Part shown: piece by piece, positions 1 to 64,000 of the stretch
Layout of the letters: each line of letters begins with the position of its first letter
How positions within the stretch are numbered: position 1 is the first letter of the stretch
From: Tetramitus jugosus
Taxonomy: Eukaryota > Heterolobosea > Eutetramitea > Acrasida > Vahlkampfiidae
Length of the DNA: 64,000 nucleotides
Direction: 5' to 3'
Assembly (NCBI GenBank): GCA_937625935.1
Contig: OW569393.1
Coordinates: forward strand, 62,001 to 126,000
Notes under the pieces: model-generated
The model's database searches: none
The model's input: only the letters and a program-made list of their open reading frames with translations
What the model was told of the DNA's origin: nothing
Made by a program: the position numbers and the translations under genes

Positions 1-1
1 G

Positions 2-418
2 TCTGGTTATCCTTGTATCGTGTTGGGCACAGGCAACAGAGACGAAGATGGTTACTTGTACTATTTTTGTAAGGCGGGAGACGGTGTCGCCGATGTTCAA
101 CTCATTAATGATTTGCACAAATCAGAGGTGTTTTTGATCTCAAAGAAGCTCAATGTGCCAGAGAGCATTATCAATGCACCACCAAGTGCTGATTTGTGGG
201 ATGGACAGACAGATGAGGACGAATTGGGCTTTAGCTATGATTTTGTCGAGTTGTTGACAGAGTATTTGGACTATTCAGAAGAGGAACAACAAAGAATGCT
301 CAATAGCTTTAGTGAAGAAGGATTGAAGCAGTTTAGAGAGCTGGAGAAGATGGCTGTGACTGTTCATAACAGAAATTCACACAAGGCTGACTATCCGTAC
401 AATATCAACATTTTGTAA
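2..418 (+). CDS. NAD synthetase, C-terminal part (5' end outside window)
   Basis: The frame is open from base 2 to the stop at 416-418, so only the last 138 or so residues are visible. They carry the signatures of the NAD+ synthetase (NadE) ATP-pyrophosphatase family: GTGNRDEDGY, then a GDG followed by DLHKSEVF, then PPSADLWDGQTDEDELG. In this family these segments belong to the phosphate and deamido-NAD binding face and the subunit interface. The enzyme makes NAD+ from nicotinic acid adenine dinucleotide with ATP and ammonia or glutamine. Whether an N-terminal glutaminase domain is present cannot be seen. The C-terminus has the basic RNSHKADYP pattern expected at the family's end, so the 3' end looks complete. 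Cytosolic location is inferred. Confidence 0.85.
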   Translation, partial: SGYPCIVLGTGNRDEDGYLYYFCKAGDGVADVQLINDLHKSEVFLISKKLNVPESIINAPPSADLWDGQTDEDELGFSYDFVELLTEYLDYSEEEQQRMLNSFSEEGLKQFRELEKMAVTVHNRNSHKADYPYNINIL

Positions 419-875
419 AAAGAAGAATGAGAATAGAATTCCATCTATTGATTTTTAATTTGCTAGTAGCACACACTTGTTGTTCCAACCAATGTTGCAG
501 CATACACAGATGACTTGTGAACAACAAGAACACACAGAAGAGCTTCATGCATGGACCACTGTTGTTTGTTATTCAAGAGCTCGAAAGGTGTTTCACAAAG
601 ATTACTTCACCACAATCAACAACCATGAATGGAACTACTCACACAAGATGGTGGACTAGATCATCAAGAGTAAGCACAGAATCAAGGCATGTCAATCATA
701 CCCCTCTCTTGTTTGCACAGATTTGCATTTCTAGCGGAGCATTTTTTGGCATAATTTTTTTTCGTTGAAGGATGCACGGACCGGTTGACAACGATGAAGT
801 CAACCCGAGAGAAAAAACGAAAAATCAAAAAAAACAAACACACATCAAGTCACCAATCACATATAGCCAAAAAAC
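419..875. other. Intergenic, no gene seen
   Basis: AT-rich spacer between the NAD synthetase stop and the eL33 start. Short open frames on both strands have no recognisable protein pattern. The last 100 bases before the eL33 start are A-rich and are probably the promoter and 5' leader. Confidence 0.5.
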
Positions 876-1382
876 ATGTCAGCAGTTGAGACACCAAAGA
901 AGACTTCCACCTTCGCACCAAGGTACGCTCCTCACATCACTTGTTCATCAATGAGTATTTGCATTCACCATTGAAACCCGCAAATTTCATTGTCATCCAT
1001 TTCTTTTTTGTCATTATTTTGAATTTTTCGCTTACCGTTCATGCTTTCCATATGATTCAGACTTTACTCAAGAGGTGTTGTTCTTGGATACAAGAGAAAC
1101 TTATCTAGACAATACAGCAACATCGTATTGGTCAGAGTCGAAGGATTGAGAACCAAGGTTGACTCCGAATTCTATTTGGGAAAGAGAGTTGCATATTTGA
1201 CTAGAGCAAAGGGTGGCAACAAGCAAGGACCAAAGTCATACCAAGGAAGAAAGGTTGTTTGGGGAAAGATTGTCAAGTCTCACGGTTCCTCTGGAGCTTT
1301 GAAGGCAAAGTTCAACACCAACTTGCCAGCAACTGCCATTGGTGGATCCATCAGAGTTTTCTTGTACCCATCCCGTGTTTAA
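876..1382 (+). CDS. RPL35A: 60S ribosomal protein eL33 (L35Ae), two exons
   Basis: Join 876-922 and 1061-1382, giving 122 residues. Exon 1 starts at ATG 876 and encodes MSAVETPKKTSTFAPR with the last codon split. Exon 2 continues with LYSRGVVLGYKRNLSRQ and contains the family hallmarks LVRVEG, YLGKRVAYL, the WGKIVKSHGSSGALKAKF block and the C-terminal GGSIRVFLYPSRV. These match eukaryotic L35Ae over its full length, so the splice join is well supported. It is a component of the large cytosolic ribosomal subunit. The single early intron after codon 15 is a common arrangement for ribosomal protein genes. Confidence 0.95.
923..1060 (+). other. Intron of eL33 gene
   Basis: 138-nt intron with GTACGC donor and TTCAG acceptor, strongly T-rich. 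It interrupts an Arg codon (AG|A). Removal restores a continuous L35Ae protein. Confidence 0.9.
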
Positions 1383-2263
1383 ATCAATATAAACTGCCAC
1401 GTTTGTTATTAGAACTTGATTTTGTCACTTTTATTTTTTTATGCATGTTTGTTTTTTGTTGTTCCATTCAAATTTTCACACTGGGAATGCAAAAACTTGT
1501 CGAGTATCTAGATTTTGTCCAACAGAAACATTAAACTTCACAACTCAGTGCAATGGATAGCTGTGCATTTCGGTGCATCGCATCTTTGGGATAGGATCAG
1601 GTCGGACAACAACTTGCTAGTTTGCCGTAGTTGCTCGCGAGCGAGATCACCCCGTGGAAGCTTCAATTGTGCTTCTCCAATAATCATTTGAAGTTGGATC
1701 TCGCTCGAGATCGTTCCTTTATTTTCCCAGAGGCACCAGGTGTATACACAGTGAAGGAATTGCGGAACTCCAAAAGACACGCCACACCGGCAATGATTCA
1801 ATGTCTCAATGTTCGATGAACAGCAAGCGCGGATTCATAAAACTCCTCGTTTGTTATTCCAGCCTCCGAAAGAGATTTTGCCGACCAATGATCTTGGCTG
1901 TCTCGATACCCAAAATTTATCGTGAGGGATTTCGAAGGTGCATCCCCCCTCATTCTGCGGAAATGTTTTAATCGCCTTGCAGTGTTTGACGTCATTTCGG
2001 ACACCAGAGGTGGGGTGATGGAATTCAACCAAACCACACATGGGAATTTCAGCAGACGATCTTCTTGTTTCGTTCGGTGTGCCAGGTCCCAACTTGATGA
2101 TGTGTGCTGGAACGACCTTGTGTTAAATTCTCTCTTGTTGTTTTCATTCTTCTCCACACACAAAACCAACACAAACCAACTAACTACTGTACCACCACAC
2201 ACCAAACGATTGAAAAAGCTTTTTCAAGACTAGAGCTTTCTCTCAAAACGAACAACAAAAAAC
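1383..2263. other. Long intergenic stretch, no convincing gene
   Basis: About 880 bases between eL33 and the desaturase. Overlapping short frames on both strands lack family signatures. The first part is T-rich 3' flank. From about 1540 to 2100 the composition is less AT-biased and includes a 10-bp inverted repeat (1639-1648 with 1697-1706, about 48-nt loop). The last 150 bases carry CAAACCAACACAAACC-like runs typical of the 5' leaders in this window. Confidence 0.4.
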
Positions 2264-3538
2264 ATGTGGTACATTAACGGAAAAACCTATGACCTGAACA
2301 ATTTTAACCATCCTGGAGGTCCAATTGCACTCTCACTCGGTAAGGAACCAAACAAGGATGCCACTGGTCTCTTTCGATCCTATCATCCCTTTTCATTGGA
2401 CAAAGCTGAAGCTGTTTTGAACAAGTATGAAGTCAAGGCAGCAGGCAATGACGCTGAACCAAAGAGCAAGGAACAATTGGAAGAAGAAGCAGTGTTTGAC
2501 TGGAACACAAAATCAGAGTTTTTTGAAGAATTGAAGGGTATTGTTTCGCCTATTCTGAAAAAGAGCGGAACAAAGGCTACTTGGGGCCGTTGGGGCCAAA
2601 TTGTAGCGCTCATGCTGATTACGTGGGCCTCCTCCATTCCATTTTTGCACGGCAATTATTTGGCGCTCATTCTTTTCCCGCTTTTGCTGTGGATGAGCGC
2701 TGTAAATATTTTGCACGATGCAACGCATTTTGCGCTCAGTATGAATTGGCGGGTGAATCACTACTGGAGCTACATGTTCCCATGGTTCACTTCACCATTC
2801 ACGTGGTATCATCAACATGTGATTGGTCATCACATTTATACCAATATTCACAGAAAGGATCCTGATATGCATCATGGAACTTATTTGTGGAAGTATCACG
2901 AGAAGGCTCGTTGGTACAATTGGTACAGGTGGCAAAGATATTATGTTTGGTTCGTTTGGACCAACATGATGATGTCTTTGGCCTTTTTGATTGATTTTGT
3001 CTTCTTTTTGAAGGGAAATTATCACAAGGTGGTCAAAATGATGCCCATTTCAAAGAATAGAAGACGATTGCACCATGCAGTTCGTTTCTTGACGTTTTTC
3101 ACCATTTATGTGTGGCCATTCTTTAATCCACACCTCTCATGGTCCAAAGCTTTTATTTGGTCCGTTATTCCATATGGTATCATTGGTTACTGTTTTGCCT
3201 TCTCTAGTCAGTTGAATCACATTACAGGTGACAATCAAGGTCAATTTAGCAAGGATTGGTACAAGCATCAAGTCATGACCAGTCATACTTTTGCTCCAGA
3301 CAGTCTGTTTTGGTTCTTGTTCACTGGTGGATTGAATCTCCAGATTGAGCATCACTTGTTCCCTGGTGTCAATCATTGGCATTTGAGAACATTGCAACCC
3401 ATTGTGTATCAAATGTGCAAGAAGCACAATGTGAATTACAATTTGAGTGATACGGCTTGGATTGCGCTCAAGAAGCATTTGGATCATTTGGATCAGATGG
3501 CACTTGGACCTGATGCCACTAGCAAGAAATCTCATTAA
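2264..3538 (+). CDS. Front-end fatty acid desaturase with N-terminal cytochrome b5 domain
   Basis: 424 residues. Residues 1-60 are a compact cytochrome b5 domain with the heme-ligating HPGG (16-19) and a second heme His in SYHPF (41). The desaturase has the three histidine boxes of the diiron centre: HDATH (151-155), HVIGHH (185-190) and QIEHH (360-364). The Gln in the third box marks the front-end (delta-4/5/6/8) group, which places a double bond between an existing one and the carboxyl end. Hydrophobic stretches near 112-150, 230-250 and 275-315 fit an ER membrane protein using cytochrome b5 electrons for polyunsaturated fatty acid synthesis. Regiospecificity cannot be read. The start at 2264 is the first ATG after an A-rich leader. 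Confidence 0.93.
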   Translation: MWYINGKTYDLNNFNHPGGPIALSLGKEPNKDATGLFRSYHPFSLDKAEAVLNKYEVKAAGNDAEPKSKEQLEEEAVFDWNTKSEFFEELKGIVSPILKKSGTKATWGRWGQIVALMLITWASSIPFLHGNYLALILFPLLLWMSAVNILHDATHFALSMNWRVNHYWSYMFPWFTSPFTWYHQHVIGHHIYTNIHRKDPDMHHGTYLWKYHEKARWYNWYRWQRYYVWFVWTNMMMSLAFLIDFVFFLKGNYHKVVKMMPISKNRRRLHHAVRFLTFFTIYVWPFFNPHLSWSKAFIWSVIPYGIIGYCFAFSSQLNHITGDNQGQFSKDWYKHQVMTSHTFAPDSLFWFLFTGGLNLQIEHHLFPGVNHWHLRTLQPIVYQMCKKHNVNYNLSDTAWIALKKHLDHLDQMALGPDATSKKSH

Positions 3539-3580
3539 ACAACAATTAGATTCTTTTTTTAACAAATCAAACTTTCGTAC

Positions 3581-3696
3581 TATCAATAATATTCTTCCTC
3601 AAAAGTACTTTTATTGTATTTGAGAGGAAGTTTAAGATACAGTCTAAATTTCGACCTAAACAGATAAATCGATCACTTTAAAGAATATTATTGATA
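3581..3696. repeat. 16-bp perfect inverted repeat between convergent genes
   Basis: Arm TATCAATAATATTCTT at 3581-3596 is matched by its reverse complement at 3681-3696, 84 bases apart. The spacer also holds the 12-bp palindrome AAAAGTACTTTT (3601-3612). It lies between the 3' ends of the desaturase (+) and the G-alpha gene (-), so it could act as a 3'-end element in either transcript or be a remnant of a small inverted-repeat element. No flanking duplication is evident. Confidence 0.6.
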
Positions 3697-3736
3697 CTGT
3701 GACACTTGACACACAGGAAAAAGACCAAAAATTTGT

Positions 3737-6118
3737 TTATTTCGTCATCGTATGATCAGGGGACGATGATGATGATGAGCGAACAATCTTGTCCACTACG
3801 GAAGCAAGCTTCTTCCGAGTGAAACGAGTGTCCAAACAATTGGTAATCATGATACCGTTTGTTCTCGTGTCCTCTCTCATTCTCTCATCTTGGATCCGCA
3901 TTAAAAATTCATGGACAACAAACCTAATATTATGAAGGAAAGTACCTCCTCCAAGCTCAAAATAAAACTTGTACTTGTTCTTGCCGAACGAGCGGTGTTG
4001 TTGTTGTTCCTCATGACAGGAGCAACAACTACTGGTTGTGGCCACATTCATGGAGTTGTCCTTTGATTGTTGAACATATCTCTTCAAGTAGATTTGTTCT
4101 ACTTCTCTCTTGTCCAGTGCTGGTTGAAATGTTTGGCACAAGCGACTCCAAACAATGTCACTTCCCGCAATTTGATAGCACGTATAGTCTACGTAGCTTA
4201 GTTTCACTAATTGTCTCGCATTTAAGAACGAGCAAATGTGATAAATGATATCTCTGTAACCTTCCTCTAGAAGAACTTTAAATGTGCCTGTTTTGCAAAC
4301 GATTCGATCAAACATGTGATCAAAATTGGTTGGAACAGCACCATTGTGGCCATTGTTGCCATTGCTATTGTTATTCAATGATAATAATCGATTGGGGCTT
4401 GGAACGGAATAGGAACTACTGCTACTATAGCTATTGTAGTTATTTTGGATGGGAGATGCTACAGTAGGGGTACTTGATTCCACAGTCATTGGCCGACCCG
4501 CGTTCTGCGAGTAGCGCAAGTGCTTTGGTAAATTGGGAAAAGCTTCCTTGAGATCCGTCCTGAGCAATTGCCGAATGAAGCGATCCTTGTGCGTAAAAAT
4601 GAGCACGATACGCGTGTCTGGTTGAAATTTGGGATGATTGGCAATTTCATTGAAAAGCTCCAATGATTCCGCAATCTTGTCACTGTTGGAGTTATCACCA
4701 CTACCGTTATTGTAAAAGTCATCGTCGGACAAATGCTCATTGAAGCCGGATAGGGATACACAATAGAAAATGGCGCTTGTTTGATCGAATAGATTGGTCC
4801 ATTTGCGCCTTTCGTGCCTAGATCCCCCTACATCGACAAATTGTATCGTTCTTTGCTTGGGTAGCAATGGATGAGTCAGTGAAGACTCAATAATTCCACT
4901 CGTAGGAGAATTGAGAGCCAACTAATGTATTGTTAAAAGTAATTGCAATAATACATCAAAAGCAGCACACAGAACAACAAAAAGCTTAGTGTTAGCTTTG
5001 CACTTTGTTACTCATTCAAAATAATATGAATGCCAAAAAAGACATTCACACAACAATAAAAAAAAATAAATACAACAATAAAAAAATTCTTACAAAACGA
5101 CACATACAAATGCCTTTAGCTTCATATTAGAGCTAACCTTGTGCTGTTGATCATAATACAGCTCACTAATGTGAGACAACAAAAATGGTGCAGTATAAGG
5201 TCGTATCAAATGACACTCTGACACTGCATTCAAACAATTTTCCCTAAACGCATCTTCCTTCATCCAAAGCTTTTGTAAATCTTGAACAAACGATGGACTA
5301 TTGTGCAAGAGACTTGAAATCTCTGAAAAGGTAACTACACTTGACAATTGTTTCAACATTTGCCACAATAGTTCACTGCTCTCATGCTCAAAATGTTGTA
5401 TAGGATACACTAGGAGAATACCCTTCAAGAACTGAACACAGTTCATGACTAGTTTTAGCTTTGTCCACGAGTCCATCACTGTTATACCTACATCAATGTT
5501 GTCTTCATCAGTTAGCTTTTGATGATTACAATTGTTATTTGTATGACTACTACTACTACCATTATTGGTCGTAAAGCTTTCATTTTTTGTTGTTATGCTA
5601 TTATTTTTGTTGCTATAGCTATTGCTATTGCTATTGTTGGTTGTGGCTGTTGATGGATAAATGACATGGGAGAGATACTTAAAAATGGTTGATTTTCCCG
5701 ACTCTGTCGTGCCCAATAGTAAAATTTTGATGGGTCGCATGTCCTCAGCAGCAGCAGATCGAGGTGATGATCTCTTCATTCGCATAGGCAACGATAACGT
5801 AAGTGTTCGTTGTTGCGAATCACCGCCGCCATTTTCTCCGTCATTTTCCATGGCTGAAAAACAACAAGAGTCAAAAGAGGGACACCGCCGACTACTACGT
5901 TTGACAGTTCCTGTCGTCACAGAAATAACATTTTTTCTGTCTCGTATTTTTCCCATGGTTTCCAAGTCGTTTGTGTCGAGTGCTGTACTTGTTTGAGAGC
6001 CATAATAAAATGAACGAGCACCTCTGTGTCGTTGTTTTTGTCGTCGTTGTTGTGGTTGGTGGTGCATGTCGTCGTTGTCGACATCCAAAAAATCAGTGCT
6101 TGCAAAATTGTTGCCCAT
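3737..6118 (-). CDS. G-protein alpha subunit with an F-box domain inserted in the GTPase domain
   Basis: Complement join 5138-6118 and 3737-4921, 721 residues, roughly twice a usual G-alpha. The ATG at 6118 gives MGNN, a possible N-myristoylation start. Order: low-complexity N-terminus; P-loop GTTESGKST (136-144); helical domain with an Asn/Ser-rich insert; switch I NSPTSGIIE (331-339); switch II DVGGSRHERRKW (357-368); a degenerate NKxD box THKD (437-440); about 100 residues of low complexity; an F-box (about 543-587, GYRDIIYHICSFLNARQLV then VWSRL); then the remaining G-alpha helix and a TCAT-equivalent TNCLDTRF (687-694). The switch I Arg and switch II Gln needed for GTP hydrolysis appear to be Asn and Ser. 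F-boxes normally bind Skp1 in SCF ubiquitin ligases. I infer a G-protein-like scaffold for ubiquitination. Confidence 0.85.
4922..5137 (-). other. Intron of G-alpha gene
   Basis: 216-nt phase-0 intron, donor AAG|GTTAGC and acceptor TTAG|TTG on the minus strand. It joins YYDQQHK to LALNSPTSGIIE, placing switch I right after the helical domain as in all G-alpha proteins. Confidence 0.8.
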
Positions 6119-7058
6119 GTTGATGATTTTTTTTTTCGTTGAAAGAAATAATGGAAACAAAAGTGAAATTTTGGTTTTGTCTGTTGCTGGTGTTTTTTTT
6201 TGGTGGTGTGGAGGAGAAATCTGTTGTTCGAATGAGCCGTTGGAACGTTATGTTGTGGTGACACAAAGGATAATGGAGATGACGATGATCAATAGCACAC
6301 GAGAGTTTGTTTGTTTTTTTGGTCGGATTTGGGGTTGGTGACCGAAAGGTGTGTGACCACAGTGAAGTGTTATGTGGTTTGGCAAGAGAGTGAGTGGTTG
6401 GGGGTTGCGACTTTTGCTGCTTTGCTCCACAATGGAAAACGTTGGGATGTCGAACACCCAAAAAAAACCATGGATGTCGCTCGTGCAACAGGGATTTTTC
6501 TGTTTAAAATCTAATTAACTGTCCCCATCATCGTCACTCTTTCAAGCTTCTCCTTATGACACAAGCTTGAAAGGAATTTGTCCACATCGATGTATTGAAA
6601 CTACAACTTGAACAGTGAGGATCATTGTTCAATGATGCAAAATCCCTGATTCGGCATCGACAATGACGGTCATCTTGCGACGTAAAAGGGAACTCCAACT
6701 GTCAATGTGTTTGTGAGCAAATCATTACTTTATTTATTTTTACAACAAAAGCTTAAAGTCCTGGAAAGGATTGTCTCCATGTGTGCATTGTGTTGTTCCA
6801 GCGTGGAAAAAAGAGACATCCGATTGGTGCATTTCAATTCGATGTGGCAAAAAAAAAACAAGAATGTCATCCGAGCCATATTGGGTGGATTCCATCGATG
6901 TCGCCCCATTACGGAGAGAATCACTTTTTTCTCCTCCCTGCTCATTTCTCCGAATGTGAAGCTTTTCGTTGAAGTTGACGTGACGCTTGCATTTTTGCTT
7001 TGTTCGTCAGAGAGCAGCTGAAAAAACAACAAACAAAAAGAACAAAAGGAGACAGAGA
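6119..7058. other. Divergent intergenic region between G-alpha and GNAT genes
   Basis: About 940 bases between two divergent starts. The part next to G-alpha is a T/G-rich (A/C-rich on the minus strand) leader. Overlapping open frames here are low-complexity and unconvincing. The middle (6530-6700) holds several short inverted repeats, including the hairpin at 6539-6573 and ATCATTG..CAATGAT at 6621-6636. Presumably it contains both promoters. Confidence 0.4.
6539..6573. repeat. 11-bp stem, 13-nt loop inverted repeat
   Basis: CTTTCAAGCTT at 6539-6549 is followed after 13 bases by its exact reverse complement at 6563-6573. It is in noncoding DNA between divergent genes. It could be a cis element or an RNA hairpin; function unknown. 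Confidence 0.5.
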
Positions 7059-7991
7059 ATGAGCCCACAACAGAAACCAGTACCACTTACGATTGAAACG
7101 TTGAACAATGGAGAACAAGTGAAACAATTGTTTTATGAATGGGCACACAGAGAAGGTTGGCAACCAGGTACCAAGGATTTGGAGCCGTTTTTTGAGATTG
7201 ATCACAATGGTTTTTTCGTTGGCAAGATTCAAGAGAATGAGCACACGGATCCAAAAATAGTTTCCATTGTAAGCGGAGTATCTTATGACAAGGACTATGG
7301 CTTTATTGGTTTTTATGTTGTTGATCCAGAGGAGAGAGGAAAAAATTATGGGTATCCATTGTTTAGAGCCGCAATGGATTATTTGGGTGAGGAGAGAACA
7401 ATTGGATTGGAAGCGGTGTCCGCTCAGGCGCACAATTATGAAAAGTGCGGTTTTGTAACGTTGTACACGACGCGACGATATTGGGTGCCTGCGTCTGATA
7501 TTGTGAAGCACAAGACTGAAGAGAATACTGGAGATATTCGTTTTGTTCAAGCTCAGGGTGTTCCTATTGAACAATTGGTCAAGTATGATTCTGAGATTTT
7601 TGGTCACGAGAGAGCTCGTTATTTGACAAAGTTGTTTCAAATTGCAAGTTCCTCTGCTGTGGTGATGAAGGAAGACAAGATTGTGGGTTATGGAGCTGTG
7701 AGACCTGCTGATGGTGTTTACAAGGTTGGTCCACTGTTTGCCGATTCAGTTGAGATTGCTGAGCAGTTGTTGATTGAGTTGAGCTCTTCGTTGGAGAACC
7801 GTGAATGGAATGTGTGTTTAGATATTCATGTGCCTAATCACGAAGCGATTCAATTGGCTGAGGAAAAGCTCAAGGCGACTGTCTTGTTCGAGACTGGAAG
7901 AATGTACAGAAGGGGAAAGAATCAACCAGAACCATCCGATGCTCAATCCATTCCGAGGATGTTTATGAGTACTTCTCTGGAGATTGGTTAA
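7059..7991 (+). CDS. GNAT-family N-acetyltransferase with C-terminal second GNAT-like domain
   Basis: 310 residues from ATG 7059. The N-terminal half has the GNAT core: beta strand 4 in YGFIGFYVVDPEERG, then the acetyl-CoA loop RGKNYGYPLFRAAMDYL (residues about 94-110), then GLEAVSAQAHNYEKCGF, the usual motif B asparagine/tyrosine region. The C-terminal half (about 165-300, with KYDSEIFGHERARYL, VGYGAVRP and VGPLFADS) resembles the second domain of YitH/acetyltransf_18-type proteins known from bacteria and nematodes. The substrate is unknown; small-molecule amines are likely for this subgroup. Divergent from the G-alpha gene upstream. The upstream open frame is dropped because it only extends through A-rich leader. 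Confidence 0.8.
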   Translation: MSPQQKPVPLTIETLNNGEQVKQLFYEWAHREGWQPGTKDLEPFFEIDHNGFFVGKIQENEHTDPKIVSIVSGVSYDKDYGFIGFYVVDPEERGKNYGYPLFRAAMDYLGEERTIGLEAVSAQAHNYEKCGFVTLYTTRRYWVPASDIVKHKTEENTGDIRFVQAQGVPIEQLVKYDSEIFGHERARYLTKLFQIASSSAVVMKEDKIVGYGAVRPADGVYKVGPLFADSVEIAEQLLIELSSSLENREWNVCLDIHVPNHEAIQLAEEKLKATVLFETGRMYRRGKNQPEPSDAQSIPRMFMSTSLEIG

Positions 7992-8257
7992 GAACTGGGA
8001 GAAATCATTCATTCTAAAGTAAAAAAACTTGTTGTTTGACTGCCGATATTCCTGCTTACTAATTGCGACTCTGGTCGTTGCATACTCTACGCCTTAACTG
8101 CATCGATATCTTTACAGATCTATTGTGGGCCCAAAGTTCGAAATCCACGAAAAAGCTGGAACAACATGTCGGGAATTTTTTCCCGTCATGATCCAGAAAG
8201 AAAAAGGGTATGTGTCACAAGGACAAGCCATTCAGAAAAAAAAACAAAGACTGAGTC

Positions 8258-11200
8258 ATGTTGAGTAAAGCTGCTGTGCTAGGCAAGAACTTCAAGCAAG
8301 ATTTCACTGAAAATGAAGACGATTCCGATGTACCCATGACAACTGAAACTCAAGTTGTGGGTACTACTGCTGTTGTTGATGGTGATGCTTCTGGGAACGT
8401 GGTCCAGGACAACACGAGTGTCACTGTTGAGGGAGGAAATGATGAAGAAGGTGCAAATTTTCATGTTTTTTGGCAGAGGGATCCAGAGCGAGAGCGGGAT
8501 AAAATCCTTGGATTTTTTGTAATGGATGGTCAACCGATTCCAAGAGAGTTGTTTCATTTGATTATGCAGTTCGTTCCTGCTTTTCCCTTTTATTTCATGT
8601 TGAGGTCAGTGTGCTCTCAGTGGCTCTATGAATTCCAAGAGCAAATCTATGGCAATGTTACTTTTTTGAGTCTGGTGGATGATGGCAGACCAAAGTATTA
8701 TTTCAGAGACAATGGTCAGACATTGGTGCAATTTAAGCCCATTGGTGCCAGTGGAAAGAAATTTAGTTTGGACCAAGCTGGTCAAGCTCAATATTATAAC
8801 AGGACTCCTGTGTTTAAATTTTTGGCCAACGTGTTTCCCAATGTGAAGCATCTAAAGTTGGGGTTAGGTTCATTTACCAATAGGTATGACTTAACTGCTT
8901 GTTTTCAGTCTCTGGTGGCAAAGTTGACGCAGATTGAAACGTTGGATATTTTGGGTGCCACTCTCACTCGTTCACCAACGTTAAATAGGCGTCATTGGAA
9001 ATATGGTTCCCCGTTAAGCGTGAGTGAATTGGAAGTTATTGCACGTTCATTGTCAAGTTCACTCAAGAGTCTTAACTTTGTTGGTGTTAGTTTGAGTACT
9101 CGTTCCATTGATGCGTTAAAATTATTTTCTGAAAAGGGACGAACAGGGACATCTGTTTCAAACTCTCAATTCAGTACCGCACTAATCACAGTGGATATCC
9201 AGCGTCTTACTTTACACTCGATATTTTTATTGCAACATTCTCCCTATATGAACTCGAGCTCATTTGAGTGGGATCGCATTAAGGAAGTGTATACTGACTT
9301 TGAACTGACTGTAGTAGAGTCAGATGATAATACACTCATTCAACAGGCCACTACCGTATCATATGTCGATTACTTGAATTACATGTCAAAGAAAGAAGGA
9401 ATTTTCTTAGCATGTATCGGAACCCATTTGCGAACAGACACTGATGAAGCAGTGGAGGCCATTATTGATACTGCTGTCCGAGAATATCCCTCCTTCCAAC
9501 CACTCCTCTCTCTGCCAGGCAAAGTATTTCAACTCGTCTCGCAAGTCAAATTGAACGGACCTTTTATTGCAAGTCATGTGCATACAGCTATGAAGGCCTT
9601 GGAATTGCTAACTGATCCAATCAGAATGAAGTATCCGGAATTGGTAATGGACATTAACAGTAAGTTCAATTGGTATGCAAACTCTCCACCAACCACTCTC
9701 CTGGGTATTCTGATTCCAATCGAAGGAGCTGTGGAGTTGCTTCCGGCTATCATTGAGACTTACAAGCCTTCATTAACTGTGAATGGTACTCGCAATTATC
9801 TTGTGGAGATATTTACGAATGCATCCCATCTTAGACGACACTTGATGGATTACTTCTTGTCTTTGGAGCCCGAGTTAATTGTCCTTGGAGATACAGATGG
9901 CACTATTAACAATGAAGAAAAGAAGCTACCCCTAATTCAGTTGTTCCTGTCTCGAGATGGTCTAGACTACACTCTGGACGATATCAAATATTTGGTGAGA
10001 GTAGGGGCTTCACTTACACATGTTGACAAATTTGGCAACAATGTACTCCACTCTGCCTGTCTTACATTGGACGTAGATTTAGTGCAATACCTTCTCTCGG
10101 TATGTCCCGAGAGTATGTTCTTCGAAAGAAATACTGAAGGCCAGACTCCTCTTGAGCTCATTTTCTCACCCAACAAGAAGGGCATTTTGTTACATACATT
10201 CCTTGAAGCAGCTTCTAAGTGGCCTATCTTCCAGGATCGAAAGCTGTCAAGTTATAAAACATCATGTGGCAACTTACTTCATTCTGCATTAGTGAATCCC
10301 AGTGTAGCCACAATCCAATGGTTACTAGCACATGATTTTGAGGCGAATGCGTTGAATGATCGAGAGGAAAACGCATTATTCTATTCTAGAACTGAATCAA
10401 AGAAGCAGATACATTCCTATCGTAGCCAATATCGTACGTACGATACCATGGTCAGTCTAGATCATTATATTGATCCTTATGCAGAAGAATTAATCAAAGC
10501 TGGAGCAAAAGTGGATCTGGAAAACATTGACGGAAGAACGATAGTTACATCAGCTCTTCGTAACAGCAATTACCAGTTGATCAATTACATTATCCGAAAC
10601 CCAGATATCTCTTCTAAACCTTTGGCAGTACTGTTGGGCCCCAGAATGCAACACGGCTTCAATGCTTTACATTTTGTGTTCAAAACCATGGTGGATATTG
10701 CAGATCCTATGAAGGGAATGAACAAAAAGCAAAAAGCATTCACAGTAGGCAATTATCCTATCGCCAGACACTGTGCGCTACTTTGCCTGGAACATTACCC
10801 TGAAATGCTGTACGAAAGATCTGAACTATCAGATGAGGAGGATCTAAAAGGTATTTGTGGTTTAAGTCCCCTTCAAATTTTACTCGAAGCATCCAAAGGC
10901 TTACCATTGTTGAATGATTTATCAATCAACCTGAGAGATATCGCCAATAAGCCAGTGTTCGCGAGCAAAGATCCGAATGTGATTGCTCCCATTCCTGTCT
11001 TGTATCTTGCATTGGAGGTGGCATTGGACATTCCAATGTTTGACAGATTGATGACTTATACTGATAATGTTCTGATCAGAGATGAGACACAAGAAACCAA
11101 ACCCAATCTTTTGCACATTGCTGCTGAGAGAGATGCATCTCTCTGTCAATGTATCATCAGGCATTGGAAGAAAAAATTTAAGGTGAAGGAAGAGTTGTTG

Positions 11201-12247
11201 AAGTTGATTAATCAACCACTGGAGAATGATGCTGTTGATGGACGAAAACCAAGAAATGCTGCTATGATTGCGTGTCATCTCGGCATCTATGAAAGATTTG
11301 CAATTCTTTGGCCATATACTCAAGCTGTTGCAGAACAGTTTGATTGTCCAGCACAAATTGCTCTAGATAACAATGATCACCAATTCGCATTGTATTCTGT
11401 CCTCCATCATGCGATACTTCCAACCAAGGATCAATTACATAGGATAATTCGGAAGTGTTTGTCTCAACGGAGCTTGACTCCAGAAGTGTATGAGACTAAG
11501 TTTGTGACTTTGATGATGCAGACTGAAGAGAAACAAACAAAGCCATCGTGGCTTGAGATGTTGACACAAACACCATCAGACGCAGTTGATTCTGAAGAAC
11601 ACTACAGACTAAAGGGTTTGAGCACATTGCAATTAATGGTATTAGAGCTAGCTAATTACATGTTCGGTTGGCTTGTTCGTCACTACCGTGATGATCCATT
11701 GTTGAATCGTGCTGTGAGGACTATTGATATCAGAACAGGAGATACTCTCTTGCACATATTAACAAGCTCCACAAAATCAAGGGCTAGCATTGAGTTGTCT
11801 TCTATTCTATCCTCGATTGTAAACCAATTTACGTCGGATGGCGCCCCAATTGACAAAGCACAAAAATTCTCCAAACGAACAAAGGTTAAGCTCCCCTCTA
11901 TTGAGCACTTAAACACGAAAGAATTGACAGAATTCGTGAATATCCAGAACAAGTTTGGTCGAACTTGTCTCCATAATGTCTCGGCGAACTCTTTGTCACC
12001 TATTCTGCAGGATCTGCTCGTGCTTGGAGCCAACACTGAACTCAGGGACTCCCAGGGCAAAACACCTCAAGAGCTCATCACCAAGGAATCATTGACCGAC
12101 ATTATTACAAAATTTTTGAACAAGCGAGATGGTAAGAAGCCACAAAAGAGAAAGCAGGAGTACACAGTATATGACACTGAGGACGACGAAGAACATTCTT
12201 CGTCAACCAAGAAACCAAGAAAAAAAAGAAAGACAACCAAGAAATAA
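8258..12247 (+). CDS. Large F-box/ankyrin-repeat protein (complete paralog)
   Basis: 1329 residues. Acidic, Thr/Val-rich N-terminus; F-box-like helices at about 93-130 (IPRELFHLIMQFVPAFPF, then LRSVCSQWLYEF); a long middle with regularly spaced leucines after FPNVKHLKLGLGS, like LRRs of F-box proteins; ankyrin-type repeats from about 590 (GNNVLHSACLTLDVDLVQYLL, NLLHSALVNP, LIKAGAKVDLEN, NLLHIAAERD) and one near the C-terminus (GRTCLHNVSANS, LVLGANTELRD). The tail is strongly basic (KKPRKKRKTTKK), a likely nuclear localisation signal. The architecture suggests a substrate receptor of an SCF ubiquitin ligase. It is the same family as three genes at 50.9-57.7 kb, with the same domain order and shared phrases such as PAFPFYFMLRSVC. 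Confidence 0.8.
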   Translation: MLSKAAVLGKNFKQDFTENEDDSDVPMTTETQVVGTTAVVDGDASGNVVQDNTSVTVEGGNDEEGANFHVFWQRDPERERDKILGFFVMDGQPIPRELFHLIMQFVPAFPFYFMLRSVCSQWLYEFQEQIYGNVTFLSLVDDGRPKYYFRDNGQTLVQFKPIGASGKKFSLDQAGQAQYYNRTPVFKFLANVFPNVKHLKLGLGSFTNRYDLTACFQSLVAKLTQIETLDILGATLTRSPTLNRRHWKYGSPLSVSELEVIARSLSSSLKSLNFVGVSLSTRSIDALKLFSEKGRTGTSVSNSQFSTALITVDIQRLTLHSIFLLQHSPYMNSSSFEWDRIKEVYTDFELTVVESDDNTLIQQATTVSYVDYLNYMSKKEGIFLACIGTHLRTDTDEAVEAIIDTAVREYPSFQPLLSLPGKVFQLVSQVKLNGPFIASHVHTAMKALELLTDPIRMKYPELVMDINSKFNWYANSPPTTLLGILIPIEGAVELLPAIIETYKPSLTVNGTRNYLVEIFTNASHLRRHLMDYFLSLEPELIVLGDTDGTINNEEKKLPLIQLFLSRDGLDYTLDDIKYLVRVGASLTHVDKFGNNVLHSACLTLDVDLVQYLLSVCPESMFFERNTEGQTPLELIFSPNKKGILLHTFLEAASKWPIFQDRKLSSYKTSCGNLLHSALVNPSVATIQWLLAHDFEANALNDREENALFYSRTESKKQIHSYRSQYRTYDTMVSLDHYIDPYAEELIKAGAKVDLENIDGRTIVTSALRNSNYQLINYIIRNPDISSKPLAVLLGPRMQHGFNALHFVFKTMVDIADPMKGMNKKQKAFTVGNYPIARHCALLCLEHYPEMLYERSELSDEEDLKGICGLSPLQILLEASKGLPLLNDLSINLRDIANKPVFASKDPNVIAPIPVLYLALEVALDIPMFDRLMTYTDNVLIRDETQETKPNLLHIAAERDASLCQCIIRHWKKKFKVKEELLKLINQPLENDAVDGRKPRNAAMIACHLGIYERFAILWPYTQAVAEQFDCPAQIALDNNDHQFALYSVLHHAILPTKDQLHRIIRKCLSQRSLTPEVYETKFVTLMMQTEEKQTKPSWLEMLTQTPSDAVDSEEHYRLKGLSTLQLMVLELANYMFGWLVRHYRDDPLLNRAVRTIDIRTGDTLLHILTSSTKSRASIELSSILSSIVNQFTSDGAPIDKAQKFSKRTKVKLPSIEHLNTKELTEFVNIQNKFGRTCLHNVSANSLSPILQDLLVLGANTELRDSQGKTPQELITKESLTDIITKFLNKRDGKKPQKRKQEYTVYDTEDDEEHSSSTKKPRKKRKTTKK

Positions 12248-12396
12248 AGGACTTCGCAGGTCAGGGAGATTTTTTGAGGGCATGATCTATTTCAATCAAC
12301 GATCCACAACAGGTTCTAATTTTACATTGACATTCAAATACCTGAATCCCTTCAAACCAAAGAAAGAAAAAGTCAAGACACGGACAGTTTTGTAAA

Positions 12397-14247
12397 ATGA
12401 CTTCTCAGGACCAAAGACGTAACATTCTGATCTACAACACAGGAGGTACTCTCTCATGCGACTATGATGATGACGGTGAAAAGCTTGTTGTGAAACAAGG
12501 AGTGATAGAGAAATGGATACAGGATCACAAACTGCTTGCTCAGTTCACAAATGAATTCAATTTTGATTTCATTGAGAGTGAACCTTCGTTTGACTCTTCG
12601 CAATCATGTGTGCTCACTTGGAATCGATTGATCACTGAGATACAGAATCAACTATTGAACAAGATTCTATTAGCAGAGGAGAATGTAATCAAACAAAAGG
12701 AGGCTCCTATTAATCATTCTTCAATTGAGCAAGTTGGACTAGCAAGAAAACTTGCAACGAGTATTGAGCAATTCATTACCACTCAATCACAAAAAACTGA
12801 AATGGTTGAGAATGAAGAAGATTATGAGAGAAAAGCAGATATGATTGAAGATTTACAACAATTGGATCAAGATATTCGAAGCAGGTTGTTAGAATTGAAA
12901 GAGATTCTGAGAAGCATTGCAGATGAGTTCAATTTAGAAGAGATTGAAGAGTTGAGGAGACAATCATACTCTGCTTGTGTAATTATTCATGGTACTGACA
13001 CGTTGGCATACTCTGGAAGTGTTTTGAGCTTTGGTATCGTTCATGCTGATATCCCGTTTGTTCTTACAGGTTCCCAGTTCCCTATGGTATTTCCAAATTC
13101 TGACGCACCTGGTAATCTCTATGGATCTGTACTTTCTTCTGTAGAGATGGTGAAAAGAGGTGTGGAAGGCAAATTTGTGTTCTTTGATAAGTATCTGATG
13201 AGAGCTACCAGAGTTAGAAAGGTGCACACCAACAGTGTAGATGCATTCGAGTCGGTTAATTGCCCACCTGTGGGGCAGGTTCAAGGAAATCAAGTCCAAC
13301 TGCTTGAGAACTATTTCAGAGGCCTTCAAGTGAAGAATTTGAGATACTTTCCTGTTCCCCACATCATGAAATTCTCTCCATCTGCCCAATTACTCAGAAT
13401 TCACCCATTATTCGATATCCAAGATTTTAGATCGATCACACGAAGAGAGTTGTCAAGAGTCATCATCTTGCAGACTTATGGGGCAGGGAATGTTCATAGA
13501 GACATTGCCAAAGAGATTGACTCTGATCGCAACAACATTTACTTTTCTTGCAGTGAGTGCTACAATGGAAGATGTGAAGATAAGTACGCATCCGCAGTTG
13601 ACAGTTCGAATTGTATCTCACTTCATGACATGACACCAGAAGCTGCGTTGGTGAAAGCTTCCTTCTTGATGGCAAAACCACTGGCCAGTCCATGTCACAG
13701 CTGGAATGATGATACAACACATGAACAACTGAGGATCATTCTCAAGGAGAAAATTCCATACTTAATGGAATCAACCTTGCGAGCTCAAATATTTATTGGT
13801 GATAATGGATCGATAAATACCCAGTTAGTTGAAGCAATTGAAAAAGTGATTAGTGAAGTTCGTCATATTCAGCATGACGAAGTGGAACACTTGATCGATC
13901 GCGCAGACACTTGCAGTGAATTTGTGAAGACTGCTTTGTACAGACTGAGCAAACAACAGACAGAAACATTCAAAGAGAGTGTGCTTGGGAAAGTAGTAAC
14001 AGCTGCTGCAGAGGTGGACGATTTTATGATGCACTGCGCACCACTCCCAAAAGCACTGAAAGAATTTCTCGAGCCATCTGTGACAAAATCCCTGATGGAA
14101 ATGTATCAGAATGACCACTCGGAACACTTGAAGAAGATTACAAAGAGACATATTTATCAGATTGAAATGGGAGTCTCAGTGGTTGGTGAAATTATCAATT
14201 TGGAGAGTAGAAAATCTTTGGATGGACATTTACATGCAAACTTTTGA
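12397..14247 (+). CDS. L-asparaginase (type I-like) with internal and C-terminal extensions
   Basis: 616 residues. The asparaginase active site is present: first Thr box NTGGTLS (14-20), second box IIHGTDTLAYSGS (196-208) with the Thr-Asp pair, and Lys275 in RVRKVHTNSVDAF, plus FVLTGSQFPM and ILQTYGAGN. It would hydrolyse L-asparagine to aspartate and ammonia, presumably in the cytosol, as there is no signal peptide. Usual enzymes have about 75 residues between the first two boxes; here there are about 175, with an inserted charged, predicted coiled-coil region (about 85-190). Residues about 480-616 form an alpha-helical tail that I do not recognise; it lacks the ankyrin repeats of animal ASPG. 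Starts 150 bases after the F-box/ankyrin gene on the same strand. Confidence 0.88.
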   Translation: MTSQDQRRNILIYNTGGTLSCDYDDDGEKLVVKQGVIEKWIQDHKLLAQFTNEFNFDFIESEPSFDSSQSCVLTWNRLITEIQNQLLNKILLAEENVIKQKEAPINHSSIEQVGLARKLATSIEQFITTQSQKTEMVENEEDYERKADMIEDLQQLDQDIRSRLLELKEILRSIADEFNLEEIEELRRQSYSACVIIHGTDTLAYSGSVLSFGIVHADIPFVLTGSQFPMVFPNSDAPGNLYGSVLSSVEMVKRGVEGKFVFFDKYLMRATRVRKVHTNSVDAFESVNCPPVGQVQGNQVQLLENYFRGLQVKNLRYFPVPHIMKFSPSAQLLRIHPLFDIQDFRSITRRELSRVIILQTYGAGNVHRDIAKEIDSDRNNIYFSCSECYNGRCEDKYASAVDSSNCISLHDMTPEAALVKASFLMAKPLASPCHSWNDDTTHEQLRIILKEKIPYLMESTLRAQIFIGDNGSINTQLVEAIEKVISEVRHIQHDEVEHLIDRADTCSEFVKTALYRLSKQQTETFKESVLGKVVTAAAEVDDFMMHCAPLPKALKEFLEPSVTKSLMEMYQNDHSEHLKKITKRHIYQIEMGVSVVGEIINLESRKSLDGHLHANF

Positions 14248-14374
14248 TTCACACATTCTTTATTGGCTCTACACAATGAAACAATCGCTCAAACGATCTA
14301 ATTGTGAACGGGAAAGGACAGCAACAGACAACATTACAAAAATATAATTACAAAACATTTTTATTTCATGGTGG

Positions 14375-14659
14375 TTAATCTTGTTCTTCCTCTTGCTGTT
14401 CCTTGGCATGCTTTTGTTCATTATAAACAAAGTAACCAATCACCCCAACAAACAACCCTGTGCCCACAAACGTAAACACTTTCATCACAGGATTCTGATG
14501 AGAAGCAAACAGTTCAAAGTTCATCATTCGAAAGAACGTAGTGGACCTTCTTGGCTCAAAAACTTGCTGCTGCGAGACTTGTGCAGAGGAGGATGACGAC
14601 GTCGTCTTCATCATGTTTACAGGTGGTTGTTCTTGGCTCATTTCAAATGAAAGCTTCAA
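14375..14659 (-). CDS. Small single-pass membrane protein, SMIM8-like
   Basis: 94 residues (88 if the second ATG at 14641 is used). Polar Ser/Gln N-terminus, then RRSTTFFRMMNFELF, HQNPVM and one hydrophobic segment (about 60-79, VFTFVGTGLFVGVIGYFVYN), then a charged Lys/Glu tail. From memory, the block TTxFRxxNxELF, a Pro-Val-Met and an IGY-ending membrane helix is the pattern of animal SMIM8 (UPF0708), a small integral membrane protein of unknown function. The match is short, so homology is likely but not certain. Convergent with the asparaginase gene. Confidence 0.65.
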   Translation of the reverse strand: MKLSFEMSQEQPPVNMMKTTSSSSSAQVSQQQVFEPRRSTTFFRMMNFELFASHQNPVMKVFTFVGTGLFVGVIGYFVYNEQKHAKEQQEEEQD

Positions 14660-14823
14660 ATATGCTTTTTGTTCAATCGGACTTTCTGGAACGGAAAAGT
14701 TTTAGCAGGAAGAATATCCAGAAATCCACGATTGAGGGGCAGAGTTCTTTGTGATTGAATACAACATAATCCACTTCTAGTTAATATAGAGGATTTGGAA
14801 TTGAGGTGGGATAACATGAATAT

Positions 14824-15510
14824 TTATTGTGCACGTTTTTGCCAGATGGCAGTGTATTCAACTCTCTGCTCTGGCGATTTCAGCGGATGTCCTTGGTAGA
14901 CACACTCGAATCCAACCTTTTCCAACAGTTCCTTTGCCAAATCAAAAGAAATGAGGAACGGTGGACCCAATAGCTCTTGTCCTGCCTGTTTCTTAAGCGG
15001 GAAAATAAAAGTAACCAGTTTGCCGCCAGGCTGAATGAGTCTTGCGTACGATTGAGCCCACTGTTCTCTGTCTGTCGGATTCATCGCACACAAGAACGTA
15101 TAATCAAAACAAAGGTCATACAATCCATCGGCAGGACTGTAGTCAAAGAAATTTCCGACCACAAATTCCGAGATGGAACGGTAAGGTTCACCTTGTTGCT
15201 CCGCCAATTGTTCCGCACGCTTCATCGCTGTAGGCGCCATGTCCAAACCGGTCACTTTTTCGATACCGGGGACCTCACACAGCGTGAACACATCGTAGCC
15301 GCTGCCGCAACCAGCGACGAGCGCTCGCTTGAAATTTGAGCCTCCACCAGTGCCGCCAGACTTGTACAGCTCACTAGAATGATCGGAAACGAGTCTATTG
15401 AGCTCTGGATGTCTCTCACCTAGATCCCAAAATGTAGCTCCTGTTTGCCAATTCTTCTCCCATCGATCCATGTAATTTTCAAAGTGTTCTTGTGGTTGTT
15501 GTGTTGCCAT
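14824..15510 (-). CDS. TPMT/HOL-type SAM-dependent methyltransferase
   Basis: 228 residues. A Trp-rich N-terminus (WEKNWQTGATFWDLG) is followed by SAM motif I ALVAGCGSGYDV (about 63-74), the acidic VTGLDMAPTAM loop, and the family-specific FDYTFLCAMNPTDREQWA and LIQPGGKLVTFIFPL. This is the thiopurine S-methyltransferase superfamily branch that includes plant methyl halide/thiol methyltransferases (HOL). Likely activity is methyl transfer to halide, thiocyanate or thiols in the cytosol. Length and motif spacing are normal. ATG at 15510 follows a clean leader. Confidence 0.88.
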   Translation of the reverse strand: MATQQPQEHFENYMDRWEKNWQTGATFWDLGERHPELNRLVSDHSSELYKSGGTGGGSNFKRALVAGCGSGYDVFTLCEVPGIEKVTGLDMAPTAMKRAEQLAEQQGEPYRSISEFVVGNFFDYSPADGLYDLCFDYTFLCAMNPTDREQWAQSYARLIQPGGKLVTFIFPLKKQAGQELLGPPFLISFDLAKELLEKVGFECVYQGHPLKSPEQRVEYTAIWQKRAQ

Positions 15511-15780
15511 GTTGGTGTTGTTCCTTCTTGAGCTTGTTGTTTTTTGTGGTTGGGTGGATCAGATGATTCTTTGGTTTTAAATGGAATCACCTGCGGGCAA
15601 TCGGATCATCAATGAGTGCGCAGTTCGAATTTGTGCTGCGGAGTGCAATTGACCAAGTTGATTGTTGAAAAAAATTTGAAGGAGTTAGTGTAGGCCATAT
15701 TTAATTGGGTCCCACGTGAAGAGTGACATCGCTGTGTTATCAAGAAATTTCTCTTTATTGTCACATTTATAATAAAGAGA

Positions 15781-16101
15781 TCAATGCTCCTCAATGAAAA
15801 CAAATTCCCCGAGTTTCTCCTCAATGTTGTAAACCTTTTTGATTGCACTGTCAGTGGAAGTATCCGACATCATGAGGGTTGCTCTCATTGGATAAGAGAG
15901 AACTTGAATCTGTGTGATCGGTGCAGTGTTATAAGAGTCACCAATGTATTCATAACCCAATATTCCCACAGTGTCTTCTTCTCCCTGGGGCCCGATCGAT
16001 AGGGATCGAAGTCTTCCTGCAGAGGAACGATCGTCATACTTGACTAGAATGGTGGCTTCTCTATCCGTGTGGTTGTGGAATTCTATGCTTGAAAATGGCA
16101 T
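15781..16101 (-). CDS. Small protein of unknown function
   Basis: 106 residues from ATG 16101 (MPFSSIEFHNHTDREATILV). The sequence alternates hydrophobic and polar residues (ATILVKYDD, SLSIGPQGEEDTVGILGYEYIG, ITQIQVLSYPMRATLMM), suggesting a small all-beta fold. No signal peptide or membrane helix. The frame stays open upstream to 16278 but that part looks like leader sequence, so the internal ATG is preferred. I do not recognise the family. Confidence 0.5.
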   Translation of the reverse strand: MPFSSIEFHNHTDREATILVKYDDRSSAGRLRSLSIGPQGEEDTVGILGYEYIGDSYNTAPITQIQVLSYPMRATLMMSDTSTDSAIKKVYNIEEKLGEFVFIEEH

Positions 16102-16342
16102 CTTTGGGATCCAATCAAGTTGTTTTTCCTTGGTTGAGTGTGAAAGGTTTGTGAGGAACTGCGATCTGATCGTTCTGAAAAGAAAAACTATTTCAATCCT
16201 CATCAGTGGTATTCCTGGGTTGGAATGGAGGACGAACAACGCTTGTCTACACAGCCAAACTTCTACATGTCTTTCCAATTGGAGATGTCCAAAAATTGTG
16301 TTGTAAAATTGAGCCCACCTTTCAAGAGTTAATGTATTTTAT

Positions 16343-19300
16343 TTACCTAATTTGAGGAATGTGAATTCGATCAGGGTTGTAAAAATTCTCTTGGTGGTCG
16401 CTCCACTGGCTGTCGGATGGTGTTTCTAGGTCGATAGGAAGAATGCCGACAAAGTCACGCAGATGGACAGCTGTTGGTTCAAGTACAGTCACACTCTTTG
16501 CCTTCCTTCTCTTGAACGCCAGTATGAGCACAATTAGGACCAACACGCAACAAATGGCTGCAATAGAACCAAATAGTACGGCTAAAATTGTGATAACTTT
16601 CGATTCTCTGCTCATGTTCATTGTAGACTCCTCTTTCTCAAAGTGAATCAGATTGTAAGAGTGAAGGGTTCTCTCTTTTGTTGCGGCATGGATTCGTCGG
16701 GCTGCTGTTTGAGCTACCTTGGATTGGATGTGGACGTAGCACAAGAGAGGCACACCTTGCACAACAAAATTACCGAGAGGTGAAGCACTAAAGGATATAC
16801 CTGCTCTCTCATTGTCATTAAAATTGAGAACCTGTGGAGCAAATGCGCTCTGAGACATCTCAGAATTGATCACTAATTGTTCCCATACTATCATTGAGGT
16901 GTTGCGCACTGTGCAACCTAGTAGACCAAGAGCTGGATCATATTGTGGCATTGGAGCATTGCTGTCATTCATACAACAAAGGAAAGCATTATTGATTGTA
17001 ATGTGAAGTGTTTCAGGCAGACCCACTCCACTTTGCGATTCCAAAGAAACAACAAGGTTTGGTTTCTCACTTGTGGCAAATACGGAATTCTCAGTCATTC
17101 CCTTCTTGTAGAATGTTGTCTTCGTAAATAGTGTTTCAATGATCGTGGGAGGAGGTATAGGTAGCTTATATCTTAACTTCAGAGGTATTTGAACTGGTAT
17201 TGCTTCAGATCCATGATCAGAAACTCTCAATCGGAACAAGTAAGTTGCTGTGTAATCGTCAGATTCAAAAGTGGAGAGAACCTCTACAGAAAACTCGTTC
17301 TTTGCAGATGGGAGCTTGGTGATTGTGAACGAGGGATTTTCGATAGGAAGTGAAGTGATCTCTTCTATCATCATGCCTTCCTCCAATAGAAGACTGAATT
17401 TCACATATAATCGACTATTTCTAATGGAGATAACTTCTTGTCTTAAGATAATTGCTAAATCAGAGCTATCAATAGTAATGAGAGAGGAACTTCCGCCATC
17501 TAGCATTAGTTGCACAGTTTGGACAAGCTGATAGTTTTCAATTCTACAGACTCCATAGTTCAAGGACGAGCTGAGAACATACGCTATATTCACTGGGAAC
17601 TTAGCAGTCCAGAATAATCCGCTCGGATCAAGGATAGTTTCTGTGGACGGATCTAATAGAATCTCTGTCACATTTCTCTTGATCGTTAAGCTCGTTGAAC
17701 ATAAATCGGTCATCGAATCAAACATCAAGTGATGGTCATTAAGTGCATTACAATTGGTAAGCTCAGCAGTTCCAACATAAACTGAGATGTTAGATGCGGA
17801 GATTGCATTGGGAATTACAACCACCATACCTAAAATTTCATTATCGTAGAATATTTCGCTCAGTTCAGGTGATTCTGACAACAACTGATAACCACATTCG
17901 CTCTTCTCTCTTGCTTGACAAGTTGTACCTGTCCAACCCGGCGCGCACATGTCACATTGATCAGAAGCAGAACATGATTCACAATTTTCAAGGCAGGAAT
18001 TCTCGCATTGAGAACCATATCGACCAGCCACACAAACCGAACAGTTTGTGAGGTATTCACAGCTCGAGCAATTAGGCATACAAATAGGAACGGAGCAAGA
18101 AGGTCCAGACCAACCTTCATTGCACTTCGAGCATAGATCTGGACCCAAACACTTTTGGCACCCAGAAGGACACACTGAATCACATGAATCACCATATAAC
18201 CCTGCCTCACATTCTAAACAGCGATCAGGTGAATTACATGATAGACAACCGATGGGGCAGTTTTGAGCAGTACAATTAGAACCTGACCAACCCAAAGCGC
18301 ATACCTCACACACTCCAGTGTCAGAGCATTTTTCACAGTTCAAAGGACAAGGCACAGCACAATTTAAATCAACTCCATAGTACCCATCGGAGCACTTGGT
18401 ACATAAAAAGGGTGTTGTGCAGCTAGAACAATTTGATGGACATATTGGATCACACTTGGGACCTGCATAACCCTCCTGACAAACGCACGTATCAAAATCA
18501 ACACATGCTCCATTTCTGGAGCAAACGGATACGTTGCCACTTCGAACACCAAAGCAAGTGAATTCGTCACAGTTCGCTCCCACCCACGGCTGCTCACAGG
18601 TGCACTTACCAACCTCTGTACAGTTTCCACGACCAGAGCAAACTCGGGGATCGATATCCATCATATTAGAGCAAACTCTCCTTTCTATCATGAACATTGC
18701 TTTAGGAGTCATGAAAAACTCCATTGGCTGGGTGTATGTCGTAACAGCGCCCGTGAATCTAGAATAAGAGGTACTACCGAAAGTTAATCCTCTTCCTGAG
18801 TGCGTTGTGAAAACCACAGCGCCATTAGAGTAAGACATTCTCAAAATTCTTTCGTTGTTCCATACGCCGGAATTGAAAAGTCGAGGATATAAACCAGTTC
18901 CAGAAAAAGCAGGCCCAGACGCTCCACTCACATAGACTAATCCTTCACTATCTAAGAACAGAGAAAATGATACCGAAGTAAGGACCTGTACGAGTTTGGC
19001 ATTGGCCATATATGGTCCTTTGTCCAATTTCACAGGAGTATACTGATACCCTGAAGAACTATATCCGTAATATCCCCGTTGTATATCTCCAAAACCATAA
19101 ATGTCATTATTTAACATTATGCAAATCACATGTGCCGTACCTTGAGGATCACAACTACAGGTAAGGACGTTGGATAAAATTGGCCTGTAGTCATTTATAA
19201 TGGCGTTCAAATTCCCCAAACTAAGGACTCCAAGCCTATCAAATCCAAGACCGTAGAGAGTATGATTACTGATAATAAAAGAGTACTCATTTCCAATAAT

Positions 19301-21274
19301 TCCTGAGGTGATGTTTCCGAAACCCGTAATCCTTTTGTAACCATAGGTCGTGTTATAGATACCGGCATTGAAACTTGCTCCAGAAATGATATTACCGAGC
19401 ATAAGGTCTCCTGCGGGAGATACACTAATGTAATTTCCGAAAAAGGGAGAAATAGGCCTCATTACCGTTAGACTGGGAAATGAAGTCGCACTCGTACTGT
19501 AAGGTACCTGGACTCCCAAAGCAAAAAGCTTCGAATCTTCGGTTATGAACATGGCAAAGCTATAACTCGCAGAAACGGACACCGGTAAAAACAGTTCGTT
19601 GGTGGCGACAGAATTGAGAGATAAAACCGTTGAGGTGGAGTAGTCTGTACCAGATCTGTAAACCGGTCGAGATTTTTTCCCCTGGCAGGTCCCACCCTGC
19701 CACTCAGGATAACATCTGCTGCACTGTGTTCCAGATGTACAGTATTCACAGTTTGGCATGCAATCGTACTGGCAGGTTGTTCCAAACTTTCCTGAAATAC
19801 AAGTAGTACAAATCGTTGGAGCCAAGCAAGATTTGCATGTGATTGGACAGATAGGAATGTCACATCTTGTTCCATTCCAATTCTCTCTGCAAGTGCATAA
19901 ATCAGGAGCTACGCATCTTTGATGATATCCGGTGCAATTTTTGCATATTGGTTCGAGACAGTTCTTTGTCTCGTTAGACCATCCTGCCTCACATGATCTA
20001 CACGAACCTTCAATTGTACAATTTCTACACTTACCTGGACAAAGTAGATTGCAATAAGGACCATAAAAGCCTTCCTTACACTGTGTGACAATTCCATTTG
20101 AACATTTCAAGCTATTCTCAGGGCAAGAAGGAGTTGGAAGTTCGAATGAAGTCGAAATGTAAGGATTCTCATTGATCCAAAACTGAACTAAATACTCGTT
20201 GGATTCAGTGGATGCTGGAATATTGTTCGTGTTCCAACTCACCTTTTCATAGTTAGAAACTTTAACATGTTGAGTAGGAAGCACTACTTGTGAATAGGGA
20301 AGAGATAGCACATTGGCACTAACAATTTTTCCGTAGCACATGTATATTTCAACAAAAAGTACCCCATTATGAGTGAACTTCGGAGTTCCGATGGTGAAAG
20401 TATCATGAATACGGATGCCTTCCTTGATGGCCCCGATATATTCGAGGATTGGGTGTTTCCAGTAAGCAGTAGAACGCACAATCTTTTGGTTTCCATTGTG
20501 ACTATATCCTGAGATCTCTCCTGGCATGAGTGTGACGGGATCAACGTACAAGCAATCCGCCAAATAACATTCATCTGCTGTGACAAACCTTGTGTTCTTC
20601 TGAACAGTTCGATCCACCCAATCACAGTACACTCGGTTACCTACTCTTGGCGAAGCAAAAGAGATATGCTCGATACGGTTTGCCAAACCTTGACGATAGC
20701 TCAGATCAAAAGCACACAAATTAGACACAGCACCACCTTTTGAATGACCTGTAATGAGAATTCGTGCCCCAGGATATTTTGATATAAAATTAGTAATTGC
20801 ACCAATGTGCATCCTGTACTCTCTTTGAAATCCATCATGAACTTCCAAACCATTTATGGATACACCAACCATTGGAACTTTGAATGCATCGAAATTCGAA
20901 ACATGATCATAAAACCAGCCCTCAGTACCTTGAAAAACAATGGCTACCATGCCGGTAACTACATTTTGGAAAAATCCAATCTCGTCATTCACAGTGGGAA
21001 TCAACACTCTCCTCCACATGAGTAGCTGACAAGGCATGGGAGTGGTCATATCATATACATAATTTGATAGCATCGCAGCTTCAAGTTCCAACTTGGAGAA
21101 GTCACCTTTGAAAAACCTCGCACCGTTCACATAGTACTGGATGGATCTCTTGTCATACAAGCCAGTTGGAGCCGAAGTTCGTGCCACCAAAGTTGATGAT
21201 GCCGATGCACAAAACACACTACTAACAGTTGCCAGTAGTAACAATAGCAACAACAATAATAATTGAATAGACAT
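16343..21274 (-). CDS. Membrane-anchored lipase_3 / EGF / RCC1-like ectodomain protein
   Basis: 1643 residues from ATG 21274, chosen because it puts the leucine-run signal peptide (SIQLLLLLLLLLLATVSSV) at the N-terminus; an in-frame ATG at 21373 would add 33 residues. Residues about 40-330 are a class 3 lipase: VAIVFQGTEGW oxyanion region, nucleophile elbow GHSKGGA (176-182) and a later Asp/His region (VDPVTLMP, YSHNG). Then Cys-rich EGF/furin-like modules, a propeller-like block of RCC1-type repeats (about 550-870, for example YSFAMFITEDSKLFALG), a second set of about nine EGF-like modules (about 870-1160), beta-rich ectodomain, one membrane helix (about 1577-1602) and a short basic tail. 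Predicted cell-surface or secretory-pathway protein that could bind and hydrolyse lipid. Confidence 0.85.
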   Translation of the reverse strand: MSIQLLLLLLLLLLATVSSVFCASASSTLVARTSAPTGLYDKRSIQYYVNGARFFKGDFSKLELEAAMLSNYVYDMTTPMPCQLLMWRRVLIPTVNDEIGFFQNVVTGMVAIVFQGTEGWFYDHVSNFDAFKVPMVGVSINGLEVHDGFQREYRMHIGAITNFISKYPGARILITGHSKGGAVSNLCAFDLSYRQGLANRIEHISFASPRVGNRVYCDWVDRTVQKNTRFVTADECYLADCLYVDPVTLMPGEISGYSHNGNQKIVRSTAYWKHPILEYIGAIKEGIRIHDTFTIGTPKFTHNGVLFVEIYMCYGKIVSANVLSLPYSQVVLPTQHVKVSNYEKVSWNTNNIPASTESNEYLVQFWINENPYISTSFELPTPSCPENSLKCSNGIVTQCKEGFYGPYCNLLCPGKCRNCTIEGSCRSCEAGWSNETKNCLEPICKNCTGYHQRCVAPDLCTCRENWNGTRCDIPICPITCKSCLAPTICTTCISGKFGTTCQYDCMPNCEYCTSGTQCSRCYPEWQGGTCQGKKSRPVYRSGTDYSTSTVLSLNSVATNELFLPVSVSASYSFAMFITEDSKLFALGVQVPYSTSATSFPSLTVMRPISPFFGNYISVSPAGDLMLGNIISGASFNAGIYNTTYGYKRITGFGNITSGIIGNEYSFIISNHTLYGLGFDRLGVLSLGNLNAIINDYRPILSNVLTCSCDPQGTAHVICIMLNNDIYGFGDIQRGYYGYSSSGYQYTPVKLDKGPYMANAKLVQVLTSVSFSLFLDSEGLVYVSGASGPAFSGTGLYPRLFNSGVWNNERILRMSYSNGAVVFTTHSGRGLTFGSTSYSRFTGAVTTYTQPMEFFMTPKAMFMIERRVCSNMMDIDPRVCSGRGNCTEVGKCTCEQPWVGANCDEFTCFGVRSGNVSVCSRNGACVDFDTCVCQEGYAGPKCDPICPSNCSSCTTPFLCTKCSDGYYGVDLNCAVPCPLNCEKCSDTGVCEVCALGWSGSNCTAQNCPIGCLSCNSPDRCLECEAGLYGDSCDSVCPSGCQKCLGPDLCSKCNEGWSGPSCSVPICMPNCSSCEYLTNCSVCVAGRYGSQCENSCLENCESCSASDQCDMCAPGWTGTTCQAREKSECGYQLLSESPELSEIFYDNEILGMVVVIPNAISASNISVYVGTAELTNCNALNDHHLMFDSMTDLCSTSLTIKRNVTEILLDPSTETILDPSGLFWTAKFPVNIAYVLSSSLNYGVCRIENYQLVQTVQLMLDGGSSSLITIDSSDLAIILRQEVISIRNSRLYVKFSLLLEEGMMIEEITSLPIENPSFTITKLPSAKNEFSVEVLSTFESDDYTATYLFRLRVSDHGSEAIPVQIPLKLRYKLPIPPPTIIETLFTKTTFYKKGMTENSVFATSEKPNLVVSLESQSGVGLPETLHITINNAFLCCMNDSNAPMPQYDPALGLLGCTVRNTSMIVWEQLVINSEMSQSAFAPQVLNFNDNERAGISFSASPLGNFVVQGVPLLCYVHIQSKVAQTAARRIHAATKERTLHSYNLIHFEKEESTMNMSRESKVITILAVLFGSIAAICCVLVLIVLILAFKRRKAKSVTVLEPTAVHLRDFVGILPIDLETPSDSQWSDHQENFYNPDRIHIPQIR

Positions 21275-21675
21275 GAGTGTGTGAGATTGTTTTTGATGTC
21301 CAAAAAGTGGCTGGGCAGATGTGAAGTAGTTTTTTCGCTGGTTGTTCACCAAATTAAGTGATCGAGTTGACATGTTGTCATCAAGAACAACGAAGGGACA
21401 AGGAAAAATTTCACGCCCCTCCTATGTTTCAGGGCCTCAAAACAAGAACGCAGTTTTGGTTTCCAAAGTCGGCTCGTTCACATACTGCAATTTTTTGGAG
21501 TTCCTTCAGCAGAACTCACCTTTCTCGTGTGGGAGTTTCATTTCAGATGACCCAACAAGAAGAATAGCGAGAAATCTTTTGATGCAAGTACGCGTCGCAC
21601 TTCCCTTTGTTTTTGAATTTTAAAGGTGAGATACTCTTTGTTTGATTGTTTGCTGTTTGATTTATAACTTTGAGT
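21275..21675. other. 5' flank of lipase gene, 3' flank of LamG gene
   Basis: About 400 bases. It contains the possible N-terminal extension of the lipase gene up to 21373. No other gene, RNA or repeat is seen. Confidence 0.4.
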
Positions 21676-24600
21676 TTAGGCTGAGTCTCTGGTGGTAAAC
21701 AGTTCCTGAATTTGTCCAGAATTCAATGGATAATTGTATATTCTCAATTCATCGATTGCACCTCTAAATCCAGAAAATTCAAACCCTTCAGTCATGGCAC
21801 CTATAATCAACCTTCCACCATCACCCAATCGACCAAAAGTCGCTCTCTTATTGTCAGTGCAGACACCATTGATGTACTCCAAGAGTCTATCACCACTGTA
21901 AACTATTGCCAAGTGATTGAAGTCATCCTTTTTAAAGAAATCTCTTCGATCAAAATCAGCAGTATTCTTGATTGTTTCGTTGGAATTTTCGTGCTCAAAC
22001 TCGACATCGTCCTCGTATTCCTCACTCGCTTGCAATTGATTCTGGATTTTTGTTTCATACTCGAGCAGACTTTCCAAATGTTCCGGAGTCATATTTTCTC
22101 TATCGTTCAATGTCTTACTCAACACATGGCTGAACACCGAGTCATAATACTTTTTCTTTTGATGCTTCTTTCGATGGAGAATTAAACTATCACCGTTCGA
22201 ATCTGTAAACATGTTTTTAACGGTTCCAATCTTGAATCCAACTTTGATATTGGAGGATAGTGAGCCCGTTTTTAATTGACTTCCATCAAGACTAAACCGA
22301 TGATGACTGTGCTTGCGATGCTCACTCTTCTCCTCATTCAACAACACGTTCTTTGTCTGGGATCCATAGAACATTTCATTGAAAAAGAGTTCGTCGCCAG
22401 ACATGCGCTTCACTGACTTGTCTATTGATGGATCATCGTGAAGGTGGTTGTTGTTGTGATGATTCGCGAATGAAGAGAGGAAATTCAAGTAATGAGAGTC
22501 ATTGTTCAGAGGAGCACTGAGCGCAGATGTCAGAGAAAAACGACGCAAATCAAAGCTCTTGCGTCCTTCAATCTCCTCATCGGCCTCATCAATCGACTTA
22601 ACACAACTCAACAGGACAGTGTCATCGTCCTCGTGTCCCTTTGCATACTTGAACCAGAATGAAATGGTAAACTCTGACACATTTCTCAATGGATTGTACT
22701 GACACGACAAATAGTTGAATCCTGAAAAGAGCATTGCATTCTTTGATAGTCCTTGCACGAACACTGGTCGATCAGTGTTCAAATGACACAACAGTGCATG
22801 ATTCTCTCTAGTTGACAAATCAGGGACAAAAGTTCTCATATGAGCTCGCCTCAAATCATCAAACGTATAGTGAGCAATCAATTGATGTTCGTGCTTCTTG
22901 TGCCATTCGACCTTTACTTCAATCACCGTACGGTTCGACATTGGCAACAATGAACCATCACCGTAATCACTCGATCTGCACTCTTCATCAACATCACCAC
23001 CTGTTCCTCTCGGACTATTCTTGTTGTTATCTGATGGTTCTTGGTCACCGCTCGCATCATTGTTTGTTGATTCTTGCAAATGATTGTGCAACTTTTTCGA
23101 TTTGAAGGCATTGCTCAACAAGGTAGCAAATCGAGAAGACAATAGTAAGGATGATCGACGAGAACGACGAGGGCTCTGGCTCGTCTTTTCTTCTGACTGA
23201 ATCATCAGATCAACAGGATCACTACCACCAATACTACCTTGATCAACACCACTAACACCATTGCCATTGCCACTACTACTACTACTACCACCATTACTAT
23301 GACTCCTTGGACGACCACTACTAGCACTACTTGAGCTATTTCGCCTTTGACGATTGAAGATGGATCTTGGAGTGTTTGGATTGCTCGAACCTCTCGAACC
23401 ACTATTCTTTGTCGTAGGAGTAGTAGAACCAGATGATGATGAGGAACATTGCCACGGATGCATGACAAAGACTTGATTTTCCATTGGTTTCAATCTCATG
23501 GGCACACATGTAAAAATGTGCGAAATGTCATCATTGATATGAGAGTGATTGTCCCATTGTTCTTTTGCTCCTCCACCTCCTCCCATCATCATTGTCATCA
23601 TCATTGGAAGAGAATGATGATGATGATGACCACCACCACCACTACTACCACCAGTACCTTCTTGTTGTTGTTGCTGTGAATCAACAGCATCCTTATTGTC
23701 GTTCTTCTTCTTGAACCTAGCTGCCACAAAAGGTGAATTTCTAAAACGTGTCACATACTCAAAATGATACAACTTCTTCTTGCTGTTGCTGCTCATTGTC
23801 GTTGTTGACGTCAATTCAGCTTCACGACGAGGTGACGATGATGAAAACATTGTGGACGACAATGGAGTTCTAGGTGAAGCAGATGCTGACAATGGTGGAG
23901 TTGGCATTGATGTTAGTGGCGTTGGTAGTGATGAAGAAATGAGATCAATGCTCGTCATGGAAGAGTCTGACGTCAAGTGATTGTTGTTTTCATCACTTGA
24001 GAAAATCAACTGCTCAAACGTTCCAGAGAATCTTGAGGTACCATTGTTTGAAGACCTTAGCTTTTGCTTCTGCACTGATTCATACAAGTGAGGATACAGC
24101 GTACATTTTAGCTTTTGCTTGCGCGACCTCCGTCCAATGATTTTGGAAGACGTTGTCGTTGGCGCCATATTCACCGTAGTAGAATTTTTGGCGGCCTTAT
24201 TTTTCATTGTTTTTTCCGTGTGCAATGAAATGGTCAGGCGAACATTGTACAATTGCGGATTTTCTACGCTAATGGCACCGAATGGATTTTCACTACCAAA
24301 ACCACCACCACCACCACCACTCACATGATGATTATGACTACCTGAAAAATGATAATGTCCACTCAAATTATTCCGAATGAGTTGAATCGAATGTCTCAAT
24401 GAAGCTGACGATGATGATGAACGTCTACGACCACTCCTACTACCACTATTTTGACCATTTTCAACATTTTGAACATTTTCACTATGGTTCACAGAAGAGT
24501 CCTGTTGTTGTGAAATGTCATCTAAAATGTTGTTATTCGTTGTTGTTGTTGGTTCCATCATCATGGTACTAATGGTTGTACCACTACTCGTAATCACTTC

Positions 24601-24702
24601 AAAATCATCGTCCACAACGACAACGTGTTGTTCGACAAAATCATTGTCATCATTGTTGTTGTGACTCCTTGATGCACTCGAAAATAATTTTTCAAGTCCC
24701 AT
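21676..24702 (-). CDS. Low-complexity protein with C-terminal LamG/concanavalin A-like domain
   Basis: 1008 residues. The N-terminal 600 residues are Ser/Asn/Gly-rich with acidic patches, His and Met runs and Arg/Ser clusters (SGRRRSSSSSASLRHS), with no signal peptide. From about 620 there is a LamG-like jelly roll: LIAHYTFDD, LFSGFNYLSC, VSEFTISFWFKY, then after an insert of about 200 charged residues FNHLAIVYSGDRLLEYINGV, LIIGAMTEGFEFSGFRGAIDELRIYNYPLN. Those last strands are diagnostic for the LamG_3/pentraxin-like fold, which usually binds glycans or proteins outside cells. Here an intracellular location is suggested by the lack of a leader. Function unknown. Confidence 0.75.
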   Translation of the reverse strand: MGLEKLFSSASRSHNNNDDNDFVEQHVVVVDDDFEVITSSGTTISTMMMEPTTTTNNNILDDISQQQDSSVNHSENVQNVENGQNSGSRSGRRRSSSSSASLRHSIQLIRNNLSGHYHFSGSHNHHVSGGGGGGFGSENPFGAISVENPQLYNVRLTISLHTEKTMKNKAAKNSTTVNMAPTTTSSKIIGRRSRKQKLKCTLYPHLYESVQKQKLRSSNNGTSRFSGTFEQLIFSSDENNNHLTSDSSMTSIDLISSSLPTPLTSMPTPPLSASASPRTPLSSTMFSSSSPRREAELTSTTTMSSNSKKKLYHFEYVTRFRNSPFVAARFKKKNDNKDAVDSQQQQQEGTGGSSGGGGHHHHHSLPMMMTMMMGGGGGAKEQWDNHSHINDDISHIFTCVPMRLKPMENQVFVMHPWQCSSSSSGSTTPTTKNSGSRGSSNPNTPRSIFNRQRRNSSSSASSGRPRSHSNGGSSSSSGNGNGVSGVDQGSIGGSDPVDLMIQSEEKTSQSPRRSRRSSLLLSSRFATLLSNAFKSKKLHNHLQESTNNDASGDQEPSDNNKNSPRGTGGDVDEECRSSDYGDGSLLPMSNRTVIEVKVEWHKKHEHQLIAHYTFDDLRRAHMRTFVPDLSTRENHALLCHLNTDRPVFVQGLSKNAMLFSGFNYLSCQYNPLRNVSEFTISFWFKYAKGHEDDDTVLLSCVKSIDEADEEIEGRKSFDLRRFSLTSALSAPLNNDSHYLNFLSSFANHHNNNHLHDDPSIDKSVKRMSGDELFFNEMFYGSQTKNVLLNEEKSEHRKHSHHRFSLDGSQLKTGSLSSNIKVGFKIGTVKNMFTDSNGDSLILHRKKHQKKKYYDSVFSHVLSKTLNDRENMTPEHLESLLEYETKIQNQLQASEEYEDDVEFEHENSNETIKNTADFDRRDFFKKDDFNHLAIVYSGDRLLEYINGVCTDNKRATFGRLGDGGRLIIGAMTEGFEFSGFRGAIDELRIYNYPLNSGQIQELFTTRDSA

Positions 24703-24914
24703 TGACAGATTGCTAAAGTTTCTTTTTTTTCACTTGAAAATGAATTGAATTGAATTGGGAGTTAGCGTTGAATGGGTTGCCATGGAAAGGAAAAACAACT
24801 TGTCGTTTGTGTCTCTCCGCGTGGAGAAAAGATTCGGAGGTGGGGGAGGAATGACAGGAGAGACGCCGGCGAACGGTCCAAGGGACGATCATCTACAGCA
24901 CCAGCTTTTTTTCT

Positions 24915-25921
24915 TTATTTTGTCTTTTGCTTCTTGTTGTCCGCTGCTTTGCTTGGAGTGGACTTTGTGACTTGTTTCTTGCTTGGAGTAGACGAGCTCG
25001 TCTTGCTACTACTGCTGTTCCAATACCAAAAGATTTGAAGGGTAATGATCGCATTGAGCACCAATCCCAACAAAAATCCGGTCAAAATCACCATGTCGTC
25101 CACTTCTTGCAAAGTAGTGAACACTCTGGCAGCAGTACCACCCAATTGGAGCACACATGTAATGACACTCAATTCACCAGTGCTTCCATTCTTGAAATTG
25201 GTGTAAATTTGAGGCAATTTACTGGCAGTGAAAATGGGAATGGAAAGTGTGCTGAGCAGTGTCATCATCTTCATGTCAATCAAGCTCTCATTCAACAAAC
25301 CGTAGAAGAAGGCACTGTAAGCAGTGGTGACAACAAAGAAAAAGAAACCAAATCCTCGTTCATATTGGAAAAAGAGCAACAAGATGACCAAATTTTGAAC
25401 AATCATAAACACATTTTCACCATAGGTACTGAATGGAAGGCTCTGACGATAGCTATAGAACAAGTTGATGGAATAGCTATGTTGGTGGCAAGGTTAGCAA
25501 GCAATATATATTCCCATATTTTTTTTGAGATGATCATGTGAAGCAAAAAAAATTGTGTTAGCTTATTTTTTTCAAAGCTTGTGTGATTCATCCATCCAAA
25601 CCAACCTGCTCATTCGAAAAATCATCGCGATCACAACAACAGGAGCAACAAAAAAGGAAACTTGTTTGATCTAGGGGAAAAAAAACATCACACATACCCA
25701 ATCAACTCCAACAAGAACATGTTAATGTTGAGACCTTTGACTTGACCTGATTTCACAATGTTCAAGATTTGAGGAACCTTGAGAATCAATGAACCAAGAA
25801 TAATCAAGTATCCCAATAGCTTACTGACGACAATCTTTAAGCATGAGCTAGGGAATTGGTACAGCAAGAATGCTTTTGAGCAAGCTGGATTGAGATCGAG
25901 CAATTTGACAAGATGTTCCAT
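24915..25921 (-). CDS. MPDU1: MPDU1/Lec35-like PQ-loop protein, two exons
   Basis: Complement join 25698-25921 and 24915-25476, 261 residues. Exon 1 has CLKIVVSKLLGYLIILGSLILKVPQI, the first PQ-loop; exon 2 has FYSYRQSLPFSTYGENVFMIVQN, the second PQ-loop TASKLPQIYTNFKNGSTGELS and GGTAARVFTTLQE. This follows animal MPDU1 along its whole length, including the Lys/Ser-rich tail. MPDU1 is a multi-pass ER membrane protein needed for use of dolichol-phosphate mannose and glucose in N-glycan, O-mannose and GPI assembly. Exon phase and the MPDU1 alignment both support the intron call. The neighbouring glycosyltransferases at 43-47 kb are a separate group. Confidence 0.9.
25477..25697 (-). other. Intron of MPDU1 gene
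   Basis: 221-nt phase-2 intron, donor ATTGG|GTATGTG and acceptor ACATAG|CTATTCC on the minus strand. The join encodes ELIGYSINLFYSYRQS, which aligns with the conserved region after the first PQ-loop. Confidence 0.85.
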
Positions 25922-26019
25922 TCTTTTTTGATTTTTTTGTTTTGTTGAGATCTCAAACGAAGAACATCGGAAAATAATGAATTATCCGATTTGGTTTATT
26001 GCCGCCAAAAAAACTTCAA

Positions 26020-27192
26020 TTATTTACTGGAATTGGAACTGGAGTAAATGGATAAAAGTTTGCTTGACAGGTCAGTCAATTCTTTTTCGCGTGGAACGTG
26101 TCGAAAGGATGATTCTGGTACGCGTTTAAAGCCATTCATTGAGCCCCACCATGAAGTTGCCATAATGCAAACAAGAGATGCATCCACTGTCGTTGGTGCT
26201 TGCTTATCGAGCTGAAACAGCTGTTGACATAGCTTTTCCCAACTTGCTTCGCACGAGGACAAAATGTGAAGCGACAAGAAAATTTCAGAAGAGTTCTCTT
26301 GCGCAGTCGAATCTACAGCGACGCATTGATTCCTTAAATGTGTTTCGCAGTCTGTCGACAACAGCGTTAATAAATGGGATCGATGTTCACTGTTATCCAA
26401 CAAGAGGGCAGTTGACAGGTAGTTTTTGAATCTGGGAATGATATCACTCACCATGATACTTGTCCATTGTCCCAATGGTGTTTTTGAGATGGCAAACAAT
26501 GAAAATGAGCCACAAAACAACAATTGTTGCATTGATTTTCTCAGCAACAACACTTGTTTTTCTTCTGTCGCTCTTGTTTGTTCATTAGAGCTCCAAAAAT
26601 GCAAAACTAACTCAATGCACATTCCCACCAACAAATCATAACATAGGATTTGAGTCCTTGTCGAATGCACAAACAAAGCAAAAGCAATTCCAACTTGAGT
26701 TTCAAATGAAGAGCTCTTTTCTTCCCAATGAGGAAAAAAGAACTCTGAAATCAATTGACGAACTTTTGTACACTTGATTTTGTCGTCTAGTGTTGCGTGT
26801 GCATGCAAGAAACTTTTCATTTCGCTGCTCGAGCAATCGTACATTTGAACCACCGATTGCATGGCGCGCCAAAAAATCTCTGTTTTTTCCGTTACTTTTT
26901 GATTTTTGGCGCTAAAATTTTTGAGTTCTTTGTCGCTTGCTGGCGAAGTGGATGAAATGACATCTCCAACAGCAAATAAAACTGAACTGGCGACATATCG
27001 CTCCGTTAACATTAAGAATGAAATGTCATGACAACGATGACTCGATTGAGTAACACTCTTTTGATGCTTTTTCAATAACAAAGGTTTTGTTTTGGTTATT
27101 TTGTTGCTTCTGCTTGTCGTTGTTGTTGTGGATAATGAGCCACCATTATTCCTCTTTGCGAACTTGTTCAAAATGTTTTGTGGTTTGGGCAT
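26020..27192 (-). CDS. Hypothetical protein, mostly alpha-helical
   Basis: 390 residues from the ATG at 27192 (MPKPQNILNKF); the frame is open further upstream but without an ATG. Basic, Thr/Ser-rich N-terminus, then a globular part rich in Leu, Phe, Cys and His (for example GIAFALFVHSTRTQILCYDLLVGMCIELVLHFW). Amphipathic helices are likely, and the hydrophobic stretches are short for membrane spans. I do not recognise it. Same strand as MPDU1, whose stop side is 98 bases away. Confidence 0.55.
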   Translation of the reverse strand: MPKPQNILNKFAKRNNGGSLSTTTTTSRSNKITKTKPLLLKKHQKSVTQSSHRCHDISFLMLTERYVASSVLFAVGDVISSTSPASDKELKNFSAKNQKVTEKTEIFWRAMQSVVQMYDCSSSEMKSFLHAHATLDDKIKCTKVRQLISEFFFPHWEEKSSSFETQVGIAFALFVHSTRTQILCYDLLVGMCIELVLHFWSSNEQTRATEEKQVLLLRKSMQQLLFCGSFSLFAISKTPLGQWTSIMVSDIIPRFKNYLSTALLLDNSEHRSHLLTLLSTDCETHLRNQCVAVDSTAQENSSEIFLSLHILSSCEASWEKLCQQLFQLDKQAPTTVDASLVCIMATSWWGSMNGFKRVPESSFRHVPREKELTDLSSKLLSIYSSSNSSK

Positions 27193-27506
27193 TTTTTTGT
27201 GGTTGAAATTCGATAAAACGGGTTTCCAAGTAATAAAAGTCAGTGTTGGCTCACAAATCTGAAGGACAATCTGCAGTCCAACCAAAAGTTTCTGGAAGAT
27301 TGTTATCACTACTTGACAGCAACACTTTGTATCTTGAGTAAATGCATACTCTTGAGGCAGCTGGTATTTGTACTTAGGTGTTTGTTGAGTTGCCTTTCGG
27401 TGTATTAATGCAATACAATGATAACTTTTATTTTTTTGTGGGAGTTATCACCTCGGTCCTCCAGTACGAACAAGCAACATTGATTCTGAATAATTATCCT
27501 GTTTGC
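27193..27506. other. Intergenic, no gene seen
   Basis: Upstream flank of the hypothetical gene ending at 27192 and downstream flank of the secreted protein gene. No repeats or RNA signatures seen. Confidence 0.4.
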
Positions 27507-28499
27507 TTACAACTTGGAAAAGCTTGTTGATCCTGGGACAAAGATTGAATTGCCGATATGGTTGTACCATGGCCACACTGACTCAATCACCAATTTCTTG
27601 TAGTTCACCTTGATCAAGTGCGTCTGTGCTTGATGGTTATTGTACAATACATAATAGTATCCCTTGTTCACATCGATGCCGCTGGCACCTAGTTCTCTGA
27701 AACCGACAGCACTCAAATTCAATTGACTTGCACTGTACACTGTGTACTTGCCAGTTGTTAAGTCAAGACTGGCAAACAAGTCATCAGATGTGACACCATA
27801 GAGCATGTTTGTTCTCGTGTCAATCTCCGCATTCTGAATAAAATCAGGCACCGGGATTCTCTTTTCCAATTGCTTGGACACCATGTTGAACTTGTAGAGA
27901 GCAGAACCGAGAGTTGCATTGGAAGTAATGGCAGAAACATAATAATAATGATTTACATTATCATACACCAGACAATACTCATCAATTGCTTCCACTTCGG
28001 GCATATCTTGAATCACCTCCTCTCTCTGTCCATTCTTCAAATTGTACTGAGAAATCGTGAAGCGTTGTCCGTCGGCCGACGCGGCAACACCAAAAAGCGC
28101 CTGGAGCTTGGAATCGAACTGTACATCGGCGGGAACACCGTTCGGATCGACAATGTACACTTGATTGACAAGTTTGAGCGTATCGGCATCAAACATGTCA
28201 ATGAAACCTTCCATACCAGAGATACCAACCAAGAAGAGTGTTCTGGAGACGGAATCGAAGGCAACATTATTGAATGAATCAATAACGGATCCTCCTACGG
28301 CATCACTCGTCTTGATAAATGACCCATCCGTCGTGTTCACTTGAACAATGGACGAATTGGAGCTATGGGAGGAAAAAGTCGTTGCAAACAAAAAGGAGGG
28401 AGAATTTACCGTAGTGAAAGCTTGAACAAAGAATGGTGAAGAAAACACCAAACAAGTAAGAGCAGCAAAGGACAGCAGCAACAAGAGCAATTGGGACAT
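27507..28499 (-). CDS. Secreted protein of unknown function, propeller-like repeats
   Basis: 330 residues from ATG 28499. Clear signal peptide (MSQLLLLLLSFAALTCLVFSS). The mature part has repeating blocks ending in aromatic/hydrophobic strands separated by about 45 residues: NNVAFDSVSRTLFLVG, ADVQFDSKLQALFGVAA, YCLVYDNVNHYYYVSA, AEIDTRTNMLYGVTS, SGIDVNKGYYYVLY. This spacing resembles a beta-propeller, though I cannot name the family. Several Asn-X-Ser/Thr sites fit passage through the ER. It shares a 187-base divergent spacer with the RCC1 gene at 28687. Confidence 0.7.
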   Translation of the reverse strand: MSQLLLLLLSFAALTCLVFSSPFFVQAFTTVNSPSFLFATTFSSHSSNSSIVQVNTTDGSFIKTSDAVGGSVIDSFNNVAFDSVSRTLFLVGISGMEGFIDMFDADTLKLVNQVYIVDPNGVPADVQFDSKLQALFGVAASADGQRFTISQYNLKNGQREEVIQDMPEVEAIDEYCLVYDNVNHYYYVSAITSNATLGSALYKFNMVSKQLEKRIPVPDFIQNAEIDTRTNMLYGVTSDDLFASLDLTTGKYTVYSASQLNLSAVGFRELGASGIDVNKGYYYVLYNNHQAQTHLIKVNYKKLVIESVWPWYNHIGNSIFVPGSTSFSKL

Positions 28500-28686
28500 G
28501 TTTTTTTTTCGTTCTGTGTGAAAGATCACGATGTCGTTAATTGAGGAGCTTAAAAAAACGTGTCACGAAGCGATGTGCTGCGCATCGAGCCCGCCAAAAA
28601 TTTGAGCGTAGAATTGTAAAATAGAACAGTTCCAGAATGACGGAACTCCGTTTTCTTACCCCGAAACACAAGCAACATTCCAAAAC

Positions 28687-30111
28687 ATGAACCAATCCCT
28701 GTCTCCCAGTATTTCAGTGGCACCAAAGAGCCTCACATCTTTTCTACCGTCTGTAGATCAAGACAATGTTCTGGTCATAGGTGGTAAAGGTCTGACTTGT
28801 CAAGAACTGTGGACTGAGCAAACCAGTGAACGACGTTTACAAGATTTGAGACCGCTGGCCAAGTTGCAAGATCCAACTAAACCTAATAATCAATTGGCTA
28901 ACCTGGAAGATATTGAAACATACTGTCCTGACTTCTCAAAACTGCAAATACCCTATGTCCTGGACGACCAGAAACTATTATCTCAAATTCGGCTGAAGAA
29001 GATTGCAATTGGCAGTATTCATTGCTTGTTTTTGACCGAGGATGGTTTTGTTTATGGTCTCGGTCAAAACGTATATGGGCAATTGTTGAACTATAATCAA
29101 AATCACTTGCTGTGTCAAGATGATGTGACTCTGCCTACATTGTTGTTATGGTTTGTGGAGCGCAACATTCGCATCAGAGATATTGCTTGTGCTGGTTGGT
29201 TCTCTGCTTTTGTGACAACAGATGGTCAATTGTACACAGTGGGGCGTTTCGGAGCGTCCTCTAGTTCGGCAACCGAACCTGTTCTCCAATCAAGCAAGGG
29301 ATGCATTTCCACTTTTGGTCTAGGTAATGAACAACTTGTGTTTCAGTGTGACTCGACGCATGGAGATGATCAAGTGTACTCTTTGGGCTCGAACAGTCAT
29401 GGACAATTGGGAGTTGAACCTCGAGTTGTTGCGTATGCTGACGAAGCAGTGGAAGCACAAATCGTCAATCCATCGTCGAGTGACAACTCTCGAAAGCCAT
29501 TCAATTTCTGTCGTTTGACAAAGATTCGGGGTGGAGAACATTTTATGACTGTGCTGACGTCGCATGGTGATGTATATGTAGCAGGACATATCGATAGTCT
29601 CAATAATATCCATGGTGTGAATGGATCGAATGGTTTTGTAAAGTTGGATTTGAGACTTCTTGGCACTGCACTCGTCCAGGACTTTTCATGCTCGTGGCAC
29701 GACATTATCTTCGTGGACTCAATGAAGCGTGTCTTTACTTCGTCAAGTTTGTTGAAGACGAATCAAACACTGCGGTACTTTGATGCTTCAACAATAGAGA
29801 TCCCAAAGATCACTGCAAGGGCGAGAGATTTTCATGTTGTTGATGCTCGTACTGGGCGCTTGTTCAATCCTCGGCAAACTCAACTGGACTCTTCACTCAA
29901 GCTCGAAGAATTACAGGCAAGCTCACATTGTAGCCAACTATTGGGTCATCCAAATTATCAAGTGGCCAGTTATGCCTCTGGGTACTATGTCCACATGGTG
30001 TTGTTGAGGCGTGTATCATCAACAACGAGTCTGCTGTTCTTTATGACCAATCTCAAAGATTTCTCCATATCTCGTTCACAATTCAGTGATGTCACATTTG
30101 TTTTCCAATGA
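28687..30111 (+). CDS. RCC1-repeat protein ending in a BTB-like stub
   Basis: 474 residues. RCC1-type blades are recognisable: IAIGSIHCLFLTEDGFVYGLG, IACAGWFSAFVTTDGQLYTVG, VYSLGSNSHGQLGV, IRGGEHFMTVLTSHGDVYVAG, FSCSWHDIIFVDSMKRVFTS. The seven-bladed propeller usually acts as a protein-binding platform or, in RCC1 itself, as a Ran exchange factor. There is no evidence for exchange activity here. The last residues, SRSQFSDVTFVFQ, look like the very start of a BTB domain (SDVTFV), after which the frame stops. RCC1-BTB fusions are common in protists, so this may be a shortened relative. Confidence 0.8.
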   Translation: MNQSLSPSISVAPKSLTSFLPSVDQDNVLVIGGKGLTCQELWTEQTSERRLQDLRPLAKLQDPTKPNNQLANLEDIETYCPDFSKLQIPYVLDDQKLLSQIRLKKIAIGSIHCLFLTEDGFVYGLGQNVYGQLLNYNQNHLLCQDDVTLPTLLLWFVERNIRIRDIACAGWFSAFVTTDGQLYTVGRFGASSSSATEPVLQSSKGCISTFGLGNEQLVFQCDSTHGDDQVYSLGSNSHGQLGVEPRVVAYADEAVEAQIVNPSSSDNSRKPFNFCRLTKIRGGEHFMTVLTSHGDVYVAGHIDSLNNIHGVNGSNGFVKLDLRLLGTALVQDFSCSWHDIIFVDSMKRVFTSSSLLKTNQTLRYFDASTIEIPKITARARDFHVVDARTGRLFNPRQTQLDSSLKLEELQASSHCSQLLGHPNYQVASYASGYYVHMVLLRRVSSTTSLLFFMTNLKDFSISRSQFSDVTFVFQ

Positions 30112-30407
30112 ACTACTACTTTGAGCCATAAAAGGATAGTCAGCCTGGTCACTCGATCTTTTGTTTTGTTCCAAATCATAAATTCGCGGGCGAAAATGAT
30201 TCCGAAGCCAGCAAAGAACCTTCCATTTCCGTGCTATCCTCTTTTCTTTTTCTGTTCCTGGTGTGAGAGAGCCAAACCTTCAAGAACTTCACACACACGT
30301 CGAAACACGACAGCTCACTCCTGCTGCTCACAAACAAACAACCAACCAAACAAACAAACAAAAAAAAAAGCACTCCTTATCTGAACACTGGAAAAAAAAC
30401 GAAACAG

Positions 30408-30986
30408 ATGCACCTCCAAAATCTGAACACTGGAAACTACCTCATTGTAAACAAGGCCACCAAACAAGCTCTGGACCACAATACCTCTGGTGCCCAACAA
30501 GTATCACACCAACACCCCAGAGTGTTCACCTGGCCAGTGAGTGCCAACAGTCCAAACCACCAATGGTACGTTGAAAAGCAATGGAATGGAAACTATGTCA
30601 TTACTGCACTCAACACTGGAATGTCCATGGACGGTAATACTCAAGTGCCTAATCATCGATCCTCCCATCCTAGTCCATTCCTCTATCAGACGACTCCATC
30701 TGCTCCGAATCATCGATGGAAGCTCGTTCCAACAGGTGAGTTCAATGCATTCATGATTGTGAATGAGAGTAATGGATTGGCGTTGGATGGGAATGTGAAT
30801 GGTGTGGAGCAGTATGATCGAAATCATCCTTCACCCTTCTTGTACACTCCTGTGAAAAGTGCTCCGAATCATGTATGGATTTTTCAACCTGTGGGTCAAT
30901 ACTATCCTAATAATCATTATCAATCAGGTGGTGGTTATCAGAATATGGACGGTTCAGTCGAAGTGGCCTGCTGTACCATTCTTTAA
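30408..30986 (+). CDS. Single beta-trefoil (ricin-B-type) lectin domain protein with CaaX-like C-terminus
   Basis: 192 residues. Three repeats of about 50 residues each end in an N-H-x-W motif (SPNHQW, APNHRW, APNHVW), the local version of the QxW signature of the R-type beta-trefoil. They contain MSMDGN and LALDGN sugar-pocket-like loops. Only the lectin fold is present; there is no enzymatic domain and no signal peptide. The protein ends CCTIL, so the last four residues fit a CaaX prenylation box with Leu at the end (geranylgeranyl type) next to a second Cys that could be palmitoylated. I infer a cytosolic-face membrane-bound protein. Confidence 0.75.
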   Translation: MHLQNLNTGNYLIVNKATKQALDHNTSGAQQVSHQHPRVFTWPVSANSPNHQWYVEKQWNGNYVITALNTGMSMDGNTQVPNHRSSHPSPFLYQTTPSAPNHRWKLVPTGEFNAFMIVNESNGLALDGNVNGVEQYDRNHPSPFLYTPVKSAPNHVWIFQPVGQYYPNNHYQSGGGYQNMDGSVEVACCTIL

Positions 30987-31178
30987 GTACTTTACCATTT
31001 GTTATTACAATCCATAAAAAGTGATATACAGTTTTCGCAATAATATTCTACACTTGTAACTACTATGACTCTTTATCGGGTAAATGTGATTTGCCGCCTC
31101 TCTCTTTCCTTCATGAAATTTCTCCCTTTGTCTTGTTTGAGAAGGATCAGGATCGTTGTGGCAAACATTTGTCCATCC

Positions 31179-31627
31179 ATGGACAAAATTCTGGCTTCTA
31201 CAACTGCAACATCTGAATCTGACTCTGACAGAATCCAAAGTTTCCAGACAGTGCAGTCGGGCGGCGCCAACTTCTCTTTTCACTTGGTGGATAGTACTCA
31301 GGCATCGTTCTGTTGTTCACACATTGGAGCTGATGGTGATGATATGTATGGCACTGCACAGCGAATTGATAGATTTAACAACATGAGAGACTCAGTATCT
31401 GGCGTGGATTTGCTGAACAACACGAGCGCTCAGAACACAACTGACAACTTCATGGTGAGTATTACTAATTCTTACGGTTTAGTTAATTGGGCAAAGAGTT
31501 TTGGAGTTTAGATGGCAAGGATTGTTCCATCACTCATTGCCTTACCCATTTAGGGAAATATGAGTGCAATCCAGGTTGGGCAGGTCACAAGTGTCACAAG
31601 ATGTACGAACAAGATTCAAAACCATGA
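31179..31627 (+). CDS. Possible small two-exon gene with an EGF-like domain
   Basis: Tentative join 31179-31458 and 31512-31627, about 131 residues. Exon 1 (MDKILASTTATSESDSD...) is polar and Asn/Thr-rich. Exon 2 is in another frame and encodes an EGF-like module: DCSITHC, then YECNPGWAGHKC, followed by a short tail and stop. A GTATTA donor and GTTTAG acceptor give a 53-nt intron that joins the two in phase. The start could be further upstream (31113 or 31065), which would add a basic hydrophobic stretch that might be a leader. The model could also be a decayed fragment of a larger EGF gene. Confidence 0.4.
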
Positions 31628-31760
31628 TAGTTTCCCAACATCACAAACCAGACCAGACAAGAACTACTCCGAAGGGTTTTACGATCTTCAGTTCTTCTCC
31701 GATAGGGTCGATTACCAAAGAACAAAACAATAAAAAACACAGGAACAACACACACGGATC

Positions 31761-33134
31761 ATGGGCAGCACAGCTTCGGCCGAAGTCAAGCAACAACGAA
31801 GATTCTTGCACAATTATGACCAATACTTGAGTCAGTATGGCAAGAACCAACCTACCAAGATTTTGGACAACAATTTCTCCAGTGACACGATATTCGGGTT
31901 CGGTAACAATGCCAAGGGTCAACTCGGTCTGGGAGATGCCTTTGTTCAATCAAAGCTCCGTGGTGTACACTCGGCCCAGTTTCAATTTGTGGCCAGTGCG
32001 GATCAAGAGGTCAATTTGGTGGCCACAGGTGGTTACTTTACCATTCTTACAACAGGTTCAAGGAATCAACAGGTGTTTGTCTGCGGAGAGAACAGTTATG
32101 GCCAATTGTTCATGAACCCCGAAACGGTCAAAAAATTGACAACATTTACAGAATTGGACCCGGAGGATCATCCTTGGTTGAACCGGGGAATTCGGGCCAT
32201 TGGTTGTGGTCGAAATTTTACAATTGTCATCACCAGGGACAATCGTATTGTAAGTGTTGGTTCGAATTATGAGGGTCAACTCGGTAGGGATCCACAAGCG
32301 ATTCGTTCGGCTTTCCAGTGCAGTGAACCAATCGGAGATGGATCTCTGGACTTTGTAAAGGTAGCTTGTGGCAGTGAGCATTCACTGTTGTTGACGAGTG
32401 ATGGAAGAGTGCTGTGTGCTGGAGCAGAGAGACATGGTGCGATTGCACCGTTGAATCACGAAGTGCCTGGTTATGGAGATGAATGGAAGTTCTTTAGTGG
32501 TTTTGCCAATCGTTCAAAGGACACCACAGTGACAGACATTGCCTGTGGATTGTATTTTTCTGCCTTTTTGGTCAACAATCGACAAGTGTACGTGTGTGGC
32601 TACAATCGTTCCTCTGGACAAAAGTACACTCAGCCTACGCTAGTGTTTGATGCATCAACTGTTGGCTCCCAAGGAATCAAGAGCATTGCTTGTGCCGGTA
32701 GAAGTCTAGTGGTTCTCACAGCAGAAGCCGAACTGTACATGCAAGGTGAGGCCCTTGCGTTCCGTCACGATTATGAAACAATGACTCATGTGCCCTATGC
32801 TTCACTCGGTATTCCACCCATTGACATTAGTTTGATTGCAGGTGGTGAAGAACATATGATTTTTGTCACATCGAACAACCATATGTATGTATGTGGTTCG
32901 GACTCGTTTGGTCAATTGGGAGAAGATATCAAGCAGACATCGAATCAATTGTCCATTGGTCCGCTGCGCAATTTCAATAGTGAGCTAGAACACAAGAAGA
33001 GGGAAGTGCACCATGTGTGCTGTGGTGCCTACTTTAGTGTCGTAGTGCTGAAACGTCAGGTCACATTTGGCAGAATGTGGTCCTATCAACAAAAACAACA
33101 ACTAACCGATATTGAAATCATTACACAGCACTAA
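31761..33134 (+). CDS. RCC1-repeat protein with likely N-myristoylation site and BTB-like stub
   Basis: 457 residues. RCC1 blades: IFGFGNNAKGQLGLGD, VFVCGENSYGQLF, IGCGRNFTIVITRDNRIVSVGSNYEGQLG, VACGSEHSLLLTSDGRVLCAG, IACGLYFSAFLVNNRQVYVCGYN, YVCGSDSFGQLGE. These give a full seven-bladed propeller. The N-terminus MGSTASAE fits the N-myristoylation pattern (Gly2, Ser6), suggesting membrane attachment. After the last blade the protein ends with MWSYQQKQQLTDIEIITQH, where LTDIEII resembles the first strand of a BTB domain; the frame then stops. Paralog of the genes at 28687 and 41790. Confidence 0.82.
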   Translation: MGSTASAEVKQQRRFLHNYDQYLSQYGKNQPTKILDNNFSSDTIFGFGNNAKGQLGLGDAFVQSKLRGVHSAQFQFVASADQEVNLVATGGYFTILTTGSRNQQVFVCGENSYGQLFMNPETVKKLTTFTELDPEDHPWLNRGIRAIGCGRNFTIVITRDNRIVSVGSNYEGQLGRDPQAIRSAFQCSEPIGDGSLDFVKVACGSEHSLLLTSDGRVLCAGAERHGAIAPLNHEVPGYGDEWKFFSGFANRSKDTTVTDIACGLYFSAFLVNNRQVYVCGYNRSSGQKYTQPTLVFDASTVGSQGIKSIACAGRSLVVLTAEAELYMQGEALAFRHDYETMTHVPYASLGIPPIDISLIAGGEEHMIFVTSNNHMYVCGSDSFGQLGEDIKQTSNQLSIGPLRNFNSELEHKKREVHHVCCGAYFSVVVLKRQVTFGRMWSYQQKQQLTDIEIITQH

Positions 33135-34047
33135 AAATCAGCATGAATAAATGATACTGACATGAGGAAATTCCAATAAGCTGTATTTTTGCTGGTAACG
33201 TCAAAGTATTCGCGTACGGTGGTGTCATAGAAAACATATTCCGCTTATCTAGGTTAAGAATCGAAGCTTCAAACTTGTCGGGATCTTTTTTGCCCTTTTT
33301 GGTTCAGTTTTGGTATGCGGCTTTCGCTTCGCTTTGGCGAGTTGTCCGACAAACCGTGCACAGATGGTCATAAAATGCACCTCCTCAACCAAGATTCGAT
33401 TCTCTCATCACTCATTGCTGCTCGTATTGTCTCTACATAACCACTGCAATTCTTCGTGCTCTCCTTTTCCGTCCCAATGTCGCTATCGGTCCTTGTACCC
33501 AATTCTCTTTTCGCACAGAAAAGGTTTGCCCACCGATGAAAGTGATTTCTCCGTCCCTCAAATCATTTCCGTCATGCTCGCTGGTTCATCCCTATTGGCT
33601 GCCGTTCACAAGTGCGCTGCGAGCAGCATTATTCGCACGAACATCCCTCACACGAAGCTCTGCCCAACACCAAGTCAATCTCAAAGCAAAACGCCACCCT
33701 CCTCCAATTCAAAAAAAAAGCAAGCGTTCATTCCACTTTGAAGCTTCACAGATTGAGTTATCTTTTTTGAGGATACTACCCCACCTACATACACATTACC
33801 TATACTACCCAGCAACCCAGCAACCAACAACTGCTCACCCTAACAACAGCAAGCAACAGCAACAACCTCCCTCCCTGCAGAGAGAAAAACCGAAAAACAG
33901 CATCCAACTACAAAAAAAAGCTTTGCCTGACGAAAAAAAAACGCTCATTTTTTCAGCTCAGAATTGGAACAGCAGCAGACAACAACTTGACCCAACACAC
34001 AACGAACAACACCCAAATATTTTTATTTTTTTTCGATTTAGAATACG
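33135..34047. other. Long upstream region, no convincing gene
   Basis: About 910 bases before the GNAT-like/His-rich gene. Open frames from 33310 to 34252 on the plus strand are Ser/Pro/Lys-rich and unlike any family I know. The last 350 bases are rich in CAACAA and A runs, typical of long 5' leaders here. Upstream exons cannot be ruled out. Confidence 0.35.
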
Positions 34048-37000
34048 ATGGGTCACTATCATCCGAACATTCATCTCGAAAATAATCTCAACACGAGCAT
34101 GTCTACTGCTGACAACAGCGGAGGCGGAGAAACAAATCACGCCGCCAAAAATTCAAAAAATACAAAAAACGCAAAAAAAAAGAACAATCAAAATAACGAC
34201 ATCAACAACCATGACAACAACAACAACAATCCATCATCAGCATGTGAATTAACAATGATGAATCAACCATCAGACAACATTTTATCTAGCCGAGTGTTTA
34301 TCGAAAAAATCAATGAGTCTCACAAACCATTTTTGAAGCTCTTGTTGAGTGATGAAGCAGTCATGAGAGAGATTTCTACGCGCAGTGTCATTCGAATGGA
34401 TCAGTTTGAAGCAGTGTTTGGTCCCACATTCAAACACCTCGTTCAGCACAATGAACAAGAACGCTTTAATTTCTCCGACTCTGATAATAATACTCCGACT
34501 CCCGCCGACAGTCAGAAGAAGAAACATCCAATGACAATGACATGGTGGATATTGAGAACAAGAGGAACCAAGGGTCTAGGTGCCATTGGTCTCCACCGTG
34601 ATATTGAAAATCGTTGTATTACCGTTGAACAATTAGTCCGACCGGAGATTCAAAATACTACGATTGCCGCCGAAGCACTATACACATTGACCAAAGTATA
34701 TGAAGATTTGAATCGATTGAATGGTACATTGCGTGATTTTTATGATTACAAGTTGATTGTGACGAGCAGTGTAGGTCGTTCCATGACTGATTTGATGCAA
34801 GCATTTCAATTTGAAAAAAAAATGATTCCATCATCCAATGGAGGAGAGCAAGAAAAGTTGCAGTACGAGACAAAAACGGGCCATTTCTTTAGTAATGTAG
34901 TCTATAGAGCCAAATCTCAATTGATTCAACAAGTGGAATACATTTCTCTTCCACGATGTACTACCACTGTTACTACTACTATTGATAACGGTGAAAAAAA
35001 ACATTATAGTGAAAATGATGATGATGAAATGAGTGATGATGATGAAAATGGTGAAAATGATGAAAAAGGAGAGATGATGATTGCACCAGATCGAATTGAT
35101 TTGATTCGATATACACAGGTTCAAGGACGTCGATTGAATCCGTTTCCCTACAGAGGACTCATTCAATTCGAGTTTGACAATACTTGGAAACGTGAAAAAA
35201 TGGTTCATCAGTTGCCTGCACTCGGCTGTAACAAGCAACATTCCATTGGTCATGTCACTCTTCGTATTCCTACCACTACTTCTCATACAAGTGAAAGAAA
35301 TAATAATAATGGTGATGATGGTGGTGATGACGATGAGTATCATTCAAAGATTCAAAATTGGTTGGATTGTTACTTGTGTGTCTATTTGGTCAAGGAAGCA
35401 TCTTCTTCTTCTGCGCAGTCAGTGGTGAACAACAAACCAAGTATCATTTATCAGGCAAAGAGAAATAAGCGCGATGGTTATCCTCTTGTTTTTTCTCAAT
35501 TTGGTTTCAAGAGAAGCTCCAATAACAGCAACAAGAATGATTTGATATCGGAAATCAAGTTGCAACCAAAGTCACAGTCATTGGATGAAAATGGAAAACA
35601 TGCTCGAGTGTTTTGTTTGATTGAGTTGTGGCATCATTTGACAAAGTTGGATCAGTTTGAAACGGATCATTTCTATACTCATTCTGAAGACAGAAGAAAG
35701 AAATCCATGAATAGTGGTAGTAGTAGTTGTAATACTACTACTTCTTCTTCTGCTGCAGCTGTCAATAGTAGTGGTGGTAGTTCACCACCAAGAGCTGCTT
35801 CATCGATTAGTACCAGTTATGCACACAATACAAACAGTCATTATGGCATGAAGAAGAATGCTAGTTCTAAGAGCAAGAATCGTTCCATGGATGCCTCCAA
35901 TATGATGAATGTTGGAAATAACAGTGGTGGTGGTGCAAATCATGCTTTGAGTGCTCCAATTGCAATTGTTCAACCGCCTGGTTTGAATATCAAGAATATG
36001 AGTATTCCGTCAGTGAATGTGAGTGGTGTTGGTGCTAATAATCATAATCCAATGGTTATTGTTGGTGGTACGAGTGCTGCACATGGACATCAAGCAGCCA
36101 ATAGTACTAGTGGCAGTCCACCAAAACAACAACAACATTCACCTCGTTCACCTGTACTCTCCAACAACAATCACTCTCATTTGTTTAATCATTTTGGTTA
36201 TGATACAAATGATGGTATTTCATTGGACATTCATCACAATAATGGCAGTGGCAATCACTCGAATTATGGTTATCATCATTCCAATCATGGGAATAACAAT
36301 GGAGGTAATGGTAGTAATTATCTCCGTCCTTATCAACAACCATCTCATCGAGTGAATAATGGTGGTCATTATTCTGGCGGACCTGTTGCTGCATCTGCTC
36401 AACGTGATTACAACAATCATCATCAGCATTTGCATCCAAATCATGCTCATGCTGCCCCACATATGCATGTCCATACTCATCATGCACACCAGCATCAGCA
36501 TCAACACAATGGTAGTGTTGTTGATAATGCACATCATCACGTGCATCATCACCATCATCATAACAATTATCAGAATCAATCCTATTGCTCAAGTCGTCAT
36601 CATCATCACCATTTCCAATGGTCCGATATGACATCTGAATTGACTTGCAGTCATCATGATCATTGTCAAGTACCAATGAACAACCATGAGCAAGACAATT
36701 GTTCCATGATGAAGGACGATAATGATTCATCTTCATCAAGATCTTCATTCTCATCTGCTTCCTTCTCATCCAACAAGGCACCACTCCATTTGATACTGGG
36801 ACTGGCGAATGAGAACGAAATGGAGAGTAACTCTGGTAGAAATTTCAAATGTCCTTGCCCATGGAACACTCGTAACAATCCACCCTACCACGTCTTACTC
36901 AACGCCCTCCCACCCCCTTCCATTTGTTCCAGTAACTCCTGTTGTCCATCCATCATCACTCCTTCTTCTTCCTCCACTTGCCTAGCTCCTTCCTCCTGCT

Positions 37001-37623
37001 CTTCTTCTACTACGACCACTACTTCTCCTCCTGCGCTCTCTTCTCCATCATCTCCACCAACTTCTGCTACGACTGGTGTTGATGCCTTCCATGCCCATCA
37101 CTCTCATCCTCAAGCTCACCATCGCAGTGATCCATTGTGCTGTCCTATTCCTGCACCTACACCTACTCTTGCTGTCAATTGTTCTTCCATTGCTGCGCCA
37201 CATGGGCTGCAGCAACAACAACCACAATTGATCAACACAGAGAAGGTAACAAGTCCTTCAACAGGTATTTTGCCTTCGATCCAATCCTTGTTGCACATGG
37301 TTGATCATCATTCTACTGCACCTGTCTCTGTCACTAATGTTGCATCTCAATCACAAATGTCTCCTCCGACAGGTGATCCATCGACTCCATTGACACCATT
37401 TGCATCCTTGAGAATCTCTTGTGCACCAACAAATGCACCAAGTGCTCACTATCAGAGTGAACCATTTGTACCTCATTCACATGCGATTGCTCATCATCAC
37501 ATGGACAAGAATCATCATCCAATGATGCATCATCCGCAGCCATATGGCCAACAGAATGTTCACCATGGTGCTCCTCACAACCACTTTCCTCAGCAGAATC
37601 ATTACAAGTACATGAAGCAATGA
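34048..37623 (+). CDS. GNAT-like domain followed by His/Asn/Ser-rich low-complexity protein
   Basis: 1191 residues. After a Lys/Asn-rich start, residues about 84-255 read like a RimJ/RimL-type GNAT domain: FIEKINESHKPFLKLLLSDEAVM, WWILRTRGTKGLGAIGLHR, then EQLVRPEIQNTTIAAEALYTL and IVTSSVGRSMTDLMQAFQF. The acetyl-CoA loop, normally QxxGxG/A, reads QNTTIA, so catalysis is doubtful. Residues about 256-550 include WKREKMVHQLP and WLDCYLCVYLVKE, a possible second globular region. The rest is low complexity, with an extreme His-rich stretch (about 790-870) and Ser/Pro-rich parts. No signal peptide or membrane span. Role unknown; metal binding by the His tract or condensate formation are possible inferences. 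Confidence 0.65.
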   Translation: MGHYHPNIHLENNLNTSMSTADNSGGGETNHAAKNSKNTKNAKKKNNQNNDINNHDNNNNNPSSACELTMMNQPSDNILSSRVFIEKINESHKPFLKLLLSDEAVMREISTRSVIRMDQFEAVFGPTFKHLVQHNEQERFNFSDSDNNTPTPADSQKKKHPMTMTWWILRTRGTKGLGAIGLHRDIENRCITVEQLVRPEIQNTTIAAEALYTLTKVYEDLNRLNGTLRDFYDYKLIVTSSVGRSMTDLMQAFQFEKKMIPSSNGGEQEKLQYETKTGHFFSNVVYRAKSQLIQQVEYISLPRCTTTVTTTIDNGEKKHYSENDDDEMSDDDENGENDEKGEMMIAPDRIDLIRYTQVQGRRLNPFPYRGLIQFEFDNTWKREKMVHQLPALGCNKQHSIGHVTLRIPTTTSHTSERNNNNGDDGGDDDEYHSKIQNWLDCYLCVYLVKEASSSSAQSVVNNKPSIIYQAKRNKRDGYPLVFSQFGFKRSSNNSNKNDLISEIKLQPKSQSLDENGKHARVFCLIELWHHLTKLDQFETDHFYTHSEDRRKKSMNSGSSSCNTTTSSSAAAVNSSGGSSPPRAASSISTSYAHNTNSHYGMKKNASSKSKNRSMDASNMMNVGNNSGGGANHALSAPIAIVQPPGLNIKNMSIPSVNVSGVGANNHNPMVIVGGTSAAHGHQAANSTSGSPPKQQQHSPRSPVLSNNNHSHLFNHFGYDTNDGISLDIHHNNGSGNHSNYGYHHSNHGNNNGGNGSNYLRPYQQPSHRVNNGGHYSGGPVAASAQRDYNNHHQHLHPNHAHAAPHMHVHTHHAHQHQHQHNGSVVDNAHHHVHHHHHHNNYQNQSYCSSRHHHHHFQWSDMTSELTCSHHDHCQVPMNNHEQDNCSMMKDDNDSSSSRSSFSSASFSSNKAPLHLILGLANENEMESNSGRNFKCPCPWNTRNNPPYHVLLNALPPPSICSSNSCCPSIITPSSSSTCLAPSSCSSSTTTTTSPPALSSPSSPPTSATTGVDAFHAHHSHPQAHHRSDPLCCPIPAPTPTLAVNCSSIAAPHGLQQQQPQLINTEKVTSPSTGILPSIQSLLHMVDHHSTAPVSVTNVASQSQMSPPTGDPSTPLTPFASLRISCAPTNAPSAHYQSEPFVPHSHAIAHHHMDKNHHPMMHHPQPYGQQNVHHGAPHNHFPQQNHYKYMKQ

Positions 37624-37793
37624 TCATCTGCTCAGATGATTCCACGATATATATTTTATACTGTTAGATTGATAAGATTGATAGATTTTAACCAAGATTG
37701 ATACTCGATAAAGAAACTTTTATTCCATAGTTTTTTTTCAGTAGCATAACTTCGTCATTGACTACACACTGAAGCATCTGAATTCTGGAGCAA

Positions 37794-39455
37794 TCATGAA
37801 AGCAATTGGTTTTTCTTTTTGAGTAGTTCGACCGATACATTTCTGTTCTCCTTAACCGCAGAAGAAACAAATGCTTTGTCATTTCTTAGTTCAACGGAGG
37901 CATACCCGAATGCAGATCCAGTTCTCTTCACAGCAGAAAGAACAACTTCCTTGTCATTCTTTAGTTCATTTGTCGCATATTTCAATGCATTTCCATTCTC
38001 CTTCACGGCTGAAGTAACAAATGTTTTGTCTTTTCTTAGTTCCTTGGATGCGTGCTTGAATGAAGAACCATTTTTCTTCACAGCAGCAAGAACAATTTCC
38101 TCGTCATTCTTTAGTTCATTTGACGCATACATCAATGAATCTCCATTGTTCCTCACAGCAGCAAGAACAATTTCTTTATCATTCTTTAATTCACTTGAGG
38201 CGTAGGCCAACCCATTTCCATTCTCTGTCATCACAACAAGAATAAAATCCTTATCTTTCTTTAATTGGTCCGATGCATATCCTAAAGCCTTTATATTCTC
38301 CTTCACGGCATCAAGAATGAACCTTTTGTTATTCTTTAATTCGCTAGATGCATGCTTCATTGCACATACATTCTTCTTCATTGCGGCGAGCAGAATTTTT
38401 TTGTCATTATCTAAACGAACTACTGACCAAGAAGTTAAATGATTCAGCATCACTTGCACATCAACCTTTGATTCAAAGAAGGTGTTAGCATATGTGTTTA
38501 CAAGTTTGTTCATCTCCTTTTGCATTTCGTAATGTTGTTGACTAATCTCTCGTTCCATTTCGATTAATCGAGCATCACCATATGATTCAATTATACTACT
38601 ATTGGAACAACGCCCAGTATCTAATAGAATAGATAGCTTCTGTCTCTCTGTCTGCAAAGCGGCGATTCTATCAGAACGCAATGAATCCAACTCCTTGTCC
38701 AAGTCATTCTTCTTCTTCTGGATCGCATTCACCAGAGTCTCACAACATTGTTTGTTCTTTTCAATCTCTTCTTCATGCTTCTCCTGGATCTCCTTAATCA
38801 TCTGATCAACGATTGCAATATCATTTTCTAATTTTGGTGCGAGTGAAATCGTTTTGTCAACTAGAACCTTCAAGTTGTTTCTCCTTCCTTCGATGATGTC
38901 ACAAATAAACTTGTATTCATGAGTTTTATGGGGGACAATTGCACAGTCCCTACAAATGAGCATGTCATCACAAGTTAAGCAAATCATGGACAATTTCTCT
39001 CCCTTATGTTTTTGACAACCTATTACCTCATATGTTGCATCTTGTGTCAAAGGTTTTAGTTGATGCTCCTTTGTCAATTTTCCCTTCTTGTGAGCTTTAG
39101 TGTGAAACTTACATAAATTTTCTTTGCATAAATCACAGTAGTGAGTGGATATCTCTTGTTCGTGACAATGGTCACACAAAGTAGGTTCTTCTATTGGTTT
39201 GGTTTGGGCAATTGTGTCTAACATTCCTTGTAAAATATAGTTGTTGGGCAATCCTTGTACTCCCTTACTTGAGAGAGGTGTGGATGTCCTACATGTTGGG
39301 CATTTCAATACTTGTGCTTGGTTGGAAGATTTTACAACATTGGTGAGGCACTTGAGACAAAAAGTGTGGTAGCAAGTTAAAATTTTTGGTGCGTTCAACG
39401 TATCATAACAAATGGGACACTCCACTTGTTGTAGTAGCTGTGATTTGAGGGACAT
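37794..39455 (-). CDS. TRIM-like RING/B-box/coiled-coil protein with DUF4116 repeats
   Basis: 553 residues. RING C3HC4 at 13-55 (CPIC, CYHTFCLKC, CPTC); first B-box about 94-131 (CDHC, HYCDLC, CKFH); second B-box about 147-179 (CQKH, CLTC, CRDC, HKTH); coiled coil about 190-345; then eight 25-residue repeats of the DUF4116 type (consensus LKNDKEIVLAAVKKNGxALKYASxE). RING plus B-boxes plus coiled coil is the tripartite TRIM layout, so this is very likely a ubiquitin E3 ligase whose repeats recognise a target. The last repeat is cut short by NVSVELLKKKNQLLS. The next gene upstream is a paralog lacking the zinc domains. Confidence 0.88.
   Translation of the reverse strand: MSLKSQLLQQVECPICYDTLNAPKILTCYHTFCLKCLTNVVKSSNQAQVLKCPTCRTSTPLSSKGVQGLPNNYILQGMLDTIAQTKPIEEPTLCDHCHEQEISTHYCDLCKENLCKFHTKAHKKGKLTKEHQLKPLTQDATYEVIGCQKHKGEKLSMICLTCDDMLICRDCAIVPHKTHEYKFICDIIEGRRNNLKVLVDKTISLAPKLENDIAIVDQMIKEIQEKHEEEIEKNKQCCETLVNAIQKKKNDLDKELDSLRSDRIAALQTERQKLSILLDTGRCSNSSIIESYGDARLIEMEREISQQHYEMQKEMNKLVNTYANTFFESKVDVQVMLNHLTSWSVVRLDNDKKILLAAMKKNVCAMKHASSELKNNKRFILDAVKENIKALGYASDQLKKDKDFILVVMTENGNGLAYASSELKNDKEIVLAAVRNNGDSLMYASNELKNDEEIVLAAVKKNGSSFKHASKELRKDKTFVTSAVKENGNALKYATNELKNDKEVVLSAVKRTGSAFGYASVELRNDKAFVSSAVKENRNVSVELLKKKNQLLS
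37830..38414 (-). repeat. DUF4116 coding repeats, 75-nt period (TRIM-like gene)
   Basis: Eight tandem units encoding 25 residues each, diverged in DNA but regular in the protein (Leu-Lys-Asn-Asp start, Ala-Ser-x-Glu end). Protein-level conservation and absence of stops show selection on the coding sequence rather than a neutral minisatellite. Confidence 0.8.
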
Positions 39456-39548
39456 GTTTTGTTTTTATGAGTTTTTCTTCGTTGACGATGTTTGAGGTGT
39501 CAAAAGTTACCATCTTTGGGATCCATATATGGACAACATGAGGGATTT

Positions 39549-41126
39549 TTATTCCTCCAGATCTGATGGGGTTTTCGGGTTATCTGGAGAGACCCTACTT
39601 GACTCGATTGCAGCCAGAACAACATGGTCATTCTTTAATTCATCGGACGCGAATCTCAGTGCACATTCATTCTTCTTCACCGCAGCAAGTACAACGTCCA
39701 TGTCATTTTTCAGTTCGGCTGATGCATACTGCAAAGCAGATCCAAACTTGAACTCTTGAATGGCCGATAGAATAAACACCTTGTCATTTTTTAGGTTGTC
39801 CGACGCGTACCCCAATGCATATCCATTCTTCTTTACTGCTTCAAGAACAACATCTTTATCATTCTTTAACTTATCCGATACATAGGCCAACGCATATCCA
39901 CACTCCTTCATTGTATCAAGCATAAAGTCTTTGTCGTTCTTTAATTCTTCGGAAGCGAATTGCAAGGCATATCCATCGTACTTCGCTGCTGAAAGGACAA
40001 CATCTTTATCGTTCTGTAATTCGGCGGAAACAAACTTCAATGCATTACCATAGTCGTACTCGTACATTGCATAGAGAACGAACTCTTTGTCATTCTTTAA
40101 CTCATCTGAGGCATACTCTAATGCAGACTTATTTCCCTTCATAGCAGCGAGAATAAAATAACAGTTATGCCTTAGTTCAGACGACGCGTGAGACAAACAA
40201 GAGATATTTTCCTCTGCTGCAGTGAGAACAACTTCTGGGTCGTTCTTTAAAGTATCTGGTACATATTCCAATGCACTTCCATAGGCTTTCACGACAGAAA
40301 GAACAAACAATTTATCGTTCTTCAAATCTTCTGAGGCATACTCCAGTGCCTTCCTATTCACTTTCATTGCAGCGAAAATAAACTCGGGGTCGTTCCTCAA
40401 TTCTTTTGATGAATATTTCAGTGAAGATACACGCTCCATCACTGCAGCAAGAACTAATTCTTCATCATTCTTTAATTCATCCGACGCATACTTCAATGCA
40501 CATCCATTCTTCTTCACTTCAGCCATCATCGCTGCTTTATTGTTCGCAAAGCGCACAATGGACCACGATTGTATCTGACCCACCATTTCTTTCTCATCAA
40601 CATTCGATTCAAAGAGAGTATCAGCATATGTGTTTATGGGCTTGCTCATCTCTTTCTGCATCTCAACATGCTGTCGACTAATCTCCTGTTCCTTTTCAAT
40701 CAATTGAGTGTCATCATACGAATCAATTGCACCACTGTTGAAACAATTGGCCGTATTATCAAGTAGAGCGGACAATTTAACCTTCTTTCTCTTCAAGGCT
40801 TCGATTCTAGAAGAACACAATTCATTCAATTCTGCTTCCAAGTCATTTGCCTTCTCCTTGATGGCATTTATGAGAGCATCAAATGATCGCTTGTTCTTAT
40901 TCACTTCTTTTTCATGCTTCTCCTGAATCTTCTTAATCATAACATCCACACTTTCCATATCTTTCTCTAATTTTGTTGTAAAGGAAAAAGTTTTGTCAAC
41001 CAGGGCCTTTAGATTTTTTTTCGTTTCATCAACATTGACAACTGTATCAGTTGGATTCTCAATTGGCAATTCATGTTCTTCCTGACTCTTTTCCAGAGAC
41101 GAATGTAGTGATTGGGAAGAAGACAT
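39549..41126 (-). CDS. Coiled-coil DUF4116-repeat protein lacking RING and B-boxes
   Basis: 525 residues. The N-terminal 190 residues align with the coiled-coil part of the neighbouring TRIM-like protein (shared phrases: VDKTxSxxxKLExD, IQEKHEEE, EISRQHxEMQKEM, NTYADTLFES), but there are no Cys/His zinc motifs before them. Then about thirteen 25-27-residue DUF4116 repeats, more than in the sibling. The two genes are 93 bases apart, same strand, a clear tandem duplication with loss or gain of the RING/B-box module. It could pair with the E3 through the coiled coil and modulate it. The C-terminus ends in a Pro/Asp tail (SPDNPKTPSDLEE). Confidence 0.85.
   Translation of the reverse strand: MSSSQSLHSSLEKSQEEHELPIENPTDTVVNVDETKKNLKALVDKTFSFTTKLEKDMESVDVMIKKIQEKHEKEVNKNKRSFDALINAIKEKANDLEAELNELCSSRIEALKRKKVKLSALLDNTANCFNSGAIDSYDDTQLIEKEQEISRQHVEMQKEMSKPINTYADTLFESNVDEKEMVGQIQSWSIVRFANNKAAMMAEVKKNGCALKYASDELKNDEELVLAAVMERVSSLKYSSKELRNDPEFIFAAMKVNRKALEYASEDLKNDKLFVLSVVKAYGSALEYVPDTLKNDPEVVLTAAEENISCLSHASSELRHNCYFILAAMKGNKSALEYASDELKNDKEFVLYAMYEYDYGNALKFVSAELQNDKDVVLSAAKYDGYALQFASEELKNDKDFMLDTMKECGYALAYVSDKLKNDKDVVLEAVKKNGYALGYASDNLKNDKVFILSAIQEFKFGSALQYASAELKNDMDVVLAAVKKNECALRFASDELKNDHVVLAAIESSRVSPDNPKTPSDLEE
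39585..40550 (-). repeat. DUF4116 coding repeats, mostly 75-nt period (RING-less gene)
   Basis: About thirteen units; two are 27 residues long because of a two-residue insertion (YEYDYGN, QEFKFGS). The unit number differs from the sibling gene, so copy number has changed since duplication. Confidence 0.8.
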
Positions 41127-41789
41127 TGTTGTTGTTTTGTGTTGGATCTCTTTTCGAGAACGAAGCCAGTCGGAAAATTAATTACATTTTTACAATTTTT
41201 TGGTAGATTAGGAGAGACAAAGTTTCTTGGCCTGAAACCAACTATAGCCTGCACCACAAACATTTCATGTGATCACCATCGTCCTTTGATGGCGACACTT
41301 TGAAAAAGGAATCCAAACATACACTCTTTCAGTCTTTTTCTTGTTTCTTCACAATTTGGGAGACTTAGCTACTTCTGGTCCTTTTAAGCATGATGGTAAA
41401 CTCTATAATTTGGTAAAACTCGTTCATTTCTGTCCAAGTACAAATGTTACGTCTTTCATTCAAACTGTAGAACCAAGTATTTTGGCTTATGTTTCAAAGA
41501 GTGTCTCCAAGATCTACTGCTCCTCGCCAGATCAGGTTTCTTTAGGTGAATTTGAACTTGTTTCATAAAACACAAAATTTCGGATAACACCACAACGAGC
41601 TGGTGTTGGAACAGGAAAGAAAGTGCTTTACACCAACTTAGAAGCAACTTAGGGCCAAACCAAAACATTATACTTTGGGATACCAATTCGAAAGTGATTT
41701 TCAATTTGGATATGCGCCTTTTGCCTTGGAAGGCGGAACGGAAAGTTCACACCGCAAAGGCAAAAACAAAACCATAAAATTGGAAAATA
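41127..41789. other. Divergent upstream region, possible old coding remnant
   Basis: About 660 bases between the DUF4116 gene (-) and an RCC1 gene (+). A 75-residue plus-strand frame at 41341-41568 ends VSKIYCSSPDQVSLGEFELVS, faintly like an RCC1 blade, but stops follow. Both promoters should lie here. Nothing else is seen. Confidence 0.35.
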
Positions 41790-43034
41790 ATGTCACGGTG
41801 TGTGTATTTTTCAGGAGACAGCGACTATGGTTTTGTAAGTGACATTACAGACACTCGCGATAACTTTGAGATCTTTGAAATTTATGAAAGACACTTGATG
41901 AAGCCACTTAGAGGTCAATCTATCAAACAGATGGAGTGCACAGAAGACGGGTGCTTCCTTTTGACAACTGAGATGTCCCAGGTGTTCTTTATCGGCATTT
42001 CTGACCCATATGAACTGAAGAATGTCGTGTCGCCAAACACCGGCCAGTATATCAGAAATGGAAGAAGAGGGAAGATTAATCATTTGGTTGCATTGGATTC
42101 TTGTTGTATCAGTTTGATTGGAATAGGAGGAGAAAGTACTTTCTACTACTCGCAAACATTGAATCAAATGTGGTTCACGGGTGCCAATCTGATTGACAAC
42201 TCTCCCAAGGTTCCTAATCTAACTCAGGTGGAACTGCCAATAGAACTTCACGGCAAGGAAATCGTAAAAATGAATGGTACTACTCACTCTATGCTATTCT
42301 TGACTGCTGACGGTCTTTTGTTTGCACTGGGACAATTCAGTAGTACACCAAAGACCATATCTAGAATGGTCATACCAGGGATTATGGATGATGTTAATTT
42401 CAGAGTGTGTGTCACAGATGTGCAGTCAGGTAGGGATCACACATTAATACTGTTGAGTAACGGTGAATGCTATGGTATTGGCTCGACCCGATATGGTCAA
42501 TTGGCATCAAGATGTTTCAGAGGTACCAGAGAAAAACTCACATTGTGTAGCATTCCAGGAAAGGTAACTTGGATACGAGCTTGTTTACTTCACTCATTTT
42601 TTGGAAGTGATGATGGATGTGTTTATTCATGTGGAGCTAACCTCAAGTACAGACTGGCATTACACTGTAGCCGAGATTTTGTCCCCACCGCACGACCTCT
42701 AAATTTTCCCAAAGGACAAGTGAAGCAAGTGTTTGGATGTCATGACAGCATGATTGTGGATAAACTGAACACTCTATACATAACTGGAGACTCCATGGGT
42801 GACATAAGCTCCTCCCTGGCGAAGAAAATCTCAATAATAACAAAACCAACCGATCTGATCCAACAAGTAACAAGTGGTAAGTTTCATATTGATTGGGTTT
42901 CGAGCTATTATACTAAGTTTCTTATCCTGAAGCCAGACCGAAGGAACAATGGCTACATAGCAAAGAAGTTGTGGTTAGCTCATAGAAACCAACACCTGTC
43001 AGATATCGACATCAAAACATATGCTGATGAATAG
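41790..43034 (+). CDS. Divergent RCC1-repeat protein with BTB-like stub
   Basis: 414 residues. Blades are more worn than in the other two RCC1 genes but are visible: MNGTTHSMLFLTADGLLFALG, VQSGRDHTLILLSNGECYGIGSTRYGQLA, CLLHSFFGSDDGCVYSCGANLKYRLAL, VFGCHDSMIVDKLNTLYITG. The C-terminus KKLWLAHRNQHLSDIDIKTYADE has the same layout as the end of the 31761 gene (LW, short helix, L-S/T-D-I-x-I, stop). No signal peptide. A stop codon lies just upstream of ATG 41790, supporting the start. Confidence 0.75.
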   Translation: MSRCVYFSGDSDYGFVSDITDTRDNFEIFEIYERHLMKPLRGQSIKQMECTEDGCFLLTTEMSQVFFIGISDPYELKNVVSPNTGQYIRNGRRGKINHLVALDSCCISLIGIGGESTFYYSQTLNQMWFTGANLIDNSPKVPNLTQVELPIELHGKEIVKMNGTTHSMLFLTADGLLFALGQFSSTPKTISRMVIPGIMDDVNFRVCVTDVQSGRDHTLILLSNGECYGIGSTRYGQLASRCFRGTREKLTLCSIPGKVTWIRACLLHSFFGSDDGCVYSCGANLKYRLALHCSRDFVPTARPLNFPKGQVKQVFGCHDSMIVDKLNTLYITGDSMGDISSSLAKKISIITKPTDLIQQVTSGKFHIDWVSSYYTKFLILKPDRRNNGYIAKKLWLAHRNQHLSDIDIKTYADE

Positions 43035-43378
43035 TAGACACATATTTTGGCTATGGGATGATCATTATGAAAGAACCATTTGACAAATGTTGAGCAAAAA
43101 CTCTTTATCATAAAACATTTAGTGAACTAGCAGCTGTTGAATTGATCCTAGGTTTCTTTGAGAATGGCTTTGGTTCCATTCTTTCAAAGAGAGACAGCTG
43201 GTGTTGATTCCGTATCATCGGACTCATACGTGTGCTTTTTGCAAATATTCTTTGTACAATTTTCTTTGCTTCTCTCATGTAGATTCCGTATGCAATAGAG
43301 TTATCATACAAGCTTCATTTACCTGTACAATACCAACGCATAGAGAGAATGATGAGATTCGTTGTTGCAAATTAAATC
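43035..43378. other. Spacer between convergent genes
   Basis: About 340 bases, both 3' flanks. Short frames only; no repeats or RNA signals seen. Confidence 0.4.
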
Positions 43379-44527
43379 TTAGTTAGGTGGTTGTGGTTTC
43401 GATAGGAAAATATCACAGGCAAGCGTAGCATTTTGTTGGTTGATGACTGCCTGGATCACCTTATCCATCTTGTTCACATCCTTGATTGGATGATAGATCA
43501 ATGCACGAGGTGTGCAATACGAACCAAATGAATGAATTCCACCTAGATGATGCTTGACATGTTCGAAAGAGGAGACCCAGTGACCAAATGTAGCATCCTC
43601 GTTACCCCACTTGCTCAAGTTTGCTGCCTGCGATGTCAAGTAAATGGTTCTGCCAAGGGCACTGGAGAATGCATAACCAGCTCCTGCTGCATACTTGACA
43701 TATGATCTGAGACCAGTCTCTTCCAAAAACTTGTCATCGCCTCTACCACCACCGGTATGTACCTTTGATCCAGTTAGAAACACACCAGAGTAAGCAAATA
43801 GTGATCGAGTGAGAAATTTCTGTTTCGTAGAAAGATCGAGATTGCTTGCTGGAGCACCATTTTGAGTCTGAGCCAAGACAAACGGTGTGTCTACTTGATC
43901 CTGAAGCGAGTTTCTGTACATGTCGTACCGCACCAGAGCATCATCATCCGTCTTCAAAATGTATCGATACTTGTCAAACAACAAATGATCACCCAAAAGT
44001 TGAATCAGCTTTTCCACCTTGTAAATAATCTTGGTCCATCCAGTCTCCTCCTTTTCCAATCTCATGAATATCAAGTCTCCATACGTTTGTTGTTCTTGAT
44101 GCAACTTTTCCACACAACTAAATGGTTCCATTGTCTTTGTTCCATAATGGTAGTGGTCCAACAAGAAGGCATGATCAACGAGATTGACGAGTGAAGAGAA
44201 CTGGGACATCCAAGTTCGAATCAAATTTCTTCTCTGAGCTCCAATGTCATCACACGTGCTCAATATAGCTGTAAAGAAGTACTTGTTGTTGCTTGATTGG
44301 CTGGATGGTGCCACTCTTAGTTGAAACTTTGCTTCTCTACTTACAGCAGGTGATTTTTTGGATGACTTGTCAGTGAGTGATGAATCACTGCCTAGATCGG
44401 ATTCAATACTCACTGGAGAGGATTTACTGCTACTGAGAAATTCAACCTTTAGGAATAAGGCAAAGAGGCAGATGATCATGAGGACGATAAAAATCTTTGT
44501 GAATTTCGGGTTCATCATTAGCATCAT
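43379..44527 (-). CDS. GT31-like glycosyltransferase, type II membrane protein
   Basis: 382 residues. Short cytosolic N-terminus, membrane anchor at about 10-28 (IFIVLMIICLFALFLKV), Ser-rich stem, then a beta-1,3-galactosyltransferase-like (GT31) catalytic domain: RRNLIRTWM, a DHYHYGTK region, YILKTDDDALVR with the metal-binding DDD (about 194-196), and WGNEDATFGHWVSSF as the downstream acidic motif. Expected in the Golgi, adding hexose or HexNAc to glycans. Donor and acceptor cannot be read. First of three minus-strand genes for type II membrane enzymes of glycan or small-molecule modification. Confidence 0.8.
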   Translation of the reverse strand: MMLMMNPKFTKIFIVLMIICLFALFLKVEFLSSSKSSPVSIESDLGSDSSLTDKSSKKSPAVSREAKFQLRVAPSSQSSNNKYFFTAILSTCDDIGAQRRNLIRTWMSQFSSLVNLVDHAFLLDHYHYGTKTMEPFSCVEKLHQEQQTYGDLIFMRLEKEETGWTKIIYKVEKLIQLLGDHLLFDKYRYILKTDDDALVRYDMYRNSLQDQVDTPFVLAQTQNGAPASNLDLSTKQKFLTRSLFAYSGVFLTGSKVHTGGGRGDDKFLEETGLRSYVKYAAGAGYAFSSALGRTIYLTSQAANLSKWGNEDATFGHWVSSFEHVKHHLGGIHSFGSYCTPRALIYHPIKDVNKMDKVIQAVINQQNATLACDIFLSKPQPPN

Positions 44528-45226
44528 CTTTAATTATTTTTGTTATTTGTTTTTGTTGTTATTTGCTTGGTTGTGTTCAGAACTCTGAAAAAGCTAATTT
44601 ATTTTGCAACGAATTTATGTGTGGCAACAACACATCATTCGCTCCCTACGGTGGGTGGTGGTGCTTGGTCTCTTTGTCAATGGATTCCGCTAATTCGTGG
44701 GAGATATCTTGAAGAACAGTCAGGAAACCTCCACTACAAATATCCGAGTAGTATGCCCCTTGTCGATACGTCAACAATTGACCGGTCGAGCGCCAATCTT
44801 TTTAGTAATAGAATGTTCCTCTTTTGGATTGGGTCGCTCAATTCATTGGATGGGATTTATCTTGCCGGTTTACGATTACGGTCCTCCAATTTATAGAGGA
44901 GGATTATGCTCCGGATCAGATAGAACTGGCAATCGAATCCAACATGTAATTCTTGGTTGACTGTTGAATTTCCATGATGGAAGCATTGAATGCAAAAAGC
45001 AAAGTGGAAATCGAATTGGATGGTGCTACTTCGAAAAAAGATAAAAAAACTGTTTGGTGATAGTGGGGCATAAGATTTTCCAAACCGTCAAAGTATTGAA
45101 TACCACCTAAATCCATAGCTTTTGAGAAACACGAATCTGTTCCGGTACTTGTTGCAAGTTTCCTTGTTGAATAAATTCCGCGACTACTTAGATTCTTAGA
45201 TTTTTATTTATGTTCAAGAGCAAAGT
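44528..45226. other. Intergenic, no gene seen
   Basis: About 700 bases upstream of the GT31 gene and downstream of the GT32-like gene. Plus-strand frames at 44540-44960 overlap each other and have no recognisable motif. No tRNA-like fold found by eye. Confidence 0.4.
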
Positions 45227-46249
45227 TCATCTCATGAGAAGCATGGCCATTCTTGCCACATGTTGCTTCCCCATTCCAACACCAATGACCGACCGAATAC
45301 TAGCAATCAAACGGGCACTCAAATGCTGTAGCTTCTTTGACCGGACAGGAGACTCCGACATGTAGTCAACCAACTTTGCGCCCAACATCTTACTCAATAT
45401 AAGCATATCTGAAGTGTGATTCCGATCATTGTAAGTGTCCTGTGGTGTGATTTGATAATTGGCCATGTGCTTAATGACACGATCATATTCTGCTCCTGTG
45501 CCATACACCATGGAAGGAACAGCACCATCATAGCAAGCAAATCTCTCTGGCAATGGACTTGTCATCTCATTAGGCATAAAATTCATATTAATGACATCAT
45601 TGTCCACCATGATACCTCCACCGACCACTGACATTGCTAGATACCGAGTGTAACACGATAGCTCATACTGCTTTGGATTAATGGTCGGAAGTTGTTTCAA
45701 CTTTTCCATCAATGGAGTAAATTCCTTGTGAAGCATTGCGTGAGTCTCATTGAGAATCATTGGTTCCCAACAGTTTGCTCTCCAACTCAAGTCCCACAAT
45801 TGAAGTAATTCTGAATCGTTTCTGAATCCTGGAATCACTTGATGATAAGTGTACACTCTCCGGGATTCGATCGGTCCATACCTACTTGAACAATCGTTTG
45901 GTATCGGAAGGGAAAACTCTGGAAGGATCGCAGGTGGTTCGATCCTTGGTGTTGGACAAGCAGGGCACGTGGGAACAGGAGGACAGCTCGAACAGCTTGG
46001 ACAGCTTGGACAAATGGTAGGTGGAGGCATCTGAACTGTAAAGCTACAATTACAAATGGTGGGAGGGATAATGGGAGGTTCACACACCAGAGTGGGAGAT
46101 GGCTTTGGAGGATCTTCCAAATTTCTTGTGGCTTGGTTACTTGTTGTCGATATGGTGACACCGTATTGTTGAAGTGTTACATAGGACACACACAAGAGTA
46201 TCCATACGACAAATAAGATCAATAAAAGCTTTGGGTTAGGTGAATTCAT
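45227..46249 (-). CDS. GT32-like glycosyltransferase candidate, type II membrane protein with Cys/Pro stem
   Basis: 340 residues. N-terminal anchor (LLLILFVVWILLCVSYVTL), then an unusual Pro/Cys-rich stem (about 55-105, with CPSCPSCSSCPP and CPACP). The following domain has YELSCYTRYLAMSVVGGGIMVDNDVINMNF, matching the RYxxLxxxGGxYxDxDV core of the DXD sugar-binding region of GT32-type transferases, here DND. The protein has about 230 residues after the stem. Golgi residence and sugar transfer are inferred. The Cys-rich stem may form disulfide-linked oligomers. Confidence 0.65.
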   Translation of the reverse strand: MNSPNPKLLLILFVVWILLCVSYVTLQQYGVTISTTSNQATRNLEDPPKPSPTLVCEPPIIPPTICNCSFTVQMPPPTICPSCPSCSSCPPVPTCPACPTPRIEPPAILPEFSLPIPNDCSSRYGPIESRRVYTYHQVIPGFRNDSELLQLWDLSWRANCWEPMILNETHAMLHKEFTPLMEKLKQLPTINPKQYELSCYTRYLAMSVVGGGIMVDNDVINMNFMPNEMTSPLPERFACYDGAVPSMVYGTGAEYDRVIKHMANYQITPQDTYNDRNHTSDMLILSKMLGAKLVDYMSESPVRSKKLQHLSARLIASIRSVIGVGMGKQHVARMAMLLMR

Positions 46250-46716
46250 ATGTGAGTGCTATATTGTGTTTGAAATTTTTGGGGGGGGCAACTGTTGCTG
46301 TAACTGTGATCGAAGAGTCCAACCTCATTCACTACAGGGTGATTTTCTTATCAAATACCGTCAAACACTGGGGCTACTGCGGACACTTCAACGATCGATT
46401 TATTTGGTTTCGACGCTTCGATCTTCATTGGGTATTGTAATTCCGGTCGAGCTCAACACATGCCGACAAGCATTTTTCGCAATTTGTTCTGTCCGTGGGC
46501 TCACCATGTTTGTTTGACGTCTTCGTCCAAAGCCCATTGTTTTTTGCTAGAAGCAAGCTCTTTTTTCAACATGGCATTGATCGTGTGGAGAAGGCTGTCA
46601 GAAGCTTCGTTAATGTCTTAGATGATCACCTCGTTTCACACCATATTTTTTAGCAGACAGTTTTATTTTTACAAGCGAGTTTGTTTGAGGAATTACACTG
46701 CCATCTCCCTATGTCT
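46250..46716. other. Intergenic, no gene seen
   Basis: About 470 bases, including an eight-G run near 46281. No coding pattern or repeat. Confidence 0.4.
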
Positions 46717-47574
46717 TTAACTCCAATTGACTTGTTTCACTCCCATTTTCTCAATCATGTATCTCAGATTGTTTTCGAGATTTGGTCGAGGTGAAAGAGA
46801 TCCATGATACTCGCACAACAACATATCCACATACTTCATTGCTCCTGAAGTAATCATGTCCACCAAAACATCAAATTCAGCACCTTCAATGTCCATCTTG
46901 ACCACAATATAGTCATCCTTGTTATAGTTCTTCAAAATCAAGTCACTCACAGAGTAACCATCAACTGAAACACTCTTCTTGCCGCTCTTGACAACGTCAC
47001 CATGATTAGACAACAGAGATGAACCCCAGAAGCTATTTCCCTCATTCACAGTGTCCAAATAAAATGTAATCTTGCCATCTTGAGTCGTAGCAGCAGCCTC
47101 TGTCTTCATAAACACCTTGTACTGCTTTTGTCCATTTGGAAGAGTTTGTGCATTCAACTTTTGCTCCAATTCCTTTAGCTTTGGAGTGAAGAAGGGATTG
47201 GCTTCAAATCCCCATAGCTCCCACTTGTCATTAGCTCCCAGTCCAGTCAAACCAGCACCTCCCATGGCACTCTCACCAGTCTTGGTCGTAAACGATTGCA
47301 ACGAATCACCCTTGTTCGCGCCAAAATCAAAAAACACCTTTTTGCTTGGTCTTGAATGCACAGCCACACCGTCGCTGTTCAATAGAGCTGGAAAAACAGA
47401 GTTAGAGCTTGAAGAACATTCAGAGGCACCTTGTTTAACTCTATTCATATAGAGACAAACAAGCAAAATGGCAGACAACAGAGAAGTTTGAATGTAAAAT
47501 TGGATTTTCTTGGAGAGGAATGGAGCACTCAGTTTCTTGTCCTTGTCCTTGTATGAATGAGTCGTTGGAAGCAT
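46717..47574 (-). CDS. FkbM-family methyltransferase, type II membrane protein
   Basis: 285 residues from ATG 47574; the frame extends 12 codons upstream without an ATG. A membrane anchor (about 26-43, FYIQTSLLSAILLVCLYM) precedes a lumenal FkbM-type SAM methyltransferase domain: VFFDFGANKGDSLQSF (SAM motif I), LWGFEANPFF, then the family-defining IVVKMDIEGAEFDVLVDM and VDMLLCEYHG. FkbM enzymes make O-methyl groups, often on sugars or polyketides. The position next to two glycosyltransferases suggests methylation of glycans in the secretory pathway. Confidence 0.82.
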   Translation of the reverse strand: MLPTTHSYKDKDKKLSAPFLSKKIQFYIQTSLLSAILLVCLYMNRVKQGASECSSSSNSVFPALLNSDGVAVHSRPSKKVFFDFGANKGDSLQSFTTKTGESAMGGAGLTGLGANDKWELWGFEANPFFTPKLKELEQKLNAQTLPNGQKQYKVFMKTEAAATTQDGKITFYLDTVNEGNSFWGSSLLSNHGDVVKSGKKSVSVDGYSVSDLILKNYNKDDYIVVKMDIEGAEFDVLVDMITSGAMKYVDMLLCEYHGSLSPRPNLENNLRYMIEKMGVKQVNWS

Positions 47575-48243
47575 AATTCTTGTGAGAGCTTTTAACCTTG
47601 GCTTGTGCAAATGGTGTGTGGGTCGGTTTTTCTTGTGTTTTTCAGAGAAGGAACAAACAATGATAGGATTGGAACCTGCGAATGTGGAGAGGATTTCTCA
47701 GAACGGTCGCGAAATGATCAAATACTGTGAAGTTCCGAAAGCAATTGGCACCCTCCAGCTCGTGGGTAACGATTCAAAGTGGGAAAAATTCGAATCAGCT
47801 GTCCCGAAATCAACTGTCATACGTATGAGAATCGATCCTTCCAAATGACACCCCTTGCAAACCAGGCAAGAAACTTACGACTAATACAAGCCGTCTTCAG
47901 ATCATCCTTGGTCAGGCCACAGACAGAATTCCAACATTTTTTGTTTCACTAAAATGGCAGCCCTGTGACCATCTGAATTCGTTTACCAGTATACTTTGCT
48001 CCGTAATACCTATCCCTGATTATCTTCACCTTTAGCATATGAAATGCCTGACCGGGCTCCTGTGCTCTTGCTTCCTGTATGCAGAAGAGGAATCCAAGGG
48101 AGGTAAGTCATACTCGTTTACGAAAACAAAACATATTTAGATGAGCAGGCAGTAATTGATTGACCTGATCATCGGATAATGGGAAAAACTTGCAAAACAA
48201 ACAGGTCAAAGAAAAACGATCAAAAAAATCAAACAACATTATC
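47575..48243. other. Divergent intergenic region, no gene seen
   Basis: About 670 bases between the FkbM gene (-) and the USP gene (+). A plus-strand frame at 47582-47848 has no recognisable pattern. Presumed promoters for both genes. Confidence 0.4.
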
Positions 48244-50798
48244 ATGGGCAAAAAAAAACATCAACAACAAGTAGACACTACCACCACCACCACCACTACT
48301 ACTACTACTCTTCAAAAGAAGAAATCCTCATCATCAACATGTAGTCACTTCCCACCCAAATCCTTCAACATTGGAAAAATTCAAAAAAAATTTCCCGCCC
48401 AAATGCAATGCGGTAATTGTCCCGCCTCCGCCTCCACCTCCGCCACCCATAAGAAAAAATCATCAGCAACAACATTATACTATCATTTATCACATGATGA
48501 ATTTCAATGTGAATATCACATGAATGAAACCATGGGTCATTTCGATGATTTTCATGATGATTCCAAGAAGCAAAAAAAACAACAACAAAAAAAACAGCAA
48601 CAAAAAAAACTACAAAAAAATAGTAGTAATGGACTTGATTTGTTCTTGTCCATGAAAACACTTGATTTCACATGTAGTTTATGCACTACCACCACCAATA
48701 ACAACAATAGTAGTAGTGGTTTACAAATGGAACAATTGAAAAATGAAAAATCATATCAATTATTGATTCGAGCACTAGTGAAAAAGTATCATAATGATGA
48801 TTCAGTGTGGACATGCCTATCAAAGTCACATTCATCTTCTGTTTCCACTTTTCTCTCTTCTCTTGTGGATGATATTACTCCTACTGTGAATGTCGGACAA
48901 ATTATGAACAAGGATGAAAATAATAGTCAACAACAACAAACAGTAAATATGATAACAACAACAACAATAGAAGAAGAAGAGGGTAAACAGGTAGTCAGAG
49001 GATTAATGAACCTTGGTAATTCATGTTTTTTCAATTCTGTCATGCAATGCATGGCTCACACACGTCCACTACTCGCTCATTTCTTGCCTACGACTTTATT
49101 CGCAAGATGGACTGAAAAACAAAGTAATGACAATACGAAAAATACGAAAAAAATGAATGATGATGAAAAAAAGGAAGATGGCAATGATGGAACATCAACA
49201 ACAACAAGAGAGGTAGCAGCTGCAGTATGGTGTGGACCATTGTCTCTCTCACTCAAACTCTTTTATGAAGATTATTATTCCAACAACAACAATATTAACA
49301 ATAATAATAATAGTCATGATTCGAATGCGACAATGAAAAAAGTGCAAAAAAAAATCATTTTTCATCGACAACAACAACAACAGCTGTTGTGAATCCAGTG
49401 AGATTATTTAAACAAGTCATCAAAATTGTACCCACCTTTCGAGGCTATCAACAACAAGACGCACAGGAATTTCTCCGGTTTTTCACTTCTTTTCTGTGCG
49501 ATGAATTCTCGAGTCGGAGTAATAACAACAACAACAAGGATGAGGAGAAGATGATGATGAAAAATGTGATTCAAGAATTGTTTCAGTGTGAGCAATCGTC
49601 GTGCATCACATGCATGAACTGTAAGAAATCATCTCGCATCACGGAACCCATTTTTGATGTTTCTATTCCGATTCCTAATTCTCCTACTGGCGCATCGGAG
49701 AATGATAATGGCAGCGAGGAAGAAATGAAGCGAGAGATTGAGTTGATTCAAAAATTGAAAAACGAGTATCATGTGGAGCACTTGTTGGACCCTGTTCCCA
49801 TTCAACAATACTTGTTAAATAGAAATGGTCGGAGTAATAATAATAACAACTACAATAGCAGTGGTAAAAGGACGTCGATAGCAAGTGGTAGTGGAACGAC
49901 GACGACAATTGAACAATGTTTGTGGAATTATATCAAGAGTGAAGTATTGATGGGTGATAATGGATATTTGTGTGATTATTGCAGTAGTGATGATCATAGT
50001 ACTACTATAATTGAACAGACAACGACAAGTAGTAGTACTAGTAGTAGTGTTACGAGTGATGATGATGATGTGAGTGGTGAGATGATGGATGAGTCAAAGA
50101 CGACAACTGGTAGTGAGAAGGGTAGTACTGTTGTTGTTGTTGGTGATGATGATGATCAAAATCAAGTGAGTGATACAGCAGATGATGACGATGATGATGA
50201 TGAAAAGAAGGAAACAACTGCACAAGATGATGAAACATCTTCCAACAACAAAAAGAAGGAGGAGAATGAAACATCGGTCAATAGTGAAAAAACCAAACAA
50301 ACGAGAATCAAGAGAACCGCACTCAAACAATTGTCATTTCATTCGTGTCCAAGAATCCTTACGATTCATTTAAAGAGATTTGTAGAAGACAAACAAAAAA
50401 GAGATGATTCGTCAATGTTGTCAATGGGAAAAAAGAATCGTCTTCGTCATTCATCGTACATGAGTGGTGGTTTCAGAAAAGATGATACACGAGTGGAGAT
50501 GAGCAGAAGAATCATGTTGCGTCCATTTTTGAGCAATGATTCAATTGAAAGACAAAAAACATCACCGGATGATGAAATTTGTTATCGATTGTATGGTATT
50601 GTAGAGCATTCCGGTTCAATGAACTCGGGTCACTATGTCGCGTATGTGAGAAGACAAACAACGTCAAGAGATGATACAAATGATGACGACGACGATGATG
50701 AATGGTGTTACATGAGTGATAGTAAGATAGTGCCTGGATTAAAATGGGATCAAGTACGGAAAGCACAGGCCTACATTGCCTTTTATGAAAGAATATAA
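48244..50798 (+). CDS. USP16/45-like ubiquitin-specific protease, frame broken at a poly-A run
   Basis: ATG 48244 (MGKKKHQQQ). The first frame runs to a stop at 49392; a second, overlapping frame carries on to 50798. N-terminus: divergent zinc-finger UBP with CSHFPP, CGNC and CSLC ligands. Catalytic Cys box GLMNLGNSCFFNSVMQC (Cys codon 49024-49026), QQQDAQEFL region (about 49450), zinc ribbon ITCMNC and LCDYC, then LTIHLKRF and the His box GSMNSGHYVAYV (about 50620-50650). Acidic Asp/Thr/Ser inserts are typical of this genome. The frame must shift by one within 49327-49386, where there are runs of six and nine A. An intron there does not give a working join. Either an assembly error or a real lesion separates the Cys and His halves. 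Expected product: a deubiquitinase. Confidence 0.8.
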
Positions 50799-50871
50799 GT
50801 AGTTCAGTCTTATCAGATTTTGATTATTCGGAGACACGTGAATTCGATATAAAGTTTATTTGACTCGTTTT

Positions 50872-52713
50872 TCACAACGTTTTTCCTCTCATGCTGAAAC
50901 CCTTGTCGAGCAACCATCGTAGCGTGAGTATTTCCGGCCTTAGCAATGCAGCGTGGAGTAAGTTGCCACACGATGTTGGATAATCTTTGAATAGTCGATC
51001 CTTGAAGCAAGGTAAAGTGATTGCTTCTCCAAGAAACGGGACAAGAATATCGATTCCGCGAGAATTGTGGAAAATTTGTTCCATGGCAGTTTGTCCCTTC
51101 TTGTTTCGTACATACAGTAAACTCTCTGGACAAACTGAAAGCAAGTACTTCACTAAATTGATGTCAACCATTCGACAGGCTGAGTGAAGAACAGTATTTC
51201 CATCATTGTCCACTCGCGTGAGTGAAGCTCCTGCTGATACCAAGAACTTGACATCCTCCAAGCATTGTTCAGAGTATTGTCGAGAGAGGAATATCTGGAT
51301 GAGTGGGACATCTTTGCGATCATTACTGATGATTCCATTCAAATCTCCCAGCGTGATCAACTCAGGCTCCAAAGACAACAGGTGTTCCATCAACTCAGTT
51401 CTGATTGGAGAGTATGGGAGATTGGATGCTTCCACGAGATAATTTTGCACACCATTGACAGCCATGGAAGGCTTGTACGTCTCTATGATTGTCTTGATCA
51501 TGGATAAATCATGGTCATTTGAGCATTGTGCGATCAAGAAACTCATGAGGGATCTAGAAGTCGAATCACCTTCTCTAACAACGGTACTGTCAACGTTAAA
51601 CACCAATTCGGGATACTTCACTCTTCTTACATCTGTTAGTAGCTCCAAGACTCTAAGCACTGGGAGCCCGCATTTGACAACAAATCCTGCATCCAATTTA
51701 GTCTGTGGAGCTAGAAGCACATTCTTTTTTCCACGTACAGAGTGAATTGGTTGAAAAGAATTATATTCTCGCACACTCAGATCAATAGTTGCTTCCAGTA
51801 TTTCATGAGTATCTATTCTCATATTGTGACGCATATGCGACAAGACAATTCCCTCCTTATCAGACATGTAATTCAAGTAATCGATATACGATACGACAGG
51901 CACTTGTAAATTTTGGGGATTATGTAGCGATTCCACCACTGACACCTCAAAATGAGAGAACAATTGTTTGACATGTTCCAAATGGGCATTCAATTCATCA
52001 TGATAATCATCTTCGAGTAAAAATAAGTAAGGCAGAGTTAAGCGCTCGATATCCACTAAAATGTCTTTCTGAGCAACCCAATAGCGATCTCCTTTCTTTG
52101 CCGAAAAAATGTCCAGGAACTGCACGTCACAATACAGAGCCGCTCCAATAACATTTAAATTCTTGGTAGAAATTGGTAATGAACAAGCAAGCATCTCCAA
52201 TTCATATTCTCCCAACACGGAGTGATCTGGATTGTCAAAGTGTGCCTGGTTCGTGCCCATCAGGTCCAATATTTCCAGTTGAGTCAATTTCGGCAACATG
52301 ATATTCACCCAGTGATAGAATTGACTAGGACTAAGTGAACCGAAACCCAATCGAAGATGTTTCACGTTGGGAAACGATTTGGTCAAGATTTCAAACAGAC
52401 GAGTGTCACAACCATCTGGATCGTTTCTTCCGATTAAACCAATAGGTTGATAGCGCACTAATGTTTCTTGGTAATGATCCGGTCGGACGTAGTACTTTGG
52501 CTTGCCATCGTCCACCAGACTCAAATATTCAACCTTGGCATAAATATGGTCATGAAATTCACTTTGCCACTGTCGACAAACAGATCTCAACATGAAATAA
52601 AAGGGAAATGCAGGAATGAATGACATGGTCAAATGAAAGATTTCTCTCGGAAACAATTGACCTTCACTGCTCACGACAAAAAGGTTCGTATGGTTGTTGC
52701 TGGCATCACACAT
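50872..52713 (-). CDS. F-box/ankyrin protein, truncated paralog
   Basis: 613 residues, about half the family length. F-box at about 20-55 (FPREIFHLTMSFIPAFPF, LRSVCRQWQSEF), the LRR-like middle (FPNVKHLRLGFGS onward) and two ankyrin units (GNTVLHSACRMVDINLVKYLL, GNLLHAALLRP). The frame then ends at RWLLDKGFSMRGKTL; in the complete paralog at 52808 the same place continues through several more ankyrin units. Homology stops near 50895. It may still make a working Skp1-binding adaptor with a shorter substrate arm. The 3' end is convergent with the USP gene, 73 bases away. Confidence 0.75.
   Translation of the reverse strand: MCDASNNHTNLFVVSSEGQLFPREIFHLTMSFIPAFPFYFMLRSVCRQWQSEFHDHIYAKVEYLSLVDDGKPKYYVRPDHYQETLVRYQPIGLIGRNDPDGCDTRLFEILTKSFPNVKHLRLGFGSLSPSQFYHWVNIMLPKLTQLEILDLMGTNQAHFDNPDHSVLGEYELEMLACSLPISTKNLNVIGAALYCDVQFLDIFSAKKGDRYWVAQKDILVDIERLTLPYLFLLEDDYHDELNAHLEHVKQLFSHFEVSVVESLHNPQNLQVPVVSYIDYLNYMSDKEGIVLSHMRHNMRIDTHEILEATIDLSVREYNSFQPIHSVRGKKNVLLAPQTKLDAGFVVKCGLPVLRVLELLTDVRRVKYPELVFNVDSTVVREGDSTSRSLMSFLIAQCSNDHDLSMIKTIIETYKPSMAVNGVQNYLVEASNLPYSPIRTELMEHLLSLEPELITLGDLNGIISNDRKDVPLIQIFLSRQYSEQCLEDVKFLVSAGASLTRVDNDGNTVLHSACRMVDINLVKYLLSVCPESLLYVRNKKGQTAMEQIFHNSRGIDILVPFLGEAITLPCFKDRLFKDYPTSCGNLLHAALLRPEILTLRWLLDKGFSMRGKTL
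51118..51193 (-). repeat. 76-bp block identical to 54542-54617
   Basis: Every base of this stretch matches the corresponding ankyrin-coding stretch of the next paralog (54542-54617), whereas DNA on either side differs at several sites. It encodes the end of one ankyrin unit (LHSACRMVDINLVKYLLSVC). Gene conversion between tandem copies is the simplest reading. Confidence 0.75.
52566..52620 (-). repeat. 55-bp block identical to 56056-56110
   Basis: A second perfect match between the truncated and complete paralogs, covering the F-box core (FIPAFPFYFMLRSVCRQW). Flanking codons differ, so similarity is patchy. Confidence 0.75.
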
Positions 52714-52807
52714 TTTTCTTGTTTGTTCTTATTTGTAAGGAACTTCAATTTGTTTTCGGATTCCGGAAGTTTAAACTAAAAACAAGGAGTTGATTATGCA
52801 AGAGTTA

Positions 52808-55800
52808 CTATTCGCTTGTTTTGATTCTTTTTCTTTGTCTGCTGGGGTTGCCATTATCATTCTCATAAGCTTCTTCGTTCTTCTTCGTCAACATGCTGAT
52901 TACCTTCCGCTTCTTTTCTGATGGCTTACTAGTGAACCCTTCGAGCAAGTTCAACATGGCGTTTCCTGTTCCTGAGTCAGCAGATTTCAACGAATGATCC
53001 AACAGTGGATCATCACTGTACTGATGAACGAGCCAATTGAATATGGCTGAAGCCTCCTCTGAAACAATGAGTTGCAATGTGCTCAACGACTTAACATTGA
53101 GTCGTTCTGCTGTCTCAGACGAAGTTTGCACAAACAATTCAAGCCATGATGGCGTAGATTGCTTTTTCTCAACATGATTCAGCACTGAAATAATCCCACT
53201 CTGATTGAATGTATTTACACGTTGTTCTACCAACATCTTTCGAATGGTCTCGTGCAAACGAACCTTGGATGGAGTGATACCAAGTTTTGTGACGGCAGCC
53301 AATGCAAATTCAAAATGATTATTTTCGAAAGCAACCTGAACTGGACAGTCAAACTGCTCTGCAACAGCTTTCATGAATGGCCAGAGCAATAAAAAGATTG
53401 CATATTGATTAAAACGACAGGCAATCAGAGCAGCGTTCCTTGGTCTTTGGCCATCAACACAATTTTCGAGTGGTTGATTGACGAATTGAGAAAAGTCCTT
53501 CTTAAATCGATTCTTCCAGTGCTTGATGATGCACTTACACATAGAAATATCCCTTTCTGCGGCAATATGCAAAAGATTAGGTTTCGTTTGTTGTGTTTCA
53601 TCTCGTGCTAGGATATTGCGAGTAGATTTCATCAAATTGTTGAAGAGTGCGTTTTCTGATGCCATTTCATGTGATTCGCCCAATGCGAGGAATATGACAG
53701 GAATAGGAGCAATCACCTCGGGATCCTTGCTTATAAAAACTGGCTGATTGGCAATATCATTCAACTTGATCGATAACTCCCTCAATATGTGTAAACCATT
53801 ACGTGCCTTGAGCAAGATTTGAAGGGGACTAACACAAGAGAAGTTTTGTTGAATTGATTCGTCAGATTTTTCATAGAGCATTCCAGGGTGATGCTTAAGA
53901 CAAAGTTTTGCGCAGCTTCTCACAACAGAGTAAACAGCAGCTGTTCCCTTTTCATCTCTATCCGGCTCATCGACAATTTCGATCATCTTCTGGATGATAT
54001 AATGCAAAGCATTCAATCCATGTTTCATTCTTGGAGCCAAGAGTTTTGACAATGGCGTGGAGCATATCGATGGAGTTTGGATAATGTTATTAATCAGCGA
54101 ATAGTTCTGATGAAGAAGCGCTGATGTAACAACAGTTTCTCCTTCAGTGTTCTCAAGATCAACTTTTGCTCCTGCTTTGATCAATTCCAAAGCACATTCA
54201 TCAACAAATTCAGCTTGGTTTTCACATGAAATTTCAAAACTATACTGACTTCCTTCCGAGAAACAATAGAACAATGCATTTTCTCCTTTCTCATTCAATG
54301 CATTGGCATCAAAACCATTATTTAGAAGCCACTGGATGGCTTCGAGATGAGGACTACCAGAGGCAACATGCAATAAAGTACCACGCGATGTTTGATAATC
54401 TTTAAGCGGTTGATCCTTGAAGAGAGGTAGATTGGCAACTTCTTGAAGGAACAATAGCCGGAGACCAATGTCTCCATGAGGAGAGTGTGGTGAGAATATC
54501 AACTCGATTGGAGTTTCACCCTTACTATTTCTGTCAAATATTAAACTCTCTGGACAAACTGAAAGCAAGTACTTCACTAAATTGATGTCAACCATTCGAC
54601 AGGCTGAGTGAAGAACATTGTTTCCATCATTGTCCACTTGTGTGAGTGAAGCTCCTGATGACACCAAGAGCTTGATATCCTCCAAACACTCTACTGAGTA
54701 ATGTCGAGAGAGCAGTATTTGAATGATTGGACAATCTTTTTGATCATCATTGATGATTCCATTCAAATCTCCGAGAGTGATTAACTCAGGCTTCTCTGAC
54801 AACAAGTATTTAATCAAGTCAGTTCGGACAGGAGAGTATGGGAGAGAGGTAATGGCCGACGCAAGATAATTTTGCACGCCATTGATGGCCATGGAAGGTT
54901 TGTAAGTCTCTATGGTTGTCTTGAGCATATGAAACATTTGAACATTAGAACATTGTGAGATTAATTCCTGAAGAGGAGATAGCTTCGTGTATCCTCTGTC
55001 AAAGGTACTGTCAATGTTGAACACCAATTCAGGATACTTCATTCGACTCGGGTCTGTGAGCAACCTAAGTGTACTGGGATAGAATATGTGCTGGAATACA
55101 AACATTGAGTCCAAAATGGTTTGTGGCTCGAGTTGAAACACCTTCTCAGTTGCTGTTGAAAGAGCGCGAAGTGGTTGGAAATGAGAATACTCTCGCACCA
55201 CTATCTCAATCACTGCTTCAATTATTTCGTCAGAGTTTCTTCGATTAATGTGTTCCATGTACGATAATACAACTCCCTCTTTCCTTGACATGTAATTCAA
55301 AAAATCGACATAGGATTTCACTGGTAGATCCGATGCATGTTGATTATGTAAAGACTCGACCACTGACACGTCAAAATGTGAATAATTTTCCTTGAGAGAC
55401 TCCCAATCATTGATCGCCAATGGAATACTCATTTGATCCAAGAACAGGTAAGACAAATATAAGTTTTGAATGTTCACACATGGTGCATTGTTTTGCAAGG
55501 TTGAAAACCATGGTGGGAGAGACGGCGATTCTGTCATTGATCTTCGTCCCTTGTCCGAAAACATCTTTAACCCTGCTAACATATCGTTACTGTCATTAAA
55601 AGCAACACCAATAATTCTAAGGGTCTTGGTCGAACTTGGCAACGAGGAAACAATCATTTCCAGTTTAAGTCGAGCCATTACTGGATACAAATATCGAGAG
55701 TTATGATTCGCTGTTCCTAGAATATCCAATGATTGCAGTTGAGTCATCTTTGGCAGCATTGTCTTCACACATTGTTCGAAGTGAATGAATTCCAGAGCGT

Positions 55801-56257
55801 TCAAGCCTAATCGAAGGTGCTTCACATTGGGAAACAGATGGGCCAACTTCTCAAACAGATACACTTTATCATAAGTTCGAGAATCATTATCGCTCAATCG
55901 AACTTTTGTCCCAATTCGACCAATGGGTTTAAATTGAACCAACGATGGTTGACCGTCATCATCATTATCTTTTCTGAAATAATATTTTGGCTTTCCATCA
56001 TCCACCAGATTCAAATGTTCAACCTTGGCATAAAGATGGTCTTGAAATTCACTGAGCCACTGTCGACAAACAGATCTCAACATGAAATAAAAGGGAAATG
56101 CAGGAATGAACTGCATAATCGAATGAAACATGTCTCTGGGAATGAGTTGGTGATGAACGACAAAAAAATCAGGGTCCTTTGGTCCAAAGTCATTGTTCTT
56201 GAAATTGCTCTCAGTCAGCAGGTGCTGACCGTCATACTCTTCCATGATCACTGGCAA
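52808..56257 (-). CDS. Large F-box/ankyrin-repeat protein (complete tandem copy)
   Basis: 1149 residues. F-box at about 38-73 (IPRDMFHSIMQFIPAFPF, LRSVCRQWLSEF); LRR-like middle after FPNVKHLRLGLNA; ankyrin units from about 515 (GNNVLHSACRMVDINLVKYLL, GTLLHVASGSPHLEAIQWLLNN, LIKAGAKVDLENTEG, NLLHIAAERDISMCKCII). The C-terminus has two basic clusters, KKRKV and RQRKRIK, likely nuclear signals. Same order as the protein at 8258, which has a longer N-terminus and an extra C-terminal ankyrin unit. Likely SCF substrate receptor. Middle member of three tandem copies on the minus strand. Confidence 0.8.
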   Translation of the reverse strand: MPVIMEEYDGQHLLTESNFKNNDFGPKDPDFFVVHHQLIPRDMFHSIMQFIPAFPFYFMLRSVCRQWLSEFQDHLYAKVEHLNLVDDGKPKYYFRKDNDDDGQPSLVQFKPIGRIGTKVRLSDNDSRTYDKVYLFEKLAHLFPNVKHLRLGLNALEFIHFEQCVKTMLPKMTQLQSLDILGTANHNSRYLYPVMARLKLEMIVSSLPSSTKTLRIIGVAFNDSNDMLAGLKMFSDKGRRSMTESPSLPPWFSTLQNNAPCVNIQNLYLSYLFLDQMSIPLAINDWESLKENYSHFDVSVVESLHNQHASDLPVKSYVDFLNYMSRKEGVVLSYMEHINRRNSDEIIEAVIEIVVREYSHFQPLRALSTATEKVFQLEPQTILDSMFVFQHIFYPSTLRLLTDPSRMKYPELVFNIDSTFDRGYTKLSPLQELISQCSNVQMFHMLKTTIETYKPSMAINGVQNYLASAITSLPYSPVRTDLIKYLLSEKPELITLGDLNGIINDDQKDCPIIQILLSRHYSVECLEDIKLLVSSGASLTQVDNDGNNVLHSACRMVDINLVKYLLSVCPESLIFDRNSKGETPIELIFSPHSPHGDIGLRLLFLQEVANLPLFKDQPLKDYQTSRGTLLHVASGSPHLEAIQWLLNNGFDANALNEKGENALFYCFSEGSQYSFEISCENQAEFVDECALELIKAGAKVDLENTEGETVVTSALLHQNYSLINNIIQTPSICSTPLSKLLAPRMKHGLNALHYIIQKMIEIVDEPDRDEKGTAAVYSVVRSCAKLCLKHHPGMLYEKSDESIQQNFSCVSPLQILLKARNGLHILRELSIKLNDIANQPVFISKDPEVIAPIPVIFLALGESHEMASENALFNNLMKSTRNILARDETQQTKPNLLHIAAERDISMCKCIIKHWKNRFKKDFSQFVNQPLENCVDGQRPRNAALIACRFNQYAIFLLLWPFMKAVAEQFDCPVQVAFENNHFEFALAAVTKLGITPSKVRLHETIRKMLVEQRVNTFNQSGIISVLNHVEKKQSTPSWLELFVQTSSETAERLNVKSLSTLQLIVSEEASAIFNWLVHQYSDDPLLDHSLKSADSGTGNAMLNLLEGFTSKPSEKKRKVISMLTKKNEEAYENDNGNPSRQRKRIKTSE

Positions 56258-56402
56258 TCTTCTTCAATAAACTTGTTGGGGAAAAGAATCGAATACAGAA
56301 AACCGGAGTGTTCCATGTGGAAGGAGCTATTGCGGAAACAGAACCGGAGTTTGTTTTTTGGCGCCAACAGCGGAGATTTTCGGCAATGTTTTGTACTCAC
56401 TA

Positions 56403-57692
56403 TCTATGTTTACACTGGTACATGCTGAGTGAAGAATATTGTCTTAACCAACAATCTTTTGTATTTGAACACTTGTTTATTGGTAGATTAGGGCATCATC
56501 AATCTCGTTGTCTTAGGGAAACTGTTGAACGGAATGGTGTCAACTGCACATAACTTTGAACATCATTGACATCCATGAAAGGACTGTAGGTCTCTACAAT
56601 TGTTTTGATCACAATAAAGAGTTTATCGCGTAATTCTTGTTCCTTTTCACATTGTGCAATCAAGTGGTTGAGAAGAGTGCTCCTAGTCGCCCTATTTTCT
56701 CTACTACAACTCTCTTCGACAAGTGTAGTAGTAGTACTACTGTTAATGTTAAACACCAATTCGGGATACTTCATTCTACAAACAAGCAGCTCAAGTGTCC
56801 TGAGTAACACCTCGGTACAAGTCGTGACAACAAATTGCGTGTCCAATTTTGTCTGTGGAGCAATCAGTCTAGCCAAAGTTGGATATTCTTCTGTCGATTG
56901 AGATAACAGTGGTTGGAAATAAGGATATTCCCGTACAGCAATATCAATCACTGCTTCCATAATTTCGGGAGAGTCTCTTCTCATGTTGATCATTCGAGAC
57001 AACACAATTCCTTCCCTCCTTGACATGTAATTCAAATAGTCAACTGGAGAAACGAGCACTGGTAGAGTCGATGGTGAACGATTGTGTGATACTGAGTGCA
57101 CTGCTGATATCTCACATTGTGAGTAAAATTCCTTGAGAGAATCCCAGGCGTTGTCATTCAAATGATTTTGATGTAATAACAAGTAAGACAGAGATAAACA
57201 CTGAAGATCTACTTCTGGCGGTGTGGAACTGTTGATTTGTGGCATTGGTTGTCGTCCCTTGTTCGAAAACATCTTTAACCACCTAAAAGTGTACCAATTG
57301 TGCATATCAACACCAATAAACTTCAGGTTCTTGGTAGAGGGTGGTAACGAACAAGCAATCAGCTCCAGGGCATTCATCTCACTTTGTGAGTGATGATCAA
57401 CAGTGCCCACAATAACCAAAGTTTCCAGTTGAATCAACTTTGGCAACATTGCCTTCACACATTGAATGAAATAAAGAGATCCCAAGCCCAATCGAAGGTG
57501 TTTCACATCGGGAAAAGATTGAGCCAAGAACTCAAACAGATGAGTCTTGTCATAACTTGGAAAAGTCAATTCGTTGTTTGTTCCAATGAAACCAATAGGT
57601 TTAAACTGGACCAATGTGGCTTGGGCGCCTTCATCATGATTGTCCCTGCTTCTGAAATAGTACTTTGGCTTGCCATCATGAAAAACAAACAA
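56403..57692 (-). pseudogene. Decayed F-box/ankyrin paralog
   Basis: A 397-codon frame (56499-57692) encodes only the LRR-like middle of the family (DGKPKYYF, FPDVKHLRLGLGS, DYLNYMSRREGIVLSRM, KYPELVFNINS). Homology to the paralogs stops abruptly at about 57678, so the F-box is missing. At the other end the frame breaks after VNDVQSYVQ; about 60 bases on, a short ankyrin remnant (DNILHSACTSVNID, 56403-56443) is still readable in another position. Missing both ends, it is best called a pseudogene, though a shortened protein could be made. Confidence 0.7.
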
Positions 57693-57954
57693 TCCTCAGT
57701 TTTCTTCTTTCATTTCTGCCTTATTTTGTTGTACAAATAATGAGTTCGTTCCAACAGAGTTGTTCCATCAAGAAAATATCACAGATTATTTTAGTCGTGT
57801 TTCAATCCGAGCTGTGTGGCGAAGTTTTGTACATCATCTCACAGTGAACAAAACTGTAGATGCTGAGCCGAAGAAAATTCCCGGGTGGCATCACATAAGG
57901 GATAAATCTAGCCATGATTTCAAAATCAACTAAATATATTAAGAAAACTTCATT

Positions 57955-58526
57955 TTACCAATCTCCATCTCTTACTTGATTCTTATCATGGTACAATGAT
58001 TTCACTTGTGATGCTGAGAGCTGAATAGATGAATCATCTTGTTGTGGCCATGCGTACTTGTCCTTATCGATTTGGCTCACTGATTTCACTTGATTCAGCA
58101 CGTTGGATTGGTCAATACTGTTTTGAGGCGATTCATTGTACACGTCAAACCATGGATATCCATATGAGGAGTAGGTTTGAGCTGTAATGGGTGTAGGAGG
58201 GGCCTTCATTCCTGTAATTTGCTCATACATTTCACTATTGACTATTCGGACGTAGATACGAGCCGAACAGGTTTGATCCCAGAACTCCAATCCGAAATCA
58301 TCCTTGGTAATCTCTTGTTTCATGCTGCCACCGGCTGAGAGAGACATTTCCTTTGCTTCTTGTTTAGGAACAATCATTTGACTGGCAATCTTTCTCTGTG
58401 GTTGTTCATGTATCATGCTTGCTTGTTGTTGTTGCATAGGTGCACTAAACAAGTCGGCAGATGGAAGTGGGGCGGCAGAAAAGCTGAAACATTCAGCTGA
58501 AGTTGGTGCTGAATAGCTTGGTGCAG
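57955..58526 (-). pseudogene. 3' half of host gene interrupted by the transposon
   Basis: Encodes the C-terminal part of a protein that starts at 63850. Pro/Ser/Ala-rich (SYSAPTSAECFSF, APLPSADLFSAP), then Gln-rich, then FGLEFWDQTCSARIYVRIVNSEMYEQITGMKAPP, which looks globular, and PWFDVYNESPQN, ending GDW. Without the element the frame runs straight on from the N-terminal half. Now lacks its own promoter and start except for an internal ATG at 58452. Confidence 0.8.
58517..58526. repeat. Left 10-bp target site duplication
   Basis: CTTGGTGCAG at 58517-58526, repeated exactly at 63153-63162 on the other side of the element. The 8-11 bp length fits Mutator-like elements. Confidence 0.88.
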
Positions 58527-58594
58527 GCGGAAATCTTAAAAGCAGGAAGGGAAACCTTATGCGCAGTAAACCTGAGAAGCAGTAACTTTACTGC
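58527..58594 (+). repeat. Left terminal inverted repeat
   Basis: About 68 bases, imperfectly complementary to 63086-63152. Contains several GCAG-based direct motifs (AAAAGCAGG, GCGCAGTAA, AGAAGCAGTAA) that also occur near the right end, probable transposase binding sites. Confidence 0.75.
58580..58593. promoter_or_regulatory. Subterminal palindrome CAGTAA-N2-TTACTG (left)
   Basis: CAGTAACTTTACTG. The same palindrome, with AG in the centre, is at 63087-63100 near the other end. Position and symmetry suggest a dimer-binding site for the transposase. Confidence 0.6.
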
Positions 58595-58677
58595 CGGGAA
58601 AGCAGTAAAAATAGTTATCGTATCTGCAATCAACAGATACGAAAGCTAAAAACAATATCAAGATCGTTTCTAATAAA

Positions 58678-59550
58678 ATGAATAAACAACAGCTTCTCTC
58701 CTACATATCCAACAATTTCAACCGTATACGCTTCATTACTCTTCAGTATGATGATGAAGAATTAGAAAGAATTAGAGTACGACATTCCCCAACACAGCTC
58801 TCTGATATGCGTAGTAGAAGCATGACTCAACCTCAAAACACAACCACTACTGACTCACATACGGTCCAATCATCAACAAATCCACAAAATTCATACATTG
58901 AGTTACTAAGACTTATTCACACCGAGAGGAATTTTCAAATCAGGATATTTTTGATGGGTTCCATATCAACAGTCATTGAAATGATTGCTCTTTCGCGTCA
59001 GTATGCAAACACCCTAAAATCTTTGAACGCATTGTTCAACTATCAACTTCGACGCAGATGCAATCATGGTCTAGGAAATCAGTACCATAGTCGTTGTGAA
59101 GTGTGTTCCAATGCAATTTACATTATAAACATGTACCCAGAAACTCATATTTACTGGAGAAGTATTTTTTCGCTACTGGAGCATGAGCTGACATATCCTG
59201 CCAGAAACATAACAACAACCATGGAACAGAACAATCTCTATTCGTGGATGTTTAACAAAAATCTATCAAAGCTGAGTGACTTAATCGTAACAGACAAGAC
59301 ATGTCTATCTAACAGCATTAAGGTGGGAAAATTGATACAAGCCATTTATGAGAGAATAGATGTCTTGATACACTTTAAAACCAGTATCAACCACGTGGCT
59401 CGATATATACCTTCAGATGACATAGCATTTGAGAATATATGCACACAACTGGTTAAGTATATAACACCACGTGACACTAATACACATACCATAGAGCATA
59501 CGCTGAACAATGAAACTTATGAAGACATTACAATAAACTTTCACCATTAA
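58678..59550 (+). CDS. Transposon accessory protein of unknown function
   Basis: 290 residues from ATG 58678. Mostly helical and polar. A Cys/His cluster (RCNHG, YHSRCEVC, about residues 124-142) could bind zinc. No match to known transposase, helicase or nuclease motifs. It lies 37 bases before the transposase on the same strand, inside the element, so it is probably co-expressed and may help DNA binding or end recognition. Some MULEs carry a second gene, but this one does not resemble any that I know. Confidence 0.7.
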   Translation: MNKQQLLSYISNNFNRIRFITLQYDDEELERIRVRHSPTQLSDMRSRSMTQPQNTTTTDSHTVQSSTNPQNSYIELLRLIHTERNFQIRIFLMGSISTVIEMIALSRQYANTLKSLNALFNYQLRRRCNHGLGNQYHSRCEVCSNAIYIINMYPETHIYWRSIFSLLEHELTYPARNITTTMEQNNLYSWMFNKNLSKLSDLIVTDKTCLSNSIKVGKLIQAIYERIDVLIHFKTSINHVARYIPSDDIAFENICTQLVKYITPRDTNTHTIEHTLNNETYEDITINFHH

Positions 59551-59587
59551 TTTTCCGATCCCAATTTTTTCAAAACACACATAAAAC

Positions 59588-62500
59588 ATGAACACAAAAA
59601 ACAATCACACACACACCTACAATAGAAGAAGACGTAGAAGAAATGCTACTAACAAAGAAGCAAATACACAAACAGCTTCGCCTATCAACTTGAATAATAT
59701 CATTCATCAATCTCTGTGTGACTTGGAAAGGTATGGCATGGCAGAATTGAGGACTATGTGTAGACAACGAGGGCTCAACGATGTATCCAACAATAAGTCA
59801 AAACTAATTACAAGACTACTACCGTATATTGAGAATTTATCATTCGATAAATCAGAGCATCATGAGATTGTACAATTTCTGAGCGAATTGGGTCTCAGTA
59901 CATTGGGAAGCCTTGAGGAGAAGAGAAGTCGTCTTGAACACCATTTTCATTTAAGGGAAGATAAAAGAGAGTATTCACAACAAGAAGAGAAGGAAACTGA
60001 TGGAAAGAATTGTCATGAATACATTGAGAATTCTCTTGAGGAACCCCGAACCCCACCTAAGCGCAAGAGGGAATTAATTACTCCGACTACTACTCCTGAA
60101 CACAAAATGAGAGCAACAGACGTTCACGAAGGATCAGGATATTTCAATATATCTATAAGTCACAGAGATGTCGACATACTTAAAGAAAAGAAGGAACTGA
60201 ATGACAATATTATTGATTACTGGTTGAAATATTTGGAAGATAACCAGGGAAAAGAAAACGTTCTGATACTGAATTCTCAAGAGACCAAGTTAATGACGTA
60301 TGATACCAAGAGATGTGCAATGAAAATCAGAAAACACATCCAAGTGTTCAGCAACAAAGTCGTATTGTTGCCTTTTTGTATTTCCAACCATTGGGTATTA
60401 TATGCAATTTGCAATTTAGACATGGGAGATCCAATCCTACTAATGCTGAACAGTTTGACGCAATCAGTTAGAAACGACGTTCTGGGATATATTCAGAACT
60501 TTCTATCAGAAAGAGCACAATTAGAAAAAGATGATGAACGTTCTTTAGAAGTGATCATAGCCGATACCTCCAAGCAGAGAAATAGCTATGACTGTGGTCT
60601 TTATATACTCAAGTACGCCGAACTTCTCATTCATACTTTTGGGGAACACGGCAGAATTGCGAGAGATTTCTCATGCTTCTTTCCTGAATCATCTATCGAA
60701 AAACTAAGATGCGATATACTTCGGTCTATGCCCCAAGATACGGTATCAACCTTGAATGAGAGCCCTCATGATACTAAGCCAGTTCCATGTACCAACATTT
60801 TTCAAAAAGAGATTTCAAACTTCGAGAAATCCCTGTCTGTTCTTTTGAAAGAAGAGAGTTCTGTTTCTGTTGACGACTATAATTATGGTGAATGGACAGT
60901 AGTTCATTCATGTTCGGTTACTGATGTTGATTCGTTTCGAAGATCATTTCCGTTTTTACAAGGATCATTTAAAAGTCAAGGATGGAAAAGAAACAAATTT
61001 TTGGAAGGATTTGAACCAAACCAGAAGGTATTTCACCAACATAATTCTTGGCCAAATCCTGTGACATCAGGCAGATGGATATACAAATGTCCAGAGAGCT
61101 ATGGAAAATCTGTTTATGCCATGTATGAATACTTTAATTGCACTAATCTTCTTTGTCAGGAGTCTGAATGCAACGCAATGTGGATGTGGCAGATGTCCTA
61201 TAAAGACGTCCCGGTTGTTTCGGTTAAGTGTTTTGGTAGGCACGGGAGCAAATGGAGACCGACACCTAACTTAATGCGCGGAGTCTCAGTTGAACAAAAG
61301 CTCATTGCCAAAGAGCAAAAACAGAAGTACAGAAACACCACCAGTTGTATAGCTAATTCTCTAGATGCATCTAAAAAAAAGCTGCAGAATTTTTTTGACC
61401 ATGAGTATCGTAAGAGGTTGCTTCATCCCAATCATTTCGAGGCGTTCAAGCTAATGTTGATTCAAATTATGGAAAAGGAGGACAGAGATCTGGAAATAAT
61501 AGTCCCGAATGACGATCTAGAATCATGCACAATTACCAATTTCTCAGTTTTGCTACTATCGAAGAACTTAATTGAGTACGCACGTCAAAACGGAAGATTA
61601 TTTGAAATTATTGGTCACGATGGAGTGTACAAACTGACAGATCAAAAGGTTCCTATCAACCTGTATACTACTGTTACCAAAAAAGATTTTAGAGGGATAG
61701 TTCTTGGTTATTCGATCGCAAGCGACAATACCCAGAAGAAACTGGAACCATTGATCAAGAGCTTTCTTCTTTACCTGAGAAGAACATATCCTACAGAGTA
61801 CAAACAACCACATTTCTCTGTCGACGAAGAAAAGAGTCAGATCAATGCTTTAAAATCACTACATCTCAGATTTAATATATGTCGTTTTCATTTGGTTAGA
61901 TCTTGGAAGAAACATGTGGTCAAAAAAGTAGATGTAGATCACAGAGGAACAGTGGCTGAATGTTTACTGCGATTGTTGGCTACTAAGAATAATGATGAAT
62001 ATAAGGAGGAGTATGATCATTTTACTGAGATATGTTCGGAAAGAGCTCCTCAATTTCTACAGTACTATAATACAGAGCATCATGATTGGGCTGAATACTG
62101 GAATTTGAGTGATCGATGTCTAAGAAACAATAGCTTGGGTTCGACAAATAATGTAACAGAAAGTGCAATAAGACTGCTTCAAAAAGATGTTTCTTCGAGA
62201 TTCAAACGATTTGATTCTTTATTAGAACATATAATGAAATTCACTCATGACCAGTTAGGAAAGCATAAGTTCAATCCTTCTCATATGAACGAGACCAAGA
62301 AGCAATTACAAGATCGTTTGGAGAAGGCGCAAGATTTATATGAACAAGGAAAAGTGATAGAAATGCTTGAAAGTCCGTTTATGTTTAACGTCGCTTCATA
62401 TGGAGTAGATATTCAGTATTGTTTCTGTACTTGTGGAGATTATAGTACTAAAATGAGAATATGCAAGCATATTAATGCTGGATTTATATATTTTGCTGTG

Positions 62501-63049
62501 AAATTAGGAATGAAAAATCTACCTAAAGACGCTTATGACTTCCATCAGGAAATATTAGACACTCTCCAGAGATATCAGCAAACTAATTTTCTCGATAAAG
62601 AGTTGGAAGAGAGAGGTATCGCGGGTAGATCTAAGAAGGTTGCCAATCCAACAAGAAGATCTGGGAGAAAAGTAACAAATAAGAGTCTCAAAGCAGTTGC
62701 AGCTCTTTCTCAATACGAACCATCGGAAATAGAGAGAATTATAGGTGTTGCGAAAGATGCCATGGGGAGAGTCTTCTATCGTGTTGTTTGGGTGGACGAT
62801 CAAAAAGAGAAATGGATAGATGTATTGCTTATAGAAGGAGTCAAGTATATGGTCAAACAATTTCTTTGTGATCTAAATGATACTATTAACTCTACATCTG
62901 CTGGAGAATTAAACGACAAAGAGGTCTATTCGATCATTAAGGAGAAAGGAAAATATCAGATAGAATTATTTGATAGTGCCGATTTGTCAGATATTGATTT
63001 CACTAATGTTGTAGCCTGCAAAATATTCATGAGTAGTTTTGCTTTATAA
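59588..63049 (+). CDS. MULE transposase fused to SAP, Ulp1/C48 protease, zinc finger, SWIM and chromodomain-like regions
   Basis: 1153 residues. Order: basic N-terminus; SAP-like DNA-binding motif (about 41-82, YGMAELRTMCRQRGLNDVSN then KLITRLLPYI); nuclear signal PPKRKRE (156-162); Ulp1/C48 cysteine protease (about 185-380) with NHWVLYAI (His268), Gln330 and YDCGLYILKYAE (Cys336); a Cys/His finger with W residues (about 495-555, FLYWCH/WRKY-GCM1-like); MULE DDE domain with Asp678 (GHDGVYKLTD), Asp746 (FSVDEEKSQINAL) and Glu858 (NNVTESAIRLLQ); SWIM finger CxC..CKH (947-961); C-terminal chromodomain-like segment (about 1043-1092, EIERIIGVAKDAMGRVFYRVVW). It should cut and move the element; the added domains suggest chromatin targeting and SUMO/ubiquitin-type processing. 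No stops or frameshifts. Confidence 0.88.
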   Translation: MNTKNNHTHTYNRRRRRRNATNKEANTQTASPINLNNIIHQSLCDLERYGMAELRTMCRQRGLNDVSNNKSKLITRLLPYIENLSFDKSEHHEIVQFLSELGLSTLGSLEEKRSRLEHHFHLREDKREYSQQEEKETDGKNCHEYIENSLEEPRTPPKRKRELITPTTTPEHKMRATDVHEGSGYFNISISHRDVDILKEKKELNDNIIDYWLKYLEDNQGKENVLILNSQETKLMTYDTKRCAMKIRKHIQVFSNKVVLLPFCISNHWVLYAICNLDMGDPILLMLNSLTQSVRNDVLGYIQNFLSERAQLEKDDERSLEVIIADTSKQRNSYDCGLYILKYAELLIHTFGEHGRIARDFSCFFPESSIEKLRCDILRSMPQDTVSTLNESPHDTKPVPCTNIFQKEISNFEKSLSVLLKEESSVSVDDYNYGEWTVVHSCSVTDVDSFRRSFPFLQGSFKSQGWKRNKFLEGFEPNQKVFHQHNSWPNPVTSGRWIYKCPESYGKSVYAMYEYFNCTNLLCQESECNAMWMWQMSYKDVPVVSVKCFGRHGSKWRPTPNLMRGVSVEQKLIAKEQKQKYRNTTSCIANSLDASKKKLQNFFDHEYRKRLLHPNHFEAFKLMLIQIMEKEDRDLEIIVPNDDLESCTITNFSVLLLSKNLIEYARQNGRLFEIIGHDGVYKLTDQKVPINLYTTVTKKDFRGIVLGYSIASDNTQKKLEPLIKSFLLYLRRTYPTEYKQPHFSVDEEKSQINALKSLHLRFNICRFHLVRSWKKHVVKKVDVDHRGTVAECLLRLLATKNNDEYKEEYDHFTEICSERAPQFLQYYNTEHHDWAEYWNLSDRCLRNNSLGSTNNVTESAIRLLQKDVSSRFKRFDSLLEHIMKFTHDQLGKHKFNPSHMNETKKQLQDRLEKAQDLYEQGKVIEMLESPFMFNVASYGVDIQYCFCTCGDYSTKMRICKHINAGFIYFAVKLGMKNLPKDAYDFHQEILDTLQRYQQTNFLDKELEERGIAGRSKKVANPTRRSGRKVTNKSLKAVAALSQYEPSEIERIIGVAKDAMGRVFYRVVWVDDQKEKWIDVLLIEGVKYMVKQFLCDLNDTINSTSAGELNDKEVYSIIKEKGKYQIELFDSADLSDIDFTNVVACKIFMSSFAL

Positions 63050-63085
63050 AATTTCTGCTTTTCATCTTTTATGACTGCCTTTTAG

Positions 63086-63152
63086 TCAGTAAAGTTACTG
63101 CTTTTCAAAATTCCTGCTTTTCCGTTTCCGTTTCTGCCTTTCATCTCCCTGC
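63086..63152 (-). repeat. Right terminal inverted repeat
   Basis: Imperfect partner of the left end. On the reverse strand it begins GCAGGGAGATGAAAGGCAG and includes two more GCAG motifs before the shared AGCAGTAACTTTACTG block. Confidence 0.75.
63087..63100. promoter_or_regulatory. Subterminal palindrome CAGTAA-N2-TTACTG (right)
   Basis: CAGTAAAGTTACTG, the counterpart of the left palindrome. Confidence 0.6.
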
Positions 63153-63162
63153 CTTGGTGCAG
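63153..63162. repeat. Right 10-bp target site duplication
   Basis: CTTGGTGCAG, an exact copy of 58517-58526, within the host codons for Ser-Ala-Pro. Confidence 0.88.
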
Positions 63163-63850
63163 AGGGTGGAGGTGGACATGGCATATCACAGCAGGAGGAG
63201 AAACAATCGTCAAGCATTGAAAAGGATTCTTCTCCTCCGCTAACCCACTCAGAGGACACTGGTAGTGTTGGTGCTCGCTGAGGGAATTTAAGAACTCTGT
63301 CACTTTCCTTGCTGTCAAACACAATCATTTGAATTCCACCAAATTTCTCTTCGCCAGTCACTTGAGCTTCTACACTGTATCCAGATCCCAGTGGCATGGC
63401 CACAAATTGCTTGATGGTGCCTTCGCCACCAGCATTGATACCATCGAGCCAAGGCTGCTTTGGAATCGTAATGTAATCATCCTTTTCCAGTGAATTGCTC
63501 CACGGTTTTCCATTGATGGCATTCACCTTTCCCACTGCAATTTTCATTGCCTTTGGTCGTTCATTGGGGCACTGGAACTGCATCCACATGGCTTCTCTCT
63601 GATGCATGGGAAAGAAGACACCGCCAGTCTTTCTCCATTCAGCAGGAACTTTGTCAAGGTAGTCATCTACTTTGCACAGTGGGAATTGACCGAGAGAGGG
63701 AGGTAGTGGATAAACTTTACCGTCATCTGGGATCCTAAGTGTTCTATGGAATAGGATAGAACAAGAGTTTTGAAGTGGGTTTCCAATCTCGTTAATCCTG
63801 AGATAATTTCCTTCAATTTCAATCGTCAATTGTTTATTGTTGTTCATCAT
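63153..63850 (-). pseudogene. 5' half of host gene interrupted by the transposon
   Basis: From ATG 63850 (MMNNNKQLTIEIEG). About 230 host residues, then 20 residues of element sequence to a stop at 63095. Conserved-looking core: YPLPPSLGQFPL, DYLDKVPAEW, GGVFFPMHQREAMWMQF, AVGKVNAINGKPW, YITIPKQPWLDGI, IKQFVAMPLGSGYSVEAQVTGEEKFGGIQ. From memory, this core occurs in an uncharacterised protein family seen in bacteria, fungi and protists; I cannot name it. The Pro-rich hinge CPPPPSAP is where the element landed. A shortened protein containing the whole conserved core could still be made. Confidence 0.8.
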
Positions 63851-64000
63851 TTAGCGGTGCAGCTGTTGTTGGTCTGTGTTGTTGATTGTTCCTTGTCGTT
63901 CTCGCGAGCTTTTGAGTTATAACCAGATCGCGGCTCTTCGATCAAGTTCCAAGAACTTTGGTGTTTGTTCCAAGGAGAAGGAGAGTTGAAATGTCGTTAA
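63851..64000. other. Window end, upstream flank and possible next gene start
   Basis: T/G-rich leader of the interrupted gene. The last ten bases contain an ATG (63991) after an AAGGAGAAGGAGAG run, which may start a plus-strand gene but shows only three codons. Confidence 0.25.

Follow-up and report, generated by a model that had tools for sequence, protein, structure and literature searches.

Within a stretch of 64,000 nucleotides of the Tetramitus jugosus genome (contig OW569393.1, positions 62,001 to 126,000; hereafter the window), a gene was found that encodes a homologue of the heterotrimeric G-protein alpha subunit (G-alpha) with an F-box apparently nested inside its G domain, a layout shared by five paralogues elsewhere in the genome. 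The gene occupies positions 6118-3737 of the minus strand and comprises two exons with a 721-aa product. With a probability of roughly 0.55, we interpret the product as a G-alpha-based substrate adaptor of an SCF (Skp1-Cul1-F-box) ligase, the G-alpha scaffold of which would have little or no GTPase cycling.

Structure of the gene

The features of the gene and the matches of its second exon in the genome are listed in Table 1. The coordinates, the intron (5137-4922) and the 721-residue product agreed with those of the original prediction. Twelve GT-AG pairs in the range tested kept the frame open, among which the proposed pair gave the best G-alpha reading by eye, and the gene is probably spliced at this 216-bp GT..AG intron. 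Exon 2 alone is a single open frame of 394 aa that runs from switch I to the C-terminus.

Table 1. Features of the G-alpha/F-box gene in the window and matches of its exon 2 at paralogous loci (contig:position)
Feature	Position	Strand	Residues	E value	Remarks
Exon 1	5138..6118	-	1-327		Starts MGNNFAST; P-loop; helical domain with Asn/Ser-rich stretch
Intron, 216 bp	4922..5137	-			GT..AG; inferred from reading frame and G-alpha homology
Exon 2	3737..4921	-	328-721 + stop		Switch I to C-terminus, F-box within unbroken frame
P-loop, GTTESGKST	5687..5713	-	136-144		Lys and Ser retained
Switch I region, LALNSPTSGII	4889..4921	-	328-338		Asn instead of catalytic Arg; Mg-binding Thr retained
Switch II, DVGGSRHERRKW	4799..4834	-	357-368		Catalytic Gln replaced by Ser
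G4 box	4583..4594	-	437-440		THKD instead of NKxD
AlphaG-alpha4 loop insertion	3932..4531	-	458-657		About 200 residues, borders approximate; in order: low-complexity linker, F-box, second linker, KYKFYFELGG segment
F-box	4115..4282	-	541-596		Pfam core 551-590
Resumed G-alpha core	3788..3931	-	658-705		Alpha4 (NIRFVVHEFL), beta6, degenerate TCAT loop (TNCLDT), alpha5
Paralogue match	C3:408378-408824		Exon 2 residues 223-388	1.1e-11
Paralogue match	C6:178336-178818		Exon 2 residues 224-382	6.8e-11
Paralogue match	C13:433877-434869			9.1e-9
Paralogue match	C13:292806-293255			1.7e-7
Paralogue match	C28:308579-308758			8.6e-4

The G-alpha model of Pfam (PF00503) matched residues 123-469 of the product over model positions 15-281 of 333 (E 1.9e-43), and the closest solved structures by sequence were those of G-alpha z, transducin/Gi chimeras and G-alpha o. 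In NCBIfam, the window protein and the paralogue C13a were unmatched and the paralogue C3 had two matches, both below the cut-off. The N-termini MGNN (window protein and C3) and MGAKQSK (C13a) would presumably suit N-myristoylation, judging from the general pattern. Neighbouring genes on the plus strand of the window encode a fatty acid desaturase (2264-3538), the N-terminal cytochrome b5-like part of which fell just under the Pfam cut-off, a GNAT acetyltransferase with two GNAT matches (6987-7991), an ankyrin-repeat protein (8258-12247) and an asparaginase-family protein (12397-14247).

Identity of the F-box

Considered singly, the F-box of the window protein is weak. In the full protein, the F-box-like model of Pfam matched residues 551-590 with an E of 0.014, and exon 2 alone gave E 0.003 and 17.7 bits, which did not reach the curated cut-off of 24.3; the Leu-Pro start that is typical of many F-boxes is missing. 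By itself this F-box would be doubtful, and it is the paralogues that appear to secure it.

A search of exon 2 against its own genome (26.3 Mb, 56 contigs) gave 20 matches, the window gene included, and at five loci on four other contigs (C3, C6, C13 and C28) the match extended through the F-box part. Every paralogue F-box shares one open frame (465 to 744 aa) with flanking G-alpha-like sequence; in the two members on C13 (C13a and C13b) the P-loop lies on a separate upstream exon. Four of the five paralogue frames (C3, C13a, C13b and C28) scored above the Pfam cut-off for G-alpha, while C6 was not found. When whole frames were compared with the F-box-like model, C13a (37.4 bits) and C28 (26.0 bits) passed the cut-off, C3 (19.8 bits) and C6 (17.4 bits) fell below it and the F-box of C13b was undetected at E 0.01. 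In the genome-wide search with the same model three of the five passed (42.3, 30.2 and 25.2 bits, the last being C3). The C6 member (L030:1834-3657; G000 C6) carries an F-box and family-like flanks and its G-alpha part is invisible to Pfam; it may be read as a far-diverged pseudo-G-alpha.

A profile built from the six F-boxes and compared with the PDB ranked F-box proteins first, the best match being F-box only protein 3 (E 9.7e-8), followed by FBXW proteins, FBXO4, beta-TrCP (FBXW1A), FBXL5, FBXW7 and Skp2. The matches with names lacking the word F-box were an ECT2-oncogene-like protein (0.0062), KDM2A (0.015), a Toxoplasma protein (0.084) and terpene synthases (0.24), the first two of which we take to carry F-boxes. 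From the F-box to the C-terminus, the window protein aligned with each of the five paralogues at 12.8-30.6 standard deviations over 200 shuffles, and the weakest of the other ten segment pairs reached 5.9 standard deviations over 200 shuffles. The two structure predictions from single sequences were uninformative (mean pLDDT 35.5 and 47.6); in the latter, that of the F-box, the segment was modelled as helical, and a PDB fold search with it returned no match.

A chance F-box match was rejected on the strength of the profile comparison with the PDB (9.7e-8), a misassembly or a pair of genes on the repetition of the layout by the paralogues, and a separate neighbouring gene for the F-box alone on the unbroken frame of exon 2. 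Since five paralogues carry a homologous in-frame F-box and the profile finds F-box structures first, chance, misassembly and separate genes are all very unlikely. As far as a sequence profile can identify it, the window segment is an F-box.

Position of the insertion

The original prediction placed the F-box inside the Ras-like domain of G-alpha, and this was borne out by the five paralogues, in which the insertion falls at nearly the same point. Seven G-alphas of the same genome were used to build a model of 323 positions, which stopped at position 262 in the window protein, 261 in C3, 263 in C13a, 262 in C13b and 267 in C28, and at 261-263 in C6, where the score was only 10.5 bits. After the F-box the model resumed weakly in C13a (at position 271, 5.4 bits) and in C6 (5.6 bits). 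When C13a was aligned to G-alpha o, the alignment broke after chain residue 273 and was picked up at 280, the last piece scoring 1.6 bits.

A return to G-alpha after the F-box had also been proposed, and it is supported by a profile-profile comparison in which the six post-F-box tails matched eight alpha4-beta6-alpha5 tails, out of the 18 from other G-alphas in the same genome (96.1%, E 3.1e-9 for this one comparison), the F-box profile as a control giving 0.1% with each of the same two tail profiles. Compared alone with the PDB, the post-F-box tails ranked G-alpha first at a non-significant E of 0.52. The window protein has TNCLDT where G-alpha has TCATDT. The segment VHEFLMRIQ, initially taken for the last helix, is actually alpha4, and alpha5 comes after TNCLDT. 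The break points of the G-alpha model and the resumed tail together indicate that the F-box was inserted between alphaG and alpha4; nesting in the alphaG-alpha4 loop, with alpha4, beta6 and alpha5 resuming afterwards, is thus supported at the level of sequence profiles. The same loop is also the place of the Rho insert helix and of the i3 insert of G-alpha-s. How the G domain would tolerate a module of about 200 residues at this position is a question raised by the nested arrangement.

GTPase motifs

The 24 assembled G-alpha-like genes were aligned and compared at twelve landmark positions; the fragments in this alignment were not spliced exactly, and several motif positions were unreadable where exons were unjoined. 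The full set of GTPase motifs was seen in none of the six F-box members, most positions of C6 being unreadable. In the window member the catalytic Arg is replaced by Asn, the Gln by Ser and the NK of the G4 box by TH, with the Lys, Ser, Thr and both Asp kept; its P-loop fits GxxxxGK[S/T], and its switch II (DVGGS) retains DxxG apart from the change of Gln to Ser. The degeneracy of the NKxD box had been recognized in the original prediction and was found again here (THKD at residues 437-440). The pattern of changes varies among the paralogues. C3 has Lys for Arg and TH for NK and keeps the Gln. C13a keeps the Arg, the Gln and NKxD and has Ala for the P-loop Ser, and Leu for Asp and Ser for Gly in switch II, and C13b adds His for Gln to the same three changes. 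Seven of the twelve positions are changed in C28, and in C6, where eight of twelve are unreadable, two of the remaining four are changed.

Among the 18 other G-alphas, seven have all twelve positions, C23 and C5 have all that are readable and C12 has all from switch I on; the other eight are changed, so that loss of motifs is not peculiar to the members with an F-box. The window protein is best regarded as a G-alpha homologue by descent, and we do not claim it as a working canonical G-alpha. The control by nucleotide that was originally suggested for it is weakened accordingly: Lys and Ser in the P-loop, Thr in switch I and Asp in switch II are kept, but the catalytic Arg, the Gln and NKxD are lost, and the full set occurs in none of the six members.

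Origin of the family

A tree was inferred for 21 of the 24 G-alpha-like genes, C6, a Kelch protein and C3b being left out as too fragmentary. C3 and C28 formed a pair (94.6/98) which the window copy joined at 68.3/73, set apart from the rest, and C13a and C13b formed another (80.2/79) adjoining a BTB-carrying G-alpha (95.5/85). Forcing the five F-box members into a single clade gave a tree that was not the best one, but the AU test did not reject it (p 0.243). All F-box G-alphas probably share a common origin, although the G-alpha tree does not itself show this, and the simplest account is a single insertion with subsequent divergence; the F-box may also have been gained in two lineages.

Ligase components and other fusions in the genome

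Two matches to the Skp1 family were found, one of which is a 188-aa frame ending in ENKWCEEA. Of the 13 cullin matches, eight were strong (204 to 631 bits), and two were compared with the PDB: for L048 (C11:335170-337206) Cullin-1 took the top seven of 17 matches (8.3e-89), and L044 was nearest to Cullin-3, then to Cullin-4 and Cullin-1. Counted per exon, F-box-like domains gave at least 134 matches (150 of 253 candidates scored), and RGS domains, whose bearers are possible partners, at least 130 in the 26 Mb genome. There are two G-gamma-like matches, with identities of 48% and 63% to their N. fowleri counterpart, which fits a species other than N. fowleri.

Comparison by eye of the Ras-family and F-box matches listed revealed at least eight genes (L064-L071) with an F-box and a GTPase in one open frame; the GTPase is called Rho-like from a reading by eye, the search having used the Ras family. 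Like the window gene, these combine an F-box and a GTPase in one frame, but they are tandem: the F-box is N-terminal to the whole GTPase in all eight, none is nested and the P-loop pattern is intact in each. Upstream sequence appeared by eye to be Kelch-like in L065 and L066 and oxygenase-like in L064. In view of the eight tandems, the joining of G proteins to F-boxes seems to be a habit of this genome, of which nesting in G-alpha is an unusual form.

Two further G-alpha-like frames deserve mention. L039:353-2791 (G000 C14:382852-385290, minus strand) is an 813-aa G-alpha frame, after which comes a BTB segment that scored 22.1 bits in Pfam (cut-off 20.5) and had no match in the PDB at E 1; the frame is possibly a Cul3-type counterpart with a RhoBTB-like layout. 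L034:477-3647 (G000 C35), a frame of 1057 aa, combines Kelch repeats with a diverged region resembling G-alpha (PF00503 53.3 bits, cut-off 48.8) and also gave weak TPR-like matches.

Possible function

A role as ligase adaptor is plausible, the genome encoding both Skp1 and a Cul1-type cullin. As such an adaptor, the window protein would bind Skp1, and thereby Cul1, through the F-box on the flexible alphaG-alpha4 loop, and its G-alpha body, perhaps tethered to the membrane by the N-terminus, would select the target of ubiquitylation. The likeliest targets would be G-protein signalling components able to recognise the surface of G-alpha, such as RGS-domain proteins, receptors and beta-gamma. 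The loss of the catalytic Arg and Gln and the retention of the phosphate/Mg site predict very slow hydrolysis by the window member, should it bind GTP. Control might then be exerted via binding partners, expression or self-ubiquitylation and not by the ordinary GTPase cycle. Folding, binding of Skp1, substrates and nucleotide state are all predictions from the sequence. A bolder proposal, which we hold tentatively, is that these G-alphas could be their own effectors, the body reading a signal from receptor, RGS protein or nucleotide and directly positioning the nested Skp1-Cul1 ligase on a bound partner; if true, G-protein signalling would be wired to protein destruction without an intermediate.

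Alternatively, the F-box could serve mainly to destroy its own carrier: through recruitment of Skp1-Cul1, a constitutively active G-alpha would be self-ubiquitylated and rapidly turned over, and this would take the place of GTP hydrolysis in switching it off. The window member, which has lost the catalytic Arg and Gln, could profit from such a mechanism, and the authors describing the trypanosome protein TbFRP tentatively link its F-box with its rapid proteolysis (PMC3593210). However, the losses differ in C3, which keeps the Gln, and in C13a, which keeps both residues, and we regard this explanation as rather unlikely. Slightly less probable still is that the F-box merely docks a partner, be it Skp1 or some other protein, with no working ligase involved, and that the proteins are pseudo-GTPase scaffolds. 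The absence of a complete set of the tested motif positions from all six members and the failure of Pfam to recognise C6 as a G-alpha would agree with such scaffolds, but the F-box pattern can be recognised even in copies that have diverged strongly, and the genome has genes for Skp1 and a Cul1-type cullin. A decaying gene or an artefact of the gene model, in which two neighbouring genes or a misassembly are read as one protein, might be suspected from the intron inferred from sequence only, the motif losses and the low-complexity stretches, but is highly improbable given that the frame of exon 2 by itself extends without a break from switch II across the F-box to the end of G-alpha and that the layout recurs in five paralogues on four other contigs.

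If the F-box works in the SCF adaptor that we favour, a heterotrimeric G-alpha scaffold would be coupled directly to a cullin ligase. As the genome carries both ordinary G-alphas and six diverged F-box copies, the question of how the G domain accommodates such a module can be tested by comparison. A small family of G-alpha relatives with a docking module for protein disposal in mid-fold would hint at a direct link between signalling and destruction.

Comparison with known systems

RhoBTB proteins are Rho GTPases with C-terminal BTB domains that serve Cul3, not Cul1. They resemble the window protein in joining a GTPase to an adaptor domain for a cullin ligase and differ in the class of GTPase (Rho), in the C-terminal BTB domains and in the cullin (Cul3). 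Among the papers listed in searches of the open-licence literature, none was seen from its title or the start of its abstract to describe a G-alpha with an F-box. The original remark that no described protein with such a layout was known agrees, for G-alpha, with these listings; fusions of GTPase and F-box as such have been described (PMC3593210, PMC8358228).

In N. fowleri, 13 G-alphas were reported, of which G-alpha6 has a low-complexity insertion before switch I (PMC9283941). As in the genome studied here, the family is large and has an insertion-bearing member; on the other hand, the term F-box is absent from the main text of that article. The small-GTPase supplement of PMC8296547 may already record small GTPases that bear such domains, since reviews on F-box, BTB and RhoBTB proteins are among its references.

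In the articles consulted, small GTPases are the only ones for which a joined F-box is described (PMC3593210, PMC8358228), and it is among these that the nearest described relatives in kind are found, namely TbFRP and the ARF-family F-box proteins. TbFRP is a trypanosome FYVE-F-box-Ras-like GTPase the F-box of which, its authors suggest, may be coupled to the rapid proteolysis of the protein (PMC3593210). It is similar to the window protein in having an F-box and a GTPase in one protein and in being a lineage-restricted combination, whereas its GTPase is a small Rab/Ras-like one, its FYVE, F-box and GTPase parts are in tandem and the F-box lies outside the G domain (PMC3593210). ARF-family proteins with F-box or BTB domains likewise combine a GTPase with a ubiquitination-linked domain in a lineage-specific manner, but the GTPase is ARF and not G-alpha (PMC8358228). 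Fusions of GTPase and F-box are thus already known; what appears from the literature covered to be new here is that a heterotrimeric G-alpha is joined to an F-box, and that the F-box is nested and not in tandem.
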